From Vibrio sp. SCSIO 43136 (lineage in GTDB: Bacteria > Pseudomonadota > Gammaproteobacteria > Enterobacterales > Vibrionaceae), in the NCBI RefSeq assembly GCF_023716565.1, contig NZ_CP071849.1:744001-808000 (forward strand): a stretch of DNA of 64,000 nt. Direction: 5' to 3'. Each line of letters starts with the position of its first letter. Positions within the stretch are counted from its first letter, which is position 1. Position numbers and translations under genes: made by a program. Shown in pieces: positions 1 through 64,000 of this stretch. The notes below the pieces were generated by a model that was given only the letters and a program-made list of their open reading frames with translations, made no database searches and was not told the DNA's origin.

Positions 1-257
1 CATTTACTGTAGTTTGGGTTGGCTACTCAATGGCACCGAACCATAAATTACCAATCGCATTTGGAACATTTTTGCTTGGTGCTGCAATGGCTAGTTACCT
101 GCTGCAATACGCTGTCTATCCAGAGAGCTATCACGAAGTGGCTTATCAGCAGACTTTCCTACCACTGGCTTTGACTCTAATTGGTGGTTTACTAGGGCTG
201 ACTACGGTATCGATAAAGCAACATAAAATTAATAAAGAAGTACAAATTGAAGAATAA
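1..257 (+). CDS. C-terminal part of a membrane protein (5' end outside window)
   Basis: The reading frame is open from the first base of the window, so this is the 3' end of a longer gene; the ATG at 30 is internal or at most an alternative start. The visible 85 residues contain two hydrophobic segments (around LPIAFGTFLLGAAMASYLL and FLPLALTLIGGLLGL) separated by a short polar loop, then a charged cytoplasmic-type tail ending EVQIEE. This is an inner-membrane protein of unknown family. I do not recognise it from this fragment. Confidence 0.6.
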   Translation, partial: FTVVWVGYSMAPNHKLPIAFGTFLLGAAMASYLLQYAVYPESYHEVAYQQTFLPLALTLIGGLLGLTTVSIKQHKINKEVQIEE

Positions 258-577
258 TCATCTAGACTAAAAGTATGAGTTTTCTGCAACGGTTTCTTTT
301 GGGGCTACAAAGTTAGATCTGCATCACATTAAGTGTAAAAGGCCTGCAACTATCAGAGAATACATAATCTTATCTCTAGAAACAGAATGATAGCTTGTTA
401 TCATTTAAGGAAATAACACAGTACCGAGAGAGAATTTCGGTCATGATGAGTTTTTTAATACTGTTAACTCAGTTGGTTACGGTTCGAAAAGCTCAGAGGG
501 TAGGTGAATCAGTAGTTCCACAAACTAACCTAACGCTTACTTTCGTTGCCGCCCAAAAGGGCGGCACTTTTTTATCT
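258..577. other. Intergenic region, no confident gene
   Basis: No convincing gene. A short frame (395-610) runs through a strong rightward terminator and into the end of ybjQ, so I do not accept it as coding. The terminator at 547-574 lies nearly 300 bp after the upstream stop codon. A transcript with a long 3' untranslated part, or a small RNA ending there, is possible but is not shown by the sequence. Confidence 0.4.
547..574 (+). terminator. Rho-independent terminator
   Basis: A perfect 8-bp stem TGCCGCCC / GGGCGGCA with an AAAA loop is followed by ACTTTTTT. The T-run reads rightward, so it ends transcription entering from the left. Confidence 0.8.
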
Positions 578-898
578 TTATGCAACTACCACTGCGGTAC
601 CACTTGCTGAAACCATCAACATACCGTTATTTGAACCAAGCACTTCGTAATCGATATCTACGCCAACCACAGCGTTGGCACCTAGCTCTAGTGCTTTTTG
701 TGCCAACTCGTTAAGCGCAATCTCTCGAGCTCTTTGCAGTTCAGCTTCGTAAGTGGCAGAGCGACCACCAACAATATCTCGCAGCCCGGCAAACAGGTCT
801 TTGAATACATTCGCACCAAGTATGGCTTCACCCGCTATAACACCTTTGTATTGAGTGATTTTCTTGCCATCAACGCTTTGAGTCGTAGTTACAATCAT
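578..898 (-). CDS. ybjQ: YbjQ family protein (UPF0145, putative heavy-metal-binding)
   Basis: This 106-residue protein matches the YbjQ/DUF74 family over its full length: N-terminal [14 protein letters not shown] strand, the [16 protein letters not shown] segment, the GGRSATYE motif, and the C-terminal [13 protein letters not shown] core. Family members form small oligomeric rings of unknown function; metal binding has been suggested by name only. The start at 898 is preceded by AAGGAAATATT. The gene is followed leftward by an unrelated LysR gene on the same strand upstream, with 12 bp between them, so cotranscription is possible. Confidence 0.85.
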
Positions 899-910
899 AA
901 TATTTCCTTG

Positions 911-1810
911 TTAATCGATCGGGGCTGCATTTGCAGAGAACTCGGTTCTCAGCCAGTTTCTTAGCTTGAGTACAGATTCGGATTTAAGCAGGCGAGGGGC
1001 GCATGCAAAATAAAAATCATGTTCAGGGTTGGTGACAGGGCTACCCAATTCAACCAGCAAACCACTCGCAATGTCATCTCTTACAAACTGGCGGTGGGTG
1101 ACCAAGATGCCTAGTTTACGAATGGCCGCATGGACACCTTGCACTGAGGTAGAAAAGTTTAGACTCTTTTGCACTTTAGGTACGGTAAGCGATTTGTTGG
1201 AGCACCAAATATCCCAATCTGCTTTTCGTCTTGGATTATTGATAAAAATAGCAGGCAGTCGACGCAAAACATCTTCTAATCTCATTCTTGCATCTGCAAT
1301 GTCCGGGCTGGCGACAAGAATCAATTCATCGTCACTCAGTTTTTCACAGTAGTAGTCTTGCCAGTCATTAGGGTGTCCATGGATGATGGCGGCGTCAATG
1401 CCTTGTTGCTCCATGTCAAAACTGCCGACGAGGTTTGAAACCCGTATATCGATCTCAGGGGCGAATGCTTGAAAGTCGGACATGCGAGGTATCCACCAGT
1501 GCATGGCAAGTGAGGTGATCATGTTTAAGGTCAGTCGGTTACTGGTATGTTGCTGACGCATTAAACTGGTGGCATCTGATATTTGCTCAAGTGCAGGGGC
1601 AACCTTCTTATAATAGGCTTGTCCTTTGGCACTGAGGGTAACATTGCGACCCGAACGCACAAACAGCGGCTGCGCAAGATACTGCTCTAGCGTCTTGATC
1701 GATTGGCTTACGGCAGAGTGGCTCACATTAAGCCACTTTGCAGCTTCGGTCATGCTCCCAGTTTCTGCCACGGCGACGAAAGCGTACAGAGATTTTAATG
1801 GAATATTCAT
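911..1810 (-). CDS. LysR-family transcriptional regulator (GcvA-like)
   Basis: A 299-residue LysR regulator. The N-terminal winged helix-turn-helix is clear (residues about 4-62: SLYAFVAVAETGSMTEAAKWLNVS, then SAVSQSIKTLE), followed by a substrate-binding domain. The pattern of the effector domain (WWIPRMSDF, IDAAIIHG) resembles the GcvA/AmpR-like subgroup. It is divergent from the EamA transporter gene at 1903 with 92 bp between starts, the usual arrangement of a LysR regulator and its target. An inverted repeat with T-N11-A form lies in that gap. The ligand cannot be told from sequence. Confidence 0.88.
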   Translation of the reverse strand: MNIPLKSLYAFVAVAETGSMTEAAKWLNVSHSAVSQSIKTLEQYLAQPLFVRSGRNVTLSAKGQAYYKKVAPALEQISDATSLMRQQHTSNRLTLNMITSLAMHWWIPRMSDFQAFAPEIDIRVSNLVGSFDMEQQGIDAAIIHGHPNDWQDYYCEKLSDDELILVASPDIADARMRLEDVLRRLPAIFINNPRRKADWDIWCSNKSLTVPKVQKSLNFSTSVQGVHAAIRKLGILVTHRQFVRDDIASGLLVELGSPVTNPEHDFYFACAPRLLKSESVLKLRNWLRTEFSANAAPID

Positions 1811-1822
1811 ATGTAAGTTTTT

Positions 1823-1839
1823 TTAACAGAATGCGTTAA
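1823..1839. promoter_or_regulatory. Candidate LysR binding site
   Basis: A perfect inverted repeat TTAAC-N7-GTTAA lies between the divergent LysR and EamA genes, 13 bp upstream of the LysR start. It fits the T-N11-A form typical of LysR boxes. The assignment to this regulator rests on position only. Confidence 0.45.
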
Positions 1840-1902
1840 CTATAGTCGATATTTTTTTGTGCAACTGCGATCTAGAATTTAAAACAGATTAAGGAGTGCA
1901 GT

Positions 1903-2844
1903 ATGTCCAATAATTTTATCGCAACGATGCTGATGTTAGCGTCCACCTTGAGCCTTTCACTAACAGGGGTGTTCGCAAAGTTTCTCAGTGAGGAAATGAG
2001 CACTCAGCTTCATGCTTTCATTCGATTTATCTTGCCCGCGTTGGTGCTCATCTTACCCATGGTTCTCAACAGGATATCTCTGCCTCAAGCAGGAATGTGG
2101 CGCACCTTGATGATTCGGGCAGCATGCCTTGCCTCGTGCCAAGTCTGTTTTATTCATGCCATCGGCGAACTCACTCTTGTGGAAAGTATTGTCTTGTTTA
2201 GTACTGGGCCTCTGTTTATGCCAGTGTTAGAAAAAGTGATATTTGGCAATCAGGTCAAAGCGGTAACACTTGGGTGTTTATTCCTGACCTTTGTCGGGGT
2301 GTTATTTCTTGCTGGGGACGTGAGGACAGTTGAGTTGAAACCTGAGTTATTGCTGGGCCTTCTGGCGGGTGTATTTAATGCAGGATCTCAGGTGAGCCTA
2401 TTTCGTGCTAGTCAATACCAGCTCAGTAGTGTTGCGATTAACTTTTGGTGCTTCCTAATTGCAGCGGTGTTAATGTCACCGATGCTAATGATACTTGAGC
2501 TACCTAGCGGGGATTCACTCTTGCTGGACTTTCCATTTGAGCACAGCTTTATCTGGATTATGGCTTTTACAATGACATTAATGATCATTAACACCCAACT
2601 ATGTCGCTCTAAAGCCTATCGTTTAGTGAGCAGTGGTTCAGCGCTCGCCCCACTGATTTATACCAATCTAGTTTTCTCGCTCATTTGGCAATGGCTGCTA
2701 TTTGATGAAACGCTGACACCACAAAAATATCTGGGCCTTGCAATCATCGTTTCAGCGACATTAATCAACACCTTTTGGGGAAAGCTATCATTTCGATTTC
2801 AACTCAATGTAAACAATAATTCACCTGTAGAAAAACGGCAGTGA
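1903..2844 (+). CDS. EamA/DMT family transporter
   Basis: This 313-residue protein has about ten hydrophobic segments in two tandem five-helix halves, the drug/metabolite transporter (EamA) architecture. It starts with a helix [20 protein letters not shown]. The C-terminal half contains [20 protein letters not shown], a typical second-repeat helix pair. Members export or import amino acids, nucleotide sugars or metabolites; no substrate can be read here. The start has a strong AAGGAG six bases upstream. Probable target of the divergent LysR regulator. Confidence 0.85.
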
Positions 2845-2887
2845 TATACTCTCTGTCCTAATGATAAATAAGAACAAAGGACACAGG

Positions 2888-3631
2888 ATGCAGTTGTTGG
2901 TCGATACCCATACTCATACTTATGCGAGTGGGCATGCTTATAGTACGTTGATAGAGAACGCAAAATCAGCGAAGGAAAATGGGCTTAAGATGTTTTGCAC
3001 GACAGACCATACCGATTCCATGCCAGGCGCACCGCATTATTGGTTCTTTAGCAACCAACGAGTGCTGCCGCGATTTTTAGAAGGTGTTGCTGTTATTCGT
3101 GGTGCTGAGACCAATATTCTTAATATCGAAGGTGAAATCGACTTGCATCCATCCGTGGATCGTAACCTCGACTGGGTGATTGCGAGCTTTCATGAGCCTG
3201 TGTACCGCCCTGCCAATAAAGAAACTCATACGGAAACCCTGATCAATGTGATTCAATCGGGCCGAGTCGATGCATTAGGTCATTTGGGTAACCCGAATTT
3301 TGACTTCGATTACGAGTTAGTGATAGCTGAAGCGGTTAAACACAATGTCGCGATAGAGCTAAATAACACTTCGCTCACAGGCAACAGTCGTGTGGGAAGC
3401 GTGACACGATGCGAAGAAATAGCTCTGACAGCAAAAGCGCTCGGTGCCTTTATTACTACGGGTTCTGATGCACATTTCTGCCATGATTTAGGGAGGTTAT
3501 CTCTTGTGTCTGGGCTACTTAATAAAGTAAACATACCAACAGATAAAGTGATCACTCATACGCCGAGACAGTTTCTAGATTTTCTTGAACTACGTGGTCG
3601 AGCACCAATTGAGGAGTACGCAGAGCTATAG
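2888..3631 (+). CDS. ycdX: PHP-domain phosphatase, YcdX type
   Basis: A 247-residue PHP-family metal phosphatase. The N terminus [15 protein letters not shown] supplies metal-binding His residues 8, 10 and 16. Further motifs are [26 protein letters not shown] and GSDAHF. These match YcdX-like trinuclear-zinc phosphatases. I chose the ATG at 2888 because AAAGGA lies six bases upstream; an in-frame ATG at 2861 lacks a ribosome site and would add nine poorly conserved residues. The physiological substrate is unknown; the E. coli homologue has been linked to swarming. Confidence 0.85.
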
Positions 3632-3665
3632 CCTGCGAAGCAAATCGATTAGGTAAGATAAAAGA

Positions 3666-3690
3666 AAGGAGCGAAAATTCGCTCCTTTTT
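3666..3690. terminator. Bidirectional terminator between convergent genes
   Basis: A stem AAGGAGCGAA / TTCGCTCCTT with a two-base loop is followed by TTT on the + strand. It sits between the ends of the YcdX gene and the leftward phosphate-binding-like gene. Confidence 0.75.
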
Positions 3691-3694
3691 GCCG

Positions 3695-4105
3695 TTAAAA
3701 TTTGTAGAGCACTTTGACATCGCCTGTGAGGTTGGCTTCATCAACATAGCCAATCGCCGCTGGGTTACTGCTGACCTCTGCAATCACAGAAGGGAAGTCT
3801 GCCACTTCAATGGGCGCTTCTGCTTTACCTGTAAATACTAAGCGAGACCAAGCCGATTGAAGCTGGCTATCATTTCGGCCTGTCGCTTGGTCGTGGAAGG
3901 CCGCTTTATCTGCTGAGCCTGCAGCTAACTCGACAATCTGAGCCTTAGTACCATTTTTCAACTTGGTTTTCTTGCCCATAAATAGCTTTTTCACATCCGC
4001 TTTAGACAGTGAATCTACGCCACCAGCGTTACCAATCACGACCATGCCAGCGTTTGCACCGAAAGAGAGGGTTGCTGCTACGAGAAGTGTCATTATCTTT
4101 TTCAT
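3695..4105 (-). CDS. Short PstS-like periplasmic phosphate-binding-type protein
   Basis: A 136-residue exported protein. Residues 1-19 (MKKIMTLLVAATLSFGANA) are a Sec signal peptide. The rest resembles one lobe of PstS-like binding proteins: VVIGNAGGVDSLSKADVKKLFMGK at the start and AIGYVDEANLTGDVKVLYKF at the end. It is far shorter than true PstS (about 320 residues). Short proteins of this kind often stand beside porins or chemoreceptors. It starts 12 bp after the porin stop with AAGGAG upstream, so it is probably in one operon with porin and chemoreceptor. Confidence 0.75.
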   Translation of the reverse strand: MKKIMTLLVAATLSFGANAGMVVIGNAGGVDSLSKADVKKLFMGKKTKLKNGTKAQIVELAAGSADKAAFHDQATGRNDSQLQSAWSRLVFTGKAEAPIEVADFPSVIAEVSSNPAAIGYVDEANLTGDVKVLYKF

Positions 4106-4117
4106 CGTGATCTCTCC

Positions 4118-5203
4118 TTAGAATACGAAGTCTAGTGATGCGCCATAAACATAGCTAGAGTCATAGATAGGCTGTCCGGTTGTCGTGTTGAGGTTGCTTG
4201 TTAAGCCGCCCGTTGTGTCTTTGTAGTCTACATACGTTGCATCGACTTTAAGAGCCATTGCTTGCGCAAAATCCCAACGGATGCCCAGCGAATAGCTTTG
4301 ACGTTGGAAGCTTAACGACTGGAATAAAGTGTTTTCACGTTCATCATCATCGCTTGACTTAATGTACCCATAAGAGACATATGGCATCACCTCATCGATA
4401 CGATAGCCCGCTAGTGCAAACACTGAGTTTACGTCAGGGAAGGTATCCTCTAGTTTCATTTGCATGCCTTCTACAATAAGTAATGCATCGCCGTTATCGT
4501 ATTGAGCGCCGATTGAGCCAAAGGTGGCTTTCTTGTCATCAAGTAGTAATTGGCCAGTTGTATCACTGCCTGAAAAGCTACTTTGCGCAGTCGCAAATGA
4601 GCCACGTAGAGTAATGTCGTCAATGTACCAATGTGCGGTCAAACCAAATAGTTGGTTTAAATCTACCTCACCATAAGTTGAGTCACGTTCTTCTACTTGA
4701 GAGATACCAGCAAGAGGCTGTAGTTGAAGAGTTGTTTCGCCGATATCAAATGGGATAAGTAGGTCAGCGCCTGTGTAGTTGTTGACGATGATATGTTCAT
4801 ATACTTCCTGTGATGGACGGATCATCGGGTAGGCGTAACCAAGGTCTAGGTAGTCTGAGTACATGAAGATCGGCGTGCGCATCTTACCTGCACGTGCGGT
4901 GACTTGACCCAATTCGTAAGTGACATAAGCCACTTCGATGCTTGGATCGAAATTGTATCGACCATTTGCGACCAGTTGAGTCGTAAATTTAGCGTCATCA
5001 TTGATGTCGAAATCAAATTGGATACCCGCTTTGGTGCCTCGTTTGGTATCAAAACGTTCGCTGGTATAACCTGCATATCCTGCATCATTGTTTGATTTAC
5101 CGATAGCAACGGAACCAAATCCGCTGATGCTAATGTCTTCCAAGCCCGCCGCATTGGCGGTGCAAGCGAAACCTACGAGGGCTGCAACCACTGTCTTTTT
5201 CAT
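4118..5203 (-). CDS. Outer-membrane porin
   Basis: A 361-residue beta-barrel protein. A signal peptide (MKKTVVAALVGFACTANA) precedes alternating amphipathic strands typical of a gammaproteobacterial trimeric porin, ending in YVYGASLDFVF with the C-terminal Phe needed for BAM recognition. An N-terminal extension in the same frame (26 residues) is excluded: the ATG at 5203 has CCGGAGAAACT directly upstream and begins the signal peptide. It lies between a chemoreceptor gene and a phosphate-binding-like gene, all leftward. Substrate selectivity is not evident. Confidence 0.82.
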   Translation of the reverse strand: MKKTVVAALVGFACTANAAGLEDISISGFGSVAIGKSNNDAGYAGYTSERFDTKRGTKAGIQFDFDINDDAKFTTQLVANGRYNFDPSIEVAYVTYELGQVTARAGKMRTPIFMYSDYLDLGYAYPMIRPSQEVYEHIIVNNYTGADLLIPFDIGETTLQLQPLAGISQVEERDSTYGEVDLNQLFGLTAHWYIDDITLRGSFATAQSSFSGSDTTGQLLLDDKKATFGSIGAQYDNGDALLIVEGMQMKLEDTFPDVNSVFALAGYRIDEVMPYVSYGYIKSSDDDERENTLFQSLSFQRQSYSLGIRWDFAQAMALKVDATYVDYKDTTGGLTSNLNTTTGQPIYDSSYVYGASLDFVF

Positions 5204-5293
5204 AGTTTCTCCGGTTATTTTATTGTTTTTAGGCGTGACAAAGCCCCGAGCCGCTGCAAGCAGCACTCTATGCAAAGTCACTTTTTCGTATTT

Positions 5294-6907
5294 TTAACTT
5301 ACTTTAAACCTGCTGCTGAGCTCAGACAGGTTGGCGGTAATTCGATTGATGTTTTGGGCAACGGCGTCAACTTCAGAAACGCTATTAGCGGTTCCTTGCG
5401 CCATTTCTCGAATGTCTTTAAGAAACTCTTCGAGCTTAGCGGATGTTTGTTCTTGCTCTTCTGTAGCAGAGGCGATCATGCTGTTGCCTTGGCTGATCTC
5501 CGAGACATCGGTGGTGATTTTGCGTAGGGACTCTTCGGCAATGACGGACGTTTCTACGCAGCTTTCAGCTTTGTTGGCACTTTCAGTAATAATGGAAGAA
5601 GCGGTCTTTGCTTGCTCTTGAAGTTGGTGAAGAACGGTTTGAATTTCTTGAGTAGAGGTTTGGGTGCGTGAGGCTAGGGTGCGAACTTCGTCAGCAACGA
5701 CGGCAAAGCCACGTCCTTGCTCTCCAGCACGAGCCGCTTCAATGGCTGCGTTTAGGGCAAGCAAATTGGTTTGCTCGGCTATTGCGCTGATTGAATCTAG
5801 AATCGACCCGGCACTTTGTGTGCTTTCATCAAGCTGTTTAACCACATCCGATGCATTTCTTACGTCGCCTGTTAGCTCTTTGATGGCGTCGATGGTTTTT
5901 TGAACTTGTTGTTCACCTTGGTGTGCTTGCTGTTTGGCACTGCTGGCAAACTCTGAGTTGTCGTTGGCACTTTGAGAAACACTTCTTGCCGATTCAAAAA
6001 GCTGACTGAGTGAGTGAGAAACTTCTTCAATTGCATTGTGCTGCTCAACAGACATGCTCTGGGTTGATTGGCTGTTATCCACCAATGTTGTAGAAATGGT
6101 TTGCAGATCACCCACGTTAGAGATGGTGTTATTAACGTTTCCAGCCAATTGTTCGACGAATGAGTTAAAATCTTCGACCAACGGTTTTAGTTCATCATTT
6201 CTTTCATGTACCAGTCGAGCGGTTAGGTCACCGTCACCTTCTGCAATGTCATGCATCTTATCGCTAATCGCACGTATGTCTTTACGTATGCCGCGAATTA
6301 CAATCCACGCTACTAACGCAATAATAAGCAGTGCGACGGCACTGAGCGTATTCATATAGCCACTCGCCATTTTGTTACTGCCTTCGAGATCTGTTACCGA
6401 AATCTCGAAATCCTTTTTTCGTGCATCGCTAAATAGCTGAGCTTCTTCAATTAAAGTTTTAAGGATCTGGTTGCTTTGCGCTGCTAGCTTTCCTGCTTCA
6501 CCGAGGCTAATCTCTTCATCGATCATTCCCTGTGCAATTCGATAAGCCAGCTCAAAGTACTCGGTTGAGCCCTTTTCTAAAGGAGTGATTTTGTCAGTGA
6601 GGTTTGGGAGCAGTTGTTTCTGGAGAGTAAAGTTTTGGATGATTTGGTCGAAGGTTTCTCTGTTTAACTCGAGTAACTCTTCGTCACCAATGGTTACTGC
6701 TAAGTTGAACCTCTCGGCAAGTTGTTCAATAAGAACACGGTTTACCGACGCTGAGTTCATCACCGGATAGAGCACTTTTTCGATATCACTTACTTGGTGG
6801 GTATTCGCTCTAAGCGCAGTAGCACCAACATATACAACACTTATAAAACCAATCAAAGAGATGAGGCAGAGGGCAATTATCCGATTTTTTATAGACAGCG
6901 ACAGCAT
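5294..6907 (-). CDS. Methyl-accepting chemotaxis protein
   Basis: A 537-residue transmembrane chemoreceptor. TM1 is about residues 8-30, a periplasmic helical sensor spans 31-185, TM2 is 186-206, and a HAMP domain follows (about 205-258). The signalling domain carries the near-invariant hairpin tip around residues 378-412 ([19 protein letters not shown]). No C-terminal CheR/CheB tether pentapeptide is present; it ends SSRFKVS. It is the first gene of a leftward cluster with porin and a phosphate-binding-like protein, so the three may sense and take up the same anion. That link is inferred from gene order only. Confidence 0.9.
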
Positions 6908-7117
6908 AAAGAACCTATGTAATTATTTTGTTAATTTTTATAGATATTAAAGTTAGTGTAATCGCACTATTGATACATTAAAAAGCAGGAGAAGTAGTTT
7001 TTGTGATAGAAGTCCGACCAGTTAGTTTAAAAACGCAAAAAGTCGCCTCCAATCACAAAAGCTGCAATTGGAGCTGATGGGGAGCTGGAAGTTGTAGATG
7101 TTGAGCTTTAGGTGTAA

Positions 7118-7501
7118 TTAAACCTGATACAACTCTAGAGGTAAGTCATCTGGGTCTTTGAAAAAGGTAAACGCTTTTCCAGTTAATTCATCGATGCGAA
7201 TTGGCTCTACGTCAATACCTTGTGCTTCTAGGTAAGCTTTAAACTGTTCGACGCTGTCGACTTGAAAGGCGAGGTGACGAAGTCCCTGAGCTTCTGGGCG
7301 TGATGGCCGTGATGGCGGGTTTGGAAAAGAAAAAAGTTCTATTTGCGCACCGTCTGGAAGGCGTAAATCAAGTTTGTAGGAATCTCTGGCTTCTCGGTAG
7401 GTTTCCTCAATGATATCCAACTTCAACACTTCAGTATAGAAGCGCTTAGATACCCCATAATCTGAGGCGATAATGGCGACGTGATGAATTCCTTTTAGCA
7501 C
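7118..7501 (-). CDS. gloA2: VOC/glyoxalase family protein (GloA2/YaeR type)
   Basis: A 127-residue vicinal-oxygen-chelate protein. It starts GIHHVAIIASDYGVSKRFY and ends DPDDLPLELYQV, with the HLAFQVD strand in the middle: the standard two beta-alpha-beta-beta-beta modules with metal ligands His5 or His6, the central His and the final Glu. It matches YaeR/GloA2 in length and motifs. The actual reaction of this subgroup is not settled. It follows the LysR gene at 7517 by 15 bp in the same direction. Confidence 0.78.
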   Translation of the reverse strand: MLKGIHHVAIIASDYGVSKRFYTEVLKLDIIEETYREARDSYKLDLRLPDGAQIELFSFPNPPSRPSRPEAQGLRHLAFQVDSVEQFKAYLEAQGIDVEPIRIDELTGKAFTFFKDPDDLPLELYQV

Positions 7502-7516
7502 CGAAAGCTCCTTGTT

Positions 7517-8428
7517 CTAATTGGTCAGTTTTTCATTGAAGTAGTCGATAAAAGCCCGTAGCCGTGCTGGCATGTACTTGGTCTGGGCATATTGCATGGC
7601 AACAGCTCCATGATAGTTACTCTTTATGGTCCAATCTTCAAGGACTGGGATCACGCTGCCTTGTGTCAGTGCGTTTTTGATGACGAAGTCATGAAAGATC
7701 CCAATGCCTAAGCCATCTAACACCCCTTTCAATCGTAATTGAGATTGATTGACGGCGTAGCGTCCGCTGACTTCTATGGTGTGGAGCTCTTCATCCTTAA
7801 TAAATTCCCACTGGTTATCGTTGCTTTGCTCTGCGAGGTACAGACATTGATGATCAAGTAAATCTTGTGGATGAGTGGGCAAACCATGGGTTTGTGCATA
7901 CTCAGGACTGGCACACAAAACTAAATCAGTTTTGCTAATTTCCTTCATGATTAAATTTTCATCCGGTGTATCGGTGAGCATAAAAGCCACGTCAATGCGC
8001 TGTTGGAAAAGGTCAATATGCCCATCGACCGCTCTTAGCTTAAGCTCGAGTTCTGGGTAGCGAGTTAAAAAAGGCAGGATATGAGGCTGAAGTACCGAGT
8101 TTAGAAACGCCTCTGGTGCCGCTACGGTAATGGAACCTGATACTTCATCGTGGTCCATTTGAGACATTTCAACCGCCTGTTTAGCGGCATTGAACATTAC
8201 TAAGCTCTGATCGTAAATCTTTTGCCCAGTTTGGGTGATTTGCAGCCGTCTTGTCGTGCGCTCAAACAGCTTGACTGAAAGTGATTGTTCAAGTCGCGAG
8301 ATAAGTTTGCTTAAAGCGGATGGTGTCACATTGAGTTGTTTTGCCGCCGCCGTAAAACTGCCTTGATCTACGACTACAATAAATGAGGCGAGATCAGGCA
8401 GCAGCGGGATCAGTTGGTTGTCTTGCAT
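7517..8428 (-). CDS. LysR-family transcriptional regulator
   Basis: A LysR regulator with N-terminal helix-turn-helix (FIVVVDQGSFTAAAKQLNVT then PSALSKLISRLE) and C-terminal effector domain. The frame extends upstream to a GTG at 8491 and an ATG at 8461. The ATG at 8428 gives 303 residues, the usual family length, but no start has a clear ribosome site, so the 5' end is uncertain. It is divergent from kbl-tdh and just upstream of the VOC gene. Regulation of kbl-tdh is possible from position but not shown. Confidence 0.83.
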   Translation of the reverse strand: MQDNQLIPLLPDLASFIVVVDQGSFTAAAKQLNVTPSALSKLISRLEQSLSVKLFERTTRRLQITQTGQKIYDQSLVMFNAAKQAVEMSQMDHDEVSGSITVAAPEAFLNSVLQPHILPFLTRYPELELKLRAVDGHIDLFQQRIDVAFMLTDTPDENLIMKEISKTDLVLCASPEYAQTHGLPTHPQDLLDHQCLYLAEQSNDNQWEFIKDEELHTIEVSGRYAVNQSQLRLKGVLDGLGIGIFHDFVIKNALTQGSVIPVLEDWTIKSNYHGAVAMQYAQTKYMPARLRAFIDYFNEKLTN

Positions 8429-8646
8429 AGGATCGAGGTGCTTTGTTGGATTAAACCCCATTATAGCGTCAAATATGTGAACTTGATGCACTTTTAATCA
8501 TTATTTGTGCCTTAGATTCATTAATGTTTTTCCTAACAGGGCGCTAATCTAAACATAATAGATGGATTAGTATTTGGTTAAATCATATAGAGAACCAATG
8601 GGCTGTAACCCTTGGTGCACAAGTAACCAATAAAAAGGATCGAGAT

Positions 8647-9843
8647 ATGTCTTCTGCCTTTTACAACCAAATTCAGAACCAGCTTGAAGAAGTAAAACAA
8701 GAGGGTTTGTACAAATCAGAGCGAGTGATCACTTCACAACAGCAAGCGGCGGTTGCCATCTCTACTGGCCAAGAAGTATTAAACTTCTGTGCAAATAACT
8801 ACCTAGGCTTGGCGAATCACCCTGCGTTGATTGAAGCAGGCAAAGCAGGTATGGACAGCAACGGCTTCGGCATGGCGTCAGTACGCTTTATCTGTGGTAC
8901 CCAAGATATTCATAAAGAGCTTGAGCAAAAGCTGTCTACCTTCCTAGGTAAAGAAGACACGATTCTTTACACCTCTTGTTTCGATGCGAATACAGGTTTG
9001 TTCGAAACCATCCTTGGTAAAGAAGACGCAATCATTTCTGATGCACTTAACCACGCCTCAATCATTGATGGTGTCCGTCTTTGTAAAGCGATGCGTTACC
9101 GCTACGCAAACAATGATATGGCTGAGCTAGAAGCACAACTTATTGCTGCAACTGAAGCTGGTGCTCGTCACAAGCTGATTGTGACTGACGGTGTGTTCTC
9201 TATGGATGGTGTGGTTGCTAACCTGCCAGCAATTTGTGACCTTGCTGATAAGTACGATGCACTGGTTATGGTCGATGACTCGCACGCAGTAGGTTTCATG
9301 GGCGAAACCGGCGCAGGTACACCTGAATTCCATGACGTGGTTGATCGCATTGATATCATTACAGGTACTCTTGGTAAAGCGATGGGTGGCGCATCAGGCG
9401 GTTACACATCTGGTAAGAAAGAGGTGATTGATTGGTTACGTCAACGCTCTCGTCCATACTTGTTCTCTAACTCTGTCGCTCCTGCGATCGTTAATGCTTC
9501 TATCCGTGTATTGGATCTGCTCCAAGAAAGTGGCGAGCTACGTACTCACCTTTGGGAAAACGCTGCGCACTTCCGTACTCGTATGAGTGAAGCTGGCTTT
9601 ACCTTAGCTGGTGCAGATCATGCCATTATTCCAATCATGCTGGGTGATGCAAAAGTTGCTGCTGAGTTTGCCGAGCGTGCACTAGAGAAAGGTATTTATG
9701 TGGTTGGATTCTCTTTCCCTGTTGTACCTAAAGGCCAAGCGCGTATTCGTACGCAAATGTCTGCAGCACATAGCCGTGAACAACTAGATCGTGCTATCGA
9801 TGTATTTATCGAAGTGGGCACCGACATGGGAGTGATCAGCTAA
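8647..9843 (+). CDS. kbl: Glycine C-acetyltransferase (2-amino-3-ketobutyrate CoA ligase)
   Basis: A 398-residue fold-type I PLP enzyme that cleaves 2-amino-3-ketobutyrate with CoA to give glycine and acetyl-CoA, the second step of threonine degradation. The PLP lysine is Lys244 in [13 protein letters not shown]; the cofactor-ring motif VDDSHAVGF is at 209-217. Length and active-site numbering match E. coli Kbl. AAAAGGATCGAG precedes the ATG. The stop codon overlaps the tdh start (TAATG), so the two genes are translationally coupled. Confidence 0.97.
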
Positions 9844-10874
9844 TGAAAATTAAAGCACTCGCAAAACTTAAGCCTGAAGAAGGCATTTGGATGACAGAAG
9901 TGGACAAGCCTGAGCTTGGCCACAATGACATCCTGATCAAAATTAAAAAGACAGCGATTTGTGGTACTGACGTTCACATCTACAACTGGGACGAATGGTC
10001 ACAAAACACCATTCCTGTACCTATGGTTGTAGGTCATGAATACGTGGGTGAAGTGGTTGGTATTGGCCAAGAAGTACGCGGCTTTGAAATTGGCGACCGC
10101 GTCTCAGGCGAAGGTCACATCACCTGTGGTCACTGTCGTAACTGCCGTGGCGGTCGAACTCACTTATGCCGTAATACGGTTGGTGTGGGTGTAAACCGCA
10201 CGGGTGCTTTCTCTGAGTACCTAGTGATCCCAGCGTTCAATGCTTTCAAGATCCCAGCTGAGATCTCAGATGATCTTGCCTCTATTTTTGACCCGTTTGG
10301 CAATGCTGTACACACAGCGCTGTCATTTGACCTTGTGGGTGAAGATGTATTGATCACAGGCGCAGGCCCAATCGGCATTATGGCGGCAGCGGTAGCAAAA
10401 CACGTAGGCGCACGCCACGTTGTTATCACTGATGTAAACGAATACCGTTTAGAGCTGGCAGAAAAGATGGGCGTGACACGCGCCGTTAACGTTGCTAAGC
10501 AAGACCTAAAAGAAGTCATGGCTGAGCTAGGTATGACCGAGGGTTTCGACGTTGGCCTAGAAATGTCAGGCGTTCAATCGGCATTTAGCTCAATGCTAGA
10601 AACAATGAACCACGGTGGCCGTATCGCACTGCTAGGCATTCCACCATCGGACATGGGTATTGATTGGAACCAAGTGATCTTCAAAGGTCTAGTGATCAAA
10701 GGCATTTACGGCCGAGAAATGTTCGAGACTTGGTACAAGATGGCATCTTTGATTCAATCAGGCTTGGATTTGACGCCAATTATCACTCACCACTTCAAAG
10801 TTGATGACTTTGAAAAAGGCTTTGAGGCTATGCGTAGCGGGGCTTCTGGTAAAGTGATACTTGATTGGGAATAG
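9843..10874 (+). CDS. tdh: L-threonine 3-dehydrogenase
   Basis: A 343-residue zinc-dependent medium-chain dehydrogenase that oxidises threonine to 2-amino-3-ketobutyrate with NAD+. Catalytic zinc ligands Cys40, His65 and Glu66 (GHEYVGE) are present. Structural zinc cysteines are 95, 98, 101 and 109. The NAD-binding motif GAGPIG is at 173-178. The last 50 or so codons overlap the prophage attachment region: a divergent second copy of the same 3' end occurs at 48996-49153. The gene here is therefore probably a hybrid, with its 3' end supplied by the phage and function preserved. Confidence 0.97.
10717..10747. repeat. attL core (31-bp direct repeat inside tdh)
   Basis: Identical for 31 bp to 48996-49026. 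To its right the two tdh copies diverge at about one base in seven, until a second identical stretch of 27 bp at the very end of the gene (starting TTCTGGTAAAG). The first block is the best candidate crossover site; the terminal 27 bp is the alternative. Confidence 0.75.
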
Positions 10875-10918
10875 TTCTATTGGGTCTAAGGTAGTAAGCC
10901 TTACTTTGTGTGATTGCA

Positions 10919-10934
10919 CTGTTTGCTTATACAG
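10919..10934. promoter_or_regulatory. CTGT-N8-ACAG palindrome near attL
   Basis: CTGTTTGCTTATACAG fits the LexA-box form CTGT-N8-ACAG. It lies 45 bp after the tdh stop and before the integrase-end terminator. The same form occurs at the same distance (44 bp) beyond the second tdh copy, at 49197-49212. It could bind LexA or be part of the attachment region. Confidence 0.5.
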
Positions 10935-10972
10935 TGAAATGGACAATGCGGGACTAGATAAGCATCTAGAAT

Positions 10973-11013
10973 GACCCAATAAAGACCCAAGGCCAAGAAT
11001 GAAAATGACCCAA
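10973..11013. repeat. Three spaced GACCCAA repeats (candidate integrase arm sites)
   Basis: GACCCAA occurs at 10973, 10984 and 11007; the third forms the left arm of the terminator stem. Spacing is 11 and 23 bp. The right-hand element end has GCCCCAA in the same three places with spacing 11 and 22. This is the layout expected of integrase arm-binding sites. Confidence 0.5.
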
Positions 11014-11030
11014 AATCTTTGGGTCATTTT
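11002..11030. terminator. Terminator between tdh and integrase
   Basis: A perfect 13-bp stem AAAATGACCCAAA / TTTGGGTCATTTT with a three-base loop. It can act in both directions for the convergent tdh and int genes. Confidence 0.8.
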
Positions 11031-11065
11031 CATATCTAACTAATTGTTGTTAATGAATAAATTTA

Positions 11066-12325
11066 TCAATTTACAACACGCAACTGTACACTGGACTCCT
11101 TCCTAACCTTCTCCAATTCGCCCCAAGCACGATCGGACTCTTTCTTATTAGACTCCTTCAGCCACTTACCATAGATTTTTGCAACCATCGTAATATCAGA
11201 GTGCCCCATTTGCTGAGCCAGGTAACTGACATTCACATTTGCATGAGTGATCATCCAACTGGCGTAGGTGTGCCTCAATTGGTACTGGCAACGGTGCTCA
11301 ACATCAACCCTATCGGTTAAGTTCTTCCAGATTCGGCTTAACCCACGTTTCCCATAATAATCAAACTCACTGCCTTTCTGCTTTCTAACCACTTTCGGAT
11401 TAAACACAAATCGAATCTTATCCTTACGAACGCCTTTGTCCGGCAATTCTATATCGTAAACCTTAGGCTCGAAGAAGTAGGTAAGGTGCCTTTGAGCTTT
11501 AAGTGCTTCAACCACTGGCTCTAGCATATCTACGAAACGCTCCTTATCTGTCTTGGTGGTTTTAAGCCCTCGATCTTCATAGGTAGAACGGCGAATATGC
11601 ATGGTTCGATTTTCAAAGTCGATATCTTCCCATGCCAGGGCGCAGGCCTCTCCACTTCGTAACCCCGAGTAGGCTAAGAGTGTCAGCAGGTTTCTGTGCT
11701 GTAGCTGGTGGCTCGCTCGTAAAACAGTCTCAAACTCTTCCATTGAGAACGGGTTGATATCGGGCTCACTCTCTTTCACTCGCTTAAGGATATGAGAGTG
11801 GTCTCGATCGATATACTCCATCTCGAACAGCCACTTGATGAAAGCTTTAACCGTTACTATGTTTCGGTTGATGGTTCGTCCACTTCGACCTTTCACCAGC
11901 TCATTACGGTAGCTAACAAGAGAGCGGGGAGAAATAGTGTCGCAACGTCGATTCTCTCCGTATATTTCTAGGAAATCCCTTATAACCCAAGAATATCGTT
12001 TGAATGTGGATCGCCTTACATCATGCTCAAGGTCTTTAAGGTACTTTTCTGAAAGGTGCTTCATGGTAAGCGCAATCGGCTTACCACTGGCGTGTTTAGA
12101 ATTGGGGAAATGAGCAGCGTAATTAAATGTACCCATTTCAATTTCGTATTTGATGGTTTGCAGTTTGAGTTCTGCAAACCTTACATTCTGCTTAGTCTGG
12201 GGAATACCAAGCGTTTCTCGTTTTCTTTCACCATTGTAAGTGAAGGATATTCTGATGCTGTTCCCGTGGGGTACAACTCCCTTTGGGTAATCTTCTTTTG
12301 TTAATGGGGCTGTTCTCGGTGCCAT
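11066..12325 (-). CDS. int: Phage tyrosine integrase
   Basis: A 419-residue tyrosine recombinase. An N-terminal arm-binding region (about 18-70) precedes a SAM-like core-binding domain (about 85-175) and the catalytic domain. Catalytic residues visible are Arg223 (SGLRSGE), Arg351 (QLRHTYASW), His375 (MGHSD) and Tyr385 (KIYGKW). It sits beside attL, convergent with tdh. Its start overlaps the end of the Xis-like gene by 25 bp, so the two are coupled. It presumably integrates at the tdh 3' end. Confidence 0.95.
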   Translation of the reverse strand: MAPRTAPLTKEDYPKGVVPHGNSIRISFTYNGERKRETLGIPQTKQNVRFAELKLQTIKYEIEMGTFNYAAHFPNSKHASGKPIALTMKHLSEKYLKDLEHDVRRSTFKRYSWVIRDFLEIYGENRRCDTISPRSLVSYRNELVKGRSGRTINRNIVTVKAFIKWLFEMEYIDRDHSHILKRVKESEPDINPFSMEEFETVLRASHQLQHRNLLTLLAYSGLRSGEACALAWEDIDFENRTMHIRRSTYEDRGLKTTKTDKERFVDMLEPVVEALKAQRHLTYFFEPKVYDIELPDKGVRKDKIRFVFNPKVVRKQKGSEFDYYGKRGLSRIWKNLTDRVDVEHRCQYQLRHTYASWMITHANVNVSYLAQQMGHSDITMVAKIYGKWLKESNKKESDRAWGELEKVRKESSVQLRVVN

Positions 12326-12489
12326 CTATTCCATTCCTCAATATCTACCATCCACCTACCGTCAACCTTCTTCATCACATAGGAAGGGTACTTGCCCCTT
12401 TGAGCTCGTTTACGGAGGGTTTCTTCTTCAATGCCAATGCAATTGGCGGCTGTTCTTAGGTAAACGACTTCGAATCCTAGGCTGCTCAT
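12301..12489 (-). CDS. Xis/AlpA-like small DNA-binding protein
   Basis: A 62-residue protein with a MerR/excisionase-type winged helix: TAANCIGIEEETLRKRAQRG followed by VMKKVDGRWMVDIEEWNRW. This is the usual form of recombination directionality factors and helix-turn-helix domain 17 proteins. It lies directly upstream of, and overlaps, int. GAGAGG lies upstream of the ATG. Role in excision is inferred from fold and position. Confidence 0.75.
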   Translation of the reverse strand: MSSLGFEVVYLRTAANCIGIEEETLRKRAQRGKYPSYVMKKVDGRWMVDIEEWNRWHREQPH

Positions 12490-12569
12490 AAATAACCTCT
12501 CACAGCAGTAATAAACTCAGCCGTAACCTTTAGGTAAGTGATTCTGGCTGAAATAGAGTTGAAAATAAT

Positions 12570-12592
12570 GCCCCATCGCTGGCCAATGGGGC
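12570..12592 (-). terminator. Leftward terminator after exonuclease gene
   Basis: A stem GCCCCAT / ATGGGGC with a nine-base loop. On the minus strand it is followed by ATTATTTTC. It separates the exonuclease operon from xis-int, which then needs its own promoter in the 12490-12560 gap or readthrough. Confidence 0.6.
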
Positions 12593-12602
12593 AGGGCAAA
12601 CG

Positions 12603-13232
12603 CTATTGGGTAGCAGCGTTCTCTTTGGCCTCAATGATTCGAGCGTCCCAATCGAGGCCGATCATCGTAGAGGTATCTTTAGCAGCATCATGCAAAGCGT
12701 GGTGTTTGATAAAGCCTTCTGGGTTCTTACCACTCACGTATCCGTTGCGAGTATTAGCTAACGTATCAATCACGGTACGAACACAACGGAAGCGGTTGTA
12801 GCTCCAAGGCGCTTTAAGATTAGCTTGCTCGTAAGCATCATCTAAAATGCCGCCATCAAAGTCATATCCACGGCAGAAGGCTTGGCCACCATCTTTTTTA
12901 AGAGGTTTTACCCACTTCATTAAATGGTCTTGAACCATCTGCAGTGCATCAACCAGCGAAACATCATCATGGCTAGGCTCTAAAACATGCTGCGCTGCTT
13001 CACCTTGCTGTTCCCACCACTCGACAGTTCCGGAAGAAGCACTACGAATAGCGAATTGAGACTCCAAATCTAGCTTGATGTACAGGCTACTCTCACGATT
13101 ACATAGCTCTTCAAAGCTAACGCACTCACCCCAATTGAAAGGAACGATGCCGATGCTAAGGATCTTAGCGTTGTTAGTTGTATCTAGGGTTTCTAGGTCG
13201 ATAGTTACGTTTTCAAAAATGTGCTGTGACAT
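12603..13232 (-). CDS. DEDD-type 3'-5' exonuclease (phage)
   Basis: A 209-residue exonuclease of the DnaQ-like fold. The first acidic pair is Asp12/Glu14 in TIDLETLDT; a middle motif is RGYDFDGGILDDAY; the last is HHALHDAAKDTS, giving the DEDDh set. Such proteins are found in phage early left operons beside int/xis and are related to the Rv2179c/DUF5051 exoribonuclease group. The ATG at 13232 is chosen because AAGGAG lies five bases upstream; the in-frame GTG at 13238 would abut the ribosome site. Substrate (RNA or DNA) is not evident. Confidence 0.8.
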   Translation of the reverse strand: MSQHIFENVTIDLETLDTTNNAKILSIGIVPFNWGECVSFEELCNRESSLYIKLDLESQFAIRSASSGTVEWWEQQGEAAQHVLEPSHDDVSLVDALQMVQDHLMKWVKPLKKDGGQAFCRGYDFDGGILDDAYEQANLKAPWSYNRFRCVRTVIDTLANTRNGYVSGKNPEGFIKHHALHDAAKDTSTMIGLDWDARIIEAKENAATQ

Positions 13233-13251
13233 CGTCACTCCTTAACTTTGT

Positions 13252-13455
13252 TCACTTAAATCGTACGATGATAGACATTTGGCAGTCTTTAATGGTGCTG
13301 CGAAATATGAAAAAGGTATCCAGAAACTCATCTCGCTGCTTGCCACGTGGGTAGTTCATTGACTCACGCATAAGAGACTTATTTAGCTTGATTGGTCTGC
13401 CTCGTTTGGTTCCCTGCCTAATTGCATCTTTGATGTTGCTTGGTAACTCTCGCAT
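13252..13455 (-). CDS. Small basic phage protein
   Basis: A 67-residue protein rich in Lys and Arg (MRELPSNIKDAIRQGTKRG). I do not recognise it. The ATG at 13455 lies two bases after the stop codon of the preceding gene, indicating translational coupling. It belongs to the leftward early operon. Confidence 0.5.
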   Translation of the reverse strand: MRELPSNIKDAIRQGTKRGRPIKLNKSLMRESMNYPRGKQRDEFLDTFFIFRSTIKDCQMSIIVRFK

Positions 13456-13456
13456 C

Positions 13457-13681
13457 TCACATCTTCTCACTAGCTTCATCAGCAAACTCATTCAAAAGCT
13501 TCTGAGTAATTGGTGTTGTTGCTGGGATGCGTTTGGTAACACCCCAGCCGTTCTCTAGGTTTTCGGTCTTGATTAGCTTGAGGTCAACGGCTTTGGCCGT
13601 TGGGAATTCATTGGTTGGGTAATGCCAATACTCATCGCCAATCGTTACGTGTCCGTGTTTTGTTTTGTAGATTGCAGTCAT
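13457..13681 (-). CDS. Small phage protein, unknown
   Basis: A 74-residue protein starting MTAIYKTKHGHVTIGDEYWHY. No family is recognised. The start is an ATG six bases after the preceding stop; an in-frame TTG further upstream is less likely. The chain of stop/start contacts on both sides supports a real gene in the leftward operon. Confidence 0.55.
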   Translation of the reverse strand: MTAIYKTKHGHVTIGDEYWHYPTNEFPTAKAVDLKLIKTENLENGWGVTKRIPATTPITQKLLNEFADEASEKM

Positions 13682-13686
13682 AGTTA

Positions 13687-14379
13687 TCAATCAAACCCTA
13701 CGTAGATACTCTCACCGTACTCATCATCCAATTCGGTAATCACTGTTCCAGCGCAGTAGAGTTTGTATAGGTAGCCAGAAACACCATAACCATGAGTAGC
13801 ACCAGTAATGCACCCGCTGATAGTGCGATTATCCTCGTTGATATAACCTATCGTGTAGTTACGCTTGTTATCCTGGCTGTGGTTATATAGGGTTACTTTG
13901 ACTTTTTTCCAGTCATACTCTGGATGGGTTGCAGTAATACATATGGTGTTTTCACGAGAATCCCATTCGACCTCGATTTCCTCATGTCCGTTATTCCTCG
14001 CATCATCTTCCCAGTGCCTGCCAATTGTCGCGAGCAGTTCTCCAGCAGAGATGACCTTAGGAGCTGGAGCCAATTTCTCGTCCAAAATTGACTTAACCTG
14101 TTCCTTGGCGTGAGCATTTAGACCTTCTGCATAACTCTCCAAGATGGTATCTGCGATAAACTTGTTGTACTCAGGTAGGCTGACTTTGCTTAGGCTTGCG
14201 TTTAGAGACTCATCTACCTTACTTCGAATACCTTTCCCAAAATCACCATAAGAGCGCATAGAGTCGCTGATCACATCTTGAATTGTGCTTTGCAGCTTGT
14301 TTTTAATCATCTCTTCAACAGTGCCATCTTCAATCATTGCAGCGATCTGATTGGACACGATATCTTGCAGTTCTTTCAT
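13687..14379 (-). CDS. Phage early left protein, unknown
   Basis: A 230-residue protein and the first gene of the leftward early operon. The N-terminal 120 residues are strongly helical with short amphipathic segments (IVSNQIAAMIEDGTVEEM). The C-terminal part is beta-rich and aromatic (KVKVTLYNHSQDNKRNYTIG). No known family is evident. AAGGAATTCAAAGCT precedes the ATG. It is expected to be repressed in the lysogen through the three operators at 14620-14702. Confidence 0.6.
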   Translation of the reverse strand: MKELQDIVSNQIAAMIEDGTVEEMIKNKLQSTIQDVISDSMRSYGDFGKGIRSKVDESLNASLSKVSLPEYNKFIADTILESYAEGLNAHAKEQVKSILDEKLAPAPKVISAGELLATIGRHWEDDARNNGHEEIEVEWDSRENTICITATHPEYDWKKVKVTLYNHSQDNKRNYTIGYINEDNRTISGCITGATHGYGVSGYLYKLYCAGTVITELDDEYGESIYVGFD

Positions 14380-14618
14380 AGCTTTGAATTCCTTACTCGT
14401 TTAATCACAGGCTAAAACCCTCATCACAAAAGGCTTTAGGCTGCGCCCTCTGAGAGGGTTTGCCCGTTCCTATCCTTGGTTACTACATCCATGAACAGTC
14501 ACTACCGGTCACCGTCTTAGAGTTTTTTTGGCTCAGAGACCAATGGATCAAGACGCTCCGGTGCGGATGGTTATTAGCCCCACCGATCCGCTGGGGTCTC
14601 CTATGTAATTCTGGTTCT
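14380..14618 (-). other. Long leader of the leftward early transcript
   Basis: No accepted gene. Read leftward from the candidate promoter near 14650-14680, this would be a 5' leader of about 250 bases. It contains a GACCCCAGCG / CGGTGGGG type foldback near 14578-14604 and a short frame starting MDVVTKDRNG near 14492. A nut or put-like antitermination element would fit this position, but no boxA was identified with confidence. Confidence 0.35.
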
Positions 14619-14619
14619 A

Positions 14620-14702
14620 TAAGTAAACTTATGCTCAAAGTATGGAAAGGATATTAAGTTAACTTATATTTGGTTGGCAAGTGTTTTTGTTAAGTAAACT
14701 TA
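14620..14702. promoter_or_regulatory. Three left operators (TAAGTNNACTTA)
   Basis: Perfect 12-bp palindromes occur at 14620-14631 (TAAGTAAACTTA), 14655-14666 (TAAGTTAACTTA) and 14691-14702 (TAAGTAAACTTA). Their centres are 35 and 36 bp apart. The same palindrome overlaps the promoter between the repressor and cro genes, so these are almost certainly repressor/Cro operators, equivalent to lambda OL. Confidence 0.85.
14651..14680 (-). promoter_or_regulatory. Candidate leftward early promoter (pL)
   Basis: On the minus strand TTGCCA (14680-14675) and TAATAT (14656-14651) are separated by 18 bp. The middle operator sits inside the spacer, so bound repressor would block RNA polymerase. Confidence 0.6.
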
Positions 14703-14724
14703 TATTTTTTCTCCGAGCATAAAA

Positions 14725-14753
14725 AAAACCGCCCAGTTGTACTGAGCGGTTTT
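14725..14753 (-). terminator. Terminator after the HIRAN gene
   Basis: AAAACCGCCCAGT / ACTGAGCGGTTTT form a stem with one mismatch and a three-base loop; a run of eight T follows in the leftward direction. It closes the repressor-lipoprotein-HIRAN unit before the left operators. Confidence 0.75.
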
Positions 14754-14776
14754 GATGGGAGAGGCTTATTAGCAGT

Positions 14777-15370
14777 CTACTGGTGCAAGCGATCAAAATC
14801 GTCTTTATCACCCAGAAGATCGATATAGAGTTTCAGACCTCCTCGGTCTCCAACCCATGCGCTCTTAGCTCGCACTAAGAGTTGGTTGTGCAGACCAAGA
14901 GACACTATTTTTTTGGCAAGATCTCTTGGGATAAATCCTAGGTGATGTTCTTTCTTTGAAAGTATCCCATCTATCTCAGCCATTACCATAATCGCATTGG
15001 AATCATGATCATTATATGGGTCATGGCGCAGGAAGAGCTTTGACTCAGGGTTAGCAATGAATGTGCGCACGGCGCTTTTTCTGTAACCAGTACCTGCTAC
15101 TTCCATCTCGTGGAAAAAGATACGAAAGCCCTTTGGTATAGTGTTCTTGTATCTATGGTTCCCTGCCGAAACTTCACCGCCAAATGAACTTGTGGACTGA
15201 CTACTTGACGAATTACGCTTAAACAGCCAAACAAAGAATAGTAGCGCTGCGATGATTATGAAGACATTATCAGTGGAGTCCTTTAGGACAACGTCTTTTA
15301 AAATTAATAAAATAACAATTGCAATGTAGCCGTAAAATAGCTTTTTAATAAAACTGAATAGTGTTGACAT
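14777..15370 (-). CDS. Membrane-anchored HIRAN-domain protein
   Basis: A 197-residue protein. Two transmembrane helices lie near residues 11-27 and 36-50, followed by a short Ser-rich linker. A HIRAN domain spans about 88-185: EVAGTGYRKSAVRTF, LFLRHDPYNDHDSNAIMV and HLGFIPRDLAKKI. HIRAN domains bind single-stranded 3' DNA ends in HLTF-type proteins; joined to membrane helices the role is unknown. The gene is leftward, 8 bp after the lipoprotein gene and downstream of the repressor, so it is probably expressed in the lysogen. A superinfection or defence role is inferred, not shown. Confidence 0.75.
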   Translation of the reverse strand: MSTLFSFIKKLFYGYIAIVILLILKDVVLKDSTDNVFIIIAALLFFVWLFKRNSSSSQSTSSFGGEVSAGNHRYKNTIPKGFRIFFHEMEVAGTGYRKSAVRTFIANPESKLFLRHDPYNDHDSNAIMVMAEIDGILSKKEHHLGFIPRDLAKKIVSLGLHNQLLVRAKSAWVGDRGGLKLYIDLLGDKDDFDRLHQ

Positions 15371-15378
15371 CTTCTAGC

Positions 15379-15942
15379 CTACTTATACACGCTATCAAAG
15401 TTAGTTTCTTGAATTGAACCATCCGATAAGCCTTTAAGTAAGGATTTCAGTTTGTTAGCGTTGTCTTTGTCGTAATAGTGCTCTCCTTCAAGACAAATCA
15501 TTGAAGAACAGAATGAAATAGAAAGGTAGTGGTTAGTAGAGTTTCCACTGTGGAACTCGAACTTCAAGTTGCCAGAATGCCAGCTAGGTGCTGAGCCTAT
15601 TTCTTTGGTAAACGCATCTTGTCGCTCAATGGCCAGTTCTTCCCACTCAAAGTACTTATCTATGAATGAAATGTACTGATCTACTTGAAAGCTACTAAAG
15701 CGGAGGAATGAACCATATTGGTTGCTGCCATATGTATCCATCTCAACAAGTAGAACTTTTTCGGTTCCACCGTTCTCTGATTGAGTAGACACATATGTAG
15801 GACGAGCCATGAAACGGTTGGCGATAGAGTTGTACTCTACAGTTTTTAAAGAGGTGGTAACTCTTGTAGGTTCGGTCATAGTTTGACAGCCTGTCATAGC
15901 TAGCGCTGCCGTGGCAGATAACACTGCCAATAACTTTTTCAT
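15379..15942 (-). CDS. Prophage lipoprotein
   Basis: A 187-residue protein with a lipoprotein signal (MKKLLAVLSATAALAMTGC; lipobox Cys19). The mature part has no family I recognise. GGAG lies upstream of the ATG at 15942; an in-frame TTG four codons earlier is rejected for lack of a ribosome site. It stands between the repressor and HIRAN genes on the same strand. Phage lipoproteins expressed from a prophage often alter the host surface and exclude related phages; here this is inference from position. Confidence 0.75.
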   Translation of the reverse strand: MKKLLAVLSATAALAMTGCQTMTEPTRVTTSLKTVEYNSIANRFMARPTYVSTQSENGGTEKVLLVEMDTYGSNQYGSFLRFSSFQVDQYISFIDKYFEWEELAIERQDAFTKEIGSAPSWHSGNLKFEFHSGNSTNHYLSISFCSSMICLEGEHYYDKDNANKLKSLLKGLSDGSIQETNFDSVYK

Positions 15943-16001
15943 TTGGTACTCCAAGGGCGTAGTTAAAAATCATATACGTCCTTGTAAGTTAATGAATATC
16001 C

Positions 16002-16664
16002 TTATCTCAATTTCCATTTAGCATCGATAACGACGCCAACAATTTTACAATCACCATTAATAGGCATTGGTTGATATATAGGGTTAGGGTTTAGGGGCTT
16101 AAGGAACTTGAGGCCAGCCTCTAAAATCAGTTGTTTGAACGTCACTTCATTTACGCTTTTTAACTTAGCTACAACAAATGATTTATTTATAGCTTCGACC
16201 TCTGGATCGACAAGAATATACATCCCGTCAGGAAAACTAAGTCCTGAAGGTGTTGTCATCGAGTCTCCAATAACCTTTACCCAGAATGAGTTTTCGCTAG
16301 CACGTTCGGTGGTTTCTAGATATTCATCTACAGCTGATAAGTGGTACGGCTCTACAGCTTCCATCCAGGCACCAGCAGAGACCATGCTAATAACAGGAAA
16401 CGCAGTGTTGTTGGAGCAAACTTGTGACTCAACAGGAACAATATTACTAGTTATTTCTCGCTCACCTTGCCCTGTCTTCAACCAGTTCGGGTTAACTCTT
16501 AGGACCTCACAAACTGCAATCAAATCTTTAGGTTTGTTTTCATCCCTTTCCCAGAAAACAACAGATGTAGCAGAAACTCCAACACGCTTGGCTAGTTCTT
16601 GCTGACTTAGTTTTAGTTCCTTTCGAACACGGCGAATACGTTCGCCAATAGTCTCTTTGCTCAT
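16002..16664 (-). CDS. cI: CI-like phage repressor with S24 self-cleavage domain
   Basis: A 220-residue repressor. The N-terminal XRE helix-turn-helix is at about 7-62 (IGERIRRVRKELKLSQQELAKR is its first half). The C-terminal LexA/S24 domain has the cleavage pair Ala97-Gly98 (VSAGAW), nucleophile Ser135 (GDSM) and Lys167 (VVAKLKS). It should hold lysogeny and be inactivated by RecA filaments. The ATG at 16664 matches the family N terminus; an ATG at 16691, abutting the operator, would add nine residues and could be read from a leaderless transcript, as in lambda. Divergent from cro. Confidence 0.93.
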   Translation of the reverse strand: MSKETIGERIRRVRKELKLSQQELAKRVGVSATSVVFWERDENKPKDLIAVCEVLRVNPNWLKTGQGEREITSNIVPVESQVCSNNTAFPVISMVSAGAWMEAVEPYHLSAVDEYLETTERASENSFWVKVIGDSMTTPSGLSFPDGMYILVDPEVEAINKSFVVAKLKSVNEVTFKQLILEAGLKFLKPLNPNPIYQPMPINGDCKIVGVVIDAKWKLR

Positions 16665-16684
16665 GTTAGTTATCTTACATGGTG

Positions 16685-16727
16685 TTGACATAAGTTTACT
16701 TACATGACCTAATAGTAAGGAAACTTA
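16685..16727. promoter_or_regulatory. Right operators and rightward promoter (pR)
   Basis: TTGACA (16685-16690) is followed by a perfect operator TAAGTTTACTTA (16691-16702) and then an AT-rich -10 region (CCTAATAG, 16708-16715). A second operator with one mismatch, TAAGGAAACTTA, lies at 16716-16727, 25 bp from the first centre to centre. This is the repressor/Cro switch. Confidence 0.8.
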
Positions 16728-16744
16728 GTAATGAGATTGAATTT

Positions 16745-16963
16745 ATGACTGGATCACTACCCCGAATCGAAATGAAAGAAGCAATTGCATATTTTGGTAC
16801 CAAGCAAAAAATTGCTGATGAACTTGGTATCAGTCATGCAGCTGTGAGCCAGTGGGGGGAGTACGTAGCCAAAAGCCGTACATATCAGCTTCACATGTTG
16901 ATGAACACAAAAGACTTTCAAAACGCCATGGGGAAGCAAGTAAACCAAAGCTGTGAGAAATGA
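16745..16963 (+). CDS. cro: Cro-like repressor
   Basis: A 72-residue Cro-type DNA-binding protein: MKEAIAYFGTKQKIADELG followed by ISHAAVSQWGEYV gives the helix-turn-helix, the usual Cro/YdaS arrangement. It is the first rightward gene, divergent from the repressor and next to the two right operators. Its stop codon overlaps the start of the CII-like gene (ATGA). Confidence 0.88.
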   Translation: MTGSLPRIEMKEAIAYFGTKQKIADELGISHAAVSQWGEYVAKSRTYQLHMLMNTKDFQNAMGKQVNQSCEK

Positions 16964-17475
16964 TCATGCCCCATCAAACCCAAGTAGGGCGAAACCACCA
17001 TTTTCTATCAGGAGTTATGCGCTTCAAGAAAGCTAACTCTGTACGAGCGTTAGCTCTAAGGCTTGGTTACTCAGAGCGTGAGTATGAAAACAGGGTCAAG
17101 GCAAAGTTCACCATCAACCGAACAGAAGAGCGAATGAACGTGGCGGACTTGGTGGGCTTCACCAAGGCGTCTCGGGATTACTCAATGGTGTATGGCATCT
17201 GTAGCGAGGTTGGGTTAACCCAGCCAGTGCCAGTGGACTTAAACGCCAACACCAACTTAAACACAGAATTTTTAGTAGCCGCCAAGGCCTTTGGCCAGCT
17301 AGCGGAGCAACTCAACATGCCGACCATCTCACAGAACGGTGTGGTGCGCTTAACTCAATCGGTTCAAGCGCTGGTGGCCTCGGCCATGACGATTGGCTAT
17401 GCAGCAGAAAACAGATTTGGCGGTTTGAGTATGGCCGTCACCTTTGGGGATATAGCAGTAGGAACAGTGATATGA
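16960..17475 (+). CDS. Phage regulatory CII-like protein
   Basis: A 171-residue protein of the phage CII regulatory family found downstream of cro. The N-terminal part (MRFKKANSVRALALRLGYSE) resembles a helix-turn-helix that reads promoter DNA. The C-terminal half is helical (FLVAAKAFGQLAEQLNM and VVRLTQSVQALVASAM). It overlaps cro by four bases. By family analogy it would activate the repressor or integrase promoters at the lysis-lysogeny decision. Confidence 0.75.
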   Translation: MIMPHQTQVGRNHHFLSGVMRFKKANSVRALALRLGYSEREYENRVKAKFTINRTEERMNVADLVGFTKASRDYSMVYGICSEVGLTQPVPVDLNANTNLNTEFLVAAKAFGQLAEQLNMPTISQNGVVRLTQSVQALVASAMTIGYAAENRFGGLSMAVTFGDIAVGTVI

Positions 17476-17642
17476 AAATTGACCAAACATTAGAAACGAT
17501 TGGGCAGCTGGTGGACATTTGGCGCAGTTCAATTGCGCTCGAGCAGAACGAAACAATCAGAAAGGAAATGGAGTTAGATGCGCTAAAGGCAATTGGTAGC
17601 AAGTGTGAACAGCATCTTGAGCACGACAAACTCAAGAAATGA
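17472..17642 (+). CDS. Small phage protein after CII
   Basis: A 56-residue helical, charged protein (MKIDQTLETIGQLVDIWRSS) ending HLEHDKLKK. It overlaps the end of the CII-like gene by four bases (ATGA) and lies in the same operon. No family recognised. Confidence 0.55.
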   Translation: MKIDQTLETIGQLVDIWRSSIALEQNETIRKEMELDALKAIGSKCEQHLEHDKLKK

Positions 17643-17644
17643 AA

Positions 17645-17682
17645 AAGCCATCGCAGAGCGGCAACTCTATAGGCGATGGCTT
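17645..17682. repeat. Perfect 10-bp inverted repeat
   Basis: AAGCCATCGC and GCGATGGCTT are separated by 18 bp. The loop starts the first of two direct repeats CAACTCTATAGG (17662-17673 and 17689-17700). There is no T-run, so it is not a plain terminator. Confidence 0.6.
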
Positions 17683-17711
17683 CAACAACAACTCTATAGG
17701 AAAGAGTATTG

Positions 17712-17858
17712 ATGCGAAGAGTACCAGAAAAATTCAAACATTCAATCATTAAGTCAGTAGTGGCTGGTGATCAGTATTTTTATTTCTTACGGACAAAAAA
17801 CGGCTTGGCGGAGATTTCACGCCAAGCCGTGGTAAAGCTAGTGGAGGGCAATCAGTGA
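17712..17858 (+). CDS. Small phage protein, unknown
   Basis: A 48-residue protein (MRRVPEKFKHSIIKSVVAGD, ending VVKLVEGNQ). AGGAAAG lies seven bases upstream of the ATG. A perfect 10-bp inverted repeat (CGGCTTGGCG / CGCCAAGCCG, 17801-17829) lies within its 3' half. Its stop overlaps nothing, but the opposite-strand gene ends two bases later. Confidence 0.5.
   Translation: MRRVPEKFKHSIIKSVVAGDQYFYFLRTKNGLAEISRQAVVKLVEGNQ
17801..17829. repeat. Perfect 10-bp inverted repeat
   Basis: CGGCTTGGCG and CGCCAAGCCG are separated by nine bases. It lies where rightward early and leftward transcripts converge. It lacks a T-run on either side. Confidence 0.6.
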
Positions 17859-17860
17859 AA

Positions 17861-18322
17861 CTACTTTCGAGGCAGATCACCTGCCAGCCAAGCCATTACA
17901 GCTTCAAACTTAGTGAGTTGAACAACGTCATCATAGCTACCTTGCATGATACAAGCCCGATTGAAAGCGGGGTCTTTGAAAGTGCCAAGGATTTCGCTAG
18001 TCCCTTTGGTCAGTTCTGCGTAAGCAAGCGAGAGGCTTTCATCAGTGTGCTGAGACTGATTGATTTTAAGTTGGCCAAGGACTTCCACTTGTTGTTTAGC
18101 GATTGCAGCTCGTCCTGCTGGGTTATAGATCAAGGCGATTATGGTCAGCAACGAGATGAATGCGCCGTAGAGCCAGTATCCGCTGACATCGGCAAACACC
18201 ATGGAGCCGAGAAACACTTGGAGCAAAGCAATGATGTTGTTTGCCCTGGTGTAGAAGTTCCGATGGTAAAGCTCGAGGGTGTAGGCGTAATTGATATCAA
18301 ATTCTACTTCGTGGCGTTCCAT
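17861..18322 (-). CDS. Two-helix membrane protein, SLATT-like
   Basis: A 153-residue protein on the minus strand inside the rightward early region. Two adjacent transmembrane helices (NNIIALLQVFLGSMVFADV and LYGAFISLLTIIALIY, about residues 28-66) are flanked by an N-terminal amphipathic segment and a long C-terminal helical region. This matches the layout of SLATT-type pore-forming effectors, although sequence similarity is only suggestive. The opposite-strand frame of 238 residues is less protein-like. Its orientation allows expression in the lysogen, which suits an exclusion gene. Confidence 0.6.
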   Translation of the reverse strand: MERHEVEFDINYAYTLELYHRNFYTRANNIIALLQVFLGSMVFADVSGYWLYGAFISLLTIIALIYNPAGRAAIAKQQVEVLGQLKINQSQHTDESLSLAYAELTKGTSEILGTFKDPAFNRACIMQGSYDDVVQLTKFEAVMAWLAGDLPRK

Positions 18323-18540
18323 GGTTTTCGTCCTATTTCGGTGGTGGCGTTGGGCGAGGCCTTGGTGGTTGATAGTCTCTTCGCTCTCCGCATGAATTTA
18401 TATATTTCATTTTTCTTCCATTTTTTTAGTTACTTAGTGGCGGCTCCATTCTATCGGTTGCTTAGTGGCATAACAACCAATGGAACCCAGTTTGCTTGGC
18501 CTGGGAATCAAAGCCAAGCACCACTCATGGAGGGCGAGTT
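18323..18540. other. Divergent gap between SLATT-like gene and rightward genes
   Basis: AT-rich in its middle (around 18395-18430). It contains a direct repeat of TTACTTAGTGGC / TTGCTTAGTGGC (near 18429 and 18458). It could hold the promoter of the leftward gene. No gene seen. Confidence 0.35.
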
Positions 18541-18714
18541 ATGTGCATTCACCAACGTATTGAGCAAGTGAATCGACTGCGTAAAAAGTCGGTCAATGAT
18601 GATCAGTTCTTGGAGCAGGCTTCTGAGCACCAGAAGGCGATTGAACAGAGCAAACCCGCCAGTTCTCCGGCAAAGAGTCGCTGCACGTTCAGTAAATGGG
18701 CTGGTGGCAGATGA
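18541..18714 (+). CDS. Small phage protein upstream of replication gene
   Basis: A 57-residue polar protein (MCIHQRIEQVNRLRKKSVND, ending FSKWAGGR). GGAGGGCGAGTT directly precedes the ATG, a strong ribosome site. No family recognised. It is the first gene of a rightward block leading to the replication protein. Confidence 0.5.
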   Translation: MCIHQRIEQVNRLRKKSVNDDQFLEQASEHQKAIEQSKPASSPAKSRCTFSKWAGGR

Positions 18715-18745
18715 ATAAATACAGAATAAGAAAGGAAGCTAAGCA

Positions 18746-19627
18746 GTGTCAGTAAAAATTATGGGCTACGTCTGGGATATACCCACGTTTAAGGGTTCAG
18801 ACAAGTTGATCATGTTGTGCTTGGCAGACTTCTGTAATGACAAGGGCTTTTGTTGGCCGTCTATTGAAACCATTGCAAGAAAGTCAGGCGTATCCGTTAG
18901 TACCGTGAAAGCGGTACTTAAAAAGCTCGTAGAGGCGAAGTGGCTAACTAAGAAAAATCAGTTCAAACAGGTTCGTGGAAAGACAGTGCGAGCAAGTAAC
19001 CAATACCAGCTTCATGTTGGCAAGTTACGTGTTGAATCGTTCAAGTATGCAGAGCCAGAAGAGGATCTAGATAGTGAACAGCCAGATTTAGAACGTTCAG
19101 ATTTAGAACAGGCAGAATACCCCCATTTCAACGGCCAGAATCTGGCTGAGGGTAGGGCAGAATCCGCCTATAAACCATCAATAGATCCACCAATAGATCC
19201 ATCAAGATCTATACCCCCTAAATCCCCCAAGGGGGACAAGGTGCCTTATGAGCAAATTCAAGAGCTATACAACGAGATCCTTGGGCAGCGTTTAACCCAC
19301 TGCAAGGAGCTAAGTTCTTACCGCAAGCGTCAGGTTAGAAAATTCTGGACTGAACTGGGTGAGCAGACTCTCGATGCGGTACGCAAATACTTCGAGAAGT
19401 TCAACCGTGAAGCTGGTGAGTTCTACTTTGGGGAAAACGATCGAGGCTGGAAGGCTGACTTTTCGTACTTGATGCGCCTTGAAGTTTTGGTGAGAACCCG
19501 TGAGGGGAATCTTGGAGGCAAGGTGGTGCGACTGGCACCAGCTCAATCCAAACCGCAGGAAAAGCTTTGCCCTTCAGAGCGTTTCAGGGCTCAGCTACGA
19601 GAGCAGGGTCGCCCTGTGAATTTCTGA
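18746..19627 (+). CDS. Phage replication initiation protein (helix-turn-helix, O-like)
   Basis: A 293-residue protein. The N-terminal 85 residues form a helix-turn-helix domain of the type seen in phage replication proteins (LADFCNDKGFCWPSIETIAR, then SVSTVKAVLKKLVEAKWL). A long acidic linker follows. The C-terminal region (about 165-290) resembles DnaD/DnaT-like primosome segments. Start is GTG at 18746 with AGGAAG upstream. Position after cro and CII genes fits replication initiation. No adjacent helicase-loader gene is obvious. Confidence 0.72.
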   Translation: MSVKIMGYVWDIPTFKGSDKLIMLCLADFCNDKGFCWPSIETIARKSGVSVSTVKAVLKKLVEAKWLTKKNQFKQVRGKTVRASNQYQLHVGKLRVESFKYAEPEEDLDSEQPDLERSDLEQAEYPHFNGQNLAEGRAESAYKPSIDPPIDPSRSIPPKSPKGDKVPYEQIQELYNEILGQRLTHCKELSSYRKRQVRKFWTELGEQTLDAVRKYFEKFNREAGEFYFGENDRGWKADFSYLMRLEVLVRTREGNLGGKVVRLAPAQSKPQEKLCPSERFRAQLREQGRPVNF

Positions 19628-19663
19628 TGGAGAGGTTTGAAATGAACTTTGGGAGAGGGAGAG

Positions 19664-19864
19664 ATGGCAAGTGAAACGGAACTTCTTTCGCTCATGCGAA
19701 CTAGGCAGCGCCTCTGGTTGCCTATTGAGTTAGCCGCAGAGCTGAGCATTCAAGTTATGGAGCTGGTAAGCCTCATCAAGAAGGTGAACCGCAAGAAGCT
19801 GGTGATAGTCACTGAGAATAACCGACTCACTGGTTTTACGAACAAATTTAGGATTAAGGATTGA
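19664..19864 (+). CDS. Small phage protein, unknown
   Basis: A 66-residue protein (MASETELLSLMRTRQRLWLP) with a helical core (IELAAELSIQVMELVSLIKK) that may form a small winged helix. GGGAGAGGGAGAG precedes the ATG. In a tightly packed early operon. Confidence 0.55.
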   Translation: MASETELLSLMRTRQRLWLPIELAAELSIQVMELVSLIKKVNRKKLVIVTENNRLTGFTNKFRIKD

Positions 19865-19868
19865 AGGG

Positions 19869-20042
19869 ATGGTGATCATTAGAGTGTTGCCAAACAGTAA
19901 GGCAGTTGATGCGTTGTGTATTTGCTACGAGAACAAGCGAGTGTATACCCATGAAGGTAAGCAGTATTTCGTTAAGTCTTTGGATGTTGAAGGACGAGGG
20001 CGCTCAACACGTTTGAAAGCAGAACTGGAGCTAGTGTGGTGA
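19869..20042 (+). CDS. Small phage protein, unknown
   Basis: A 57-residue protein (MVIIRVLPNSKAVDALCICY, ending ELELVW). It follows the previous stop by four bases. Its stop overlaps the start of the next gene (TGATG), so translation is coupled. Confidence 0.5.
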   Translation: MVIIRVLPNSKAVDALCICYENKRVYTHEGKQYFVKSLDVEGRGRSTRLKAELELVW

Positions 20043-21067
20043 TGGGTAAGGTTTTAGTTCTTCAATCATTTCCTCAGCCTGAACTTGGTTTGATGATGCT
20101 TAAGCCTGGTACCAAGTTGCTTGGTGAGTTCTCGGAAAAGCTTTCTGGTAACCGAGTGTTAATTGCTCCTGTTCCTGAGCACATGGCTCACATCCCAAGT
20201 GGTGTGGTGGATGAGTCTCCGCTGGTATCGATACAGAACTCACTGGTGGAGGATGAGCGTTTGCTTCCGTTCTTCACCAATGAGGACGTTAACAAGCGTT
20301 TGGGGGATGACTTTAAGTTTTGGCTTGAGCGCATTAACCATTGTCAGGTGTCCCAGGGCGATTACTGTCACAAGGAACTAACTATTTGTTCGTACGAACA
20401 AGGTGCAGTGAGAGCTTGCTGGACACACGACAACAAAGAACGTGAGAACCCAAGCGAGCAGGGCAAACGCATTGCCAAGAATAACCTAATGGTTTGGGCG
20501 ATTGAGCGTGTAACTAGCCAGCTTCGCTTTGACCGGCACCACCAGTTAACCATTCCGGAACTGTGCTGGTGGGCGATAAGAAACGGAGTTTACGAACAGT
20601 TGCCAAGCCAGCTGCTAGACGAACTCTTTCAAAAAGAGACAAGAACGGTGCATCACCATCGTATTAAGTCAGTCGAGAAAGATGATCGTTTCATGGTCCC
20701 ACCAACAGAGCAGTTAGCGAAATTGGCCAAGCCGGTACTAAAGCTCGATATCGACGACGATCCACCAGCAATGTACATGGCCAAGCCAAAGCCAATCCGC
20801 TGGGAGTCAGCCAAGTATTTGGCATTTGTTCGTAAGTTGCCTTGTCGGGTATGCAGAAAAACTGCAGGAATCGCTCACCACTTGATTGGCCATGGTGAGG
20901 GGAGGATGGGCAGTAAAGCCTCTGATTTGTTTGTATTTCCTTTGTGCCACGACCACCACCAGGAACTGCACCGCAGTGTGGATGAGTGGGAGCATGTACA
21001 CGGTTGTCAGTTGTGGCATGTGAAAGAGACGCAGAAGAAAGCGTTGGAAGTAGGGGGATTGGGCTGA
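20042..21067 (+). CDS. DUF968-type putative nuclease/recombination protein
   Basis: A 341-residue protein. The C-terminal part (about residues 260-315) is a DUF968 domain related to YbcO/Ref HNH nucleases: LPCRVCRKTAGIAHHLIG, then FPLCHDHHQELH, giving two Cys pairs and a His cluster that would bind metal. The N-terminal part (1-250) is of unknown fold and includes a helix-rich DNA-binding-like segment. Such proteins replace NinG-type recombination genes in lambdoid early regions. Start ATG overlaps the previous stop. Confidence 0.7.
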   Translation: MGKVLVLQSFPQPELGLMMLKPGTKLLGEFSEKLSGNRVLIAPVPEHMAHIPSGVVDESPLVSIQNSLVEDERLLPFFTNEDVNKRLGDDFKFWLERINHCQVSQGDYCHKELTICSYEQGAVRACWTHDNKERENPSEQGKRIAKNNLMVWAIERVTSQLRFDRHHQLTIPELCWWAIRNGVYEQLPSQLLDELFQKETRTVHHHRIKSVEKDDRFMVPPTEQLAKLAKPVLKLDIDDDPPAMYMAKPKPIRWESAKYLAFVRKLPCRVCRKTAGIAHHLIGHGEGRMGSKASDLFVFPLCHDHHQELHRSVDEWEHVHGCQLWHVKETQKKALEVGGLG

Positions 21068-21231
21068 TGTCGGATAAGAAGTTTGTAGGGCTATCGCTAG
21101 TTATCCTTGGTTTCATCTATGGAGCTATTCGAGTTGAAACGGTAAGTGCTGGCGGTGGAACTGGATATGCAGTGATTGCAGGGCTGTTGTCACTGGGTGC
21201 GCTGGTGGCGCTGTTTTTGGATTTACGTTGA
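21067..21231 (+). CDS. Small two-helix membrane protein
   Basis: A 54-residue protein with two hydrophobic helices (FVGLSLVILGFIYGAI and AVIAGLLSLGALVALFL). Its ATG overlaps the preceding TGA. Function unknown; not beside the lysis genes, so a holin role is unlikely. Confidence 0.55.
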   Translation: MSDKKFVGLSLVILGFIYGAIRVETVSAGGGTGYAVIAGLLSLGALVALFLDLR

Positions 21232-21271
21232 AAGCTGTAACGGTTTTCAAGATTAGAGGGGGATTTTTTCC

Positions 21272-21538
21272 ATGGCTCAAGTTAAAGCTGAGATTAAAGA
21301 CGATAAGCTCGTTGTTGAAATACCTGCTGAGTATCTTAAGCGTGCCTTTTTGTTGGGAGTTACTACTAATAATTGTGGTCGAGTTACTGATCAAAAGGCG
21401 ATGCTAAAGCACTTTAGCCGCGAGTTTACATCTGGGATAGATGACGACCAGTTTGGGCGTTTTATTGATGTAGTTTGCTCAGAGGCCATTGAGAACGGTG
21501 AGCTTTTTGTTGAGCCTGATGAAGATGAAATTGAATAG
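21272..21538 (+). CDS. Small acidic phage protein
   Basis: An 88-residue protein (MAQVKAEIKDDKLVVEIPAE) ending in an acidic tail VEPDEDEIE. GAGGGGGAT is upstream. No family recognised; acidic DNA-mimic proteins have this look, but that is only a suggestion. Confidence 0.6.
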   Translation: MAQVKAEIKDDKLVVEIPAEYLKRAFLLGVTTNNCGRVTDQKAMLKHFSREFTSGIDDDQFGRFIDVVCSEAIENGELFVEPDEDEIE

Positions 21539-21552
21539 GGGGAATTTTCACC

Positions 21553-21882
21553 GTGATTGAAGCCAAAGAACGCTACGTTTCTTCCGTATTGGTAAAGAGG
21601 TACATCGAAGAAAACTCTGCTGTTCCACTTAAAGATATGACTGGTGTTGATGCCGTTGAGTTCGTATTCGGTAGTCGTGAGGATGACTACTGCAGTGAGT
21701 TTAAGATTGTAAATACAAGATGGAAGCCAGAGCAAAGATGGTGGCATCGACTAAACATGTTCTGGGCTTATCCACTTACTCTTATTTGTGCTCCATACCA
21801 GTACGTTAAATCTGGTGAAACTGGGTGGAGTGATGAAACAAAATTTGGTCGATTTATGCTTAAAGCATGCGGCTTCAGATAA
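21553..21882 (+). CDS. Phage protein, unknown
   Basis: A 109-residue protein with GTG start, AGGGGG upstream. The N-terminal half is polar; the C-terminal half is rich in Trp and basic residues with one hydrophobic stretch (FWAYPLTLICAPYQYV). No known family. Confidence 0.5.
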   Translation: MIEAKERYVSSVLVKRYIEENSAVPLKDMTGVDAVEFVFGSREDDYCSEFKIVNTRWKPEQRWWHRLNMFWAYPLTLICAPYQYVKSGETGWSDETKFGRFMLKACGFR

Positions 21883-21896
21883 CTTATAGGGATTTT

Positions 21897-22025
21897 ATGA
21901 CTGTTTGGGATTATCTGCTTCTAGGGATGGCAGCACTAGCAGGAGTATTAGTTTCGGCGTTTGGTGTATGGACATATATCGATACGAAGAGGAAGTTTCT
22001 TAGCAACGGAAACCACAACGAGTGA
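21897..22025 (+). CDS. Single-helix membrane peptide
   Basis: A 42-residue protein: MTVWDYLLLGMAALAGVLV continues as one membrane helix followed by a basic tail. TAGGG lies upstream. Unknown function. Confidence 0.45.
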   Translation: MTVWDYLLLGMAALAGVLVSAFGVWTYIDTKRKFLSNGNHNE

Positions 22026-22027
22026 AC

Positions 22028-22183
22028 ATGCAAAGGATCATCCAATTCACAACGATCTCTGCTTGGATGATGGGAATCGTCATTGCAGGAAGTCCAATGA
22101 GTGGACTAGTTGCCTACATGTTTCCACCATGGGCTTGGTACTTGGTTCTAGAGCACGTGGCCCGTTCTATAGGATGGAAGTGA
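22028..22183 (+). CDS. Small membrane protein
   Basis: A 51-residue hydrophobic protein (MQRIIQFTTISAWMMGIVIA, then SGLVAYMFPPWAWYLVLE). It begins two bases after the previous stop. Unknown. Confidence 0.45.
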   Translation: MQRIIQFTTISAWMMGIVIAGSPMSGLVAYMFPPWAWYLVLEHVARSIGWK

Positions 22184-22185
22184 TT

Positions 22186-22359
22186 ATGTCTAAGCAACAA
22201 CAGTTATCCATTTTGGATATCGACAAGGGCAACTTCGGCCATGGGGGCAAAAGACAAGGTTCTGGCCGCCATAAGCGAGAAGAAACCAAGGTCATGCGGA
22301 TTCCAGCTGGGCTGGTGGCGGATGTAGAGCAGATAATTAGGAAATATCGTAGTAGCTAA
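22186..22359 (+). CDS. Small basic phage protein with GGKRxGSGR motif
   Basis: A 57-residue protein. The GHGGKRQGSGRHKREETKV segment followed by MRIPAGLVADVEQIIRKY resembles small phage proteins with a GGxRxGAGRP start and a ribbon-helix-helix-like helix. Starts two bases after the previous stop. Likely DNA-binding by composition. Confidence 0.55.
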   Translation: MSKQQQLSILDIDKGNFGHGGKRQGSGRHKREETKVMRIPAGLVADVEQIIRKYRSS

Positions 22360-22395
22360 CATGTGTCACTACTAATTTTTATAGTCTATCGGCAC

Positions 22396-22460
22396 TTTCC
22401 CGTACAAAACTGTTTGACAAACATGTACCCAATACACGAAACTACATTTGTACGGGGAAA
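22396..22460. promoter_or_regulatory. Inverted repeat and promoter upstream of toxin-antitoxin operon
   Basis: TTTCCCGTACAAA (22396-22408) and TTTGTACGGGGAAA (22447-22460) form an inverted repeat with one extra base. TTGACA at 22414-22419 lies between. The arms, both carrying GTAC, are candidate operators for autoregulation by the antitoxin or antitoxin-toxin complex. Confidence 0.5.
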
Positions 22461-22589
22461 CACCGTAAGTAAAATTATAAAGTAATATTTCTATTTTGAG
22501 CCATAAAAGTGGCTCTATTGTTGTTAGGTTTAAAATGTTCTTCATGTCAGGTAGAGGTCAACAATGTCGAAAGACTTGTTGAGTGTAAA

Positions 22590-22880
22590 ATGGTTGCATT
22601 GAAAAAAGAGAGAGTTGAATTTCGTCTGTCGGAGTGTGAAAAAAGCGCACTAGAGGAAGCCGCACTAATATCGAATACAACAGTTAGTAAGTTTGTGTCT
22701 GAAACAGTATCTGGTCGAGTTAAGGCTGTTATTGAGGAGCATAAGCGTTTAAAAATAGAAGCAGAGCAGTGGGATGCTGTTATGAATGCTCTAGAAAACC
22801 CGCCAGAGCCAACGCCGCTTATGGAGGAAATTATCGGAATGTCCACGGAGGAAACTTGGACGGTCAAGATCAACAAGTAG
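22590..22880 (+). CDS. DUF1778 antitoxin (TacA-like)
   Basis: A 96-residue ribbon-helix-helix antitoxin: KKERVEFRLSECEKSALEEA gives the first strand and helix, then SNTTVSKFVSETVSGRV. The C-terminal region would neutralise the partner acetyltransferase. The ATG at 22590 is the first start that gives the usual family N terminus. It overlaps the start of the GNAT toxin by 25 bp, the standard arrangement of DUF1778/GNAT modules. Confidence 0.85.
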   Translation: MVALKKERVEFRLSECEKSALEEAALISNTTVSKFVSETVSGRVKAVIEEHKRLKIEAEQWDAVMNALENPPEPTPLMEEIIGMSTEETWTVKINK

Positions 22881-23407
22881 TAGTCGAGCGCTTCGACCCA
22901 GAAGCGCTTTATGATTTCAGTGAATTTGATTGCGGGGTCGATAATCTAAACGACTACCTATCAAAAAATATTCGAAAAGAGTATGAGAGAAAGATATCGA
23001 TCCCTCATATGTGTGTGGTCCCTGGCAAGTCACCCGAAGACCCAAAGCGAGTTCTGGGTTACTTCACGCTATCTAGCAGCTCATTTGATAAGGAGCACCT
23101 ATCTAATAGCGAGAGGCGCAAGTCTCCATACCGCTCGTTTCCGTGTATTTTGCTGAGCAAACTGGCGGTTTGTAAGAGTGCCCAAGGACAGGGTTTAGGT
23201 AAGTATCTTTTGGGGCGGGCGATTAGACAGGCGTATTTATCATCAAGAGATGTAGCTGTGTACGCTTTGTTCCTGAAGGCTCGTGAAGGGAAAGAGGATT
23301 TTTACCTAAAAGCGGGAATGATTCGCTCAAAGGCTCAACCGGATATGTTCATCATGTCCCTTGAGCAGTATGAGAAGGGGCTGCGAAAACAGCTCAAATC
23401 AAACTAG
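22856..23407 (+). CDS. GNAT acetyltransferase toxin (TacT-like)
   Basis: A 183-residue GNAT-fold toxin. Family features: FSEFDCGVDNLNDYL near the start, LAVCKSAQGQGLGKYLL as the acetyl-CoA loop (Q-G-Q-G-L-G), and the conserved Tyr in EDFYLKAGM near the end. TacT-type enzymes acetylate the amino group of charged tRNAs and stop translation. No ATG fits; a TTG at 22856 with GGAGGA just upstream is the likely start. Inhibited by the overlapping upstream antitoxin. Confidence 0.85.
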   Translation: MDGQDQQVVVERFDPEALYDFSEFDCGVDNLNDYLSKNIRKEYERKISIPHMCVVPGKSPEDPKRVLGYFTLSSSSFDKEHLSNSERRKSPYRSFPCILLSKLAVCKSAQGQGLGKYLLGRAIRQAYLSSRDVAVYALFLKAREGKEDFYLKAGMIRSKAQPDMFIMSLEQYEKGLRKQLKSN

Positions 23408-23463
23408 TTATTAGTGTTATTGATTGTGGCTGAGGCCGCACACCAAAAATGGCCTCACTTTCA

Positions 23464-23484
23464 GAGCCCCATGATGGGGCTTTG
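23464..23484 (+). terminator. Terminator after toxin-antitoxin operon
   Basis: AGCCCC / GGGGCT stem with a six-base interior followed by TTTGTT. A second imperfect foldback (TGAGGCC / GGCCTCA) lies just upstream. Confidence 0.6.
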
Positions 23485-23516
23485 TTGTATCTGAAAGTAA
23501 AATCATGGATTTATAA

Positions 23517-24791
23517 ATGAAAAATATGTTTCGCAGCTTTAAAAAGTTGAATGATGAAGAGCTGAAAGAGCTTTGGGAAAAAGCTGTATTTGTATTTGAT
23601 ACTAACGTTCTTCATGGAGTCTATCGATATCAATCAAGTACGTGCCAAGAGGTACTCGATCTTATGGAGCGATTAAAAGATAGAATTTGGATTCCACACC
23701 ATGTAGTACTGGAATACCACCGTAATCGACAAGCTGTTATTAATGGTCAACATAATAAATTTAGCGAGACAAAAAAGGCGGTCAAAAAAGCAGTCCATAC
23801 GTTAACTGAAGATCTTGCTAAGCTCCAGTTGAAAAAAAGACATAGTCAAATCAATCCGGACCCTTTGCTTGACGGGATTGAGAAGCTAACAAAAGAGTAC
23901 TTTGAGGAGCTGGACGTTCAAGAGAAAACGTGTCTAAAAGTTGAGTCTGAAGACCATCTGTTAGAGCGCATTAGTAATCTCCTAGATAGTCGAGTGGGCA
24001 AGCCACCTGAAGATAAAGATATTGCTGATATCATGAACGAAGGTAAAAAACGATATGCGGCCAAGCTTCCTCCAGGTTATAAGGATGCTAACAAAGAGAA
24101 AGAGGCTGATAATAAGTACTCATACGGCGGCGTAGCTTACGAACGACAGTATGGTGATCTTATTGTGTGGAAACAATTGATTGCTTATGCAAAAGAAACC
24201 AACAAAACACACCTTATTTTTGTTACAGATGATAATAAAGAAGATTGGTGGCAGATTGTACAAGGTAAAACAGTTGGTTTTCGCAGTGAATTACTTGATG
24301 AAGTTTATACTGAAACTGATTTAGAGGTATTTAATGCATATTCGCTGGGTAGCTTTTTGGCTAATGCAAAGCAGTTTTTGCCTGAAAGTAAGGCTGTTTC
24401 AGATGACGCTATCGTTGAAGTAAAAGAAGCTGCAGACTTGATTAATTATAATCCGAACATGGGAGATGAGGTGCCAAGCTGTGATCATTTTATTTCCAAT
24501 AACTCTCGTCTTGAATGGAACCAAGTAGTTAGCAATGCATTAGAAAAGTATTGGGCCTCAAAACGCACTCTGAGTTACGAGTCACCAGCGGCTAAAGAAC
24601 TACGCAGAGATTTAGTAAAGAATTCTTTGTTGACAGATGATGCGATTACTAATATCAAGAATCTTAATGAGCAACAAAACATCCGCCATCAACGCAACCT
24701 CAGAGATGCTATTGATAGCCTACGCTATTACTGTGATGACTTTGACACTGATTTGAATGAAGACTTGGATAGTGATTCGGACAAAGACTAA
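23517..24791 (+). CDS. PIN-like domain protein (DUF4935 type), candidate RNase effector
   Basis: A 424-residue protein. The first 250 residues form a PIN-like nuclease domain: FVFDTNVLHGVYR (Asp28), PHHVVLEYHRN (Glu66), YGDLIVWKQL (Asp214) and IFVTDDNKEDWW (Asp238/239). A long helical insertion separates the second and third motifs. The C-terminal 170 residues are of unknown fold, with an acidic tail. PIN-like proteins of this size are found in toxin and phage-defence loci. It stands alone behind its own spacing after the toxin-antitoxin terminator; no antitoxin is visible. Role in defence is inferred. Confidence 0.75.
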   Translation: MKNMFRSFKKLNDEELKELWEKAVFVFDTNVLHGVYRYQSSTCQEVLDLMERLKDRIWIPHHVVLEYHRNRQAVINGQHNKFSETKKAVKKAVHTLTEDLAKLQLKKRHSQINPDPLLDGIEKLTKEYFEELDVQEKTCLKVESEDHLLERISNLLDSRVGKPPEDKDIADIMNEGKKRYAAKLPPGYKDANKEKEADNKYSYGGVAYERQYGDLIVWKQLIAYAKETNKTHLIFVTDDNKEDWWQIVQGKTVGFRSELLDEVYTETDLEVFNAYSLGSFLANAKQFLPESKAVSDDAIVEVKEAADLINYNPNMGDEVPSCDHFISNNSRLEWNQVVSNALEKYWASKRTLSYESPAAKELRRDLVKNSLLTDDAITNIKNLNEQQNIRHQRNLRDAIDSLRYYCDDFDTDLNEDLDSDSDKD

Positions 24792-24801
24792 CTAGATTTG
24801 A

Positions 24802-24836
24802 AGTGTAGCCTGGTAAGTATAACGCTGGGCTACACT
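24802..24836. terminator. Inverted repeat between convergent genes
   Basis: AGTGTAGCC / GGCTACACT form a perfect 9-bp stem with a 17-base loop. It overlaps the stop codon of the leftward gene. No T-run follows, so termination is likely but not certain. Confidence 0.45.
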
Positions 24837-25210
24837 AAACTAACCACATTATTCCTCCCATCAGAGTCAGCATACTTGATCAGGTAGTGCCGAATCTCCC
24901 CATCAAACAGCAGTAGATACACTTTCCCCTCTAAGAACGTACCCACCACATAGTGGTCTCTTGGGACCTGGTACCTAACATCAATACCCATATCGTCAAT
25001 GCAAAGCCCTCGAACATCGAATACTTTGAGGCGACGTAGGCCAACTACGTTTTCTGCAGATAGAAACCCGCCAAAAGGTAGATAGGTAAACTGGCCAGCT
25101 TTGAGTGGTACCGTAACTTTGCCTGAATTTCTTTTGTGATTATTGAGCCCACCGTTTGCACCCATCCGATCGATTCTGGCGCCATTGATAACTTGAATAG
25201 TGCGGTACAT
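24830..25210 (-). CDS. Phage protein of unknown function, divergent from SOS-type promoter
   Basis: A 126-residue protein starting MYRTIQVINGARIDRMGANG. Many short beta-strand-like segments; no known family. AGGTGG lies upstream of the ATG at 25210. It is divergent from the gene at 25288; the LexA box between them (25232-25247) may control both. Confidence 0.5.
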   Translation of the reverse strand: MYRTIQVINGARIDRMGANGGLNNHKRNSGKVTVPLKAGQFTYLPFGGFLSAENVVGLRRLKVFDVRGLCIDDMGIDVRYQVPRDHYVVGTFLEGKVYLLLFDGEIRHYLIKYADSDGRNNVVSLV

Positions 25211-25225
25211 AACCACCTCGCACAA

Positions 25226-25253
25226 TTGAAACTGTATATTTGTACAGTATAAT
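25226..25253 (+). promoter_or_regulatory. Promoter with LexA box in the spacer
   Basis: TTGAAA (25226-25231) and TATAAT (25248-25253) are 16 bp apart. The spacer is exactly CTGTATATTTGTACAG, a perfect CTGT-N8-ACAG LexA box. LexA bound here would fully cover the promoter; DNA damage would release it. Confidence 0.85.
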
Positions 25254-25287
25254 GATTGGGTGCGTAAAATCTAGAAGGAATTGAGTT

Positions 25288-25977
25288 ATGGGGCTAGCGA
25301 CAAACGTAGAGCGATGGCACTTACCAGCTGCAGTGGGTATGGCCACAGAAGCTATTAGAGCTAAATACAATGATGGTGCTGGTGGCGGTGGCTTTGGTGC
25401 TGCAGATAGAGAGATTGGCTCTAAGCTAGATGCAGGGAAAGTGTTATCGGCGATTGATGACGTAGGTACACTAGGCCAACACCTTTCGGATTGGGTCTAC
25501 TTTGCTTACGCGTCACCGCTATGGAATAGAACATCGTTGTCTAAAAGGTTCTTGAAGCACCTGAGCCATGATTGGGCGGTAGAGTGCATGGTGGCTGGTA
25601 TCCCATTGCAGGAGAAAACCTTTCGGCGTATTGAGTCTATCTTAACTTTGATTGCTGGTGGTTTGGCTTTGGAGCAAGCCACCGGTGCGAAAGTGGAGAA
25701 AGAGAATGGCGAGCTAACTTACAAGACCATCTATAAGCGCTCAGACTTAATTCGAGCTCTAGTGCTTCATGATGCGGAGGTAACGGGAAACAAAACAGTG
25801 CGCTATTGGCACACTCGTACACGTTACTACCAAACCCACTGGGAAGCGATTCAGCATCACATTGACCTTGTTAGAGATATACTGATGAGATATGACTCAC
25901 TCTCCAGAAAAGAGTTTAAAAAAGCCATTGAAAAACAAAACGGGTCAAATTACTATGCAAATATCCAGTATGGATAA
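25288..25977 (+). CDS. Unknown protein in late-regulator position, LexA-type promoter
   Basis: A 229-residue basic protein. It begins MGLATNVERWHLPAAVGMAT; a Gly-rich loop (DGAGGGGFGAAD) near residue 35 is followed by a helical region with many aromatic and His residues (RYWHTRTRYYQTHW). No family is recognised with confidence. It lies between the SOS-type promoter and the holin-endolysin genes, the place of antiterminator Q in lambdoid phages; that role is a guess from position. A terminator follows it at 25996-26020, which an antiterminator would have to overcome. Confidence 0.55.
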   Translation: MGLATNVERWHLPAAVGMATEAIRAKYNDGAGGGGFGAADREIGSKLDAGKVLSAIDDVGTLGQHLSDWVYFAYASPLWNRTSLSKRFLKHLSHDWAVECMVAGIPLQEKTFRRIESILTLIAGGLALEQATGAKVEKENGELTYKTIYKRSDLIRALVLHDAEVTGNKTVRYWHTRTRYYQTHWEAIQHHIDLVRDILMRYDSLSRKEFKKAIEKQNGSNYYANIQYG

Positions 25978-25995
25978 GTATACAGATTTCAAAAT

Positions 25996-26020
25996 AACCG
26001 CCTGATTGGGCGGTTTTTTT
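25996..26020 (+). terminator. Terminator before holin gene
   Basis: AACCGCC / GGCGGTT stem with a six-base loop followed by TTTTT. Confidence 0.8.
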
Positions 26021-26037
26021 ATGCCTGAGGGAAACTA

Positions 26038-26307
26038 ATGTCCGATCTTTTTAAGTCGTTAATGGAGCGATACTCAGAATGGAAAGGCCGGGTTATCGCT
26101 TATGGTGGAGGCTCAGGACTAGTCGCTTTTAGTCACGACGCTGCAGCTGAGGCATCTAAAGCAGTAGATACCAGCCCAGACATTTCAATGGCCAATTATC
26201 TCACGATGATTGGCCTTTTCTTTATCGGTGCTCGGTTGGTGTTCGATATCTGCGTATTCATCTATAAGGTTCGCACCGGCACACTCAAGGACAAGGAACA
26301 GCAATGA
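26038..26307 (+). CDS. Putative phage holin
   Basis: An 89-residue protein with two hydrophobic segments (about residues 21-33 and the stronger NYLTMIGLFFIGARLVFDIC, about 53-75) and a charged C-terminal tail DKEQQ. Directly upstream of and overlapping the endolysin gene by four bases (ATGA), the usual holin position. Holins form the membrane lesions that release endolysin. Confidence 0.7.
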   Translation: MSDLFKSLMERYSEWKGRVIAYGGGSGLVAFSHDAAAEASKAVDTSPDISMANYLTMIGLFFIGARLVFDICVFIYKVRTGTLKDKEQQ

Positions 26308-26729
26308 AGAAATTCTATCTAGGCAAGCGAAGCCTGACACGTCTACACAAACTTCACCCAATCATGGCGGCTGTGGTTTCTTTGGCCATCACACTGACGG
26401 ACGTTGATTTCTCGGTAAGTGAAACCGTTCGAACGTTGGAGAAGCAGAAGAAGCTCTACTACGGTGAACCCAAACGAACTTGGACGATGGATAGTAAGCA
26501 CCTTATTCAAGAGGATGGCTTTGCTCATGCCGTTGACCTTATTCCGCTAGATAAACATGGCCAAGTAGATTGGTCTCTATGCCCAGCTGTGAAAGATGCC
26601 ATTTTTGCTGCCTCTAAGATCCTCGGCGTGAAAATCCGCTGGGGTGGAGATTGGAACATGAATGGCTCAAGTAAAGATGAGCATCAACGGGGCTCGTTTG
26701 ATGGCCCTCACTTCGAATTACTAACCTAA
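26304..26729 (+). CDS. M15-family endolysin (peptidoglycan peptidase)
   Basis: A 141-residue M15/VanY-type L,D- or D,D-peptidase. Motifs: SETVRTLEKQ (Arg43), SKHLIQEDGFAHAVDLIP with His66 and Asp78 as candidate zinc ligands, and the last ligand His136 in GPHFEL. No signal peptide, so it depends on the holin encoded just upstream. A strong terminator follows. Confidence 0.88.
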   Translation: MKKFYLGKRSLTRLHKLHPIMAAVVSLAITLTDVDFSVSETVRTLEKQKKLYYGEPKRTWTMDSKHLIQEDGFAHAVDLIPLDKHGQVDWSLCPAVKDAIFAASKILGVKIRWGGDWNMNGSSKDEHQRGSFDGPHFELLT

Positions 26730-26754
26730 GGCGACCAATAACGGTCGCCTTTTT
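26730..26754 (+). terminator. Terminator after endolysin
   Basis: GGCGACC / GGTCGCC stem with a six-base loop followed by TTTTT. Confidence 0.85.
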
Positions 26755-26773
26755 CATATCTGGAGAAGAACAA

Positions 26774-26938
26774 ATGAATGAAGTACTCAAATCAATGCTA
26801 AAGGCACTTGGTTCTAAACTTCTGCTAAGCACTATTGAGTGTGTAGCTGAAGAACTAAAGGAGCGTAACGATAATTCAATGGTGAAAGATGCAGACCGTA
26901 TCATTGAATTGACTCAGCGTAACACTGCTGAAAGTTAA
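26774..26938 (+). CDS. Small helical phage protein
   Basis: A 54-residue protein (MNEVLKSMLKALGSKLLLST, ending TQRNTAES). GGAGAAGAACAA precedes the ATG. Position after endolysin would suit a spanin-type gene, but there is no signal anchor or lipobox, so it is left unknown. Confidence 0.5.
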   Translation: MNEVLKSMLKALGSKLLLSTIECVAEELKERNDNSMVKDADRIIELTQRNTAES

Positions 26939-27010
26939 GCTTTAAGTGTGCTGGTGGCTTTCCACCAGCGCATATCCTTTGCACATTCACTGAGTGTTTA
27001 AAGGATATAT

Positions 27011-27655
27011 ATGCTTAAGCCAATGCTAGAGCCTGCAATTGGTCCGATGGTTGGAAGCCCATTTGCAGATGAACAAATACGACCGTTCCTGCAGGTATAT
27101 GACAGCAAGACCAAACTGAAGCGCAAACTCACGTTGACCGGCACCAGCTACCGACTCAAAGTTGGCGTCGACATCATGGGTGCTGCACCTGGTGGGAAGG
27201 ATTTTGTCTTCTGTGCTTCCGATGATGGGACAACGTCCTATCTCGGACTCGAAAAGACGGGCGCAAACTTTATCGTGATCATCAAAGGTGTAAAGCGCTT
27301 AATACCAGTGCCTAAAGTAGATATGTTGCAAGGGTACTTGAATATAGAACTGGCACCGACTGACCCGAACAACTTGAACTTGGTGCTAAACAATCAGTTG
27401 CTAGATAACTGGGAGAGTGTCGCCCATGCCTTTGAGTTGCAGTCTCTGTTTGCTACCACAGCAGCCAGTTCTCACGCTGAGTTTGATTACCTGATTGCAG
27501 AGAACCAGCAAGGCAAAGCCGAAAACATGCATTACGTGTTTAACATTGGTGAAGGTAGCGTGATACCAAACGTTAACCCACTTGCGGTAGCTGGTGATGA
27601 CTTGACTATTGCTGGCACCGTTAACCAAAACTATTACTGGGATTTTCATGCATGA
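27011..27655 (+). CDS. Phage protein, unknown (beta-rich)
   Basis: A 214-residue protein starting MLKPMLEPAIGPMVGSPFAD. The body is beta-rich (LKRKLTLTGTSYRLKVGVDI, LNLVLNNQLLDNW), resembling small virion or adhesion domains. No family recognised. Its stop overlaps the next gene's start. It lies between lysis and packaging genes. Confidence 0.5.
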   Translation: MLKPMLEPAIGPMVGSPFADEQIRPFLQVYDSKTKLKRKLTLTGTSYRLKVGVDIMGAAPGGKDFVFCASDDGTTSYLGLEKTGANFIVIIKGVKRLIPVPKVDMLQGYLNIELAPTDPNNLNLVLNNQLLDNWESVAHAFELQSLFATTAASSHAEFDYLIAENQQGKAENMHYVFNIGEGSVIPNVNPLAVAGDDLTIAGTVNQNYYWDFHA

Positions 27656-27888
27656 TAGAACGTAAGCACGAAGCAGAGTTTCAATGGAATGGTGGTCAAA
27701 TGGAGATTACTGTAACAGGTGCTGGTAGCGCTAAGCTCCAGGCAAAAACACCTGCAGGGGATTGGGTGATAGTTACGACAAGCAAGGGTGATGAAATCCG
27801 AGCGGGTCGCATGGCTGGCAGCTTTGATGGTCAGGAACACTACCGCTTCTCAATTACTGGCGCAGCGAAAGTATTCACCAATCGATAA
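27652..27888 (+). CDS. Small phage protein, unknown
   Basis: A 78-residue beta-rich protein (MIERKHEAEFQWNGGQMEIT). Overlaps the previous gene by four bases (ATGA) and the HNH gene by one base. Likely works with its upstream neighbour. Confidence 0.5.
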   Translation: MIERKHEAEFQWNGGQMEITVTGAGSAKLQAKTPAGDWVIVTTSKGDEIRAGRMAGSFDGQEHYRFSITGAAKVFTNR

Positions 27889-28247
27889 TGCCACCACGTA
27901 TACCTAGACCGTGTCGCCATCCCAACTGCAGTGCGCTCACCATCTGCCGTTCAGGTTATTGTGATAAGCACAAACATACCGGATGGGAAACACATCAAGC
28001 AGGCCGCAGCCGTCATGAACGTGGTTATGGCTCAGGATGGGATAGACTCAAGCGGATCATTCTCAAACGAGATAAGCATTTGTGTCAGCTGTGCCTTCAG
28101 AAAGGTCGCGCAGTAATTGCTACTGATGTTGACCATATCCTCCCTAAGTCCCAAGGCGGAACAGACGATGAAACCAACCTCCAAGCCCTCTGTAAGCGGT
28201 GTCACCGAAGTAAAACAGCAACAGAACGAAGAAAAACTTCACCATAA
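27888..28247 (+). CDS. HNH endonuclease of the packaging module
   Basis: A 119-residue HNH nuclease. Zinc-type cysteines are in PRPCRHPNCSAL, CQLCLQKG and ALCKRCHRSK; the catalytic motif is ATDVDHILPKSQGG. In HK97-like phages an HNH protein next to the terminase is needed for efficient cos cleavage. The cos-like region follows directly. Confidence 0.9.
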   Translation: MPPRIPRPCRHPNCSALTICRSGYCDKHKHTGWETHQAGRSRHERGYGSGWDRLKRIILKRDKHLCQLCLQKGRAVIATDVDHILPKSQGGTDDETNLQALCKRCHRSKTATERRKTSP

Positions 28248-28571
28248 AACTCAAAGTCCATTGGTTTTAGAGGTGAAACTAGCTGTTTGGGTGAAGGTTT
28301 ACATCAAAACCTTAGCCTTCTTCTGTTGGCTTTTTGATACCGAGCCAGATCTTCTCAAGCTTGACAGGATCGTTAGGAAAGGAATCATCACTAGGACGGT
28401 AAAGGTCAATTCGAATCAGCTTTCATAGTGAGTTTGACGAGGCGATAGCCATGCAAATGAACCAAGGGGGGCGGGTTAAATCTCTGTGGGCTTTGACATC
28501 AGGACCGACCCCCCAGGGACATTTTTATATGCAATAAATAAGAAAAATTTTTTGACGATCGAGATCACACT
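28248..28571. other. Non-coding region with candidate cos site
   Basis: No gene accepted. It holds a GC-rich block GGGGGGCGGGTTAAATCTCT starting at 28466 and a partner block ACCGACCCCCCAGGG at 28503-28517. This pair lies directly upstream of a P27-type small terminase gene and resembles the conserved block seen at this place in HNH-associated cos phages. The exact nick positions cannot be read. Confidence 0.55.
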
Positions 28572-29000
28572 ATGAGAGCGACTGGCGGAGGCCGCAAAAA
28601 CAAGAACGCTTTGGCCGTTCCTGTCACTGGAGCGCTAACCAAGATTGATGAACCTGATGGGTTACGTGATGACAACGCTATTTTGTTTTGGGAGACCTAC
28701 AGTCAAATCCTCATTGAACGCTCTCAACTCACTTTGGACAGAGCACCATTGTTGATGATCTATTGCAACAGCCTGTCGCTGTATCTCCAAGCTGAAAAAG
28801 AGTTGGGAGAGGACGGGCTGACGGTTTTCAGTGAAATGGGCGGCCCGAAGAAAAACCCCAAAGCTGCCGTTCGCCAAGATGCAATTAGCTCAGTAACTCG
28901 ACTTGGTAGCCTGTTTGGCTTCGACCCGCTAAGTGCTGTGAGAGTGCTAGGTGGCAGCGGCAGCAAGAAAAAAGGTGAGAACGCATTTAACGAGTTTTAA
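28572..29000 (+). CDS. terS: Terminase small subunit (P27 family)
   Basis: A 142-residue small terminase. It shows the P27 pattern: a basic N terminus (GGGRKNKN), a central helical hairpin (LTLDRAPLLMIYCNSLSLY) and NPKAAVRQDAISSVTRLGSLFGFDP near the C terminus. It recognises phage DNA at cos and hands it to the large subunit, whose gene starts two bases later. Confidence 0.88.
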   Translation: MRATGGGRKNKNALAVPVTGALTKIDEPDGLRDDNAILFWETYSQILIERSQLTLDRAPLLMIYCNSLSLYLQAEKELGEDGLTVFSEMGGPKKNPKAAVRQDAISSVTRLGSLFGFDPLSAVRVLGGSGSKKKGENAFNEF

Positions 29001-29002
29001 GT

Positions 29003-30748
29003 ATGGCGAAATATCCGAACGTAAACGCAGCGGCCAAATATGCTCGCGACATCGTTAACGGGCGGATACCGGCTTGCGAATACGTTCGTATGTCTTGTCA
29101 ACGTCATCTTGATGACTTGGCCAAGTCGAAAGACAAAGCGTATCCGTACCGATTCAACAAAGAAAAAGCCGAAAAGGTCTGCCGCTTCATCCAGCTGCTG
29201 GTGCACACCAAAGGTGAGTGGGCAAAAAAGCCATTAGCAGATCGGCGCATCAAGCTAGAGCCGTGGCAGATTTTTATCCATGCTTGTATCTACGGTTGGG
29301 AACGGAAGAAAGATAAGACTCGCCGTTTCCGTATTGCATACATCGAGGTACCACGCAAAAACGGTAAATCCATCATTGCAGCAGGTAATGGTATCTGGGG
29401 TTTCGGCCCAGACCGTGAGTATGGTGCCGAGGTCTATTGTGGTGCAACTACCGAAAAGCAAGCCTGGGAAGTATTCAAGCCAGCCAAGCTGATGGTTAAA
29501 GCTCTACCAGATTTGCGCGAGCGATTTGGTATTGAGGTGATGGCCAAGAAGATGATGCTCGATGACGGCAGTGTTTTTGAGCCGATCATTGGTGACCCAG
29601 GTGATGGTTCTTCACCGCATATCGCAATAGTCGATGAGTACCACGAGCATGATGGCCCCGAACTCTTTGACACTATGATCACTGGTATGGGTGCGCGTGC
29701 TCAGCCGCTGGCTTTGGTGATCACTACTTCGGGCTCCAACATCATGGGCCCGTGTAAAGATTTGCACGATGACGTGGTTAAGATGCTTAACGGTAGCATC
29801 ACCGATGATGAGTTGTTTGGAATCATCTACACCATCGACAAAACAGACGACTGGCGTGACCCAGCTGCGCTCATCAAAGCCAATCCCAATATTGGTGTAT
29901 CGGTGAAATACGATTATCTGGTTGCCCAACAGCAACGAGCAATCCGCAACCCTCGGTATACCAATATTTTCAAAACCAAACACCTTGATGTTTGGGTGAA
30001 TGCATCAAGTGCATTCTTCAACCTAGAACACTGGAAAGCGTGTGAAGACCGAGATTTACGGATTGAGGACTTTGCAGGGATTCCCGCATGGTTCTCTCTC
30101 GACTTGGCTAGCAAATTGGATGTGTGTTCGTTCATTCAGTTGTTTGCTCGTTGGGAAGATGACGGCCAGCTACATTACTACTGTTTTAGCCGTCATTACC
30201 TACCTGAAGAGACGATCTTCGACAAAGAGCAAAAGAACGACAAGCTCTACCAGCAATGGGTTGAGACTGAATGGCCCAACTCAGGCGGTGGCGCTCTGAA
30301 GCAAACCGACGGTGCCGAGATTGATTTTGGTGAGATTGGTGATGAAGTTCTGGAGTTAGCAGAAGAACATACCGTTCGTGAGGTACCACATGATCCATGG
30401 AACTGTGCCCAGCTAGCTCAAGACCTTATTGAAGAGGGATTGTTAGCAATCAAGATCCCACAAAACGTTGCTCACCTGTCTCCTGGTATGAAGGAACTAG
30501 AGGCCGCAATGAAAGCGGGGCGTTTCCATCACGATGGTAATCCTGTGCTTACCTGGATGATCTCCAACGTAGTTAGCAAAGCAGACGCCAACGAAAACCA
30601 CTTTCCACGTAAAGACAAAAAAGAACAGAAGATTGATGGCGCAGTAGCGCTAATCATGGCCGTGTATCGAGCCATGACCAACGAAGGCGAGGAGGCTTCA
30701 CCCTATGACGACCCAGACTACGACCCAGAAGAAGCATGTTTGGATTAA
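29003..30748 (+). CDS. terL: Terminase large subunit
   Basis: A 581-residue packaging ATPase/nuclease. Walker A is EVPRKNGKS (residues 115-123); Walker B is IAIVDEYHEH. The C-terminal RNase H-like nuclease domain carries WFSLDLASKLD as its first acidic motif and KKEQKIDGAVALIMAV as its last. HK97-type Terminase_1 family. It drives DNA into proheads through the portal. Confidence 0.95.
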   Translation: MAKYPNVNAAAKYARDIVNGRIPACEYVRMSCQRHLDDLAKSKDKAYPYRFNKEKAEKVCRFIQLLVHTKGEWAKKPLADRRIKLEPWQIFIHACIYGWERKKDKTRRFRIAYIEVPRKNGKSIIAAGNGIWGFGPDREYGAEVYCGATTEKQAWEVFKPAKLMVKALPDLRERFGIEVMAKKMMLDDGSVFEPIIGDPGDGSSPHIAIVDEYHEHDGPELFDTMITGMGARAQPLALVITTSGSNIMGPCKDLHDDVVKMLNGSITDDELFGIIYTIDKTDDWRDPAALIKANPNIGVSVKYDYLVAQQQRAIRNPRYTNIFKTKHLDVWVNASSAFFNLEHWKACEDRDLRIEDFAGIPAWFSLDLASKLDVCSFIQLFARWEDDGQLHYYCFSRHYLPEETIFDKEQKNDKLYQQWVETEWPNSGGGALKQTDGAEIDFGEIGDEVLELAEEHTVREVPHDPWNCAQLAQDLIEEGLLAIKIPQNVAHLSPGMKELEAAMKAGRFHHDGNPVLTWMISNVVSKADANENHFPRKDKKEQKIDGAVALIMAVYRAMTNEGEEASPYDDPDYDPEEACLD

Positions 30749-30752
30749 TTAC

Positions 30753-30902
30753 ATGTTCCTGCTTGGGTTCGCCGCATTTGAAGTGGGTATTTGGCGAAGC
30801 TTAGGCGAAGACAAAGCGCTGATCATTGGCGGGACCATTTTTATGGTGTTGCCATTGATTGCCGTTGTTATTCAGTTATGGCCAAGAAAGGTACCTAAAT
30901 GA
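30753..30902 (+). CDS. Small membrane protein between terminase and portal
   Basis: A 49-residue protein with two hydrophobic stretches (MFLLGFAAFEVGIW and LIIGGTIFMVLPLIAVVI). It begins four bases after the terL stop and overlaps the portal start by four bases. An in-frame ATG at 30705 inside terL is the alternative start. Unknown role. Confidence 0.5.
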   Translation: MFLLGFAAFEVGIWRSLGEDKALIIGGTIFMVLPLIAVVIQLWPRKVPK

Positions 30903-32140
30903 TCACCTCGTTATTTGACCTAGAAAGTCGAAGTGAGCCACAGAGTCAAACATCGATAGAGGTCGGTAGTGATGTCTTTGAGTTTGGCAGCTTGAGTGAA
31001 GCTGGTGTGGTCGTTACTCCCGCCACAGCATTGCAGTTAGCTGCAGTGTTTTCTTCGGTTCAAATACTCGCAAGCTCGATGGCTCAGTTACCGCTACATG
31101 TTCTGCGCAAGAAAGACAACAAGGTAAGCAAAGCAACGGATCATGCAGCTTACTATCTGCTTCATGACTCTCCCAATGAATGGCAGACCAGCTTTGAGTT
31201 CCGAGAGCAGAATATGCTTAACATTCTATCGTCTGGTAACGGTGTTTCTAAAATCAATCGTAATTTTCGAGGTGAGTTAACCTCGATTGAGTACATTGAG
31301 CGTGAGAATTTCGCTAAGCCGCAGCGTGTGACCAATACTCGGCGTTACATGTATCCAGTATGGGATGATATCGATAAGCGACAAACGTGGGTAAGGCCTG
31401 ACGAGATCATTCACATCAAGTCATTTGGTGGTGTCGATAAGCGTTGGGGTATGAGCCCCATAACCGTTCATGCAGAATCTCTTGGGCTTGGGCTGGCGGC
31501 GCAGAAGTATGGTAACCAGTTCTTCGGCTCTGGCGGTAGGCCCAATGGCATACTGGTGAGCAAATCTGGAGGGTCAGGAACCAACGGCGAGACCCAAAGA
31601 GCAAACCTTAAAAAAGCATGGAACAGTGCTGGTATAGGTAAGGGTGGAGGTAGGACAGCGCTATTACATGGCGACATCGACTACAAACCTATCACCGTTA
31701 CTCCTGAAGAAGCACAGTTCCTAGCCACAAGAAAGTTCAATCGAAGTGAAATCGCCGGTATCTATAACGTACCTCCTCACATGATTGGTGATCTGGAAAG
31801 GGCAACCTTTAGCAATATCAGTGAGCAGGCCATTCAGTTTGTGACTCACTCGATCATGCCGTGGGTCACTCGCCACGAACAAGAATACAACCGCAAGATA
31901 TTCACGCCAGATGAAAGGCGGGCAGGCTTCTACGTTAAGTTCAACTTAGGTGGACTACTTCGTGGCACACCTAAAGATCGGGCTCTCTTCTATCAGCGAG
32001 CCATTCACGATGGTTGGATGGATCGAAATGAAGTCCGGGAGATGGAAGACCTGAACCCAAGGGATGGCTTAGACGAGCTTCTTATCAGCGCTAACTGCAA
32101 ACTCCCTTCACAACTCAAACAAGAGGGCAAGAAACGATGA
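30899..32140 (+). CDS. Phage portal protein (HK97 family)
   Basis: A 413-residue HK97-type portal. Family features: ALQLAAVFSSVQILASSMAQ, HAAYYLLHDSPNEWQTSFEF, and RSEIAGIYNVPPHMIGDL followed by TFSNISEQAIQFVTHSIMPW. It forms the dodecameric ring at the prohead vertex. It overlaps the protease gene by four bases. Confidence 0.95.
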   Translation: MITSLFDLESRSEPQSQTSIEVGSDVFEFGSLSEAGVVVTPATALQLAAVFSSVQILASSMAQLPLHVLRKKDNKVSKATDHAAYYLLHDSPNEWQTSFEFREQNMLNILSSGNGVSKINRNFRGELTSIEYIERENFAKPQRVTNTRRYMYPVWDDIDKRQTWVRPDEIIHIKSFGGVDKRWGMSPITVHAESLGLGLAAQKYGNQFFGSGGRPNGILVSKSGGSGTNGETQRANLKKAWNSAGIGKGGGRTALLHGDIDYKPITVTPEEAQFLATRKFNRSEIAGIYNVPPHMIGDLERATFSNISEQAIQFVTHSIMPWVTRHEQEYNRKIFTPDERRAGFYVKFNLGGLLRGTPKDRALFYQRAIHDGWMDRNEVREMEDLNPRDGLDELLISANCKLPSQLKQEGKKR

Positions 32141-32736
32141 AAGATGGTAGCGAAAGACGGTACTTCATGGGGGAGGTAAGAGCCGCCCCAGCAGATGGTG
32201 ACAAAGCCGCTACTATTGGCGGGCTTGGCATCGTGTACAACAAACGCTCCGAAGACCTTGGGGGATTTGTTGAAATCATTCGCCCGGGTGCTGCAGCTGG
32301 ATTGTTAGATGGGGATGTGCGTTGTTTCTTCAACCATAACCCAAATTACATACTTGGCCGCACGGCAGCTGGCACGCTCGAGCTTAGAGAAACAGATGAA
32401 GGCGTAGAGTATGTGGCTACTCCTCCTGATACGCAGACGGTTCGAGATCTAGTGTTGGAGCCAATCTCTCGTGGTGATGTGACTGGTTCAAGCTTCATCT
32501 TCCGAGTAAGTAGCGAGCCAGGCGCAGAGAAGTGGTATGAAGATAACGGGGTGTTAGTCCGTGAGATCTTCAAACTTGCATCCCTTAAAGAAATCGGCCC
32601 TGTATCGATGCCAGCCTATACCGACTCAACTACAGCAAAGCGTTCACTAGAGGAGCACCAATCTAGTGAAGCAAGAACTATTGCCAAAGCTGAACATGAA
32701 GCTCGCCAGCGAGACATGCAGATTCGTGGCATCTAA
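32137..32736 (+). CDS. Prohead protease (HK97 family)
   Basis: A 199-residue U35-type serine protease. Features: GLGIVYNKRSEDLGGFVEII, the FNHNPNYILGR segment holding the catalytic His, and GDVTGSSFIFRV with the catalytic Ser. It cleaves the delta domain of the capsid protein during maturation. A terminator separates it from the capsid gene. Confidence 0.93.
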   Translation: MKDGSERRYFMGEVRAAPADGDKAATIGGLGIVYNKRSEDLGGFVEIIRPGAAAGLLDGDVRCFFNHNPNYILGRTAAGTLELRETDEGVEYVATPPDTQTVRDLVLEPISRGDVTGSSFIFRVSSEPGAEKWYEDNGVLVREIFKLASLKEIGPVSMPAYTDSTTAKRSLEEHQSSEARTIAKAEHEARQRDMQIRGI

Positions 32737-32760
32737 TTAAACCATCTACTTAATTAACAC

Positions 32761-32787
32761 AAACCGCCTCTAATGGGCGGTTTTTTA
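32761..32787 (+). terminator. Terminator between protease and capsid genes
   Basis: AAACCGCC / GGCGGTTT stem followed by TTTT. A mid-operon position suggests attenuation or a separate capsid promoter rather than a full stop. Confidence 0.7.
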
Positions 32788-32801
32788 TTGGGACAAAGAA
32801 A

Positions 32802-34004
32802 ATGACACTTGCACAACTACTGCAAAAACGTAACAACATGGCTTCTGAAATGCGTGCATTGGCAGAAGAACGTGGCGAAAACAAATGGACTGACGAGCAG
32901 AAGACTGACTGGGATGCTCGTAACCAAGCTCTTGAAGATATTGATGCTCAGATTAAAGTTGAGACAGATCTTCAAGCTGCAGATGAGCGCAGTCTTAACC
33001 TACAAAACAACGAAGAACGTCAGCTAGACGATGAGCAAGGTGATGACGAAGCTCGTCAAATCCAGCTTATTACGGAGTATGTGGCGCATGGCTACAACGG
33101 AATGAGCCAAGAGTCACGCCAACTGCTAAAAGAACTGCGTGCAAATACAACCACTCCAGATGCGAAAGGTGGTTATACGGTACCGAAATTATTCCGAAAC
33201 CGTGTTGTAGAAACCATGAAGCAGTTTGGTGGTCTGTCCAACATTGCAACTATCATGAATACTGAGAGTGGCAACCCGATTTCTTGGCCACAAACCAATG
33301 GCACCGCAGAGCTTGGTGAGATGGTAGGTGAGACCGATAAGGCAACAGACCAAGACATTACCTTTGGGAACGTTCAGCTCGGAGCAAAGAAAGCTTCTTC
33401 AAAAATCATCAAGATCTCAAACGAGCTTTTGACGGATACAGGAATTGACATTCTTGGTCTGATTGCTCGCCGATGTGGTCAGCGAATTGGGCGTTTGGAA
33501 GCGCAACAGCTGATCAACGGAGACGGAACTGGTAACAACATTAAGGGCTTGTACAAACAAGCTCAAGTTGGTTATTCAGCAGTTAAAGATAGCAAGTTAA
33601 TCTGGGATTCATTCTTGGAGCTTAAGCATGGTGTAGACCCTGCTTATCGTAACGGTGCGCAGTGGCTATTCAATGACTCAACCCTCAAGGGGCTTAAGCT
33701 GATGAAAGACACCCTTGGTCGTCCAATTTGGTTGCCTGATGTAGCTGGTAAAACACCGGGTACAATCGATGGCGATTCCTATCAAATCGATCCTGCTATG
33801 GATGATTGGGGTAACGGCAAAAAACCAGTTTCATACGGTGATCACACTGCAGTTCAGATTCGTCGTGTTAATGGGATGGGGTTGCGTCGTTTAGATGAGC
33901 TTTACGCTGAGTCAGATATGGTAGCGTTCTTGATGTTCTACCGCTTCGACATGGTGCTAGAAGACTTGGCAGCAGTAAAACTGCTTGAAATCAAGGCCGC
34001 TTAA
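32802..34004 (+). CDS. Major capsid protein (HK97 fold)
   Basis: A 400-residue HK97-fold capsid protein with N-terminal coiled-coil delta domain (about 1-108: QKRNNMASEMRALAEERGEN, charged and helical). The mature part starts near TTPDAKGGYTVPKLFRN. Other family marks are AELGEMVGETDKATDQDITF and the E-loop/P-domain segment ISNELLTDTGIDILGLI. It builds the icosahedral shell. Confidence 0.95.
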   Translation: MTLAQLLQKRNNMASEMRALAEERGENKWTDEQKTDWDARNQALEDIDAQIKVETDLQAADERSLNLQNNEERQLDDEQGDDEARQIQLITEYVAHGYNGMSQESRQLLKELRANTTTPDAKGGYTVPKLFRNRVVETMKQFGGLSNIATIMNTESGNPISWPQTNGTAELGEMVGETDKATDQDITFGNVQLGAKKASSKIIKISNELLTDTGIDILGLIARRCGQRIGRLEAQQLINGDGTGNNIKGLYKQAQVGYSAVKDSKLIWDSFLELKHGVDPAYRNGAQWLFNDSTLKGLKLMKDTLGRPIWLPDVAGKTPGTIDGDSYQIDPAMDDWGNGKKPVSYGDHTAVQIRRVNGMGLRRLDELYAESDMVAFLMFYRFDMVLEDLAAVKLLEIKAA

Positions 34005-34006
34005 CC

Positions 34007-34357
34007 ATGCTGCTCACCCTAGATGAAATAAAACGTCAGCTCCAACTTGAAGAGCAAGACACCCTAGAGGATGAGCAACTCACTGTTTTCGGCATCGCCG
34101 CTGAACACGCCCTGCAGAACCGCACCAACCGTCAATTCTTCCTAACGGCTAATGACGTTCCACCTGGATGTGTTTGGTGGCTAGCTCTTGATGAAAACAC
34201 CGATGTGAAACTGGCCATGTTGCTACTTGTTGGTCACTTCTACGCTAACCGTGAAGCAACCACTGATGAAGCTCTACGAAAAATCCCACTTGGCGTAGAT
34301 ATGCTCATTGGCCATCACGTTGTGCTCTATCCCGAATATCCACCTGACACTAAATAG
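34007..34357 (+). CDS. Head-tail connector (HK97 gp6 type)
   Basis: A 116-residue protein starting MLLTLDEIKRQLQLEEQDTL, the standard start of head-tail connector proteins that form the ring below the portal; LAMLLLVGHFYANREATTDE is the other family mark. Starts two bases after the capsid stop. Confidence 0.88.
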   Translation: MLLTLDEIKRQLQLEEQDTLEDEQLTVFGIAAEHALQNRTNRQFFLTANDVPPGCVWWLALDENTDVKLAMLLLVGHFYANREATTDEALRKIPLGVDMLIGHHVVLYPEYPPDTK

Positions 34358-34365
34358 GAGGTGAT

Positions 34366-34737
34366 ATGCGCAAAGCAGGTAAACGCAATCAGCGTATTGT
34401 CCTGTACCAAACCACTCAAACCAAAAGCCCTAACGGTGCACTTAGCGACTCAATCAAAGAGATAGCCAGTGTTTGGGCTGAGAAGTTATCTGCAAATTCT
34501 CAGGGTACAAACCTATCAGTAAAAGTTGCAGTTGATACCAATTTCAACCGAGAGCAACCCACTCAAACCATTCAATGGCGCATTCGTTATCGTGAAGATC
34601 TTTCTAGTGGAGATTGGATTCAATGGCGAGGTAAGTGGCTTCGAGTGGTTGCTGTGGATGATACAGACATCAAACGTGCCGAATTGCTGTTTGATGCTTG
34701 TTTGACGACGGATAAGCCGCCGCCGGAGGTAACGTGA
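34366..34737 (+). CDS. Head closure/head-tail adaptor protein
   Basis: A 123-residue SPP1 gp16-like adaptor: RKAGKRNQRIVLYQTTQTKS, then VWAEKLSANSQGTN and TIQWRIRYREDLSSGDWIQW. It closes the filled head before tail joining. AGGAGG lies upstream; it overlaps the next gene by four bases. Confidence 0.85.
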   Translation: MRKAGKRNQRIVLYQTTQTKSPNGALSDSIKEIASVWAEKLSANSQGTNLSVKVAVDTNFNREQPTQTIQWRIRYREDLSSGDWIQWRGKWLRVVAVDDTDIKRAELLFDACLTTDKPPPEVT

Positions 34738-35165
34738 TTACAGGAGTAGAAGTCACAGGGTTAAAAGAGCTTGAAGCTAAATTGGTTCTAATTGGTGACA
34801 AGGCTGGAGTTACTGCCTTAAGACGAGCTGGACGCGAAGCAATGAAGCCTGTTCTTGAGGAGATGAAAGCTAACGCTGGATACGATGAAACCAATACATC
34901 TGAGCCTCACCTACGTGATGACATAAAAATATCCACCCGAAAGCAAGATAAAAAAGCACGAAAGATTAATGCAATCACTATTCGTGTTGGCCCTTCTAAG
35001 AGCCAAAGCCACAAAGCGCTCTGGCAAGAGTATGGGACCAGTAAGCAACCACCAAAGCCGTTTATGAGGCCTGCCATTTACGGTCATAAGGATGAAGCTA
35101 TACAGGTATTTAAAAAGCGACTTTCTGAAGAAATAGAGAAAGCTATCAAGGGGATGAAGAAGTGA
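34734..35165 (+). CDS. HK97 gp10-type tail completion protein
   Basis: A 143-residue HK97-gp10 family protein: VTGLKELEAKLVLIGDKAG, then RRAGREAMKPVLEEMKANAG and LWQEYGTSKQPPKPFMRPAI near the C terminus. It works in the head-tail neck. Overlaps both neighbours by four bases. Confidence 0.87.
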   Translation: MITGVEVTGLKELEAKLVLIGDKAGVTALRRAGREAMKPVLEEMKANAGYDETNTSEPHLRDDIKISTRKQDKKARKINAITIRVGPSKSQSHKALWQEYGTSKQPPKPFMRPAIYGHKDEAIQVFKKRLSEEIEKAIKGMKK

Positions 35166-35548
35166 CTATCGAAGAGGCATTGGTTTTTTGGATCGAAAAC
35201 AAATTCGCCATTGACGCTTTCTGGTTATCACGACCTAAGAACGTAGATAAGTCAGTTGTATTCCAGTGTTTATCCCCCGGGAGTGTTAAAGCCAATCTGG
35301 TTAAAACTGGAATAAAAGACGATGTCTATTCGTTCATGGTTTACCACTCCAGCGCAGACGAAGGCAAAGCAATTGCTGATGGAATAGCTTCATTTCTTGA
35401 TGGCTTTTATGGCGAATTAAATGCGGATACGCCACAGGCATACCGTATTCAATTTGCATCTCTAACTGGAGGAAATGATCGCAAGATCTCCGAAGAGCCA
35501 GAACCACATGCCTACCAATTTACCCGTGATTTTAATTTGAAGCATTAA
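35162..35548 (+). CDS. Tail terminator/DUF3168-like protein
   Basis: A 128-residue protein in the tail terminator slot between gp10-type and tail tube genes. The YSFMVYHSSADEGKAIADGI segment and the length fit tail terminator proteins. It would cap the tail tube and join it to the neck. Assignment rests on order and length more than on motifs. Confidence 0.7.
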   Translation: MTIEEALVFWIENKFAIDAFWLSRPKNVDKSVVFQCLSPGSVKANLVKTGIKDDVYSFMVYHSSADEGKAIADGIASFLDGFYGELNADTPQAYRIQFASLTGGNDRKISEEPEPHAYQFTRDFNLKH

Positions 35549-35558
35549 AGGAGAGATC

Positions 35559-36011
35559 ATGACTGACATACCAGAACCAAGTACCTATTGCATGTTGCCT
35601 GGCGGTACGAAGTTTTTATTTGGGGCTGTAGATGCAGAAGCTGCAGCTATGAAACAACTAAAAGATGCGATAGCCATAGGTGCAACAGGCAAACAAACTA
35701 ACTTCACTGGATGCACCAGACTGTTAGACAAACAGGAAAAATCAATGGCTGGTTTGGCACCTTCTCCAGATAAGCAATTTGGTTTTCATGACGATGTTGA
35801 TGATAAGGATATGCAGGAGTTTCTTGATGCTGCTGAAGCTGGAGAAACTAAAAAGGTACGCATTGAATATCCAAACAAGCGTTATGCAGAAATGATCATC
35901 GTGCTAGGTGGTTGGGAGCATACTGAACCAGACAGCAACACCCCAATGGGCATTGTTGTTTACGGAAAGCAAAATGACATCAAACGCGGAAAAATCCCCC
36001 CGCCAGTTTAA
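35559..36011 (+). CDS. Major tail tube protein
   Basis: A 150-residue protein in the tail tube position, preceded by AAGGAGAG. The sequence includes a helical insertion (AVDAEAAAMKQLKDAIAIG) and a beta-rich remainder (KKVRIEYPNKRYAEMIIVLG). It precedes the G/GT chaperone genes, as tail tube genes normally do. Confidence 0.78.
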   Translation: MTDIPEPSTYCMLPGGTKFLFGAVDAEAAAMKQLKDAIAIGATGKQTNFTGCTRLLDKQEKSMAGLAPSPDKQFGFHDDVDDKDMQEFLDAAEAGETKKVRIEYPNKRYAEMIIVLGGWEHTEPDSNTPMGIVVYGKQNDIKRGKIPPPV

Positions 36012-36029
36012 ACATAGGAGTAAATAGAA

Positions 36030-36386
36030 ATGAGTATATTTGAAGCCATTTTTAGCCCGCCACAGCCTGAACCGGAAAAGCTCAATATACTTCGAGGTGA
36101 GTACCCAGTTCGTCGGCTATCGGCTAAAGAACTGCGCCATCACCAGAAGCAAATTGACACGGCAACAAAGAAAAGTGACCACCTAAAACTAGAAGAGCTG
36201 TCGGCACAGCTAGTATTGGATTCACTCGTTGGCGATGACGGTAAGCCTCTTTCATCAAATTCTGGAGCAACAGTAGACAAGCTTGTAAGCGCATATTCAC
36301 CTAGCGAGATCTCCGATGCAGTGGATAAAGTCATTGAGCTAAATTACGTTGGCCAAACAGGAGAGCAAGACGCAAAAAAAGACTGA
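36030..36386 (+). CDS. Tail assembly chaperone G
   Basis: A 118-residue G-type tail assembly chaperone. The N-terminal half contains EYPVRRLSAKELRHHQKQID, a frequent start in this family. Near its 3' end the sequence A AAA AAA G (36374-36381) allows -1 frameshifting into the T frame. It sits between tail tube and tape measure genes, its fixed place in siphophages. Confidence 0.85.
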   Translation: MSIFEAIFSPPQPEPEKLNILRGEYPVRRLSAKELRHHQKQIDTATKKSDHLKLEELSAQLVLDSLVGDDGKPLSSNSGATVDKLVSAYSPSEISDAVDKVIELNYVGQTGEQDAKKD

Positions 36387-36610
36387 CCGAAGACCCCGCA
36401 CTTCGCTTCTGTTTCTCACTAGGTGAAGTGCTCGGGGTTTTAGACCCTCGCAAAATCTACAGCCAAAGCGACTCTGAACTAATCGCACTCTGGCGAGCTT
36501 ACTTCGAACTTAAATCATCCCCTTCTTCAAAAACACCTAATCGACGCAGGCTTCTCAAACCTAAAACTGTTGATGAGGCAGTTAACATACTTGATAGGAT
36601 CTTGGACTAA
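36030..36610 (+). CDS. Tail assembly chaperone GT (made by -1 frameshift)
   Basis: The fusion product reads frame 0 to the AAA at 36378-36380, slips back one base, and continues from 36380 (AGA CTG ACC) to the TAA at 36608-36610. This gives 193 residues: 117 from G and 76 from T. The T part (FSLGEVLGVLDPRKIYSQSD, then ALWRAYFELKSS) is the usual C-terminal tape-measure-binding segment and has no ATG start of its own. The T stop overlaps the tape measure start. Confidence 0.8.
36374..36380 (+). promoter_or_regulatory. Programmed -1 ribosomal frameshift site
   Basis: Canonical slippery heptamer A_AAA_AAA followed by G, in the correct frame six codons or fewer from the G stop codon at 36384-36386. 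The T frame is open across it. Confidence 0.85.
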
Positions 36611-38763
36611 TGGCAGATATTGCAAAACTCTCTGTGGCTCTGTATGCCAACTCCGCTCAGTTTGTTAGTGAGCTGGAGCGCTCCCAGAAGAGAGCGAAAA
36701 CATGGTCTGACAAAGTATCAGCTGCTTTCAAAAGTGTTAAAACTAAAGTTGCGGCATCTATGGCTGCAGCTGCAGCGGCGATGACTTTGGTTTATAAGAA
36801 ACAAGCTGACCTAATTGATCAAACCGCTAAGTTTGCAGATCGCCTTGGTATTACGACGGAGGCGTTAACCCAGTTTCGCCATGCAGCAGAACTAACGGGT
36901 GTTGGAGCGAACAAGCTAGATACAGCTTTGCAACGGATGACGAGGCGAATAGCTGAAGCAGCAGAAGGGAGTGGGACTGCTTCTAATGCAATTAAAGAGC
37001 TTGGTCTCGATGCGCAGCGTTTGGGAACGATGACTCCAGATCAGCAGCTTCATGAACTCGCTGATGCTTTTTCTGATGTAGAGCAGCAATCGGATCGTGT
37101 TCGTTTGGCCTTCAAACTCTTCGACTCTGAAGGTGTTGGCATGGTGAACATGCTTGCGGGAGGGTCTCAAGCACTCAGTGAAATGTCGGATGAGGCTGAT
37201 AGGCTTGGCCTGACGTTATCTCGAATTGAAGCCGCTAAGATCGAGATGGCCAATGACTCCCTGTACAAGTTCAATTCCACCATTAAAGGGGTTTACCAGA
37301 ACTTTGCTACTCAAATGGCACCGATTGTTTCTGATTTGGGTGATCGTCTGACTAATTACAGTATTCGATTTGCTGGGTTCAATGAAGGTATTGGCAATTT
37401 TATTGGCATGATGGTGAAGGGTTTTGGTTATCTAGGCAATGCCATACGTATTGTAGAGGTGGCGTTTAAAACCTTAGAAATAGCGGTTCGTTCATTTACT
37501 GTTCCGTTTATGCATGCGATTCAGTCTATAGCGACAGGGCTGCATGAAGTCGCTTCATTTATGGTTCGAGGTGTTATTGAGCCTTTTAGAAAGCTCGCTG
37601 AGATTGGTGGCAAATATGATGACACGTTGAAAAGCGTTGCTGATACCTTAGGAAGAATGGGCAATTTTGCTCCGCCTAAGATTTTCAGTGATAAAGACTT
37701 GGATGGTGCGCAGGATAAGCTTCGAGCATCTATCTATGAGCTTTCAGCATTAGCTAAAGAACCACTTCCAAGCAGTGGTGTTGATGAGTGGTACAAAAAT
37801 GTGAAGTCTAAATTTGACCAACTTGCTACTGATTATGCGGCTGCTATCAATAGCAATACAGGAGGGGGTGATTCTGGACTTCAAAACAAAACTGTTTCTA
37901 GCTTCACAGAAGCCACAGATAAAATTGCTACTGAGTACCAACGTAGATTAGCCATAATCGCAGCTGGTGATCAGTCCGCATATGCGCAAGAATCTTTTGC
38001 CCATCAAGACAGGATGGCTCGTCTATCTGTTCAATTTCAAGAGGCTTATGAAGCGGCTTCAAACAACCAACAGCTCCAAAATGAACTTGAAGCGAGCTAT
38101 TTCGATTCAAGAGAAAATTTATGGAAACTGCATCAAGCAAATATTACTAAGATAGAAAGCGACGAAGCTACAAAGCGAAAGGCTTTTCAACAGCAAGTCG
38201 CTATGGACGCTCTATCTTTTACCCAGCAGCAAATGCAGTTAACGATGGGGGTAATGGAGAATGCAGGCAAGAAGAGTAATGATCTTTATAAAGCTCTTTT
38301 CGTTGCACAAAAACTTGCTGCAATTCCATCAATGACAGTGGCTACCGAAGAAGCCTACACCAAAACTCTAGCTGCATTCCCTACAGCGCCTTGGCTAGCC
38401 AATAGCGTTAGGCTAATGGGTTACTCTTCGGTTGGTATTGTCTCCGGTCAGGCTATCTCAGGCATGGCCCACGATGGCATAGACACCATCCCAACCGAAG
38501 GAACTTGGCTCTTAGACAAAGGCGAGCGAGTCCTCAACCAAACCAGCACCCGAAAAATGGATGCAATCTACGATCTAATTTCTAGCGGCGCTGGTGGTGC
38601 AGCTGCCCAACCTATCGAACAGAATTTCTATATTTCCCCTGGGAACGGTGATGAAGCGTTAAAAACGTTAGTCAGCGATGCAGCGGCAGCTGGCTATAAC
38701 CGAGTTCGTGAGGATATCGATAGAAACCGTGGCATTGGTGCCCTAATCAAACAAAGAAGATAA
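36610..38763 (+). CDS. Tail tape measure protein
   Basis: A 717-residue protein, helical throughout. The N terminus (LSVALYANSAQFVSELERSQ) and the following coiled coil are typical. TADRLGITTEALTQFRHAAE-like sequence near residues 75-95 and hydrophobic stretches near 240-310 follow. The C terminus has AHDGIDTIPTEGTWLLDKGE, a common end motif of lambda-type tape measures. Length sets the tail length. It overlaps the T stop by one base. Confidence 0.93.
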   Translation: MADIAKLSVALYANSAQFVSELERSQKRAKTWSDKVSAAFKSVKTKVAASMAAAAAAMTLVYKKQADLIDQTAKFADRLGITTEALTQFRHAAELTGVGANKLDTALQRMTRRIAEAAEGSGTASNAIKELGLDAQRLGTMTPDQQLHELADAFSDVEQQSDRVRLAFKLFDSEGVGMVNMLAGGSQALSEMSDEADRLGLTLSRIEAAKIEMANDSLYKFNSTIKGVYQNFATQMAPIVSDLGDRLTNYSIRFAGFNEGIGNFIGMMVKGFGYLGNAIRIVEVAFKTLEIAVRSFTVPFMHAIQSIATGLHEVASFMVRGVIEPFRKLAEIGGKYDDTLKSVADTLGRMGNFAPPKIFSDKDLDGAQDKLRASIYELSALAKEPLPSSGVDEWYKNVKSKFDQLATDYAAAINSNTGGGDSGLQNKTVSSFTEATDKIATEYQRRLAIIAAGDQSAYAQESFAHQDRMARLSVQFQEAYEAASNNQQLQNELEASYFDSRENLWKLHQANITKIESDEATKRKAFQQQVAMDALSFTQQQMQLTMGVMENAGKKSNDLYKALFVAQKLAAIPSMTVATEEAYTKTLAAFPTAPWLANSVRLMGYSSVGIVSGQAISGMAHDGIDTIPTEGTWLLDKGERVLNQTSTRKMDAIYDLISSGAGGAAAQPIEQNFYISPGNGDEALKTLVSDAAAAGYNRVREDIDRNRGIGALIKQRR

Positions 38764-38765
38764 CC

Positions 38766-39359
38766 ATGGAAAAGTGGCCAGAATCATTACAGCCAAGCTC
38801 TTTAGATTGGCATCTTCAATTCAATACAAAGTCTTTTAAAAGCCCCTTCAACAACTCAGAACGCACTCATGGTTTCCCTGGTGCTCATTGGCAGGGAACG
38901 CTTACGTTTCGCAACCTTGTTGAAGAGCAAGCGGATAACTTGAAGTCTTTCCTTTGGTCTTTGCAGGGGGCGAATGGTCGATTCTTGCTTTGGGATATGT
39001 CACGACCGGGCAGGCCGGAATTCGGAGAGCCAGTGGTGGCACAAGCAAATCAGAAAGGTGGTTTGTTGCAAACTGCGGGCTGGGTACCAAACCAATTGGT
39101 TTTAGCTCGAGGGCATTACTTTAGCGTTAACAATGAGCTTAAGTGTGCGATGGAGGATATCTGGTCAAGCGAAGCGGGTGTGGCCATCCTCAAGTTTGAG
39201 CCTTGGCTAAGAAAGTCTCCAGCTTTAGGTGACAAGGTAACAACAGATTACCCGTGCGGTATGTTCAAGCTTAAGGATGACAACCAAGGTAAGTTGGCCA
39301 TGCGCCCAGGTATCTTCTCAAATACCAAGATAGAAGTGGTGGAGGCGTTTTATGTTTAG
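38766..39359 (+). CDS. Minor tail protein (tail tip region)
   Basis: A 197-residue protein. The N-terminal pattern WPESLQPSSLDWHLQFNTKS and FPGAHWQGTLTFRNL is common in proteins that follow tape measures. It then has a LQGANGRFLLWDMSRPGRP segment. It likely belongs to the tail tip complex. It overlaps the next gene by eight bases. Confidence 0.72.
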   Translation: MEKWPESLQPSSLDWHLQFNTKSFKSPFNNSERTHGFPGAHWQGTLTFRNLVEEQADNLKSFLWSLQGANGRFLLWDMSRPGRPEFGEPVVAQANQKGGLLQTAGWVPNQLVLARGHYFSVNNELKCAMEDIWSSEAGVAILKFEPWLRKSPALGDKVTTDYPCGMFKLKDDNQGKLAMRPGIFSNTKIEVVEAFYV

Positions 39360-39924
39360 TGATTCTTTCCTTGAAGCAATATCAAAAGATGGCTCTCTGC
39401 CCGGCTATGCGTTAGAGCTCGATCTTCCTGATGGGTTTAGCCGATCTCATACTGGCATTGGTGAGATAGTCATTGATGGGTTTACTTACTTGGGCGTTGG
39501 TGAGCTTGGTAAAGTCGGAACGATCACCGAAGTGGGTGACTCAAACCCCGGACGTGTTTCAGTTGAAATAAGCCAGGTTGAATCTGTGGGGGTACAACTC
39601 CAACAGGGCATGCTTATTCGTGGTCGAGCAGCAACGCTATATGTACTGGTATTTCATCCTGATGGGCGTTTACTTTACGCAGAACCTAATCTAGTTGGGA
39701 TGATTGCTGATTCAGCTATAGTTGTTGGGGATAATAATACAGTTCAATTAACTCTAGCTGATGACTTCGAGCAGTTCGACCGACCTGTGGGTTATAACTG
39801 GAGCGATAACTCTCACCAAGCACTGCAGAAGGATGACCGCATCTGCAGGAACGTCGCACAAATGCCCGGCCGTGAAATCGGCTGGGGTAGCAAATTCAAC
39901 GCACCTCCTTTTAAAGATCAGTAA
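39352..39924 (+). CDS. Tail tip protein, DUF2163-like
   Basis: A 190-residue beta-rich protein resembling the first half of DUF2163/BR0599-type tail proteins (YALELDLPDGFSRSHTGIGE, then DDFEQFDRPVGYNWSDNSHQ). Position between a minor tail protein and an NlpC/P60-like protein supports a tail tip hub role. Confidence 0.68.
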   Translation: MFSDSFLEAISKDGSLPGYALELDLPDGFSRSHTGIGEIVIDGFTYLGVGELGKVGTITEVGDSNPGRVSVEISQVESVGVQLQQGMLIRGRAATLYVLVFHPDGRLLYAEPNLVGMIADSAIVVGDNNTVQLTLADDFEQFDRPVGYNWSDNSHQALQKDDRICRNVAQMPGREIGWGSKFNAPPFKDQ

Positions 39925-39930
39925 ATCCCT

Positions 39931-40332
39931 ATGAGAAAAGACAATTGGCAACACTTGCTGGCAGATGTGCTGGCGAGTGCACAGTTACGCCCATTTGCTT
40001 GGGGTGAGAACGACTGCTGCTTATTTGCTAGTGATTGCGCTATGGCGATTACTGGCATTGATCCGGCTGCAAACTACCGAGATCGATACACCACGGAAAT
40101 AGGCGCAAAGCGTGTATTGCACAAAGAGCATGGCAGTATTGAGGCAGCCTTTGATGCTTGCTTTGATCGAGTAGAGCCGAATTTTGCCAAGCGTGGAGAC
40201 CTTGTTTTGTTTGAAGGTGCTTTAGGTAAAACAGTTGGTGTGATTTGGGCTTCTCAGATTTGGACTGTTGGGGAGTCTGGTGTGGGTGCTGTAAGAGATA
40301 GGGTTCCCTATGTAGCTTGGAGTGTCGAGTAA
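39931..40332 (+). CDS. DUF6950/NlpC-P60-like tail protein
   Basis: A 133-residue protein. PFAWGENDCCLFASDCAMAI places a Cys-Asp pair as in NlpC/P60-like peptidases and the DUF6950 family, and KRGDLVLFEG resembles the following strand. A full catalytic His is not certain. It may cut peptidoglycan at infection. It precedes the tail tip J gene and overlaps it by one base. Confidence 0.7.
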   Translation: MRKDNWQHLLADVLASAQLRPFAWGENDCCLFASDCAMAITGIDPAANYRDRYTTEIGAKRVLHKEHGSIEAAFDACFDRVEPNFAKRGDLVLFEGALGKTVGVIWASQIWTVGESGVGAVRDRVPYVAWSVE

Positions 40333-42827
40333 TGTCGAAAGATATAATTGCAGTTGGTGCAGGTATTGCCGCTGGAGTTGTCGCAGTAACAGTTGGCGGA
40401 GTTGGCATTCTTGGTGCTATGTGGGTTGGCGGAATGACTGGGTTAGCCGCATCTGCTGCAATGACGGAACACCCTAGACCCTCTCAGGCGGAACGCCGTC
40501 AAACCGTTCGATCAGGTAATGCTAGTAAGCAGGTGTTAGTCGGGGAAGGTGAGGTTGGTGCCGTTTGGCTTCACTGTGAAGAGCAATCAAGTAATGAAAA
40601 AAACAAAGACGGCACAATCAAAGAATGGCTTCACAATGCCTATGGCCTTGCTGGCCATCCTATCTATGAAGTCACCAAGACTTTTTTCAATGAGCGAGAG
40701 TTAGCCAAATTTGGCACCAAAGCTCGAGTAGCGCACCATATCGACCCAACAGTAACGGACTCTTATTTGTTGGCCAACTCAAAGAGTTGGAAAGCAGACA
40801 TGATCGGCAAGGGCACTACCTGGTCTGCAGTCTCGATGCTGTTTGATTCGGATCTTTACCCCAGCGGCATTCCCACCCCGAGGTTCCGATTTAAGGGAGC
40901 CAAAGACATCTACGACCCAAGAACAGGGCAGCGAGGTTACACTAACAACGCTGCCCTTGTTATTTTATGGGTGTTAGAAAAGGATTGGGGTATCACCCAT
41001 GACCGTGTTATCTGGACAGGTTGGGGCGGTATTACTGAAGCAGCTAACCTTTGTGATGAGTTAGTTACGAACGCAGATGGCACCAAAGAGAAGCGCTACA
41101 CCATCAATGGGTCTTACTTATTAAGTGAGAAGCGTGGAGAAGTGCTTAACGATTTACTGCAAACCTGCGGCGGCCAGCTGGTGCGCATAGGTGGTAAGGT
41201 TGGTATCTTGCCAGCGGCTTATTATGGCCCTGCTACTTTCACCATTTCTGAATCAGACATCATCGGTGATGTTCAAATCAAGCCAGAACCTGAGCGTTCT
41301 AATGCTATCAATACAGTGGGTGGCAGCTTTATCGATCCAAAGCAGAACTATGTAGAAACCGACTTCCCAGAAGTGAAAAATGATGCAGCTATCGTGCGTG
41401 ATGGTGACGTTATCCGAACTGACTTGAAGCTTCGTTTCTCTATTAGCCCGTACCTTTCCCAGCGTTTGGCCAACATCCAACTAAAACGAGCTTTAGCCGG
41501 TGCAACGGTGCAGCTCACCATGAACCTAAAAGGGTTTTATTGTCGCCTTGGCCGTGTGGTTAAACTTGATATCCCAAGTCGTGGTTTAGTTGGTGAATAT
41601 CGTGTGGTCGATGTAGGTCGCCATATTCAAGAAGGCGTGCAGATCACCTTAGTTCAAGAAGACCGAAATATATACGATGATGCAGTTGGCCAAGAGTTTG
41701 TTCCGCCACCTATCATCGATATCCCACTTGGTGGAGTTGCCGCACCAACTGGTCTCCAGTTCCTAGCGGAATCTCTAGGCGATGTTGTCCAGGGAACGCT
41801 AGCCTGGCAAACCCAAAGCCCGAAATTCTTGAACAATGAAATCAAGATTGAAAAGTACATCGATGGCGGTGGTTTGGAGTTGGTGAAAGTCGGCGATAGT
41901 ACCGGCAACAGCTTTTCGTTAAATGGCTTGCCTGTGGCCAACTACAAAGCGAGCGTGAGAACGGTGGCACTGACTGGGAGGAAAAGCCTTTATACTGCGA
42001 TGAATTTTGTGGTGGATAACCCAAGAGTGCCCGACCGTGTTGGGCTTACTACCTCTAACTGGTCTATTCATCTTGTTCCATCTTATGACACTGCGGTTCC
42101 TACTGGGACGCTTTTTGATTTCTTTTACCTTGCTGACCCAAAAAGCTACATCAAAGATCAACCAACTTATGATGCAAGCCATATCAATCTTGCTACGCAA
42201 ATCCACACGGGTTCTGATTTCAATCATAGTGGTTTGATACCCGATAGATGGCAGCATTACTGGGTGCGTGGCGTAAACATCTATGGCAAGTCGACGTTTT
42301 TGTATGTGCGCACCGGCACGACCAAAATTCAGGATCTTGTTACGACCGTTGTTGAGCGGCTAGAAGCAATTGAAATTGTCTCGAGTAACTATGAAGAAGG
42401 GAAGTTTGGCTACAAGTTATTTGGGCCTGATCCAAATCATCCACAAAATGACGGTAAAGCTGAGTTTAACGACATAGTTGCTCGAGGAGATATGTACGCG
42501 AAGACTTTGACGCTTCTGGATGGAGCAACGGTCGACCCTGCGATCGATAACTCTAAAGTGAAGGTTACTAAGACCTACCGCCAAGACACCGCACCAACCG
42601 AAAACCTCAATATTGGTGATTTATGGTTTAAGACAAACGAGGGCAACAAACCATATCGTTGGGATGGTACCCAATGGGCGTTAACCACGATTACTGAATT
42701 TGATGGGAACATCAATGTTGAGGACAACAAGGGGATCAGAAAAGGGATGAAACTAACCAATGAAGCAGTCACTGTTTATGACAGCTTAGGAAATGTACGA
42801 GTGAAGATGGGCAAACTTACCCCATAA
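40332..42827 (+). CDS. Tail tip / host specificity protein (J-like)
   Basis: An 831-residue protein. Two hydrophobic segments near the N terminus (IIAVGAGIAAGVVAVTVGGV, then LGAMWVGGMTGLAASAAM) resemble the I/J junction of lambda-type tail tips. The body includes KDWGITHDRVIWTGWGGITE and the phage tail domain at about 300-450. Fibronectin-like repeats (about 465-680) and a C-terminal coiled region follow. J-type proteins form the tip and contact the receptor. Start ATG overlaps the previous stop. Confidence 0.85.
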   Translation: MSKDIIAVGAGIAAGVVAVTVGGVGILGAMWVGGMTGLAASAAMTEHPRPSQAERRQTVRSGNASKQVLVGEGEVGAVWLHCEEQSSNEKNKDGTIKEWLHNAYGLAGHPIYEVTKTFFNERELAKFGTKARVAHHIDPTVTDSYLLANSKSWKADMIGKGTTWSAVSMLFDSDLYPSGIPTPRFRFKGAKDIYDPRTGQRGYTNNAALVILWVLEKDWGITHDRVIWTGWGGITEAANLCDELVTNADGTKEKRYTINGSYLLSEKRGEVLNDLLQTCGGQLVRIGGKVGILPAAYYGPATFTISESDIIGDVQIKPEPERSNAINTVGGSFIDPKQNYVETDFPEVKNDAAIVRDGDVIRTDLKLRFSISPYLSQRLANIQLKRALAGATVQLTMNLKGFYCRLGRVVKLDIPSRGLVGEYRVVDVGRHIQEGVQITLVQEDRNIYDDAVGQEFVPPPIIDIPLGGVAAPTGLQFLAESLGDVVQGTLAWQTQSPKFLNNEIKIEKYIDGGGLELVKVGDSTGNSFSLNGLPVANYKASVRTVALTGRKSLYTAMNFVVDNPRVPDRVGLTTSNWSIHLVPSYDTAVPTGTLFDFFYLADPKSYIKDQPTYDASHINLATQIHTGSDFNHSGLIPDRWQHYWVRGVNIYGKSTFLYVRTGTTKIQDLVTTVVERLEAIEIVSSNYEEGKFGYKLFGPDPNHPQNDGKAEFNDIVARGDMYAKTLTLLDGATVDPAIDNSKVKVTKTYRQDTAPTENLNIGDLWFKTNEGNKPYRWDGTQWALTTITEFDGNINVEDNKGIRKGMKLTNEAVTVYDSLGNVRVKMGKLTP

Positions 42828-42838
42828 GGTGTTTTTAA

Positions 42839-43159
42839 ATGAGTTATGGATTTGAGTTTGAAACCGGCACGGGGAAGGTGTTTCGTCTCGATGACATCCA
42901 GCCCCGTGTCTACATTGAAGAACGTTTGTATAAGTCAGGTGGTACTTGGACCATTAAGTACCCTCAATACGCAGGTCTGGCAAAAATACACGCAGAGCTT
43001 ATTGGCTTTTATATAGCTGGTGGCTCACCTAATCGGTTTAGTTATTCCTACGCCCAGAGTGCTTTAGGCGAAGTAACTTTGACCGTATCGACTACATCTA
43101 CTTCCTCTCAAACTGAGTTTGGTTTCAGGTTTTATGCGGAGTTTATCAGTGACTTCTAA
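42839..43159 (+). CDS. Small virion-associated protein, unknown
   Basis: A 106-residue beta-rich protein (MSYGFEFETGTGKVFRLDDI), ending FGFRFYAEFISDF. Located between tail tip and fibre genes. Similar proteins after J often decorate the tail tip, but no family is recognised. Overlaps the next gene. Confidence 0.6.
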   Translation: MSYGFEFETGTGKVFRLDDIQPRVYIEERLYKSGGTWTIKYPQYAGLAKIHAELIGFYIAGGSPNRFSYSYAQSALGEVTLTVSTTSTSSQTEFGFRFYAEFISDF

Positions 43160-44024
43160 ATATGGAATAGCAACGAGTAAGGGTCTCGGTAACTTCATCG
43201 ACTCTGATAGTAAGAATGAGATTGTGCTTGCTATTGGAAAGATGGATTACTCTATGGCGCCAGTCTATCAAAGTAACTTCAAAAACTGTTATTCGGGTTA
43301 CCTGTATCACGCTCCAGTCGTCATGAAATTAGAGAAGTTGGTACCAGGTACCCGACTGAAGAACTCGTGGCGAGCAGCATCACCTTTTATCGATGCCTAC
43401 CTGGTTGTCGGAGATTCTAAAGGGCACCCAGTTGGGTGGTACGGTGATACTACAACGTCCCAAATCCGACCCGATGGTTGGCCCGCATCTCAATGGACGG
43501 AAGATGAGACGAGCTTAACAATTAAATATTTGATGGTGGGGTCATCTAGTGAGAACTCGTGGAATAGTTCAGCCCACATGAGCGGCACGGTGTACGCAAT
43601 GTTGATTGGGAGGCTTCCCGAGCAGCAAGTTCAACCAGAATACGGTTTACAGCTTTACGGAAGCGATGGCCAAACCGTGAACTTTAATAGTCACTACATG
43701 CCATCTAATCCAAGATATATGCTTCCTCTTCCTTCCTACAACATCAATGACTATCGTCAATTGCAGGGATTCGAAACAGGGTTAACCGCTGGAGCAAAGA
43801 TGGTTTCTGGGGAACAGATTGCTAGAAGCGGGGTTATCCGCAGCTCGAGCTCATTTATGAACGGTAACCACTATATGGCATTTAGCGAAGATGGCACCCG
43901 ATATGGCGCACGACCCATAGGTTGGCCAAGCCTAATGTCGAGACGGTTCAACACGCCTTTCGATATCCACCCAGACAAGACAACGCCAATCGTTCGGGTT
44001 TGGTCTGTCGATGATTATTTCTAG
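43149..44024 (+). CDS. Tail tip/fibre-associated protein
   Basis: A 291-residue beta-rich protein (MTSKYGIATSKGLGNFIDSD from a GTG start). GGAG lies seven bases before the GTG at 43149; an ATG at 43134 is the alternative. Trp, Tyr and Ser rich, like receptor-binding virion proteins. A terminator follows immediately, so the large fibre gene may have separate transcription. Confidence 0.65.
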   Translation: MTSKYGIATSKGLGNFIDSDSKNEIVLAIGKMDYSMAPVYQSNFKNCYSGYLYHAPVVMKLEKLVPGTRLKNSWRAASPFIDAYLVVGDSKGHPVGWYGDTTTSQIRPDGWPASQWTEDETSLTIKYLMVGSSSENSWNSSAHMSGTVYAMLIGRLPEQQVQPEYGLQLYGSDGQTVNFNSHYMPSNPRYMLPLPSYNINDYRQLQGFETGLTAGAKMVSGEQIARSGVIRSSSSFMNGNHYMAFSEDGTRYGARPIGWPSLMSRRFNTPFDIHPDKTTPIVRVWSVDDYF

Positions 44025-44047
44025 CCTCGCTCTTGCGGGGCTTTTTC
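44024..44047 (+). terminator. Terminator before fibre gene
   Basis: AGCCTCGC / GCGGGGCT stem (one T-G pair) with a four-base loop, followed by TTTT. Confidence 0.65.
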
Positions 44048-44069
44048 TATTTAAGAGCAGGGATTTATT

Positions 44070-47000
44070 ATGTCTAAAATCCAAGTTACTGGCCCGTTGG
44101 AAGATCCTACTAACAGTGCTTCACCAAACACCCAGTTAAGAATAACAACCACCCAAGGATACGGCCCGACACTAACTGGCGCTTTCTCTATCCAGAAAAC
44201 TGACACAAACGGCAACTATGACTTTCCACTAAACTGGGCTGTTCACTTGCTAGAGGCTCGTTATGGTGCGGCTTGGATTGTGTTGGGCAAAGTGGTCGTC
44301 AACAAAGATACGCCATCCCCAATCACTATTTCACAGCTACTTAAATACACCACGCCGTTAACTCCGCCAGAGATTGAGCTGATCAAGCGTTTAACCGAAG
44401 AGGCACGCTTACATAAAGTGGCCGCTGGCCAAAGCGCTGCGGAGGCATCAGATTATAAGGATAAAGCGAAGGCGTCAGAACAGCTTGCATTTAAGTATCG
44501 GAATGAGGCTGAAGGCTTTAAGAATGAAGCGAAGAAGATCACCGGCTTAGATAAGGTTGAAGAGGCTGTAGATAAGGCGCTGGATGATCGTCATTTGTAT
44601 ATGATGACGGAAGCGCAGGGTAATGCGATCTCGAAAGCCATTGAGGAACAATACGCAGCATCCGGCCAAGTGCACATGGGTAAGCATGGCGCTGAGTCCT
44701 CCAACCAGCACGTTATTAACGAGGGTATGTGGACTCGACCAAATGATCCTTTAGCGGCGAATAAACTATTCCTGGGTAAATGGGGTCTAGGCTCAGCAGG
44801 AGAGTCGAAAACAGATTACCCAGTGTTGTATATGGCAGGGTTCGAAAGGAAGTTTGTCTTTAACCAAAGCACTGCGTTCAATACCTCTGTTGCTGAGTTT
44901 CCAGAAGCAGAGCAAGGCACTCGCTCGTTTAATAAAGATACCGGCGTATCGATAGATTACTTCAAAGAAGTCGATCCGAAGTACGGGGACAAGGCGCAAA
45001 CTGTCAATGAGGCTGTTTGTAGAAATTTCGAGGGACCAGCGCTTAAGAACGGTGACTACCGACTTGGAACGCTTCACTGGACGCTTCAAGGTACGCCAAC
45101 TTTCACGGTTGCTAATGGTGTGGCCACAGTTGCAACGACAACACTGGGCGACGGCATCATTCCGAGCACTAAGCTCGATGTCGGCAAATCAAATACCATC
45201 GAGATTGTGGTTAACGAAATCTCTGCTGGTGGAGGTGTTAACTTCAAGTACCAACTGGCGTCAGGAACACGCTCGATAGCACTGACGAAAGGCTACAACA
45301 AAATCACTGTAGCTGATGTTGGCCAGACGGGTGATTGCTCCATTGTAAGCGGTGCAGCAACGACAACATTCAAGCTGGATAGTGTTTCTATTCGTCCAAC
45401 AGCTAGTGAGGTGGTAGTTGACCGTCACGATTTGCTAGGTGTGGAAGGTTTCCATGAAGTTGATAACCTGGAGTGTTTCGCTGACGGCAACATTCACGAT
45501 ACGGCACTAACTTTTGGTGATACCGGCATCCCTACAGTTGAGTCTAGCCGCCCTGTTTCATACTTTGCGATGTATGACGGGCATCGGGCGGCGAAAGGGC
45601 GCTGTGTCAAGATAGCGGACTTGACGCTTGAGCAGCGGGTTAAGGTGTTTAGGTACCAGGGTGCACTAACTTATTTGAATGAAGCTGGGAGTATTACGCA
45701 CGTAAGAAAGCGCATTTGTACTTACGCTGGTATTGGGAACTTTGATTGGGAATGCGTAGAGAGTACAGATTCAAAAACACAAATACTTAGACACTCAAAC
45801 TATGGCAGAGTTTGGGCGCAGGGTTCGAGTGATGAAAAGCCAAGTCTTGGCGGTTATAGTTCATTAAACTATCTGTCCAATGAAAATGCAGCGGTTACGG
45901 AAAAGCAAACTGGTTTATTTACTGTGAATAATGGCTCGACTATCGCTTACAAAGGCAAATGTCACTTTCTTGTATTGACCACCGTAAAACGTCGGAACCA
46001 AGGGGCATATCACGAACGGTTTAACAAGAATGGCTGTGCTGGTTTTGCATCGGTAAGTAGCCCTACACATCAGGTTCATTGGTATATAAAAAGCGGTGGT
46101 TCAGCAGTAGGGAAAGAACCTACCAGCGCGAAAGATTGCTTTATCGGCTATAACTCTGGCGGAAGCAAAACGGAACGAGTTGGTTCTGGCAGTGTCGCAG
46201 TCGGTTGGTCAGCATATGCAGACGGCAGGTTTTACGATGCAATTTACGCTGACGGCGACGTAGTAGATTATCGTTTATCAGCTAGTGATATCAGTCCGTA
46301 TATCGGTGAAATTCGAGAGCGCATTAAGTCTGCGAAATATCGTGGTAAAGAGCAAGTAGTTTGTAGCTTCCCAAGTGCAATAACGAATAAAACTGCAACT
46401 TCTTACTTATCATTCGGCGAAACTAGACCGCACTTCTTGAGTGATATTGGAACAGGCAAAAATGTTTCGTGGAAAGTTCACATTGTACGTGGTAGCGCTT
46501 TACATAAGACATTACCAGTTTATCAAGCGGGGTACTCAAGCGGCGTTGGTTGGAACGTTAGAACTGGCTTAGGAGTGCCAGAAGAACACGGAGCACTATC
46601 AACCGATTTAATCATTCTTGAACGAACTATTGACAGCTCAGTTAGTGGCGCATTCAGCGCTAAAATGGTGATTGGCAACCCTGCTAACTTGCTGAAAATT
46701 GATGAGCTAAAATTTGGCTGGGAAGGCACTTGGTGTCGTGTTATCCCAGATGCAGCGACACGAACTCCATTTAGTAGAAAGTCATTAGTAAACATTTCAA
46801 AGAATGTTTACACAGACGATAACGGTGCAACTTGGAAAACTCAAGACTGGGCTATAAATACTAACACTAATGATGGTGGTTCGGTTTCTGCTAATCGAGT
46901 GATTATTGCTAACTACACAGCATACGCAAAACAAACAGAGCCTATGATGAACGCAGTTGTTTACAACGGTTCGAAAGGACTAGGTAATGTTTGGTCGAGT

Positions 47001-47711
47001 GCTGATTTATTCCCGACTCAAGGCTGTTTATTAATTGAATCTCTTATTGGGAAAGTAGCTAAAGATAGTCAAGATGGAAATCAACGAAAAGAGTTTTGTT
47101 TGCTTGAAACCGGTATGGATACAACTAATAGAAAGCTGTATAACGCCCACGCACCTAAGCATTCTCAGATTTCGTTAAAAGCCCCTCTTAACAATAGTCC
47201 AGCAGTAAAAGCGATGCTTTATGATAACGTGACTAATCAACAGTTTATTCCGATGTTTGCGTTTAATGAGTTGGTTTGGGGAAGTGTTACAGCAGTAGAA
47301 GCAGACGGCACTAAAGGTGAGACGTATGAGAAGGGAAAAACATACAATGTTATGAATGGATCGGTATTAGTTGCGCATGTGGTTTGTGTGAACGGAACTA
47401 CTACAGGCTTTAATGCAAATATGGTGCGCCAAGGCGACAACTGGTATCACAAAGACTCTGGGACATTAAACTTTGTTTCTGTTAGAGGTGGGTCTGGTAA
47501 CTGGGGTGACGACTCGACTATACGTATCATAGATAATGTTTCTACGTTCACTAACTTGAACGGCGATACTTGTCTATACGGTACGCATAAACTCGCTATC
47601 CCTTGCGGGTGGGTTAAGCAAGTTGCGAAAGCTGGCTCAAGTTCCACAAGTGATCTTGCTGTGCCGGATGTAGTTCAAAGCTACTACCAGCCAGTTATCT
47701 ACAACTCATAA
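44070..47711 (+). CDS. Large tail fibre protein
   Basis: A 1213-residue fibre. The N-terminal 95 residues match the lambda-type tail fibre N-terminal domain (GAFSIQKTDTNGNYDFPLNW, then WIVLGKVVVNKDTPSPITIS, LLKYTTPLTPPE). A coiled coil follows (about 105-185: AAGQSAAEASDYKDKAKASE). The rest is a long beta-structured shaft and tip with no clear chaperone domain. It probably sets host range. The 3' two thirds are the part expected to vary between related phages. Confidence 0.85.
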   Translation: MSKIQVTGPLEDPTNSASPNTQLRITTTQGYGPTLTGAFSIQKTDTNGNYDFPLNWAVHLLEARYGAAWIVLGKVVVNKDTPSPITISQLLKYTTPLTPPEIELIKRLTEEARLHKVAAGQSAAEASDYKDKAKASEQLAFKYRNEAEGFKNEAKKITGLDKVEEAVDKALDDRHLYMMTEAQGNAISKAIEEQYAASGQVHMGKHGAESSNQHVINEGMWTRPNDPLAANKLFLGKWGLGSAGESKTDYPVLYMAGFERKFVFNQSTAFNTSVAEFPEAEQGTRSFNKDTGVSIDYFKEVDPKYGDKAQTVNEAVCRNFEGPALKNGDYRLGTLHWTLQGTPTFTVANGVATVATTTLGDGIIPSTKLDVGKSNTIEIVVNEISAGGGVNFKYQLASGTRSIALTKGYNKITVADVGQTGDCSIVSGAATTTFKLDSVSIRPTASEVVVDRHDLLGVEGFHEVDNLECFADGNIHDTALTFGDTGIPTVESSRPVSYFAMYDGHRAAKGRCVKIADLTLEQRVKVFRYQGALTYLNEAGSITHVRKRICTYAGIGNFDWECVESTDSKTQILRHSNYGRVWAQGSSDEKPSLGGYSSLNYLSNENAAVTEKQTGLFTVNNGSTIAYKGKCHFLVLTTVKRRNQGAYHERFNKNGCAGFASVSSPTHQVHWYIKSGGSAVGKEPTSAKDCFIGYNSGGSKTERVGSGSVAVGWSAYADGRFYDAIYADGDVVDYRLSASDISPYIGEIRERIKSAKYRGKEQVVCSFPSAITNKTATSYLSFGETRPHFLSDIGTGKNVSWKVHIVRGSALHKTLPVYQAGYSSGVGWNVRTGLGVPEEHGALSTDLIILERTIDSSVSGAFSAKMVIGNPANLLKIDELKFGWEGTWCRVIPDAATRTPFSRKSLVNISKNVYTDDNGATWKTQDWAINTNTNDGGSVSANRVIIANYTAYAKQTEPMMNAVVYNGSKGLGNVWSSADLFPTQGCLLIESLIGKVAKDSQDGNQRKEFCLLETGMDTTNRKLYNAHAPKHSQISLKAPLNNSPAVKAMLYDNVTNQQFIPMFAFNELVWGSVTAVEADGTKGETYEKGKTYNVMNGSVLVAHVVCVNGTTTGFNANMVRQGDNWYHKDSGTLNFVSVRGGSGNWGDDSTIRIIDNVSTFTNLNGDTCLYGTHKLAIPCGWVKQVAKAGSSSTSDLAVPDVVQSYYQPVIYNS

Positions 47712-47739
47712 TTAACTAGTGAGGTTGAGCCCAAATGGT

Positions 47740-47806
47740 CTAACGCTGCTTTGTATGGGGTATAGCATAGCGGCAAGGTGGTAAGTATGAAGCAGAAGGG
47801 CGTTAG
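47740..47806. repeat. Imperfect inverted repeat after fibre gene
   Basis: CTAACGC (47740-47746) pairs with GCGTTAG (47800-47806); inner TGCTT pairs with AAGCA with unequal spacing. The left end fits the integron attC form RYYYAAC, the right end misses GTTRRRY by one base. A decayed attC or an RNA structure are both possible. Confidence 0.35.
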
Positions 47807-47821
47807 CTTATCAGATAGCAA

Positions 47822-47840
47822 TGGTGTACTATTTACACTA
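47822..47840. promoter_or_regulatory. Operator 1 of right-end module
   Basis: TGGTGT-N7-ACACTA upstream of the HTH gene. It shares the GTGTAC...ACACTA form with two sites at 48046 and 48078. Confidence 0.65.
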
Positions 47841-47866
47841 CTTTGATTAGGTAATAGAGGCGTGAC

Positions 47867-48070
47867 ATGACACATGAAGATTACAAGGCAGCTCGTGCAG
47901 AGCTTGGATATAACGTTCAAGGATGGATTGAGAAGCTAGGAATATCAATGGACACGCACAAAAGCTATAACAGTGGTCGAAAAGAAGTGATGCAGCCAGT
48001 AGTGAATCACATCAATACACTACTTTCGCTAAATAAAATCCAAAAAAGTGTACTAGAAACACTAAAATAG
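47867..48070 (+). CDS. Small HTH regulator of right-end module
   Basis: A 67-residue protein with a helix-turn-helix (YKAARAELGYNVQGWIEKLG then ISMDTHKSYNSGRKE), like short phage XRE regulators that recognise a start of 'LG-x-x-x-W'. It is flanked by three copies of one operator: one before the gene, one over its last codons and one in the next promoter. Autoregulation and control of the downstream small genes are therefore likely. Confidence 0.7.
   Translation: MTHEDYKAARAELGYNVQGWIEKLGISMDTHKSYNSGRKEVMQPVVNHINTLLSLNKIQKSVLETLK
48046..48064. promoter_or_regulatory. Operator 2 of right-end module
   Basis: AAGTGT-N7-ACACTA overlapping the last codons of the HTH gene, 32 bp (centre to centre) from operator 3. 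Confidence 0.65.
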
Positions 48071-48071
48071 C

Positions 48072-48100
48072 TTGCGTTAGTGTACGTGAGACACTATAAT
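48072..48100 (+). promoter_or_regulatory. Promoter with operator 3 in its spacer
   Basis: TTGCGT (48072-48077) and TATAAT (48095-48100) are 17 bp apart. Operator 3, TAGTGT-N7-ACACTA (48078-48096), fills the spacer, so bound HTH protein would block initiation. Confidence 0.75.
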
Positions 48101-48152
48101 AGTATCCAGAAGTTGAGGCAATGGTGCTGAAACAGAAACCTAAGGAAATCGG

Positions 48153-48260
48153 ATGCTTGATAAAGTGGACAAACTCTTAGGTATCATACTCAAGTTAGTT
48201 CAAATTGGAGTCCTGTTAAAATTCCCTGAACTACTTGAGATGATACTAAAGAGCCTTTAA
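48153..48260 (+). CDS. 35-residue hydrophobic peptide
   Basis: AAGGAAATCGG precedes an ATG encoding a very hydrophobic, amphipathic peptide (MLDKVDKLLGIILKLVQIGV, ending LEMILKSL). Small membrane-active toxin peptides look like this. It is the first frame after the operator-controlled promoter. No family recognised. Confidence 0.45.
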   Translation: MLDKVDKLLGIILKLVQIGVLLKFPELLEMILKSL

Positions 48261-48309
48261 AGACACGGGGGAGGAAACTCCCCCACATCAAGCACTGTAG
48301 CATAAAGTT

Positions 48310-48408
48310 ATGAAAAAAGAGACTAAAGACTGGCTGAAAGCAGCCGCAATAGCAGTAATTGGCGTAGGTGCCTGTTACGTAGGTCTAACTTACTACTGGG
48401 GCTTCTAG
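48310..48408 (+). CDS. 32-residue single-helix membrane peptide
   Basis: MKKETKDWLKAAAIAVIGVG continues to one transmembrane helix ending YYWGF. It follows the 35-residue peptide by 49 bases. A weak ribosome site. May be a phage accessory peptide. Confidence 0.4.
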   Translation: MKKETKDWLKAAAIAVIGVGACYVGLTYYWGF

Positions 48409-48476
48409 CCTTATGTGCAAACGTGTCTAAGCGTCAGCTTGGCGCTTAGGCCAATTAACTTATAGGGAAAATTTAA

Positions 48477-48866
48477 ATGTACCCACCTGTTGGAGAGTGT
48501 GGCCGCTTTAAGCTACAAATGTATCGTGGTAAGAAAGCGAAAAGCGAGAGGTTGTCAAACCAGTTTGCTAGTGACCCTGGGGATTACGGTTGTGGAGAGT
48601 ACTGGGCAGACAATTATGAATTTGCCAAAGGCTACGGTGATGTACAGCAAAAGCTAATTGAATTGGACTGTGTTTACCATATTCCTGCGGAGGAATTGAC
48701 ACAGCTAATAGAACAGTTTCGAACTTGCAAAGTGCAAGATGGCCACGAACAGAGGCTAATCAATTCTCAAAGATTGACAAATCATTTTAAACAACAAGGG
48801 TACCAAGCAGTTCTTACTACTGGATATGAGGATTTTACAACGAAAGGGTTGTGTATATTTGCTTAA
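48477..48866 (+). CDS. Moron protein with ADP-ribosyltransferase-like pattern
   Basis: A 129-residue protein. YRG (residues 16-18), then GDYGCGEYWADNYEFAKGY (about 36-54) and LIELDCVYHIPAEEL (about 60-75) follow the order of ART-fold proteins: Arg motif, G-x-G-x-Y-W core with helix carrying A-x-x-Y, then strand. A clear catalytic Glu motif is not certain. It is the last gene before attR, in a typical moron position. The ART call is a pattern-level inference. Confidence 0.5.
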   Translation: MYPPVGECGRFKLQMYRGKKAKSERLSNQFASDPGDYGCGEYWADNYEFAKGYGDVQQKLIELDCVYHIPAEELTQLIEQFRTCKVQDGHEQRLINSQRLTNHFKQQGYQAVLTTGYEDFTTKGLCIFA

Positions 48867-48995
48867 AACTCGGCAAAAGTTCGGAGAATGGGCAACACAT
48901 AGCTGGGTACCTTTCTATGTCCCAAATCCGTCCCATGGATTTTTCTATCTTACATAGGCTATTGAATTTAAATGAGTAAATATCACTTGTACGCA

Positions 48996-49026
48996 AAATG
49001 TTCGAGACTTGGTACAAGATGGCATC
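48996..49026. repeat. attR core (31-bp direct repeat)
   Basis: Identical to 10717-10747. It starts the second partial copy of the tdh 3' end. Confidence 0.75.
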
Positions 49027-49153
49027 ACTGATCCAATCGGGTCTGGATCTGTCCCCAATCATCACCCATAACTTCAAGGTTGATGACTTCCAAAAAGGCT
49101 TCGACACTATGCGTAGCGGGCTTTCTGGTAAAGTGATACTTGATTGGGAGTGA
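48996..49153 (+). pseudogene. tdh: Displaced 3' fragment of tdh
   Basis: The frame reads [20 protein letters not shown], continues to [13 protein letters not shown] and stops TGA. It matches the last 51 codons of tdh with many silent changes and a few substitutions (Thr-Pro to Ser-Pro, His to Asn, Glu-Ala to Asp-Thr). It has no start or upstream part. It is either the original chromosomal 3' end displaced by the phage or the attachment copy of the neighbouring element. Confidence 0.85.
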
Positions 49154-49196
49154 TGCTGGTGGCTGAAATGGGCAAGTAATATAAATCTCTGATGCA

Positions 49197-49212
49197 CTGT
49201 ATGTAATAACAG
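49197..49212. promoter_or_regulatory. CTGT-N8-ACAG palindrome near second tdh copy
   Basis: CTGTATGTAATAACAG fits the LexA-box form and sits 44 bp after the TGA of the tdh fragment, matching the site at 10919-10934. Confidence 0.5.
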
Positions 49213-49250
49213 TCAACTAGTAGATTTAGGCATAAATGCAGATTCAATTT

Positions 49251-49303
49251 GCCCCAATTTTGCCCCAAAGCCAAAAATAAAATGCCCCAAGATTCTTGGG
49301 GTA
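49251..49303. repeat. Three spaced GCCCCAA repeats and terminal hairpin
   Basis: GCCCCAA at 49251, 49262 and 49284 (spacing 11 and 22). The third pairs with TTGGGG to form a hairpin ending near 49303. Counterpart of the GACCCAA set at the left end. Confidence 0.55.
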
Positions 49304-49339
49304 TTTCTTCGATTAAAGCATTGAAAAATAGACAAACTT

Positions 49340-50290
49340 CTAGAAGTGGTATTTCATTATCTGCTTATGTTCTTTGGGGTACTTCGCACGCCTGTACTTA
49401 ACTCGAGCTTGATACTTTTTAGCTTGCTCAACATTATTTTTGTATGCAACAGCTCGTTCATAGCAGCAGGCTTTTCCATTGTTGTAACGGTAGTATCCAA
49501 CCACCTCCTGAGTTAAAAGAGCTTCAAGTCTATGCCAATGATCACTCGCTTTCAGTCTGGCAACTAGTCCGGAATCAATCCAGTTTAGTATGTTGGCCAT
49601 GTTGTCTATCATAATCTTCAGACTATGGATAGTGTGTCTAGGTTTTTGGGGAATAAATCCGGCAGTACCTGTTGGGCTAATCTCTCTAAATTTTAGGAGT
49701 GAGTCATGATGACCTAGACGGTTTCGTAATAGGCGAACCTTATCTAGCAAATCTCTCAATTGGTTGATAAACGAGATGTCGTGAGATGGTGCGTGAGGGA
49801 ACATGTTTTGCAAGACACTTTGTCGAATTTGGTTGAATGAACGGTGTCTCAGCTGGTTGATTGCATTTGGCCAAAAGGCAAATGTAAGTTTGGCAACTAC
49901 AGCATCAGGTGATACAGCCTTACCCGCCTGATTTAGTTGATAAATAGCATCTTGCAGTTTACCTAGTGAACCAGTATATGATACGGAGCCATTTTGGTTG
50001 TTTCTTCGTCTGCCATTGAGCTGGTGTGGGATGTGCATTGGAGCGTTTTGTGCTGATATGACACTGATACCCATCCAATCAAAGCTATCGCTATTGTTTG
50101 GGCAATAGTGAGCAGAAAGAGCAAAATGAACTGTATTTCTCAACACAATTTCAAAATCGTTCATTACTGCCAAGAATGATGACGATAGAACTTGATGCCA
50201 GCGGTAAATCCCTTGAAAGTCATCTTTTCCTGTTGTTTGGAAAAAATTCTCGAAGGTTACTTTGCGTGGAGTGGAAAGGTAGTCATGCAT
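49340..50290 (-). CDS. Abi-family protein with HEPN motif (abortive infection candidate)
   Basis: A 316-residue protein of the Abi_2/AbiD-F type. The N-terminal region (QGIYRWHQVLSSSFLAVMND) and the central LRNRLGHHDSLL (about residues 190-203) give the R-x4-6-H motif of HEPN RNases. The C-terminal 60 residues are basic. Abi_2 proteins abort phage infection; several HEPN members cleave RNA. It occupies the place where an integrase would be expected beside the tdh fragment, and is read toward it. Confidence 0.8.
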   Translation of the reverse strand: MHDYLSTPRKVTFENFFQTTGKDDFQGIYRWHQVLSSSFLAVMNDFEIVLRNTVHFALSAHYCPNNSDSFDWMGISVISAQNAPMHIPHQLNGRRRNNQNGSVSYTGSLGKLQDAIYQLNQAGKAVSPDAVVAKLTFAFWPNAINQLRHRSFNQIRQSVLQNMFPHAPSHDISFINQLRDLLDKVRLLRNRLGHHDSLLKFREISPTGTAGFIPQKPRHTIHSLKIMIDNMANILNWIDSGLVARLKASDHWHRLEALLTQEVVGYYRYNNGKACCYERAVAYKNNVEQAKKYQARVKYRRAKYPKEHKQIMKYHF

Positions 50291-50336
50291 TGGGCATTTC
50301 GTTATAGTTAGATTTATTAACGTCCAGATAGCAAAA

Positions 50337-50354
50337 AACCTGCCGTAGCAGGTT
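50337..50354 (-). terminator. Terminator upstream of the Abi gene
   Basis: AACCTGC / GCAGGTT stem with a CGTA loop; T-run on the minus strand. It would insulate the Abi gene from leftward readthrough. Confidence 0.6.
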
Positions 50355-50529
50355 CTTCACTTATTTTTTATAGCAGCGCGTCTCATAGAGTTAAAACTGC
50401 TATCTCTTCAAAACAGATACTAAGTCATATGAACCTTAGGTTCAAGTTTAATTGTATGGCCAACTTACATTTTGTTTTGTAAGCATCACCTAAACCCTCA
50501 ATTGATATGGATAACTTTAAGTTTCAAAG

Positions 50530-50728
50530 GTGTCTTGATCAACTCACTCACTAGTATCAGCCGAAGAGCTAAGCATGTTGAAGTCTCTTTCAAACCACCT
50601 CGAAAGGTTCTATACAACACCTAGCTATTGATGCTACTGGCCTCAAGGTATACGGAGAAGGAGAGTGGAAGGTTAAAAAGCACGGTACTGATGGTAAGCG
50701 TAGAGTCTGGAGAAAGTGTATTCTTTAG
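50530..50728 (+). pseudogene. IS5-family transposase remnant
   Basis: Two frames of an IS5/IS903-type transposase survive: INSLTSISRRAKHVEVSFK (about 50530-50602), then after a frame change IQHLAIDATGLKVYGEGEWK, which holds the first catalytic Asp of the DDE set, ending at a TAG at 50726-50728. Both ends of the gene are missing and no terminal inverted repeats are visible. Confidence 0.75.
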
Positions 50729-50838
50729 ATTTAAAAATAGGAAGTGCGTTCTGAAGTTGAAAGCTCCTTGATTGCATTCAGTTCCATATGATGTCAGGAT
50801 TTTTTAACGTGCATGTTTTTCAATAAAAAGGATCTTTT

Positions 50839-51645
50839 TTGAAAGAGTTAATTGCAACCGCTAACTGCGTTATCGAATCTAAAAATGATCTCCCTTTCTC
50901 GGTATACACAGCCAAGAAGGAGCAAGTAATTTCCAACGTACCAATAGCAAAACCTTTATTGATTTTTGTCCTCAGTGGTACGAAAAAACTCGGGCAAGGT
51001 GATGGGATAACCAGTTCTTCGGGAAGCTTTGTATTTCTATCGAATAATCCAAAAATAGACATGAGGAACATTCCTAGTCAAGATGATTATTTTGCGGTGC
51101 TCATTGAGTTTGAATTTAGCGACTTTGAGTCTTTTTCCGGTTCGAGTCGCTCAAAAATTCAACATATCGAAGGTGAAATTACGCCGCTCATGCAGTATTC
51201 GTTAGACCAGTTTATGAATTTTTCTGGTTTAGCTCCTCAAGAGTTTACTCAAAACCGTAAGAAAGAAATCCTTGAAATTATCTACAAGAGTGGGCATGAA
51301 AACTTAGCCAGTTTAGCTAACGCTCCCACGTTAAGTGAGAGGATTCACTCCCTAATTATGTCGAAGCTTCAAGAAAACTGGTCAGTAGAGATGCTTTCTG
51401 AAAAGCTTTTCATGAGCTCCTCTACGCTTAGACGTCGTTTAAAGGCTGAAGGCACATCGATAACAGAGCTAAGAAATCGTGCACGTTTGGGGCAAGGATT
51501 ACATTTACTGCAAACCACGACGAATAGCATCGGGGATATTGCGGAGCTTTGTGGCTTTCAATCTCAATCTCGATTCTCAGAGCAATTTAAGCTCTTATTT
51601 AACATGACACCTCGAGAACTGAGAAAAACCAAGATGGCGGATTAG
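50839..51645 (+). CDS. AraC-family transcriptional regulator
   Basis: A 268-residue regulator. The C-terminal 95 residues hold two helix-turn-helix motifs: WSVEMLSEKLFMSSSTLRRR, then NSIGDIAELCGFQSQSRFSE followed by QFKLLFNMTPRELRK. The N-terminal half is a cupin-like sensor domain of unknown ligand. Start is TTG at 50839 with AAAAGGA seven bases upstream. It is 87 bp upstream of elbB in the same direction; whether it controls elbB is unknown. Confidence 0.88.
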   Translation: MKELIATANCVIESKNDLPFSVYTAKKEQVISNVPIAKPLLIFVLSGTKKLGQGDGITSSSGSFVFLSNNPKIDMRNIPSQDDYFAVLIEFEFSDFESFSGSSRSKIQHIEGEITPLMQYSLDQFMNFSGLAPQEFTQNRKKEILEIIYKSGHENLASLANAPTLSERIHSLIMSKLQENWSVEMLSEKLFMSSSTLRRRLKAEGTSITELRNRARLGQGLHLLQTTTNSIGDIAELCGFQSQSRFSEQFKLLFNMTPRELRKTKMAD

Positions 51646-51732
51646 AGATAATTATTGCTCGATTTGTGTGTATTTGATTCATCGCATCGTGGATATAGTA
51701 AGACCTACTTCGATTGATAAAGAGGACTTATC

Positions 51733-52395
51733 GTGAAAAAAGTAGCTGTTGTTCTATCTGGTTGCGGTTTTTTGGATGGTGCTGAGATTCGTGAATCAGT
51801 ACTAACGCTATTAGCATTAAATATTGAGGGAATTGAGTTTGACATCTTTGCACCGGATATCGAGCAGTTTCACGTGGTTAACCACATAGAGGGAGCACCA
51901 ATTGAGGGTGTATCGAGAAATGTTTTACAAGAGGCAGCTCGTATTGCTCGAGGTGATATTAGTGCACTGGATAACCTAGTGGTTGATGAATATGACGGGC
52001 TTGTTATTCCTGGCGGTTTTGGAGTGGCAAAAAACTTATCTAACTTTGCATTTGATGGCGCCGATGGTGAAGTGATTTCTAGTGTTGGCCGCACGATAGA
52101 AAGCTTTAATAGCCATAATAAACCAATCGCAGCGGTATGTATTGCACCTAGTATTGTTGCCATGATTCTTGGGGAAAAGAAGCCGAGTTTGACCATTGGT
52201 AATGATATTGGTACTGCTTCAGAACTTGAGAAAACAGGAGCCATTCATAAAGAGTGTGCGACACGAGATTGCGTGGTTGATATCAATCACCTCTTGGTCT
52301 CCACACCTGCCTACATGGATGGTTCTGCGCAATTAAAAGATGTTTTTAGCGGTATAACGAAGACGGTGCAAGCGTTTGTACATCTAGCAAAGTGA
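51733..52395 (+). CDS. elbB: ElbB glyoxalase/DJ-1 superfamily protein
   Basis: A 220-residue protein matching ElbB (isoprenoid biosynthesis-associated glyoxalase) along its length: VVLSGCGFLDGAEIRESV, VVDEYDGLVIPGGFGVAKNL and the nucleophile elbow with Cys136 in AAVCIAPSIVAMIL. DJ-1/PfpI fold; glyoxalase III activity is reported for the E. coli homologue. GTG start with AGAGGA upstream. A strong terminator follows. Confidence 0.92.
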   Translation: MKKVAVVLSGCGFLDGAEIRESVLTLLALNIEGIEFDIFAPDIEQFHVVNHIEGAPIEGVSRNVLQEAARIARGDISALDNLVVDEYDGLVIPGGFGVAKNLSNFAFDGADGEVISSVGRTIESFNSHNKPIAAVCIAPSIVAMILGEKKPSLTIGNDIGTASELEKTGAIHKECATRDCVVDINHLLVSTPAYMDGSAQLKDVFSGITKTVQAFVHLAK

Positions 52396-52406
52396 TTTAA
52401 TAACAG

Positions 52407-52437
52407 ACCTCTTTGCACGTTAGTAAAGAGGTTTTTT
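52407..52437 (+). terminator. Terminator after elbB
   Basis: ACCTCTTT / AAAGAGGT stem with a ten-base loop, then TTTTT. It directly abuts the start of the broken phosphopantetheinyl transferase gene. Confidence 0.8.
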
Positions 52438-53024
52438 ATGTTTGATGACTTTACCCTTTTTTCCACACAAGACTCACCTTCACAATTTATTGAGGGTCAA
52501 GATACTTGGTTTCATGGTCCGACAGGCACTTATCTCACCCGATGTTACTATGAAAAACAACGTTTCCACACAGCACTTTTCCGCCAGCTTTCAATTGAAC
52601 TTCCTTTAGCTATTAAACGTAGCTCTATTGTTCGACAGCGTGAATTTTTGGCAGGACGGTGTGCAGCGAAGATCGCGATAACCGCCACGAATAGTTACGC
52701 TTCTGCCTATCAAGTGTGTGGGGGGGGTGGAGATAAACGGCAGCCAGTTTTTCCTAGTGAGCTAATTGGTTCCATACCTCACTCTAAAAATGAGGCTACA
52801 TGCGTGGTTCAGAGCGCAGAGCCGACGACCTCTACTGATATTATTTTAGGCATCGATGTCGAGCCCATCATCTCAGTACAAGGTTGTGATGTTATTGCAG
52901 ACGAGTATCTAATCAGAGCGAGCGCATGATGACATCGTAACTAGGCTTACAGCTAAACGAATGTGCGATCATTTTGCTATCAGCTAAAGAAAGCGTGTTT
53001 AAAGCCCTATCTCCTCTAGCTCGT
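52438..53024 (+). pseudogene. Phosphopantetheinyl transferase (EntD type), frameshifted
   Basis: The intact part (52438-52929) gives 163 residues with EntD-type motifs: RQREFLAGRCAAKIA, the IGSIPHSKNEATCVV segment, and IILGIDVEP with the catalytic Asp-x-Glu. It then stops. A one-base shift recovers DDIVTRL and a second shift recovers NECAIILLSAKESVFKALSP, the essential S-x-K-E-S motif. Two indels therefore separate the catalytic halves. No ribosome site precedes the ATG. A G8 run at 52720-52727 may also be an indel site. Intact family members load siderophore synthases. Confidence 0.75.
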
Positions 53025-53148
53025 CAGTTGTCAGATAGCTTTCAACTTCGTCTTTGTACGCCACTATCAATTGGTCACCGTACTCTTGTGTATCTCCGAA
53101 ACTTGAGAGTGGAATCCCAAGCAAAAGTATGACTAATAGTTGCTTCAT
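52999..53148 (-). CDS. Small exported protein, unknown
   Basis: A 49-residue protein with a likely signal peptide (MKQLLVILLLGIPLSSFG) and an acidic mature part ending ELEEIGL. GGAGG lies five bases upstream of the ATG at 53148. It overlaps the decayed 3' end of the transferase pseudogene on the other strand, which makes a real gene less certain. Confidence 0.45.
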   Translation of the reverse strand: MKQLLVILLLGIPLSSFGDTQEYGDQLIVAYKDEVESYLTTDELEEIGL

Positions 53149-53559
53149 TAACTCCTCCATGAGTTGGCTTGACGGTGTTAAAAATCCCATTTGAATTAGA
53201 CTATCACCTTCTTATAAACCTGGCTATTCATGCCGCAAGCCAATAATTTTCAAGTTAGATGAGACGTTAATCACACTCAATGGGCATTAATTTTGTCCCA
53301 TTTAGGACACATCACCCGCCAATTTGTCATACAAAAACTTGCACTAGCCCACAAAAAATTGCTGAGAAATCTATCAAGGTAAGAGCTTGGTCTCAAACGA
53401 GCCTTCTTTGGCTTATTTGTATTATTAAAATATGTATCATCGAGCTTAAGAAATAACTTGATGGGCTCACCCTTTGATAACCATGCACTATTGGGCTATC
53501 GAAAACGAGTTTGTCATACAAGGAAAATCATAGAGTTTCTAATTCTAGGTAACGGTGAA
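53149..53559. other. Intergenic region upstream of alginate lyase
   Basis: No gene seen. It holds a palindrome TGTCC-N6-GGACA at 53294-53309 and a 12-bp direct repeat TTTGTCATACAA at 53323-53334 and 53510-53521. These are candidate operator sites for the lyase gene. Confidence 0.4.
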
Positions 53560-55128
53560 ATGAAAAAAATCTATATTAAAAGTTTATTAGCATCCTCTGT
53601 ACTACTGGCGGTAGGCTGTAACAGCACTCCTGGTCCTGAAGCGCAAACTTTTGCCAACAATAAAGAGACGGGTGCACCTATCTCGACACCTGTTGAAATC
53701 ACTGCAAGCAGTCACGACGGTAACTCTGCAGATCGCCTTTTTGACGGCGACATCATGACTCGTTGGTCTTCAAATGGTGCGGGAGAGTACGCAACATTGG
53801 ACTACGGTTCAGTACAAGAGTTTGATGCGGTTCAAGCTGCCTTTAGTAAAGGTAATGAGCGTGTCACTATGTTTGACGTTCAAGTGAGCGTTGATGGTGA
53901 AAATTGGACGACTGTGCTAGCTGACCAGCAAAGTTCAGGACGCATCATCGGTCTAGAGCGTTTTCAATTTGAACCTGCTGTTCAAGCGCGTTACGTACGT
54001 TACGTTGGTAAGGGTAACAGCAAGAACCAATGGAACTCTGTGACTGAATTTGCGGCGGTTAACTGTAATGTTAATGCGTGCCCTTCAAGCCACATTGTGA
54101 CAGACGCAGTGGTTGCGGCGGAAGCGGAACTAATTGCTAAGATCAAAGCAGAAAACAAAGCTAAGAAAGAGGCAATGAAGAAACTTCGTAAGGGTGATTT
54201 CGGTGCTCCAGTCGTTCTTCCTTGTAAAACATCGGTATCGTGTGATCTTTCACAACCAATGGCTTACCCAACACTGCCTGAGACGCCAGTGGCTTCTAAC
54301 GCACCGGGCCAGAATTTTGACCTAACTCGTTGGAAACTAACAACACCATTTGATCACAACGGTGATGGTCGTGCAGACGATATTAACGAATGGGACCTAG
54401 CGAATGGCTTCCAACATCCTGATATCTTCTACACTGCGGATGATGGCGGCATGGTGTTTAAATCCTACGTGAAAGGTGCACGTACGTCTAAAAACACGAA
54501 ATATGCTCGTACCGAGTTGCGTACCATGCTTCGTGCTGGTGAAAAATCTCATAGCACTAAGGGTGTAAATCCAAACAACTGGGTATTTAGCTCTGCACCA
54601 ATTGAAGATCAAAAAGCGGCTGGCGGCGTAGACGGTACGCTAACAGCGGAATTGAAGATTGACCATGCAACGACGACGGGTGAATCTCACGAAGTAGGCC
54701 GTTTCATTATCGGACAGATCCACGACCAAGATGATGAGCCTATCCGCCTTTACTACCGCAAACTTCCTGATCAACCAACAGGTAGTGTTTACTTTGCCCA
54801 CGAAAAAACGTCTACGGGTGATGAAGACTTCTACAACCTATTGGGTGATATGACGGCAGAGATCGGTGAAGACGGTATCGCATTAGGTGAGAAGTTCGGC
54901 TACATCATTGATGTGAAGGGCAACACTATGACAGTAACACTGACTCGCGAAGGCAAGGAAGACATCGTTCAAGTTGTAGACATGAGTGATAGTGGTTACG
55001 ACGAAGGTGGCCGTTACATGTACTTCAAGGCTGGTCTATATAACCAGAACTTGAATGGCGAACCAGACGATTACTCTCAAGCGACTTTCTACAAACTGAC
55101 TCAAACGTTTGGCAAGTACCAAGAATAA
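53560..55128 (+). CDS. Alginate lyase lipoprotein (CBM32 + PL7)
   Basis: A 522-residue lipoprotein. The signal MKKIYIKSLLASSVLLAVGC gives lipobox Cys20. An F5/8 type C / CBM32 domain follows (about 40-160: DGNSADRLFDGDIMTRWSSN). After a charged linker comes the PL7 lyase domain (about 245-522) with ARTELRTML, FIIGQIHDQ and YFKAGLYNQN, the three active-site strands of PL7. It cleaves alginate by beta-elimination at the outer membrane. An upstream frame extension is rejected because it precedes the signal peptide. Fits a marine Vibrio that grows on brown algae. Confidence 0.93.
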   Translation: MKKIYIKSLLASSVLLAVGCNSTPGPEAQTFANNKETGAPISTPVEITASSHDGNSADRLFDGDIMTRWSSNGAGEYATLDYGSVQEFDAVQAAFSKGNERVTMFDVQVSVDGENWTTVLADQQSSGRIIGLERFQFEPAVQARYVRYVGKGNSKNQWNSVTEFAAVNCNVNACPSSHIVTDAVVAAEAELIAKIKAENKAKKEAMKKLRKGDFGAPVVLPCKTSVSCDLSQPMAYPTLPETPVASNAPGQNFDLTRWKLTTPFDHNGDGRADDINEWDLANGFQHPDIFYTADDGGMVFKSYVKGARTSKNTKYARTELRTMLRAGEKSHSTKGVNPNNWVFSSAPIEDQKAAGGVDGTLTAELKIDHATTTGESHEVGRFIIGQIHDQDDEPIRLYYRKLPDQPTGSVYFAHEKTSTGDEDFYNLLGDMTAEIGEDGIALGEKFGYIIDVKGNTMTVTLTREGKEDIVQVVDMSDSGYDEGGRYMYFKAGLYNQNLNGEPDDYSQATFYKLTQTFGKYQE

Positions 55129-55165
55129 TATTCGTCACTTATAATTCCAGCCAATTAAGTGACCA

Positions 55166-55195
55166 AGCCTGATCCCTCGCGGATCAGGCTTTTTT
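55166..55195 (+). terminator. Terminator after alginate lyase
   Basis: AGCCTGATCC / GGATCAGGCT stem with a five-base loop followed by TTTTT. Confidence 0.9.
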
Positions 55196-55330
55196 ATTAA
55201 TTCAGTGCCTTAGTGCAGCATTCTATGTAGTGCAGATTGGCAACTGGGTCACATATCGACGGATAATTTGAGCCTTCAATGACTTATTGTCATACACGCC
55301 TGCTAAATTTAATTAGTAGGAGGTGTGCTT

Positions 55331-55894
55331 ATGTGGATGTTAGTTGTTGGGTTGTTGCTTTGGAGCCTGGTTCACTTCATTCCTAGTTTGGCCGCAGAAC
55401 AGAGGCAGCGATGGATAGATAGTAAAGGCGAGGGAAGTTATAAGGGACTATTTTCGATATTAGTTTTAGCGGCACTTGCTTTGATCATCCTCGGTTGGCG
55501 TTCAACGCTGCCTGAAGTGGTCTATTTTGCTCCCGCAACACTGAGAATGTTAGCAGGCCCTTTGATGTTAGGTGCGGTTGTATTAATGCTGGTTTCAGTG
55601 ATCCCTTGTGGATTGAAACGAGTCTTGAGGCATCCTCAATTACTATCAGTTTTGCTTTGGTCATTAGCTCACCTACTCAGCAATGGGGAGGTACGTTCAA
55701 TCGTATTGTTTGGCGGCTTTGCGGTTTGGTCGTTTGTACAGATCCGCCTCATCAATAAAAGGACGCCACATTGGGATCGCCCACCCGAGCGACCTATCTA
55801 TACCGATATCATTGTTATTCTAATCAGTATTGGTGTTTATTACTTGGTTGCTCGCTACGCTCACTTCTACCTTTCAGGTATGCCACTGATCTAA
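55331..55894 (+). CDS. NnrU family membrane protein
   Basis: A 187-residue NnrU/DUF family inner-membrane protein with about five helices. Typical marks: LLLWSLVHFIPSLA near the start, ATLRMLAGPLMLGAVVLML, and HPQLLSVLLWSLAHLLSNGE with conserved His residues. Homologues are linked to nitrite/nitric oxide reduction in some bacteria and to heme-type isomerase relatives; function here unknown. AGGAGG is seven bases upstream of the ATG at 55331; the GTG at 55325 is too close to it. Confidence 0.85.
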   Translation: MWMLVVGLLLWSLVHFIPSLAAEQRQRWIDSKGEGSYKGLFSILVLAALALIILGWRSTLPEVVYFAPATLRMLAGPLMLGAVVLMLVSVIPCGLKRVLRHPQLLSVLLWSLAHLLSNGEVRSIVLFGGFAVWSFVQIRLINKRTPHWDRPPERPIYTDIIVILISIGVYYLVARYAHFYLSGMPLI

Positions 55895-55902
55895 ATAAAA
55901 AA

Positions 55903-55929
55903 GCCAGCATATCTAAACGATATGCCGGC
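55903..55929 (-). terminator. Leftward terminator
   Basis: GCCAGCATATC / GATATGCCGGC stem (one mismatch), five-base loop, T-run leftward. It ends the large lipoprotein transcript, close to the end of the NnrU gene. Confidence 0.75.
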
Positions 55930-55961
55930 AAACCTTAGCGTAGCTATCGGCGGTGGTATAA

Positions 55962-57734
55962 CTATTTGATTCTCACCAATGCAAACCCGGCAGGTTCATT
56001 ACTGGTTTGAGTGTATCTGCCCATCAAGGCAAACAGATGTCCCGCTTGGCTTTCGAAGATGTATTCCACTCCTGCGTTCCAATCACTGCCATTTTCCCGT
56101 ACTACCGGGTCAGGAATTGAATTTAATTGAATATGGCTGTCTTGAGTAAGCGTTCTAATCTCATAGGTTGGGTAGCCTAGTGCAATGTGTACATTGTCTC
56201 CTGACTGATAGAGTGACAAAAGATCCGGCTTTACAACGAAACCATTCTGGTCGGTAAATGATGGGATTGGTAATTGATTAGTTAAGCTCCACGGTATGGC
56301 ATCAACTGGGTAATATTCACCGTTTGAGATGTATAGGTATTTGTTGTCTAGCCAAAAGGTCTTTTTGTTGTTGAGATGTGGTAGATACTCACTTTGTGGG
56401 TAGTCTTTCCAGTTGCCATTCTCTAAATCTGTCACGGATAATGACGCAGGACTGTTGTTGTGAATACTGATCAACGAGCCACCTAAAGATGAGAACTTAA
56501 CATCCGCCAACCCCATATAATCAAGAGAGTCTTTCAACTCCTGAGCATAAGTCGCAAGGTTAGTTCGCTCAACTAGGTCTTGAGCGTAGCTGTCACTGAA
56601 AGCAAAAAGATCATCACGTCGAACCGCTACTTGAGCACTGTAAAGTGAGCTTGGGTAACTGGTTAGCGTTGAAGCTGCATAGTTAGTTGGGTTTAGGTCG
56701 ATCACGCTAACCTGTGAGTTATGGCTGATAGCGACACGTCCCAACTTAGCTAATTGATCGACGGAAAGATCCTGTGCGTAATTCGGTAAGGCGATACTAT
56801 GAGTTTGGTCTTCACTAATATCATAGATATACAGGGCGTCGGTCGGCGTGCTCGACGTCATCAGCAATACATCCAGTCCTTTGACGTACTCAACATCTAA
56901 CACATTATGTTGGTAAATCTTGGTCTGATTGAGAGCTATTGCATTGTCAGTTTCTGCGGTTGGTGTTGTCACTTGGTAGGATAGAGGCACCGAGATCGGG
57001 CTTCCTTTAATCGGAAAGTTACACCATTCGTCGTAGCAGACATCGATAGAGACATTGCTATTGTAGTTACCGACTTCAAAGTTGGCAGGTAGCATCAGGT
57101 CATAATTGAGCTGATACTGATCGCCACTGCTTTGTGATAGATAAACGTGGTTTAGGTAGGCTTTCCCTGTAGACCGTTTCAGTGTGAGAAGAGATGGGTC
57201 AGTACCCTGATAGGTGACTCCGATATTTTTGATATTATCGTCTACGTTATGGGTATTTTGGGGATGTGAGAAGCTCAAATTCGCTGCTGCACTGTTTTTG
57301 GCGATTCTCTCTTCAAGTATCACATTGAGGTTTACGTCGGCAACGATAGGGGAACCGGACAAATGCTCGTTACAAGCTTGATCGTAACAGGCGGCGAAAT
57401 AGACTTTAGTCGTGCTTTGTCCTTCCGCCATTTGGTAACCCGGCGGGAAATAGACGCTGATATAGCCACCTGTTTCAGTGGTGAAAATCATATCTGCGGT
57501 AACTGGGTGTTGCGAGTCCGCAACAGTAGAAATATACACAGTCCGATCGGTCTTACCGCGAGAATCAATCGGAATACGTACATCGGTTCCTGTCATCACG
57601 TTACTAGTGACAGAAAAGTTAGTTTGAGATGAATAAACACTGATCCCATTACTAGAAGAGCCGCCGTCGCTACCTCCTCCTCCACCACAACCTGCTAAAG
57701 TCGCCACGCTGAGCGCTACAATCCCTACACGCAT
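55962..57734 (-). CDS. Large lipoprotein with duplicated Ig-like module and propeller-like region
   Basis: A 590-residue lipoprotein (MRVGIVALSVATLAGC, Cys16; then a Gly/Ser linker). Two related beta modules span about 40-140 and 150-260. Each ends with the same pattern: FAACYDQACNEHLSGSPI and IDVCYDEWCNFPIKGSPI, with a C-Y-D-x-x-C pair that may form a disulfide. The C-terminal 320 residues have repeated short strands like a beta-propeller. No enzymatic motif. GGAG precedes the ATG. Outer-membrane or surface role inferred. Confidence 0.7.
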   Translation of the reverse strand: MRVGIVALSVATLAGCGGGGGSDGGSSSNGISVYSSQTNFSVTSNVMTGTDVRIPIDSRGKTDRTVYISTVADSQHPVTADMIFTTETGGYISVYFPPGYQMAEGQSTTKVYFAACYDQACNEHLSGSPIVADVNLNVILEERIAKNSAAANLSFSHPQNTHNVDDNIKNIGVTYQGTDPSLLTLKRSTGKAYLNHVYLSQSSGDQYQLNYDLMLPANFEVGNYNSNVSIDVCYDEWCNFPIKGSPISVPLSYQVTTPTAETDNAIALNQTKIYQHNVLDVEYVKGLDVLLMTSSTPTDALYIYDISEDQTHSIALPNYAQDLSVDQLAKLGRVAISHNSQVSVIDLNPTNYAASTLTSYPSSLYSAQVAVRRDDLFAFSDSYAQDLVERTNLATYAQELKDSLDYMGLADVKFSSLGGSLISIHNNSPASLSVTDLENGNWKDYPQSEYLPHLNNKKTFWLDNKYLYISNGEYYPVDAIPWSLTNQLPIPSFTDQNGFVVKPDLLSLYQSGDNVHIALGYPTYEIRTLTQDSHIQLNSIPDPVVRENGSDWNAGVEYIFESQAGHLFALMGRYTQTSNEPAGFALVRIK

Positions 57735-57912
57735 ATATACTCCAATTGTTAATTAACTAACTAATTGACTGGATTGTCTTTTTACCGTGCAGTAGTTCAA
57801 TTGTTTCATAAGGTGTTTTCGACGCACTTCTCTTTTTAGCTCAACAAATTTCGAGCCATTTCATAAAAGCAAAGTACGGTAAAAGTAGGGAATGATTTTT
57901 GAAAGGTAGTAG
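57735..57912. other. Short intergenic region
   Basis: No gene or clear signal beyond the promoter region of the lipoprotein gene. Confidence 0.3.
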
Positions 57913-58410
57913 TTAGATTGAAATATCGAGCATGCTTCCAATCATGTCATTGTTTCGTTGTACAACACTAGTGCCAACACTATTGTATTGTTTGGCTTGG
58001 TTGAGTTTTACCGCAGACTCAGTAAGAGACGCAGCTTCGCGACGTTTAGCGTCTTCGAGCTCTTTACGATCATTAATATCGCGCTGCTCTTGCGCCGATG
58101 CCACAGAATCTCCCTGTCTTTGAATTTCTTCGGTGGATTGCTGCTGAGATTCAACTTGCTGAAGCTCTTGTTCTTGCTTGGATTGGTTCTCTTCGATACG
58201 TGCAGTTTCTTGTCTTGCTCGCTCTAATTGAGATTCAAGGCGGGTTTCTTCGAGGCGGGCGGACTCAAGGCGTTCTTTTTCGAGTCGGGCTTCTTCAACA
58301 CGTGCACGTTCCTGAAGTGCTTTTTGATTAAGCTCCTCAGTTGCTTGGTTAGCCATAGTTTGCGATTTCTGCAAAATTGACTGACCTGACGTGATTGAAG
58401 GGATGGCCAT
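57913..58410 (-). CDS. Coiled-coil protein, unknown
   Basis: A 165-residue protein dominated by a long charged helix (about 25-125) of repeated EEARLEKERLESARLEETR type segments. The N terminus (MAIPSITSGQSILQKSQTMA) and C terminus (GTSVVQRNNDMIGSMLDISI) resemble short flagellar or secretion-associated end motifs, but no family is firm. AGGAGAAAACT directly precedes the ATG at 58410, so the upstream extension to 58464 is rejected. Confidence 0.7.
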   Translation of the reverse strand: MAIPSITSGQSILQKSQTMANQATEELNQKALQERARVEEARLEKERLESARLEETRLESQLERARQETARIEENQSKQEQELQQVESQQQSTEEIQRQGDSVASAQEQRDINDRKELEDAKRREAASLTESAVKLNQAKQYNSVGTSVVQRNNDMIGSMLDISI

Positions 58411-58561
58411 AGTTTTCTCCTGCGTCCTTACTACAAGATTAATATTTGTCCAGTCGATGTGCAAATAAATCGAGTAATTTTTGTACGAATGGAAGTAAAC
58501 TTTGGTGGGAGAGGGACGGGAAAAACTCGTTAATCTGGACGACTAACGAGTTTCACTGTAT

Positions 58562-58780
58562 TCAGTTTTTAAAAAGGGCTCCGATGGCTTGTAACTCTTC
58601 ATCGGTCAACTCAACAGGTGAGCTTTTGGAATCGAGCTTGCCTTCGATCTCTTGCCTTAGCATCTTAAGTTGCTGTGGTGAAAGCTCGGCAACTTTTGAT
58701 CTAAGCTGTTCAAATTGTTGCGTTGGCATGGTGGCTACCCCTTTAGCGCATTGCTCTAAACGTTCAACAGTCAAGTACAT
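58562..58780 (-). CDS. Small helical protein, unknown
   Basis: A 72-residue helical protein (MYLTVERLEQCAKGVATMPT, ending EELQAIGALFKN). GAGGTAAGAG precedes the ATG. Separate from the coiled-coil gene by about 150 bp; same direction. Not recognised. Confidence 0.6.
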   Translation of the reverse strand: MYLTVERLEQCAKGVATMPTQQFEQLRSKVAELSPQQLKMLRQEIEGKLDSKSSPVELTDEELQAIGALFKN

Positions 58781-58890
58781 CTCTTACCTCGCCTGTATGT
58801 TTTGTTCTTCTCCACTATATGATTGTACAAATAAACTTTTGTTCACTTTTTGTCAGGAAAAATTTGAGCAATGCAATAAGTAGACGCAGA

Positions 58891-61056
58891 TCACGATTTT
58901 TTATGCACTTGATGGGCAAACATTGCAGCCAATTGATGTAATTCTGGCAACATACGGTAGATTAGGTGAAGTTGTTGCAAAATGAGTTTTACGGACCCTT
59001 CATCTTCCTCACGCCATTCAGATAGACGCTGTTCAATATTAGCGTCATCTTCGATTTTTAGTTTGCAATGCTCACATTTGTGGTTCAATTCGTGATTGAG
59101 CGCTTCTAGGTGTTGGTGGATCAATCGATGGGCTTGCATGATCAATTGATGCTTGGAATCATCTTCAATCAAAGTTCGATGAGCACCAAGGGCTGAAATG
59201 TAGCTTAGCAGCGCATGGTTCAAGGTTAAGAATCGGAAACTCTCATCGACGGCAGTGCGATATTTTCCCGGCTCCACCAACATATTACTGATGGATGAAC
59301 TGAGATCGGCATCTTTGTTATGTGCGTCGCGTCGCGCTATTCGGTAGGCGAGACTATCGCGCTTACCGATACGGTATTGGCCGATGATTTGCGCCAAGTA
59401 ACTTTGGTTGGCCAGCACTGAGTTAGCCATTACCTTGTGCAGCTTGCTTGAGTGCCAGTCCGGCAAAATGTAAATGACGGCAAGTACTGCTAAGGCGCAG
59501 CCAATTAAGGTATCGGCTAATCTTGGCAATACCACCGCATAACCCTCACCTTGCTGATTGAAACAAAACAGTACCAACAAAGTAATAAATGCCGTTGCAA
59601 AGCCGTAGTTATTAATCCGAAATGCAAAGAATAAAATGCCAGATATGACGATAAACACCAACTGGCTTTCAGATGTTGGGAAGAAGGTAAGCAGGGGAAC
59701 ACCGACCAACAAACCTGCGATGGTACCAATCACCCTTGCTGTGAGTTTTTGTCGAGTTGCACTGTAGTTTGGCTGACAAACGAACAAAGTCGTCAGCAAA
59801 ATCCAGTATCCATTCTCGATATTAAAGCCCTGAATGATCCCGTAACCAGCCGTTAAAGCTAAAGACATGCGAATGGCATGACGAAATAGGATGGATTCTG
59901 TGGTGAAATTGGCCCTAATACGTTGCCACATAGCACGGGGAGTATGAGCTGTCGTGTCATCCAAGATTTCGTCGTGTTCATTATGTCTTACGTCAGGGTT
60001 GCTAACATTGCTAAGTTGCTGCTCAACGGTTGCGAGGTTTTGAAACAAATAGTGAAGTTGGTTTAGAAGCGGGTTCCAATCGGCACGCTGTTGTTCTGAC
60101 AAAAACTTTAAAGAATCCTGTGCGTGGCTCAGTGCAGAACCACTCTCTTTGTTGTGTTGATATTGTGTTCCTAGCATCAGTGATCGAGCGATCTCTCGAC
60201 AAGCCTGCGCTTGAGTATGCATGACGTGCTTAAATCGAAACAGCACATCGCTGTGATAGAACTGAGACGCAAGATCCTGATAACGATAATGGGTTGAGCT
60301 GCTTCGTTCATGAATATCTTGAGCGATAAAGTAGATATTTAGGAAGCGATCACTAGGCCCATCAACATGACCACGACGTGAACGTGACAACAAGGTGGCT
60401 TTGGTCGCATTAAGTGACTGAACTGTAGCGGCATTTAAGTTTGCCTCACGAATGCGGTGTGGCTGTGGTACTAGGTCATTGACTGGGTGGAAAAGCTCGC
60501 TTTTGACTTCCAAATAGTTTGCAAGCTGGTTGAATAGTGTCGCCAAATTTTGCTGCACAGGTTGCAGTGGCCAAAAGATTTGCCAAATCATGGATATTAG
60601 ATAGTACCAGGCACTGCCTAATAACAGCATCAATGGCTGGAACCACAAGTTTGGACTCGTGTCCGCACCGAGCATCGTATAGATGGCTATGAGCAGTGAC
60701 CCGAAAGCAATACTCGCATATCTCGGACCAATGGCTCCAAGCATGATAAAAGTGAACGTGGAGACAAACAGGCCTAAAGCAAACCAAATGGGCGCATCGA
60801 ATAGAAATTCGGTAGAGAAAGCCGCCAATGCGAAACAAATAAATGTCAAGACTAATGCTTTGATCCGACCCCAAAAACTATCGTCAGTTTCTGCAAGCGC
60901 AGCGGCGATAACACCGAGGATGAGGGGAATAATGGCACTGTTGGCATTAAACCACTCGCAGCCAACCACGATGCCAATAAGTGCAATAGCGATACGAACA
61001 CTATAGTTGATGGTTTTATTTGCCCAATACTGGCGTAGATTAGCGATAGCAGACAC
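58891..61056 (-). CDS. yccS: YccS/FUSC family inner-membrane protein
   Basis: A 721-residue protein. Two blocks of transmembrane helices (about 15-140 and 365-490) are each followed by a helical cytoplasmic region. The FUSC motif is in LIGCALAVLAVIYILPDW; YASIAFGSLLIAIYTMLGAD is the YccS mark. Homologues are fusaric-acid-resistance-like transporters with unknown substrate. The GTG at 61056 gives a length equal to E. coli YccS; the frame extends to a TTG at 61140 that adds 28 residues. Divergent from helD with about 150 bp between starts. Confidence 0.85.
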   Translation of the reverse strand: MSAIANLRQYWANKTINYSVRIAIALIGIVVGCEWFNANSAIIPLILGVIAAALAETDDSFWGRIKALVLTFICFALAAFSTEFLFDAPIWFALGLFVSTFTFIMLGAIGPRYASIAFGSLLIAIYTMLGADTSPNLWFQPLMLLLGSAWYYLISMIWQIFWPLQPVQQNLATLFNQLANYLEVKSELFHPVNDLVPQPHRIREANLNAATVQSLNATKATLLSRSRRGHVDGPSDRFLNIYFIAQDIHERSSSTHYRYQDLASQFYHSDVLFRFKHVMHTQAQACREIARSLMLGTQYQHNKESGSALSHAQDSLKFLSEQQRADWNPLLNQLHYLFQNLATVEQQLSNVSNPDVRHNEHDEILDDTTAHTPRAMWQRIRANFTTESILFRHAIRMSLALTAGYGIIQGFNIENGYWILLTTLFVCQPNYSATRQKLTARVIGTIAGLLVGVPLLTFFPTSESQLVFIVISGILFFAFRINNYGFATAFITLLVLFCFNQQGEGYAVVLPRLADTLIGCALAVLAVIYILPDWHSSKLHKVMANSVLANQSYLAQIIGQYRIGKRDSLAYRIARRDAHNKDADLSSSISNMLVEPGKYRTAVDESFRFLTLNHALLSYISALGAHRTLIEDDSKHQLIMQAHRLIHQHLEALNHELNHKCEHCKLKIEDDANIEQRLSEWREEDEGSVKLILQQLHLIYRMLPELHQLAAMFAHQVHKKS

Positions 61057-61203
61057 GGTAACTCGAGTTAAGCTGGAAAAAGCGAATAATAGCAAGGCTA
61101 TCGGTCGTTGCTCACTAAAGCAAATCAAAAAAAGTATCAAGTGACGGTTTCTTAAACGAAAATCATGCTTTAAATTGTCCTTATCATCAGGGTGTAATAA
61201 GAT

Positions 61204-63306
61204 TTGAGCCAGTTAACTCTTGTATCCACTGGTAAATCCATGCAGCTTAGTGCCTCTCATTCTGCTCAATTCTTTATTCAAACCGAGTACAACCAAATCC
61301 GCATAGAAAATAACACCCTGACACTATCGAGTGTGGGGAGTGACGAGATCATTCCTTTTTCTGCATGGAGTGGTAAGGTGACGTTGTCACGTGGTTTAGT
61401 GTGGGGGCAATTAGGTTTCCATTCTCATGTTGAAGAAGGTCGCGAGCTTATCTGGCAAGTACAAGGTCTACCTTGGCCAGAATGCAAGGAATTTGCCTAC
61501 CAAGCTCAAGCATTATTTAAACAGTGGCACCATGCGCAATGTGAAAAGCTAAATACATTGCTGCCTCAGTGGCAGGAATCGTTAGTGAGAATGCAAAAGC
61601 AGCCAGCATATCTGGCAACCTCTGAGTTAGTGCGCTGGCAGCAAAGCGTCGAGTCAGGTCTAAATGAGCTGGAAATGAGCCAGCAAGAGGCAAACCAAAT
61701 GATGCCTCGCCTGATGCGTGAAGTAGAAAATTGGCTAGATAATGGGCGTGAACGTCAACAAGAGCGCAATCAAACCTGGCTTGAGAATGAGAGGGAATAT
61801 TGGCAATTGCTGTTTGAGCGGTGTGAATCCAGCCCGCTTAATGTCAGTCAACAACAAGCAGTTTTGCTCAACAACGACCATAACTTAGTACTCGCTGGGG
61901 CGGGTACGGGAAAAACCAGTGTGCTCAGCGCTCGTGTTGCTTACCTTTTACAAAGCCATAAAGCCCAGCCTGAACAAATTTTGTTGGTTGCATTTGGACG
62001 CGATGCGGCTGAGGAAATGCGTCAGCGCCTTGATACTCGTCTTGGTTCGGCTGCAAGCGAGGTGTGTGTAAAAACTTTCCACTCGCTTGGGTTAGATATT
62101 ATTCGCCAAGTCGATGGGCAAGGTGTCGAAATTTCACCGATTGCGACCAATGATAAAGCGAAGCAAGCCTGGTGTAGCGAGTGGCTAAAACAGCATTGGA
62201 GCGCAGGCAACAACTTTAAACGTTGGCAAAAGCATCTTTCTAAATGGCCAATTGCTTATTTAAAGGGTGATGAAGAGTTAGGCAGTCAAAGTGAAAACCC
62301 GAAATTAATTGCTTGGTTGAATGACCAGTTAGAGCAGCTTAATGCCAGCCAGCTTTCAAAAAAACAGGTGCAAGAATCTATCGTCGCTAATGAGGAGTAT
62401 CCTCGTCTAAACAGTGAGCTTCAATTGGTGTGGCCATGTTATCAAGCATGGCAAACCATGTTGAAAGAGAGTGGGCATATAGATTTCCATACCATGATCA
62501 GTCGAGCGGCAAAGTATGCTCGTAATGGGAAATTTAAACCGCAGTGGCAGTTTATTATGGTCGATGAGTATCAAGATATTTCTCCCGCCCGTTTAGAGCT
62601 GCTAGATGCACTTTGTCATGGAAAATCTGCCCAGCAGCAGGCTTCACTTTTTGCCGTAGGAGACGATTGGCAGGCGATATACCGCTTTGCAGGCTCTGAG
62701 GTAAATCTAACCACAGGCTTTGAAGCTCGATTTCCTGGTGCAACGATTCATTCGTTAGATACGACGTACCGCTTTAACAATATGATTGGTGAAGTGGCTT
62801 CCAAATTTGTACTGCAAAACCCAAATCAGTTGCAAAAGGAGCTCAATAGCCACAAAACACTGAAACAAAAAAGTGTGAGTCTGATTCCCTTGTCTATACT
62901 AGAAGAGTCGCTGGCTAAGCTGAACGAAAAAGCGACGACACGGAAAGAAGTACTATTGCTCGGACGCAACCACTACCACATTCCCTCACAGTTGGACGAG
63001 TGGCAACACCAATTTAGCAATTTGTCTCTGAAGTTCATGACGTGTCATGCCAGTAAAGGCCGAGAGGCCGACGTGGTATTTATACTTAATGTAGACGAAG
63101 GACAATTTCCTGCGGTCGAGAGGCAAGCACACCTCAAAGATGCAATGCTAAGTGGTGATGACTTGTTCCCCCATGCCGAAGAACGAAGGTTGTTCTATGT
63201 TGCCCTGACTCGCGCCAAAGAAAAAGCGTTTGTCGTTTATGGGGCTCATCCATCAGGCTTTGTGGATGAATTACGCACAGGAGATTATCCAGTCATAAAA
63301 AAATAA
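61204..63306 (+). CDS. helD: DNA helicase IV
   Basis: A 700-residue UvrD/Rep-family helicase. An N-terminal region (1-205) specific to HelD precedes Walker A AGAGTGKTS (231-239) and motif II MVDEYQDISPARLE. C-terminal motifs include FMTCHASKGREADVVFI and ERRLFYVALTRAKEKAFVVY. It unwinds duplex DNA 3' to 5'. Start is TTG at 61204 with weak upstream AGGGTG; it gives the normal family N terminus. Confidence 0.93.
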   Translation: MSQLTLVSTGKSMQLSASHSAQFFIQTEYNQIRIENNTLTLSSVGSDEIIPFSAWSGKVTLSRGLVWGQLGFHSHVEEGRELIWQVQGLPWPECKEFAYQAQALFKQWHHAQCEKLNTLLPQWQESLVRMQKQPAYLATSELVRWQQSVESGLNELEMSQQEANQMMPRLMREVENWLDNGRERQQERNQTWLENEREYWQLLFERCESSPLNVSQQQAVLLNNDHNLVLAGAGTGKTSVLSARVAYLLQSHKAQPEQILLVAFGRDAAEEMRQRLDTRLGSAASEVCVKTFHSLGLDIIRQVDGQGVEISPIATNDKAKQAWCSEWLKQHWSAGNNFKRWQKHLSKWPIAYLKGDEELGSQSENPKLIAWLNDQLEQLNASQLSKKQVQESIVANEEYPRLNSELQLVWPCYQAWQTMLKESGHIDFHTMISRAAKYARNGKFKPQWQFIMVDEYQDISPARLELLDALCHGKSAQQQASLFAVGDDWQAIYRFAGSEVNLTTGFEARFPGATIHSLDTTYRFNNMIGEVASKFVLQNPNQLQKELNSHKTLKQKSVSLIPLSILEESLAKLNEKATTRKEVLLLGRNHYHIPSQLDEWQHQFSNLSLKFMTCHASKGREADVVFILNVDEGQFPAVERQAHLKDAMLSGDDLFPHAEERRLFYVALTRAKEKAFVVYGAHPSGFVDELRTGDYPVIKK

Positions 63307-63322
63307 TAAGGCTAGATAATAC

Positions 63323-63919
63323 ATGAACATCGGAATTTTTGTTTACGACAACGCAGAACCAATAGACTTCTCGGGGCCGTATGAAGTTTTCGCTACTGCA
63401 AACAAGCACGCAAGTGCTTACGAAACACAATTTACACCGTACTTGATCAGCCAAAATGGCGATCCAGTGTCTGGGAGGCACGGCTTTCAAGTGTTGCCCC
63501 ACCGATCTTTTTATAATCATCCACCGTTAGATGTGTTGATTATTCCCGGTGGTGTTTACTCTCAAGAACTTCGTAAACCTGAGGTGATAGAGTGGCTACA
63601 GGCTCAGGCAAAGGAAGTGAGTATTCTCGCTTCGGTAAGTAACGGCGCATTTTTGTTGGCTGCTGCAGGGCTTTTAGAAGGAAGAAGGGTGACAACACAC
63701 TGGCAGCAACAAGAACAATTGGCTGTGATGTTCCCAAAACTGTCGGTGGTCAAAAACGTACGTTGGGTTGAAGACGGCGAAGTGATGACTTCAGCAGGGT
63801 CGGCGGGTATTGATATGAGTTTGCAGCTGGTCAGTCGTCTGACTCAAAACGGTTTAGCTAAGGTGACCGCACAGATCATAGATGTCACATGGCGAGATGA
63901 ACATGTTGTTGCGTATTAG
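63323..63919 (+). CDS. DJ-1/PfpI family protein with Cys-to-Ser nucleophile change
   Basis: A 198-residue protein of the isocyanide-hydratase-like DJ-1 branch: IDFSGPYEVFATAN (Asp15, Glu21), VLIIPGGVYSQELR and TTHWQQQEQL. The nucleophile elbow reads ASVSNGAFLLAAAGLL, with Ser106 where Cys is normal (S-V-C-T-G). It may have lost the standard activity or act as a regulator-like protein. It follows helD by 16 bp and could be cotranscribed. A terminator lies at the window end. Confidence 0.82.
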   Translation: MNIGIFVYDNAEPIDFSGPYEVFATANKHASAYETQFTPYLISQNGDPVSGRHGFQVLPHRSFYNHPPLDVLIIPGGVYSQELRKPEVIEWLQAQAKEVSILASVSNGAFLLAAAGLLEGRRVTTHWQQQEQLAVMFPKLSVVKNVRWVEDGEVMTSAGSAGIDMSLQLVSRLTQNGLAKVTAQIIDVTWRDEHVVAY

Positions 63920-63970
63920 GATTTACGTTCACTAGCACGTAAACTGTTGGCTAAAATAATAAAAAGTAAA

Positions 63971-63998
63971 AAAACTCCCAGCTTGCTGGGAGTTTTTC
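63971..63998 (+). terminator. Terminator at window end
   Basis: ACTCCCAGC / GCTGGGAGT stem with a two-base loop, followed by TTTT and preceded by an A-run, so it may act in both directions. Confidence 0.85.
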
Positions 63999-64000
63999 TT

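Follow-up and report, generated by a model that had tools for sequence, protein, structure and literature searches.

A prophage of Vibrio sp. SCSIO 43136 carries, near its right border, a gene for a small HTH protein. Three palindromic sites of a single pattern accompany this gene, one of them in the spacer of a promoter-like sequence, and several short genes follow. This arrangement raises the questions of whether a genuine regulatory switch is present, where else such a switch occurs, and what the genes placed behind it might do. The window, by which is meant the whole 64-kb stretch of DNA analysed here and whose positions are used throughout, belongs to a genome of two contigs and 4.97 Mb.

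Prophage setting

A tailed-phage prophage, apparently siphovirus-like, spans approximately 10.7-49.1 kb of the window and encodes an integrase (11066-12325, minus strand), a CI-like repressor (16002-16691, minus strand), a match to CII-like activators (16960-17475), and replication, terminase, portal, major head, tape-measure and central fibre proteins. Its host gene encodes a zinc alcohol/threonine dehydrogenase (9843-10874) and is occupied at its 3' end, a copy of which forms attR at the right prophage border (48996-49149). Exact repeats of 31 and 27 bp pair this copy with attL (10717-10870), and of 10 phage-collection records matching the right copy, two have L-threonine 3-dehydrogenase annotated at this place (matches H7 and H8). 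The last tail gene ends at 47711 and the interval from there to attR is occupied throughout by the HTH cassette, which stops 130 bp short of attR, so that the initial annotation was correct in placing it at the far end of the prophage. Vibrio phage PQ189364 and others whose attachment DNA comes from this same gene are of a different phage type, and the annotation of their ends shows no such cassette. Elsewhere at the borders, a strong hairpin is found between attL and the integrase gene (11001-11050; z -6.4), and just beyond attR lies a minus-strand gene for an Abi_2-like protein (49340-50290; Pfam Abi_2, E 2.6e-5, 25.1 bits against a cut-off of 25.6; PADLOC model PD-T4-5, E 3.4e-15), likely a phage-defence gene.

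Predicted operators and promoters

The three predicted operators are 19-bp palindromes on the plus strand, each containing GTGTAC-N5-ACACTA, and they read exactly as first annotated, at 47822, 48046 and 48078. O1 (TGGTGTACTATTTACACTA; 47822..47840) lies 45 bp 5' of the HTH start codon and overlaps a -10-like TACTAT (47827-47832); O2 (AAGTGTACTAGAAACACTA; 48046..48064) is embedded in the final codons of the HTH gene (S-V-L-E-T-L); and O3 (TAGTGTACGTGAGACACTA; 48078..48096), 32 bp from O2, occupies the spacer of the promoter-like sequence P3, so that each of the placements proposed earlier is borne out. P3 (TTGCGT-N17-TATAAT; 48072..48100, plus strand) starts two bases beyond the HTH stop codon, with its hexamers at 48072-48077 and 48095-48100; bases 1-17 of O3 fill the spacer and the last two overlap the -10 element. 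The description of P3 as a strong promoter holds for its perfect -10 hexamer but not for its weak -35, which matches TTGACA at three of six positions, and a consensus scan requiring at least 4/6 matches per hexamer listed neither P3 nor any promoter for the HTH gene.

Within the 64 kb, only O1-O3 fall within one mismatch of TAGTGT-N7-ACACTA, and one more site, at 52080, has two mismatches. In 300 order-1 Markov sequences of 64 kb, such sites occurred at a mean of 0.16 with a maximum of 3, and none of the 300 carried three of them inside 300 bp. Scored with an operator matrix made from 10 family sites, the window's own three among them, O1-O3 reach 23.8-25.8 bits while the next best place in the window reaches 9.8 (opposite-strand readings of the same sites aside). 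The independence from CI/Cro claimed for the cassette agrees with the top of this matrix scan, which holds no high-scoring operator near the CI gene. Genome-wide, the half-specific pattern GTGT-N7-ACACTA occurs nine times, four of them in the cassette, compared with 11 occurrences of a control pattern; this lack of enrichment suggests a local regulon. The tandem-operator pattern was found only in the window genome among 227 genomes of the genus, and likewise only there among 295 genomes of the order, these sets being overlapping.

The HTH protein and its relatives

The 67-aa XRE-type protein proposed here as an autorepressor is encoded at 47867..48070 on the plus strand, with GAGG ahead of its ATG. 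Its AF2 model comprises four helices (pLDDT 95.4), and the best predicted-fold match is Aca2 (residues 1-68), tied with Aca10, antitoxins and others; the fold list also holds Aca1, Aca7, HigA2, MqsA, C.Kpn2I, C.BclI and C.EcoT38I.

A tblastn search of 72,556 plasmid records with this protein matched three: Vibrio nigripulchritudo plasmid pVNTG3 (42.6 kb; 67% identical), a Shewanella aestuarii plasmid (locus L078, gene at 6001-6210; 57%) and an Alteromonas macleodii plasmid (locus L079, gene at 6001-6177; 49%). The genes of the last two are missing from the PLSDB gene tables, which are themselves incomplete. A fourth relative, 64% identical, was located in IMG/VR from the operator core and spacing only, a search that gave 12 stretches, one of which (L092, a 39.6-kb virus) encodes an HTH relative; the remaining 11 contain none by tblastn at E 0.01. 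No relatives were found among 50,697 phage records at E 0.01 or in GTDB contigs, and none was confirmed in IMG/VR by single-protein or 4-row alignment searches. Candidates set aside were 10 phage records matching the pVNTG3 protein (E 0.06-0.09, 32-35% identical) and weak matches outside the window genome in two of 196 genus genomes (L010, L011), two of 369 class genomes (L081, L082) and two of 227 genus genomes (L093, L094); the L010 match overlaps a long ORF on the opposite strand, and the other five were dismissed for their low scores. A DNA search of the 227 genus genomes with the cassette returned the cassette itself and two short matches.

Conservation of the proposed switch in other mobile elements

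In pVNTG3 and L092, the operators accompany the HTH gene in nearly unchanged positions. Relative to the ATG, the sites lie at -45/+179/+211 in the window and in L092 and at -47/+179/+211 in pVNTG3, such that O2 and O3 are placed identically in all three elements, and O3 again sits in an N17 promoter spacer in each; the -10-like position at O1 reads TAAAAT in L092 and TAATAT in pVNTG3. The pVNTG3 operators score 21.2-27.9 bits, with the next best other place in its 42.6 kb at 10.1, and GTGT-N7-ACAC occurs nowhere else in L092. Pairwise identity in ATG-anchored alignments, counted in 20-bp bins, is mostly 9-18 of 20 from about -60 to +240, but 3-5 in the bin from -20 to 0, and beyond these limits it is mostly 1-9 of 20, with single bins up to 11, which delimits O1-HTH-O2-O3 as the conserved unit. 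The initial annotation had named conservation of the arrangement as one of the points on which its proposal should turn; the arrangement is kept in these two other mobile elements, each with different cargo, which supports the suggestion of a self-contained accessory cassette. The arrangement is real, non-random and conserved, and it is apparently portable.

The two elements differ in kind. L092 encodes ParA, a GpA-type terminase, a lambda-type portal, an S24 repressor and a tyrosine recombinase, and because of this combination of ParA, phage genes and a recombinase it looks like a phage-plasmid. The plasmid pVNTG3, which appears in a genome announcement (PMC7714859), carries type IV secretion genes, TraY and two antirestriction genes, and is typed as non-mobilizable in PLSDB. 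Two hypothetical genes separate its HTH operon from TraY, at a distance of 2.4 kb, and the operon is oriented away from the transfer genes, probably a leading-region position.

The more distant relatives depart from this plan. On the Shewanella plasmid, the HTH gene lies 3' of a 245-aa gene, i.e. the cargo is first and the HTH gene last, and the promoter of the 245-aa gene, TTGCAA-TGGTGTACCATATACAC-TATAAT, bears the same operator in the same position of an N17 spacer. No O2 or O3 was found near this HTH gene, the product of which ends without S-V-x-x-T-L-K, and no operator of this class was found in 12 kb around the Alteromonas HTH gene. The C-terminal S-V-x-x-T-L-K is present in all three family members with O2 and in neither of the two in which O2 was not found, a distribution that may be explained by the overlap of an operator with the last codons of the gene for its own regulator. 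At O2, the same codon is used for three of four invariant residues against eight of 31 outside, which is the expected direction, with numbers too few for strength.

Cargo genes and the folded transcript

Behind P3, three plus-strand reading frames follow. Cargo 1 (48153..48260), with AAGGA ahead of its ATG, encodes a 35-aa amphipathic peptide with no family match and no DNA match in plasmids; cargo 2 (48310..48408) encodes a 32-aa membrane-type peptide with no credible family match; and cargo 3 (48477..48866) encodes a 129-aa protein. Of the tiny hydrophobic peptides described earlier, the 32-aa product does resemble a membrane segment but the 35-aa product is amphipathic, and the label of a possible ART for the 129-aa protein found no support, there being no credible match in Pfam, NCBIfam, PHROGs, PADLOC or PDB sequences. 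A fold search with cargo 3 gave nothing, a result that says little given a poor model (pLDDT 62.5). Its one relative, 60% identical, is in IMG/VR 2902442256 (L012); the phage records, the plasmid records and 195 further genomes of the genus yielded no others. No HTH gene of the present family was found in the 7.4-kb L012 locus; by eye, repeats resembling integron attC sites flank the cargo 3 relative (900-1500), and the adjoining gene is one that we take to resemble DUF3800.

The genes behind O3 turn over between elements, comprising 84-, 71- and 100-aa products in pVNTG3 and 79-, 68-, 59- and 59-aa products in L092. No pair among the cargo proteins of the window, pVNTG3 and L092 reaches E < 0.1, and the best cargo pair overall, L092 protein 2 with a Shewanella protein (E 0.004-0.014 over 44 residues), is regarded as weak. 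No believable match of known function was found for the pVNTG3 or L092 cargo; L092 protein 2 matches phrog_24705, of unknown function. Among 20 matches listed, out of 106 Vibrio plasmid records counting pVNTG3 itself, 18 cover the second, 71-aa gene of pVNTG3 (6627-6842 of locus L077), and the phage-like pVP7-2 is one of these plasmids.

The predicted P3 transcript (48106-48480) folds strongly, with z -6.3 against 100 shuffles, owing to a long imperfect hairpin of about 25 bp within cargo 1 (48174..48253, plus strand) and a GC hairpin behind it, GGGGGAG-GAAA-CTCCCCC, between the tiny reading frames (48267..48284, plus strand, with no T run on that strand). A further 12-bp hairpin lies 5' of cargo 3 (48425..48451, plus strand). 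Among 693 segments of 110 nt on the prophage plus strand, each compared with 30 shuffles, 48181-48290 ranks first (z -7.4), with two others at -7.2, and the minus strand of the cargo 1 hairpin folds as well (z -6.5). Because of this strong folding, cargo 1 may act as an RNA, a peptide or both. For the sequence behind O3, z is -0.07 over 230 nt and -0.4 over 375 nt in L092, and 1.4 and -2.7 in pVNTG3. The sole Rfam match, to rli48 on the minus strand, scores 29.6 bits where the gathering score is 100 and was not believed.

Proposed mechanism and alternatives

The arrangement is probably best read as a portable module in which a dimeric HTH autorepressor recognizes TRGTGTA-N5-TACACTA and allows a burst of cargo expression on DNA entry that is then shut off. 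At O1, the protein would cover the -10 element of its own promoter and so regulate itself, while at O3 it would cover the P3 spacer and block RNA polymerase. The 32-bp interval between O2 and O3, three helical turns, suggests that O2 could aid occupancy of O3 by cooperative binding; second repeats in the Aca1 and Aca2 promoters are, however, described as not essential (PMC9410906). When a phage or plasmid enters a naive cell, no repressor would be present and P3 would fire in a burst, after which the HTH protein would build up and shut both promoters, leaving cargo expression low in the lysogen. The O1-HTH-O2-O3 module, about 280-290 bp, would move between mobile elements as a unit and be joined to different small accessory genes.

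The cargo may serve entry or counter-defence, the latter being a guess by analogy, prompted by the antirestriction genes of pVNTG3, the Aca-like fold and the anti-defence genes reported in leading regions (PMC11541004). Taken further, and only tentatively, the module may be a portable on-arrival switch common to temperate phages, phage-plasmids and plasmids from marine bacteria, with the unrelated small genes behind it being undescribed counter-defence or takeover factors; the window's set would then comprise the two tiny membrane peptides, the strongly folded RNA and the 129-aa protein.

Alternatively, the cassette might serve lysogenic conversion, its cargo acting within the lysogen (superinfection exclusion would be one example), with the HTH protein only steadying the level. 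The position between the tail-fibre gene and attR, a usual place for accessory genes, favours this; however, the conservation of three operators, one of which occupies the cargo promoter's spacer, points to tight shut-off, and the same switch on a plasmid with transfer genes (pVNTG3) also speaks against it, making this reading unlikely.

Also quite unlikely is a biphasic switch in the style of restriction-modification C proteins, in which the HTH protein would first activate P3 from O2 and then repress it from O3. C proteins (C.Kpn2I, C.BclI, C.EcoT38I) have a similar HTH fold and autoregulate via tandem operators. Their operators abut, however, whereas O2 and O3 are 32 bp apart, and O2 is centred at about -51 relative to the presumed P3 start, away from the positions usual for activators (about -41 or -61). 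In addition, Aca-type folds outscore those of C proteins, the Shewanella plasmid shows only the spacer site, and no restriction or methylase genes were recognised between 47711 and attR in the ORF list or by family searches.

A toxin-antitoxin or addiction module, with the HTH protein as antitoxin and repressor and toxicity arising from the tiny hydrophobic peptides or from the structured RNA that overlaps the first, appears more doubtful still. The antitoxins HigA2 and MqsA do appear in the fold list and the 35- and 32-aa peptides look membrane-active, but no such peptides are present among the compared cargo reading frames of pVNTG3 and L092, the HTH protein has no extra toxin-binding domain, and no toxin family was matched. 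Chance palindromes are of negligible probability: short sites do arise in large genomes, as the genome-wide counts of nine and 11 illustrate, but the absence of such a cluster from every random sequence and the same geometry in three elements weigh against them, and conservation refutes them.

Comparison with known systems

The proposed autorepressor-limited expression is of a known kind, judged by analogy with Aca and Reg. Like the Aca repressors (Aca1, Aca2, Aca10 and others), the window protein is a small HTH protein on a mobile element with a palindromic operator within a core promoter, as in pVNTG3, L092 and the Shewanella plasmid, and the autorepression logic proposed here is similar. 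Aca proteins have mean lengths of 60-65 aa in most families, Aca2 being longer, and the operon order is acr then aca (PMC9410906). The window's four-helix protein of 67 aa is of comparable size, and the Shewanella relative, placed after its cargo, has the acr-aca order. The window HTH gene does not follow a known or candidate acr; it leads the cassette, and no acr-type family was matched by the cargo, with the reservation that the libraries may not contain every Acr. Unlike Aca systems, the HTH gene leads with its own operator, a second operator-bearing promoter precedes the cargo, and the HTH gene itself contains a third operator. The protein also lacks the C-terminal dimerisation domain described for Aca2 (PMC8434428), and against Aca2_YdiL, the Aca family model compared, the L092 protein scored 13.4 bits, below the cut-off of 23.8.

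Reg of p576, among the Bacillus pLS20 clade II plasmids, offers a parallel in being an autorepressor that also acts on separate accessory-gene promoters, as proposed here. Expression there is described as high until the repressor accumulates in the recipient, a logic the authors liken to acr control (PMC8708921). Unlike the window regulator, Reg is a ribbon-helix-helix protein; it has four promoters, with paired TTATCCC heptamers placed upstream of the -35 and, in two of the regions, past the start as well (PMC8708921). By annotation, ArdK and ArdR of the IncN plasmids R46/pKM101 are leading-region regulators of antirestriction genes, and they belong to the wider CUP regulon; ArdK (113 aa) showed no profile match to the window HTH protein (hhalign probability 0.2%).

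A regulator-first, three-operator architecture, an operator in the last codons of the regulator, and sharing by three kinds of mobile element were not found in the literature searched, which leaves most subscription papers outside it. Anti-CRISPR and anti-defence genes have reportedly been sought with Acr-associated genes and regulatory sequences serving as bait (PMC7648647, PMC11065993). If the portable regulator-first switch is correct, its fixed operator geometry would provide another DNA-based bait, for accessory genes that act on entry; this geometry alone found the third element, L092, without protein information, beside the 11 matches without an HTH relative. If the on-arrival reading also holds, operator spacing could locate undescribed counter-defence or takeover genes.

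A possible wider class of spacer operators

A looser tandem pattern gave 58 stretches in IMG/VR, with no HTH relative by tblastn. A scan of the same collection for TTG-N4-RGTGTA-N6-ACACTATWAT gave 10 stretches, three of which (L112, L115 and L117, viral contigs) have promoters of the form TTG-N4-AGTGTACA-N-TGTACACTATAAT, followed by one or more other reading frames and then a same-strand HTH with K-S-W-D-x-G-R, in L112 as the end of a 174-aa reading frame. Four of the 10 promoter-operator loci, L092 included, carry the motif D-[TV]-x-K-S-[WY]-x-x-G-R, against none of 67 looser-pattern loci (58 plus 9, L092 being counted in the promoter set and two duplicates omitted), an enrichment (Fisher P 1.6e-4) for a motif chosen after the matches had been seen. 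From these sequences, there may be a wider class of HTH proteins with this motif that read GTGTA..TACAC in promoter spacers. Another promoter pattern in IMG/VR gave two further loci (L072 and L073), the first of which encodes a 65-aa HTH protein with a different recognition stretch.
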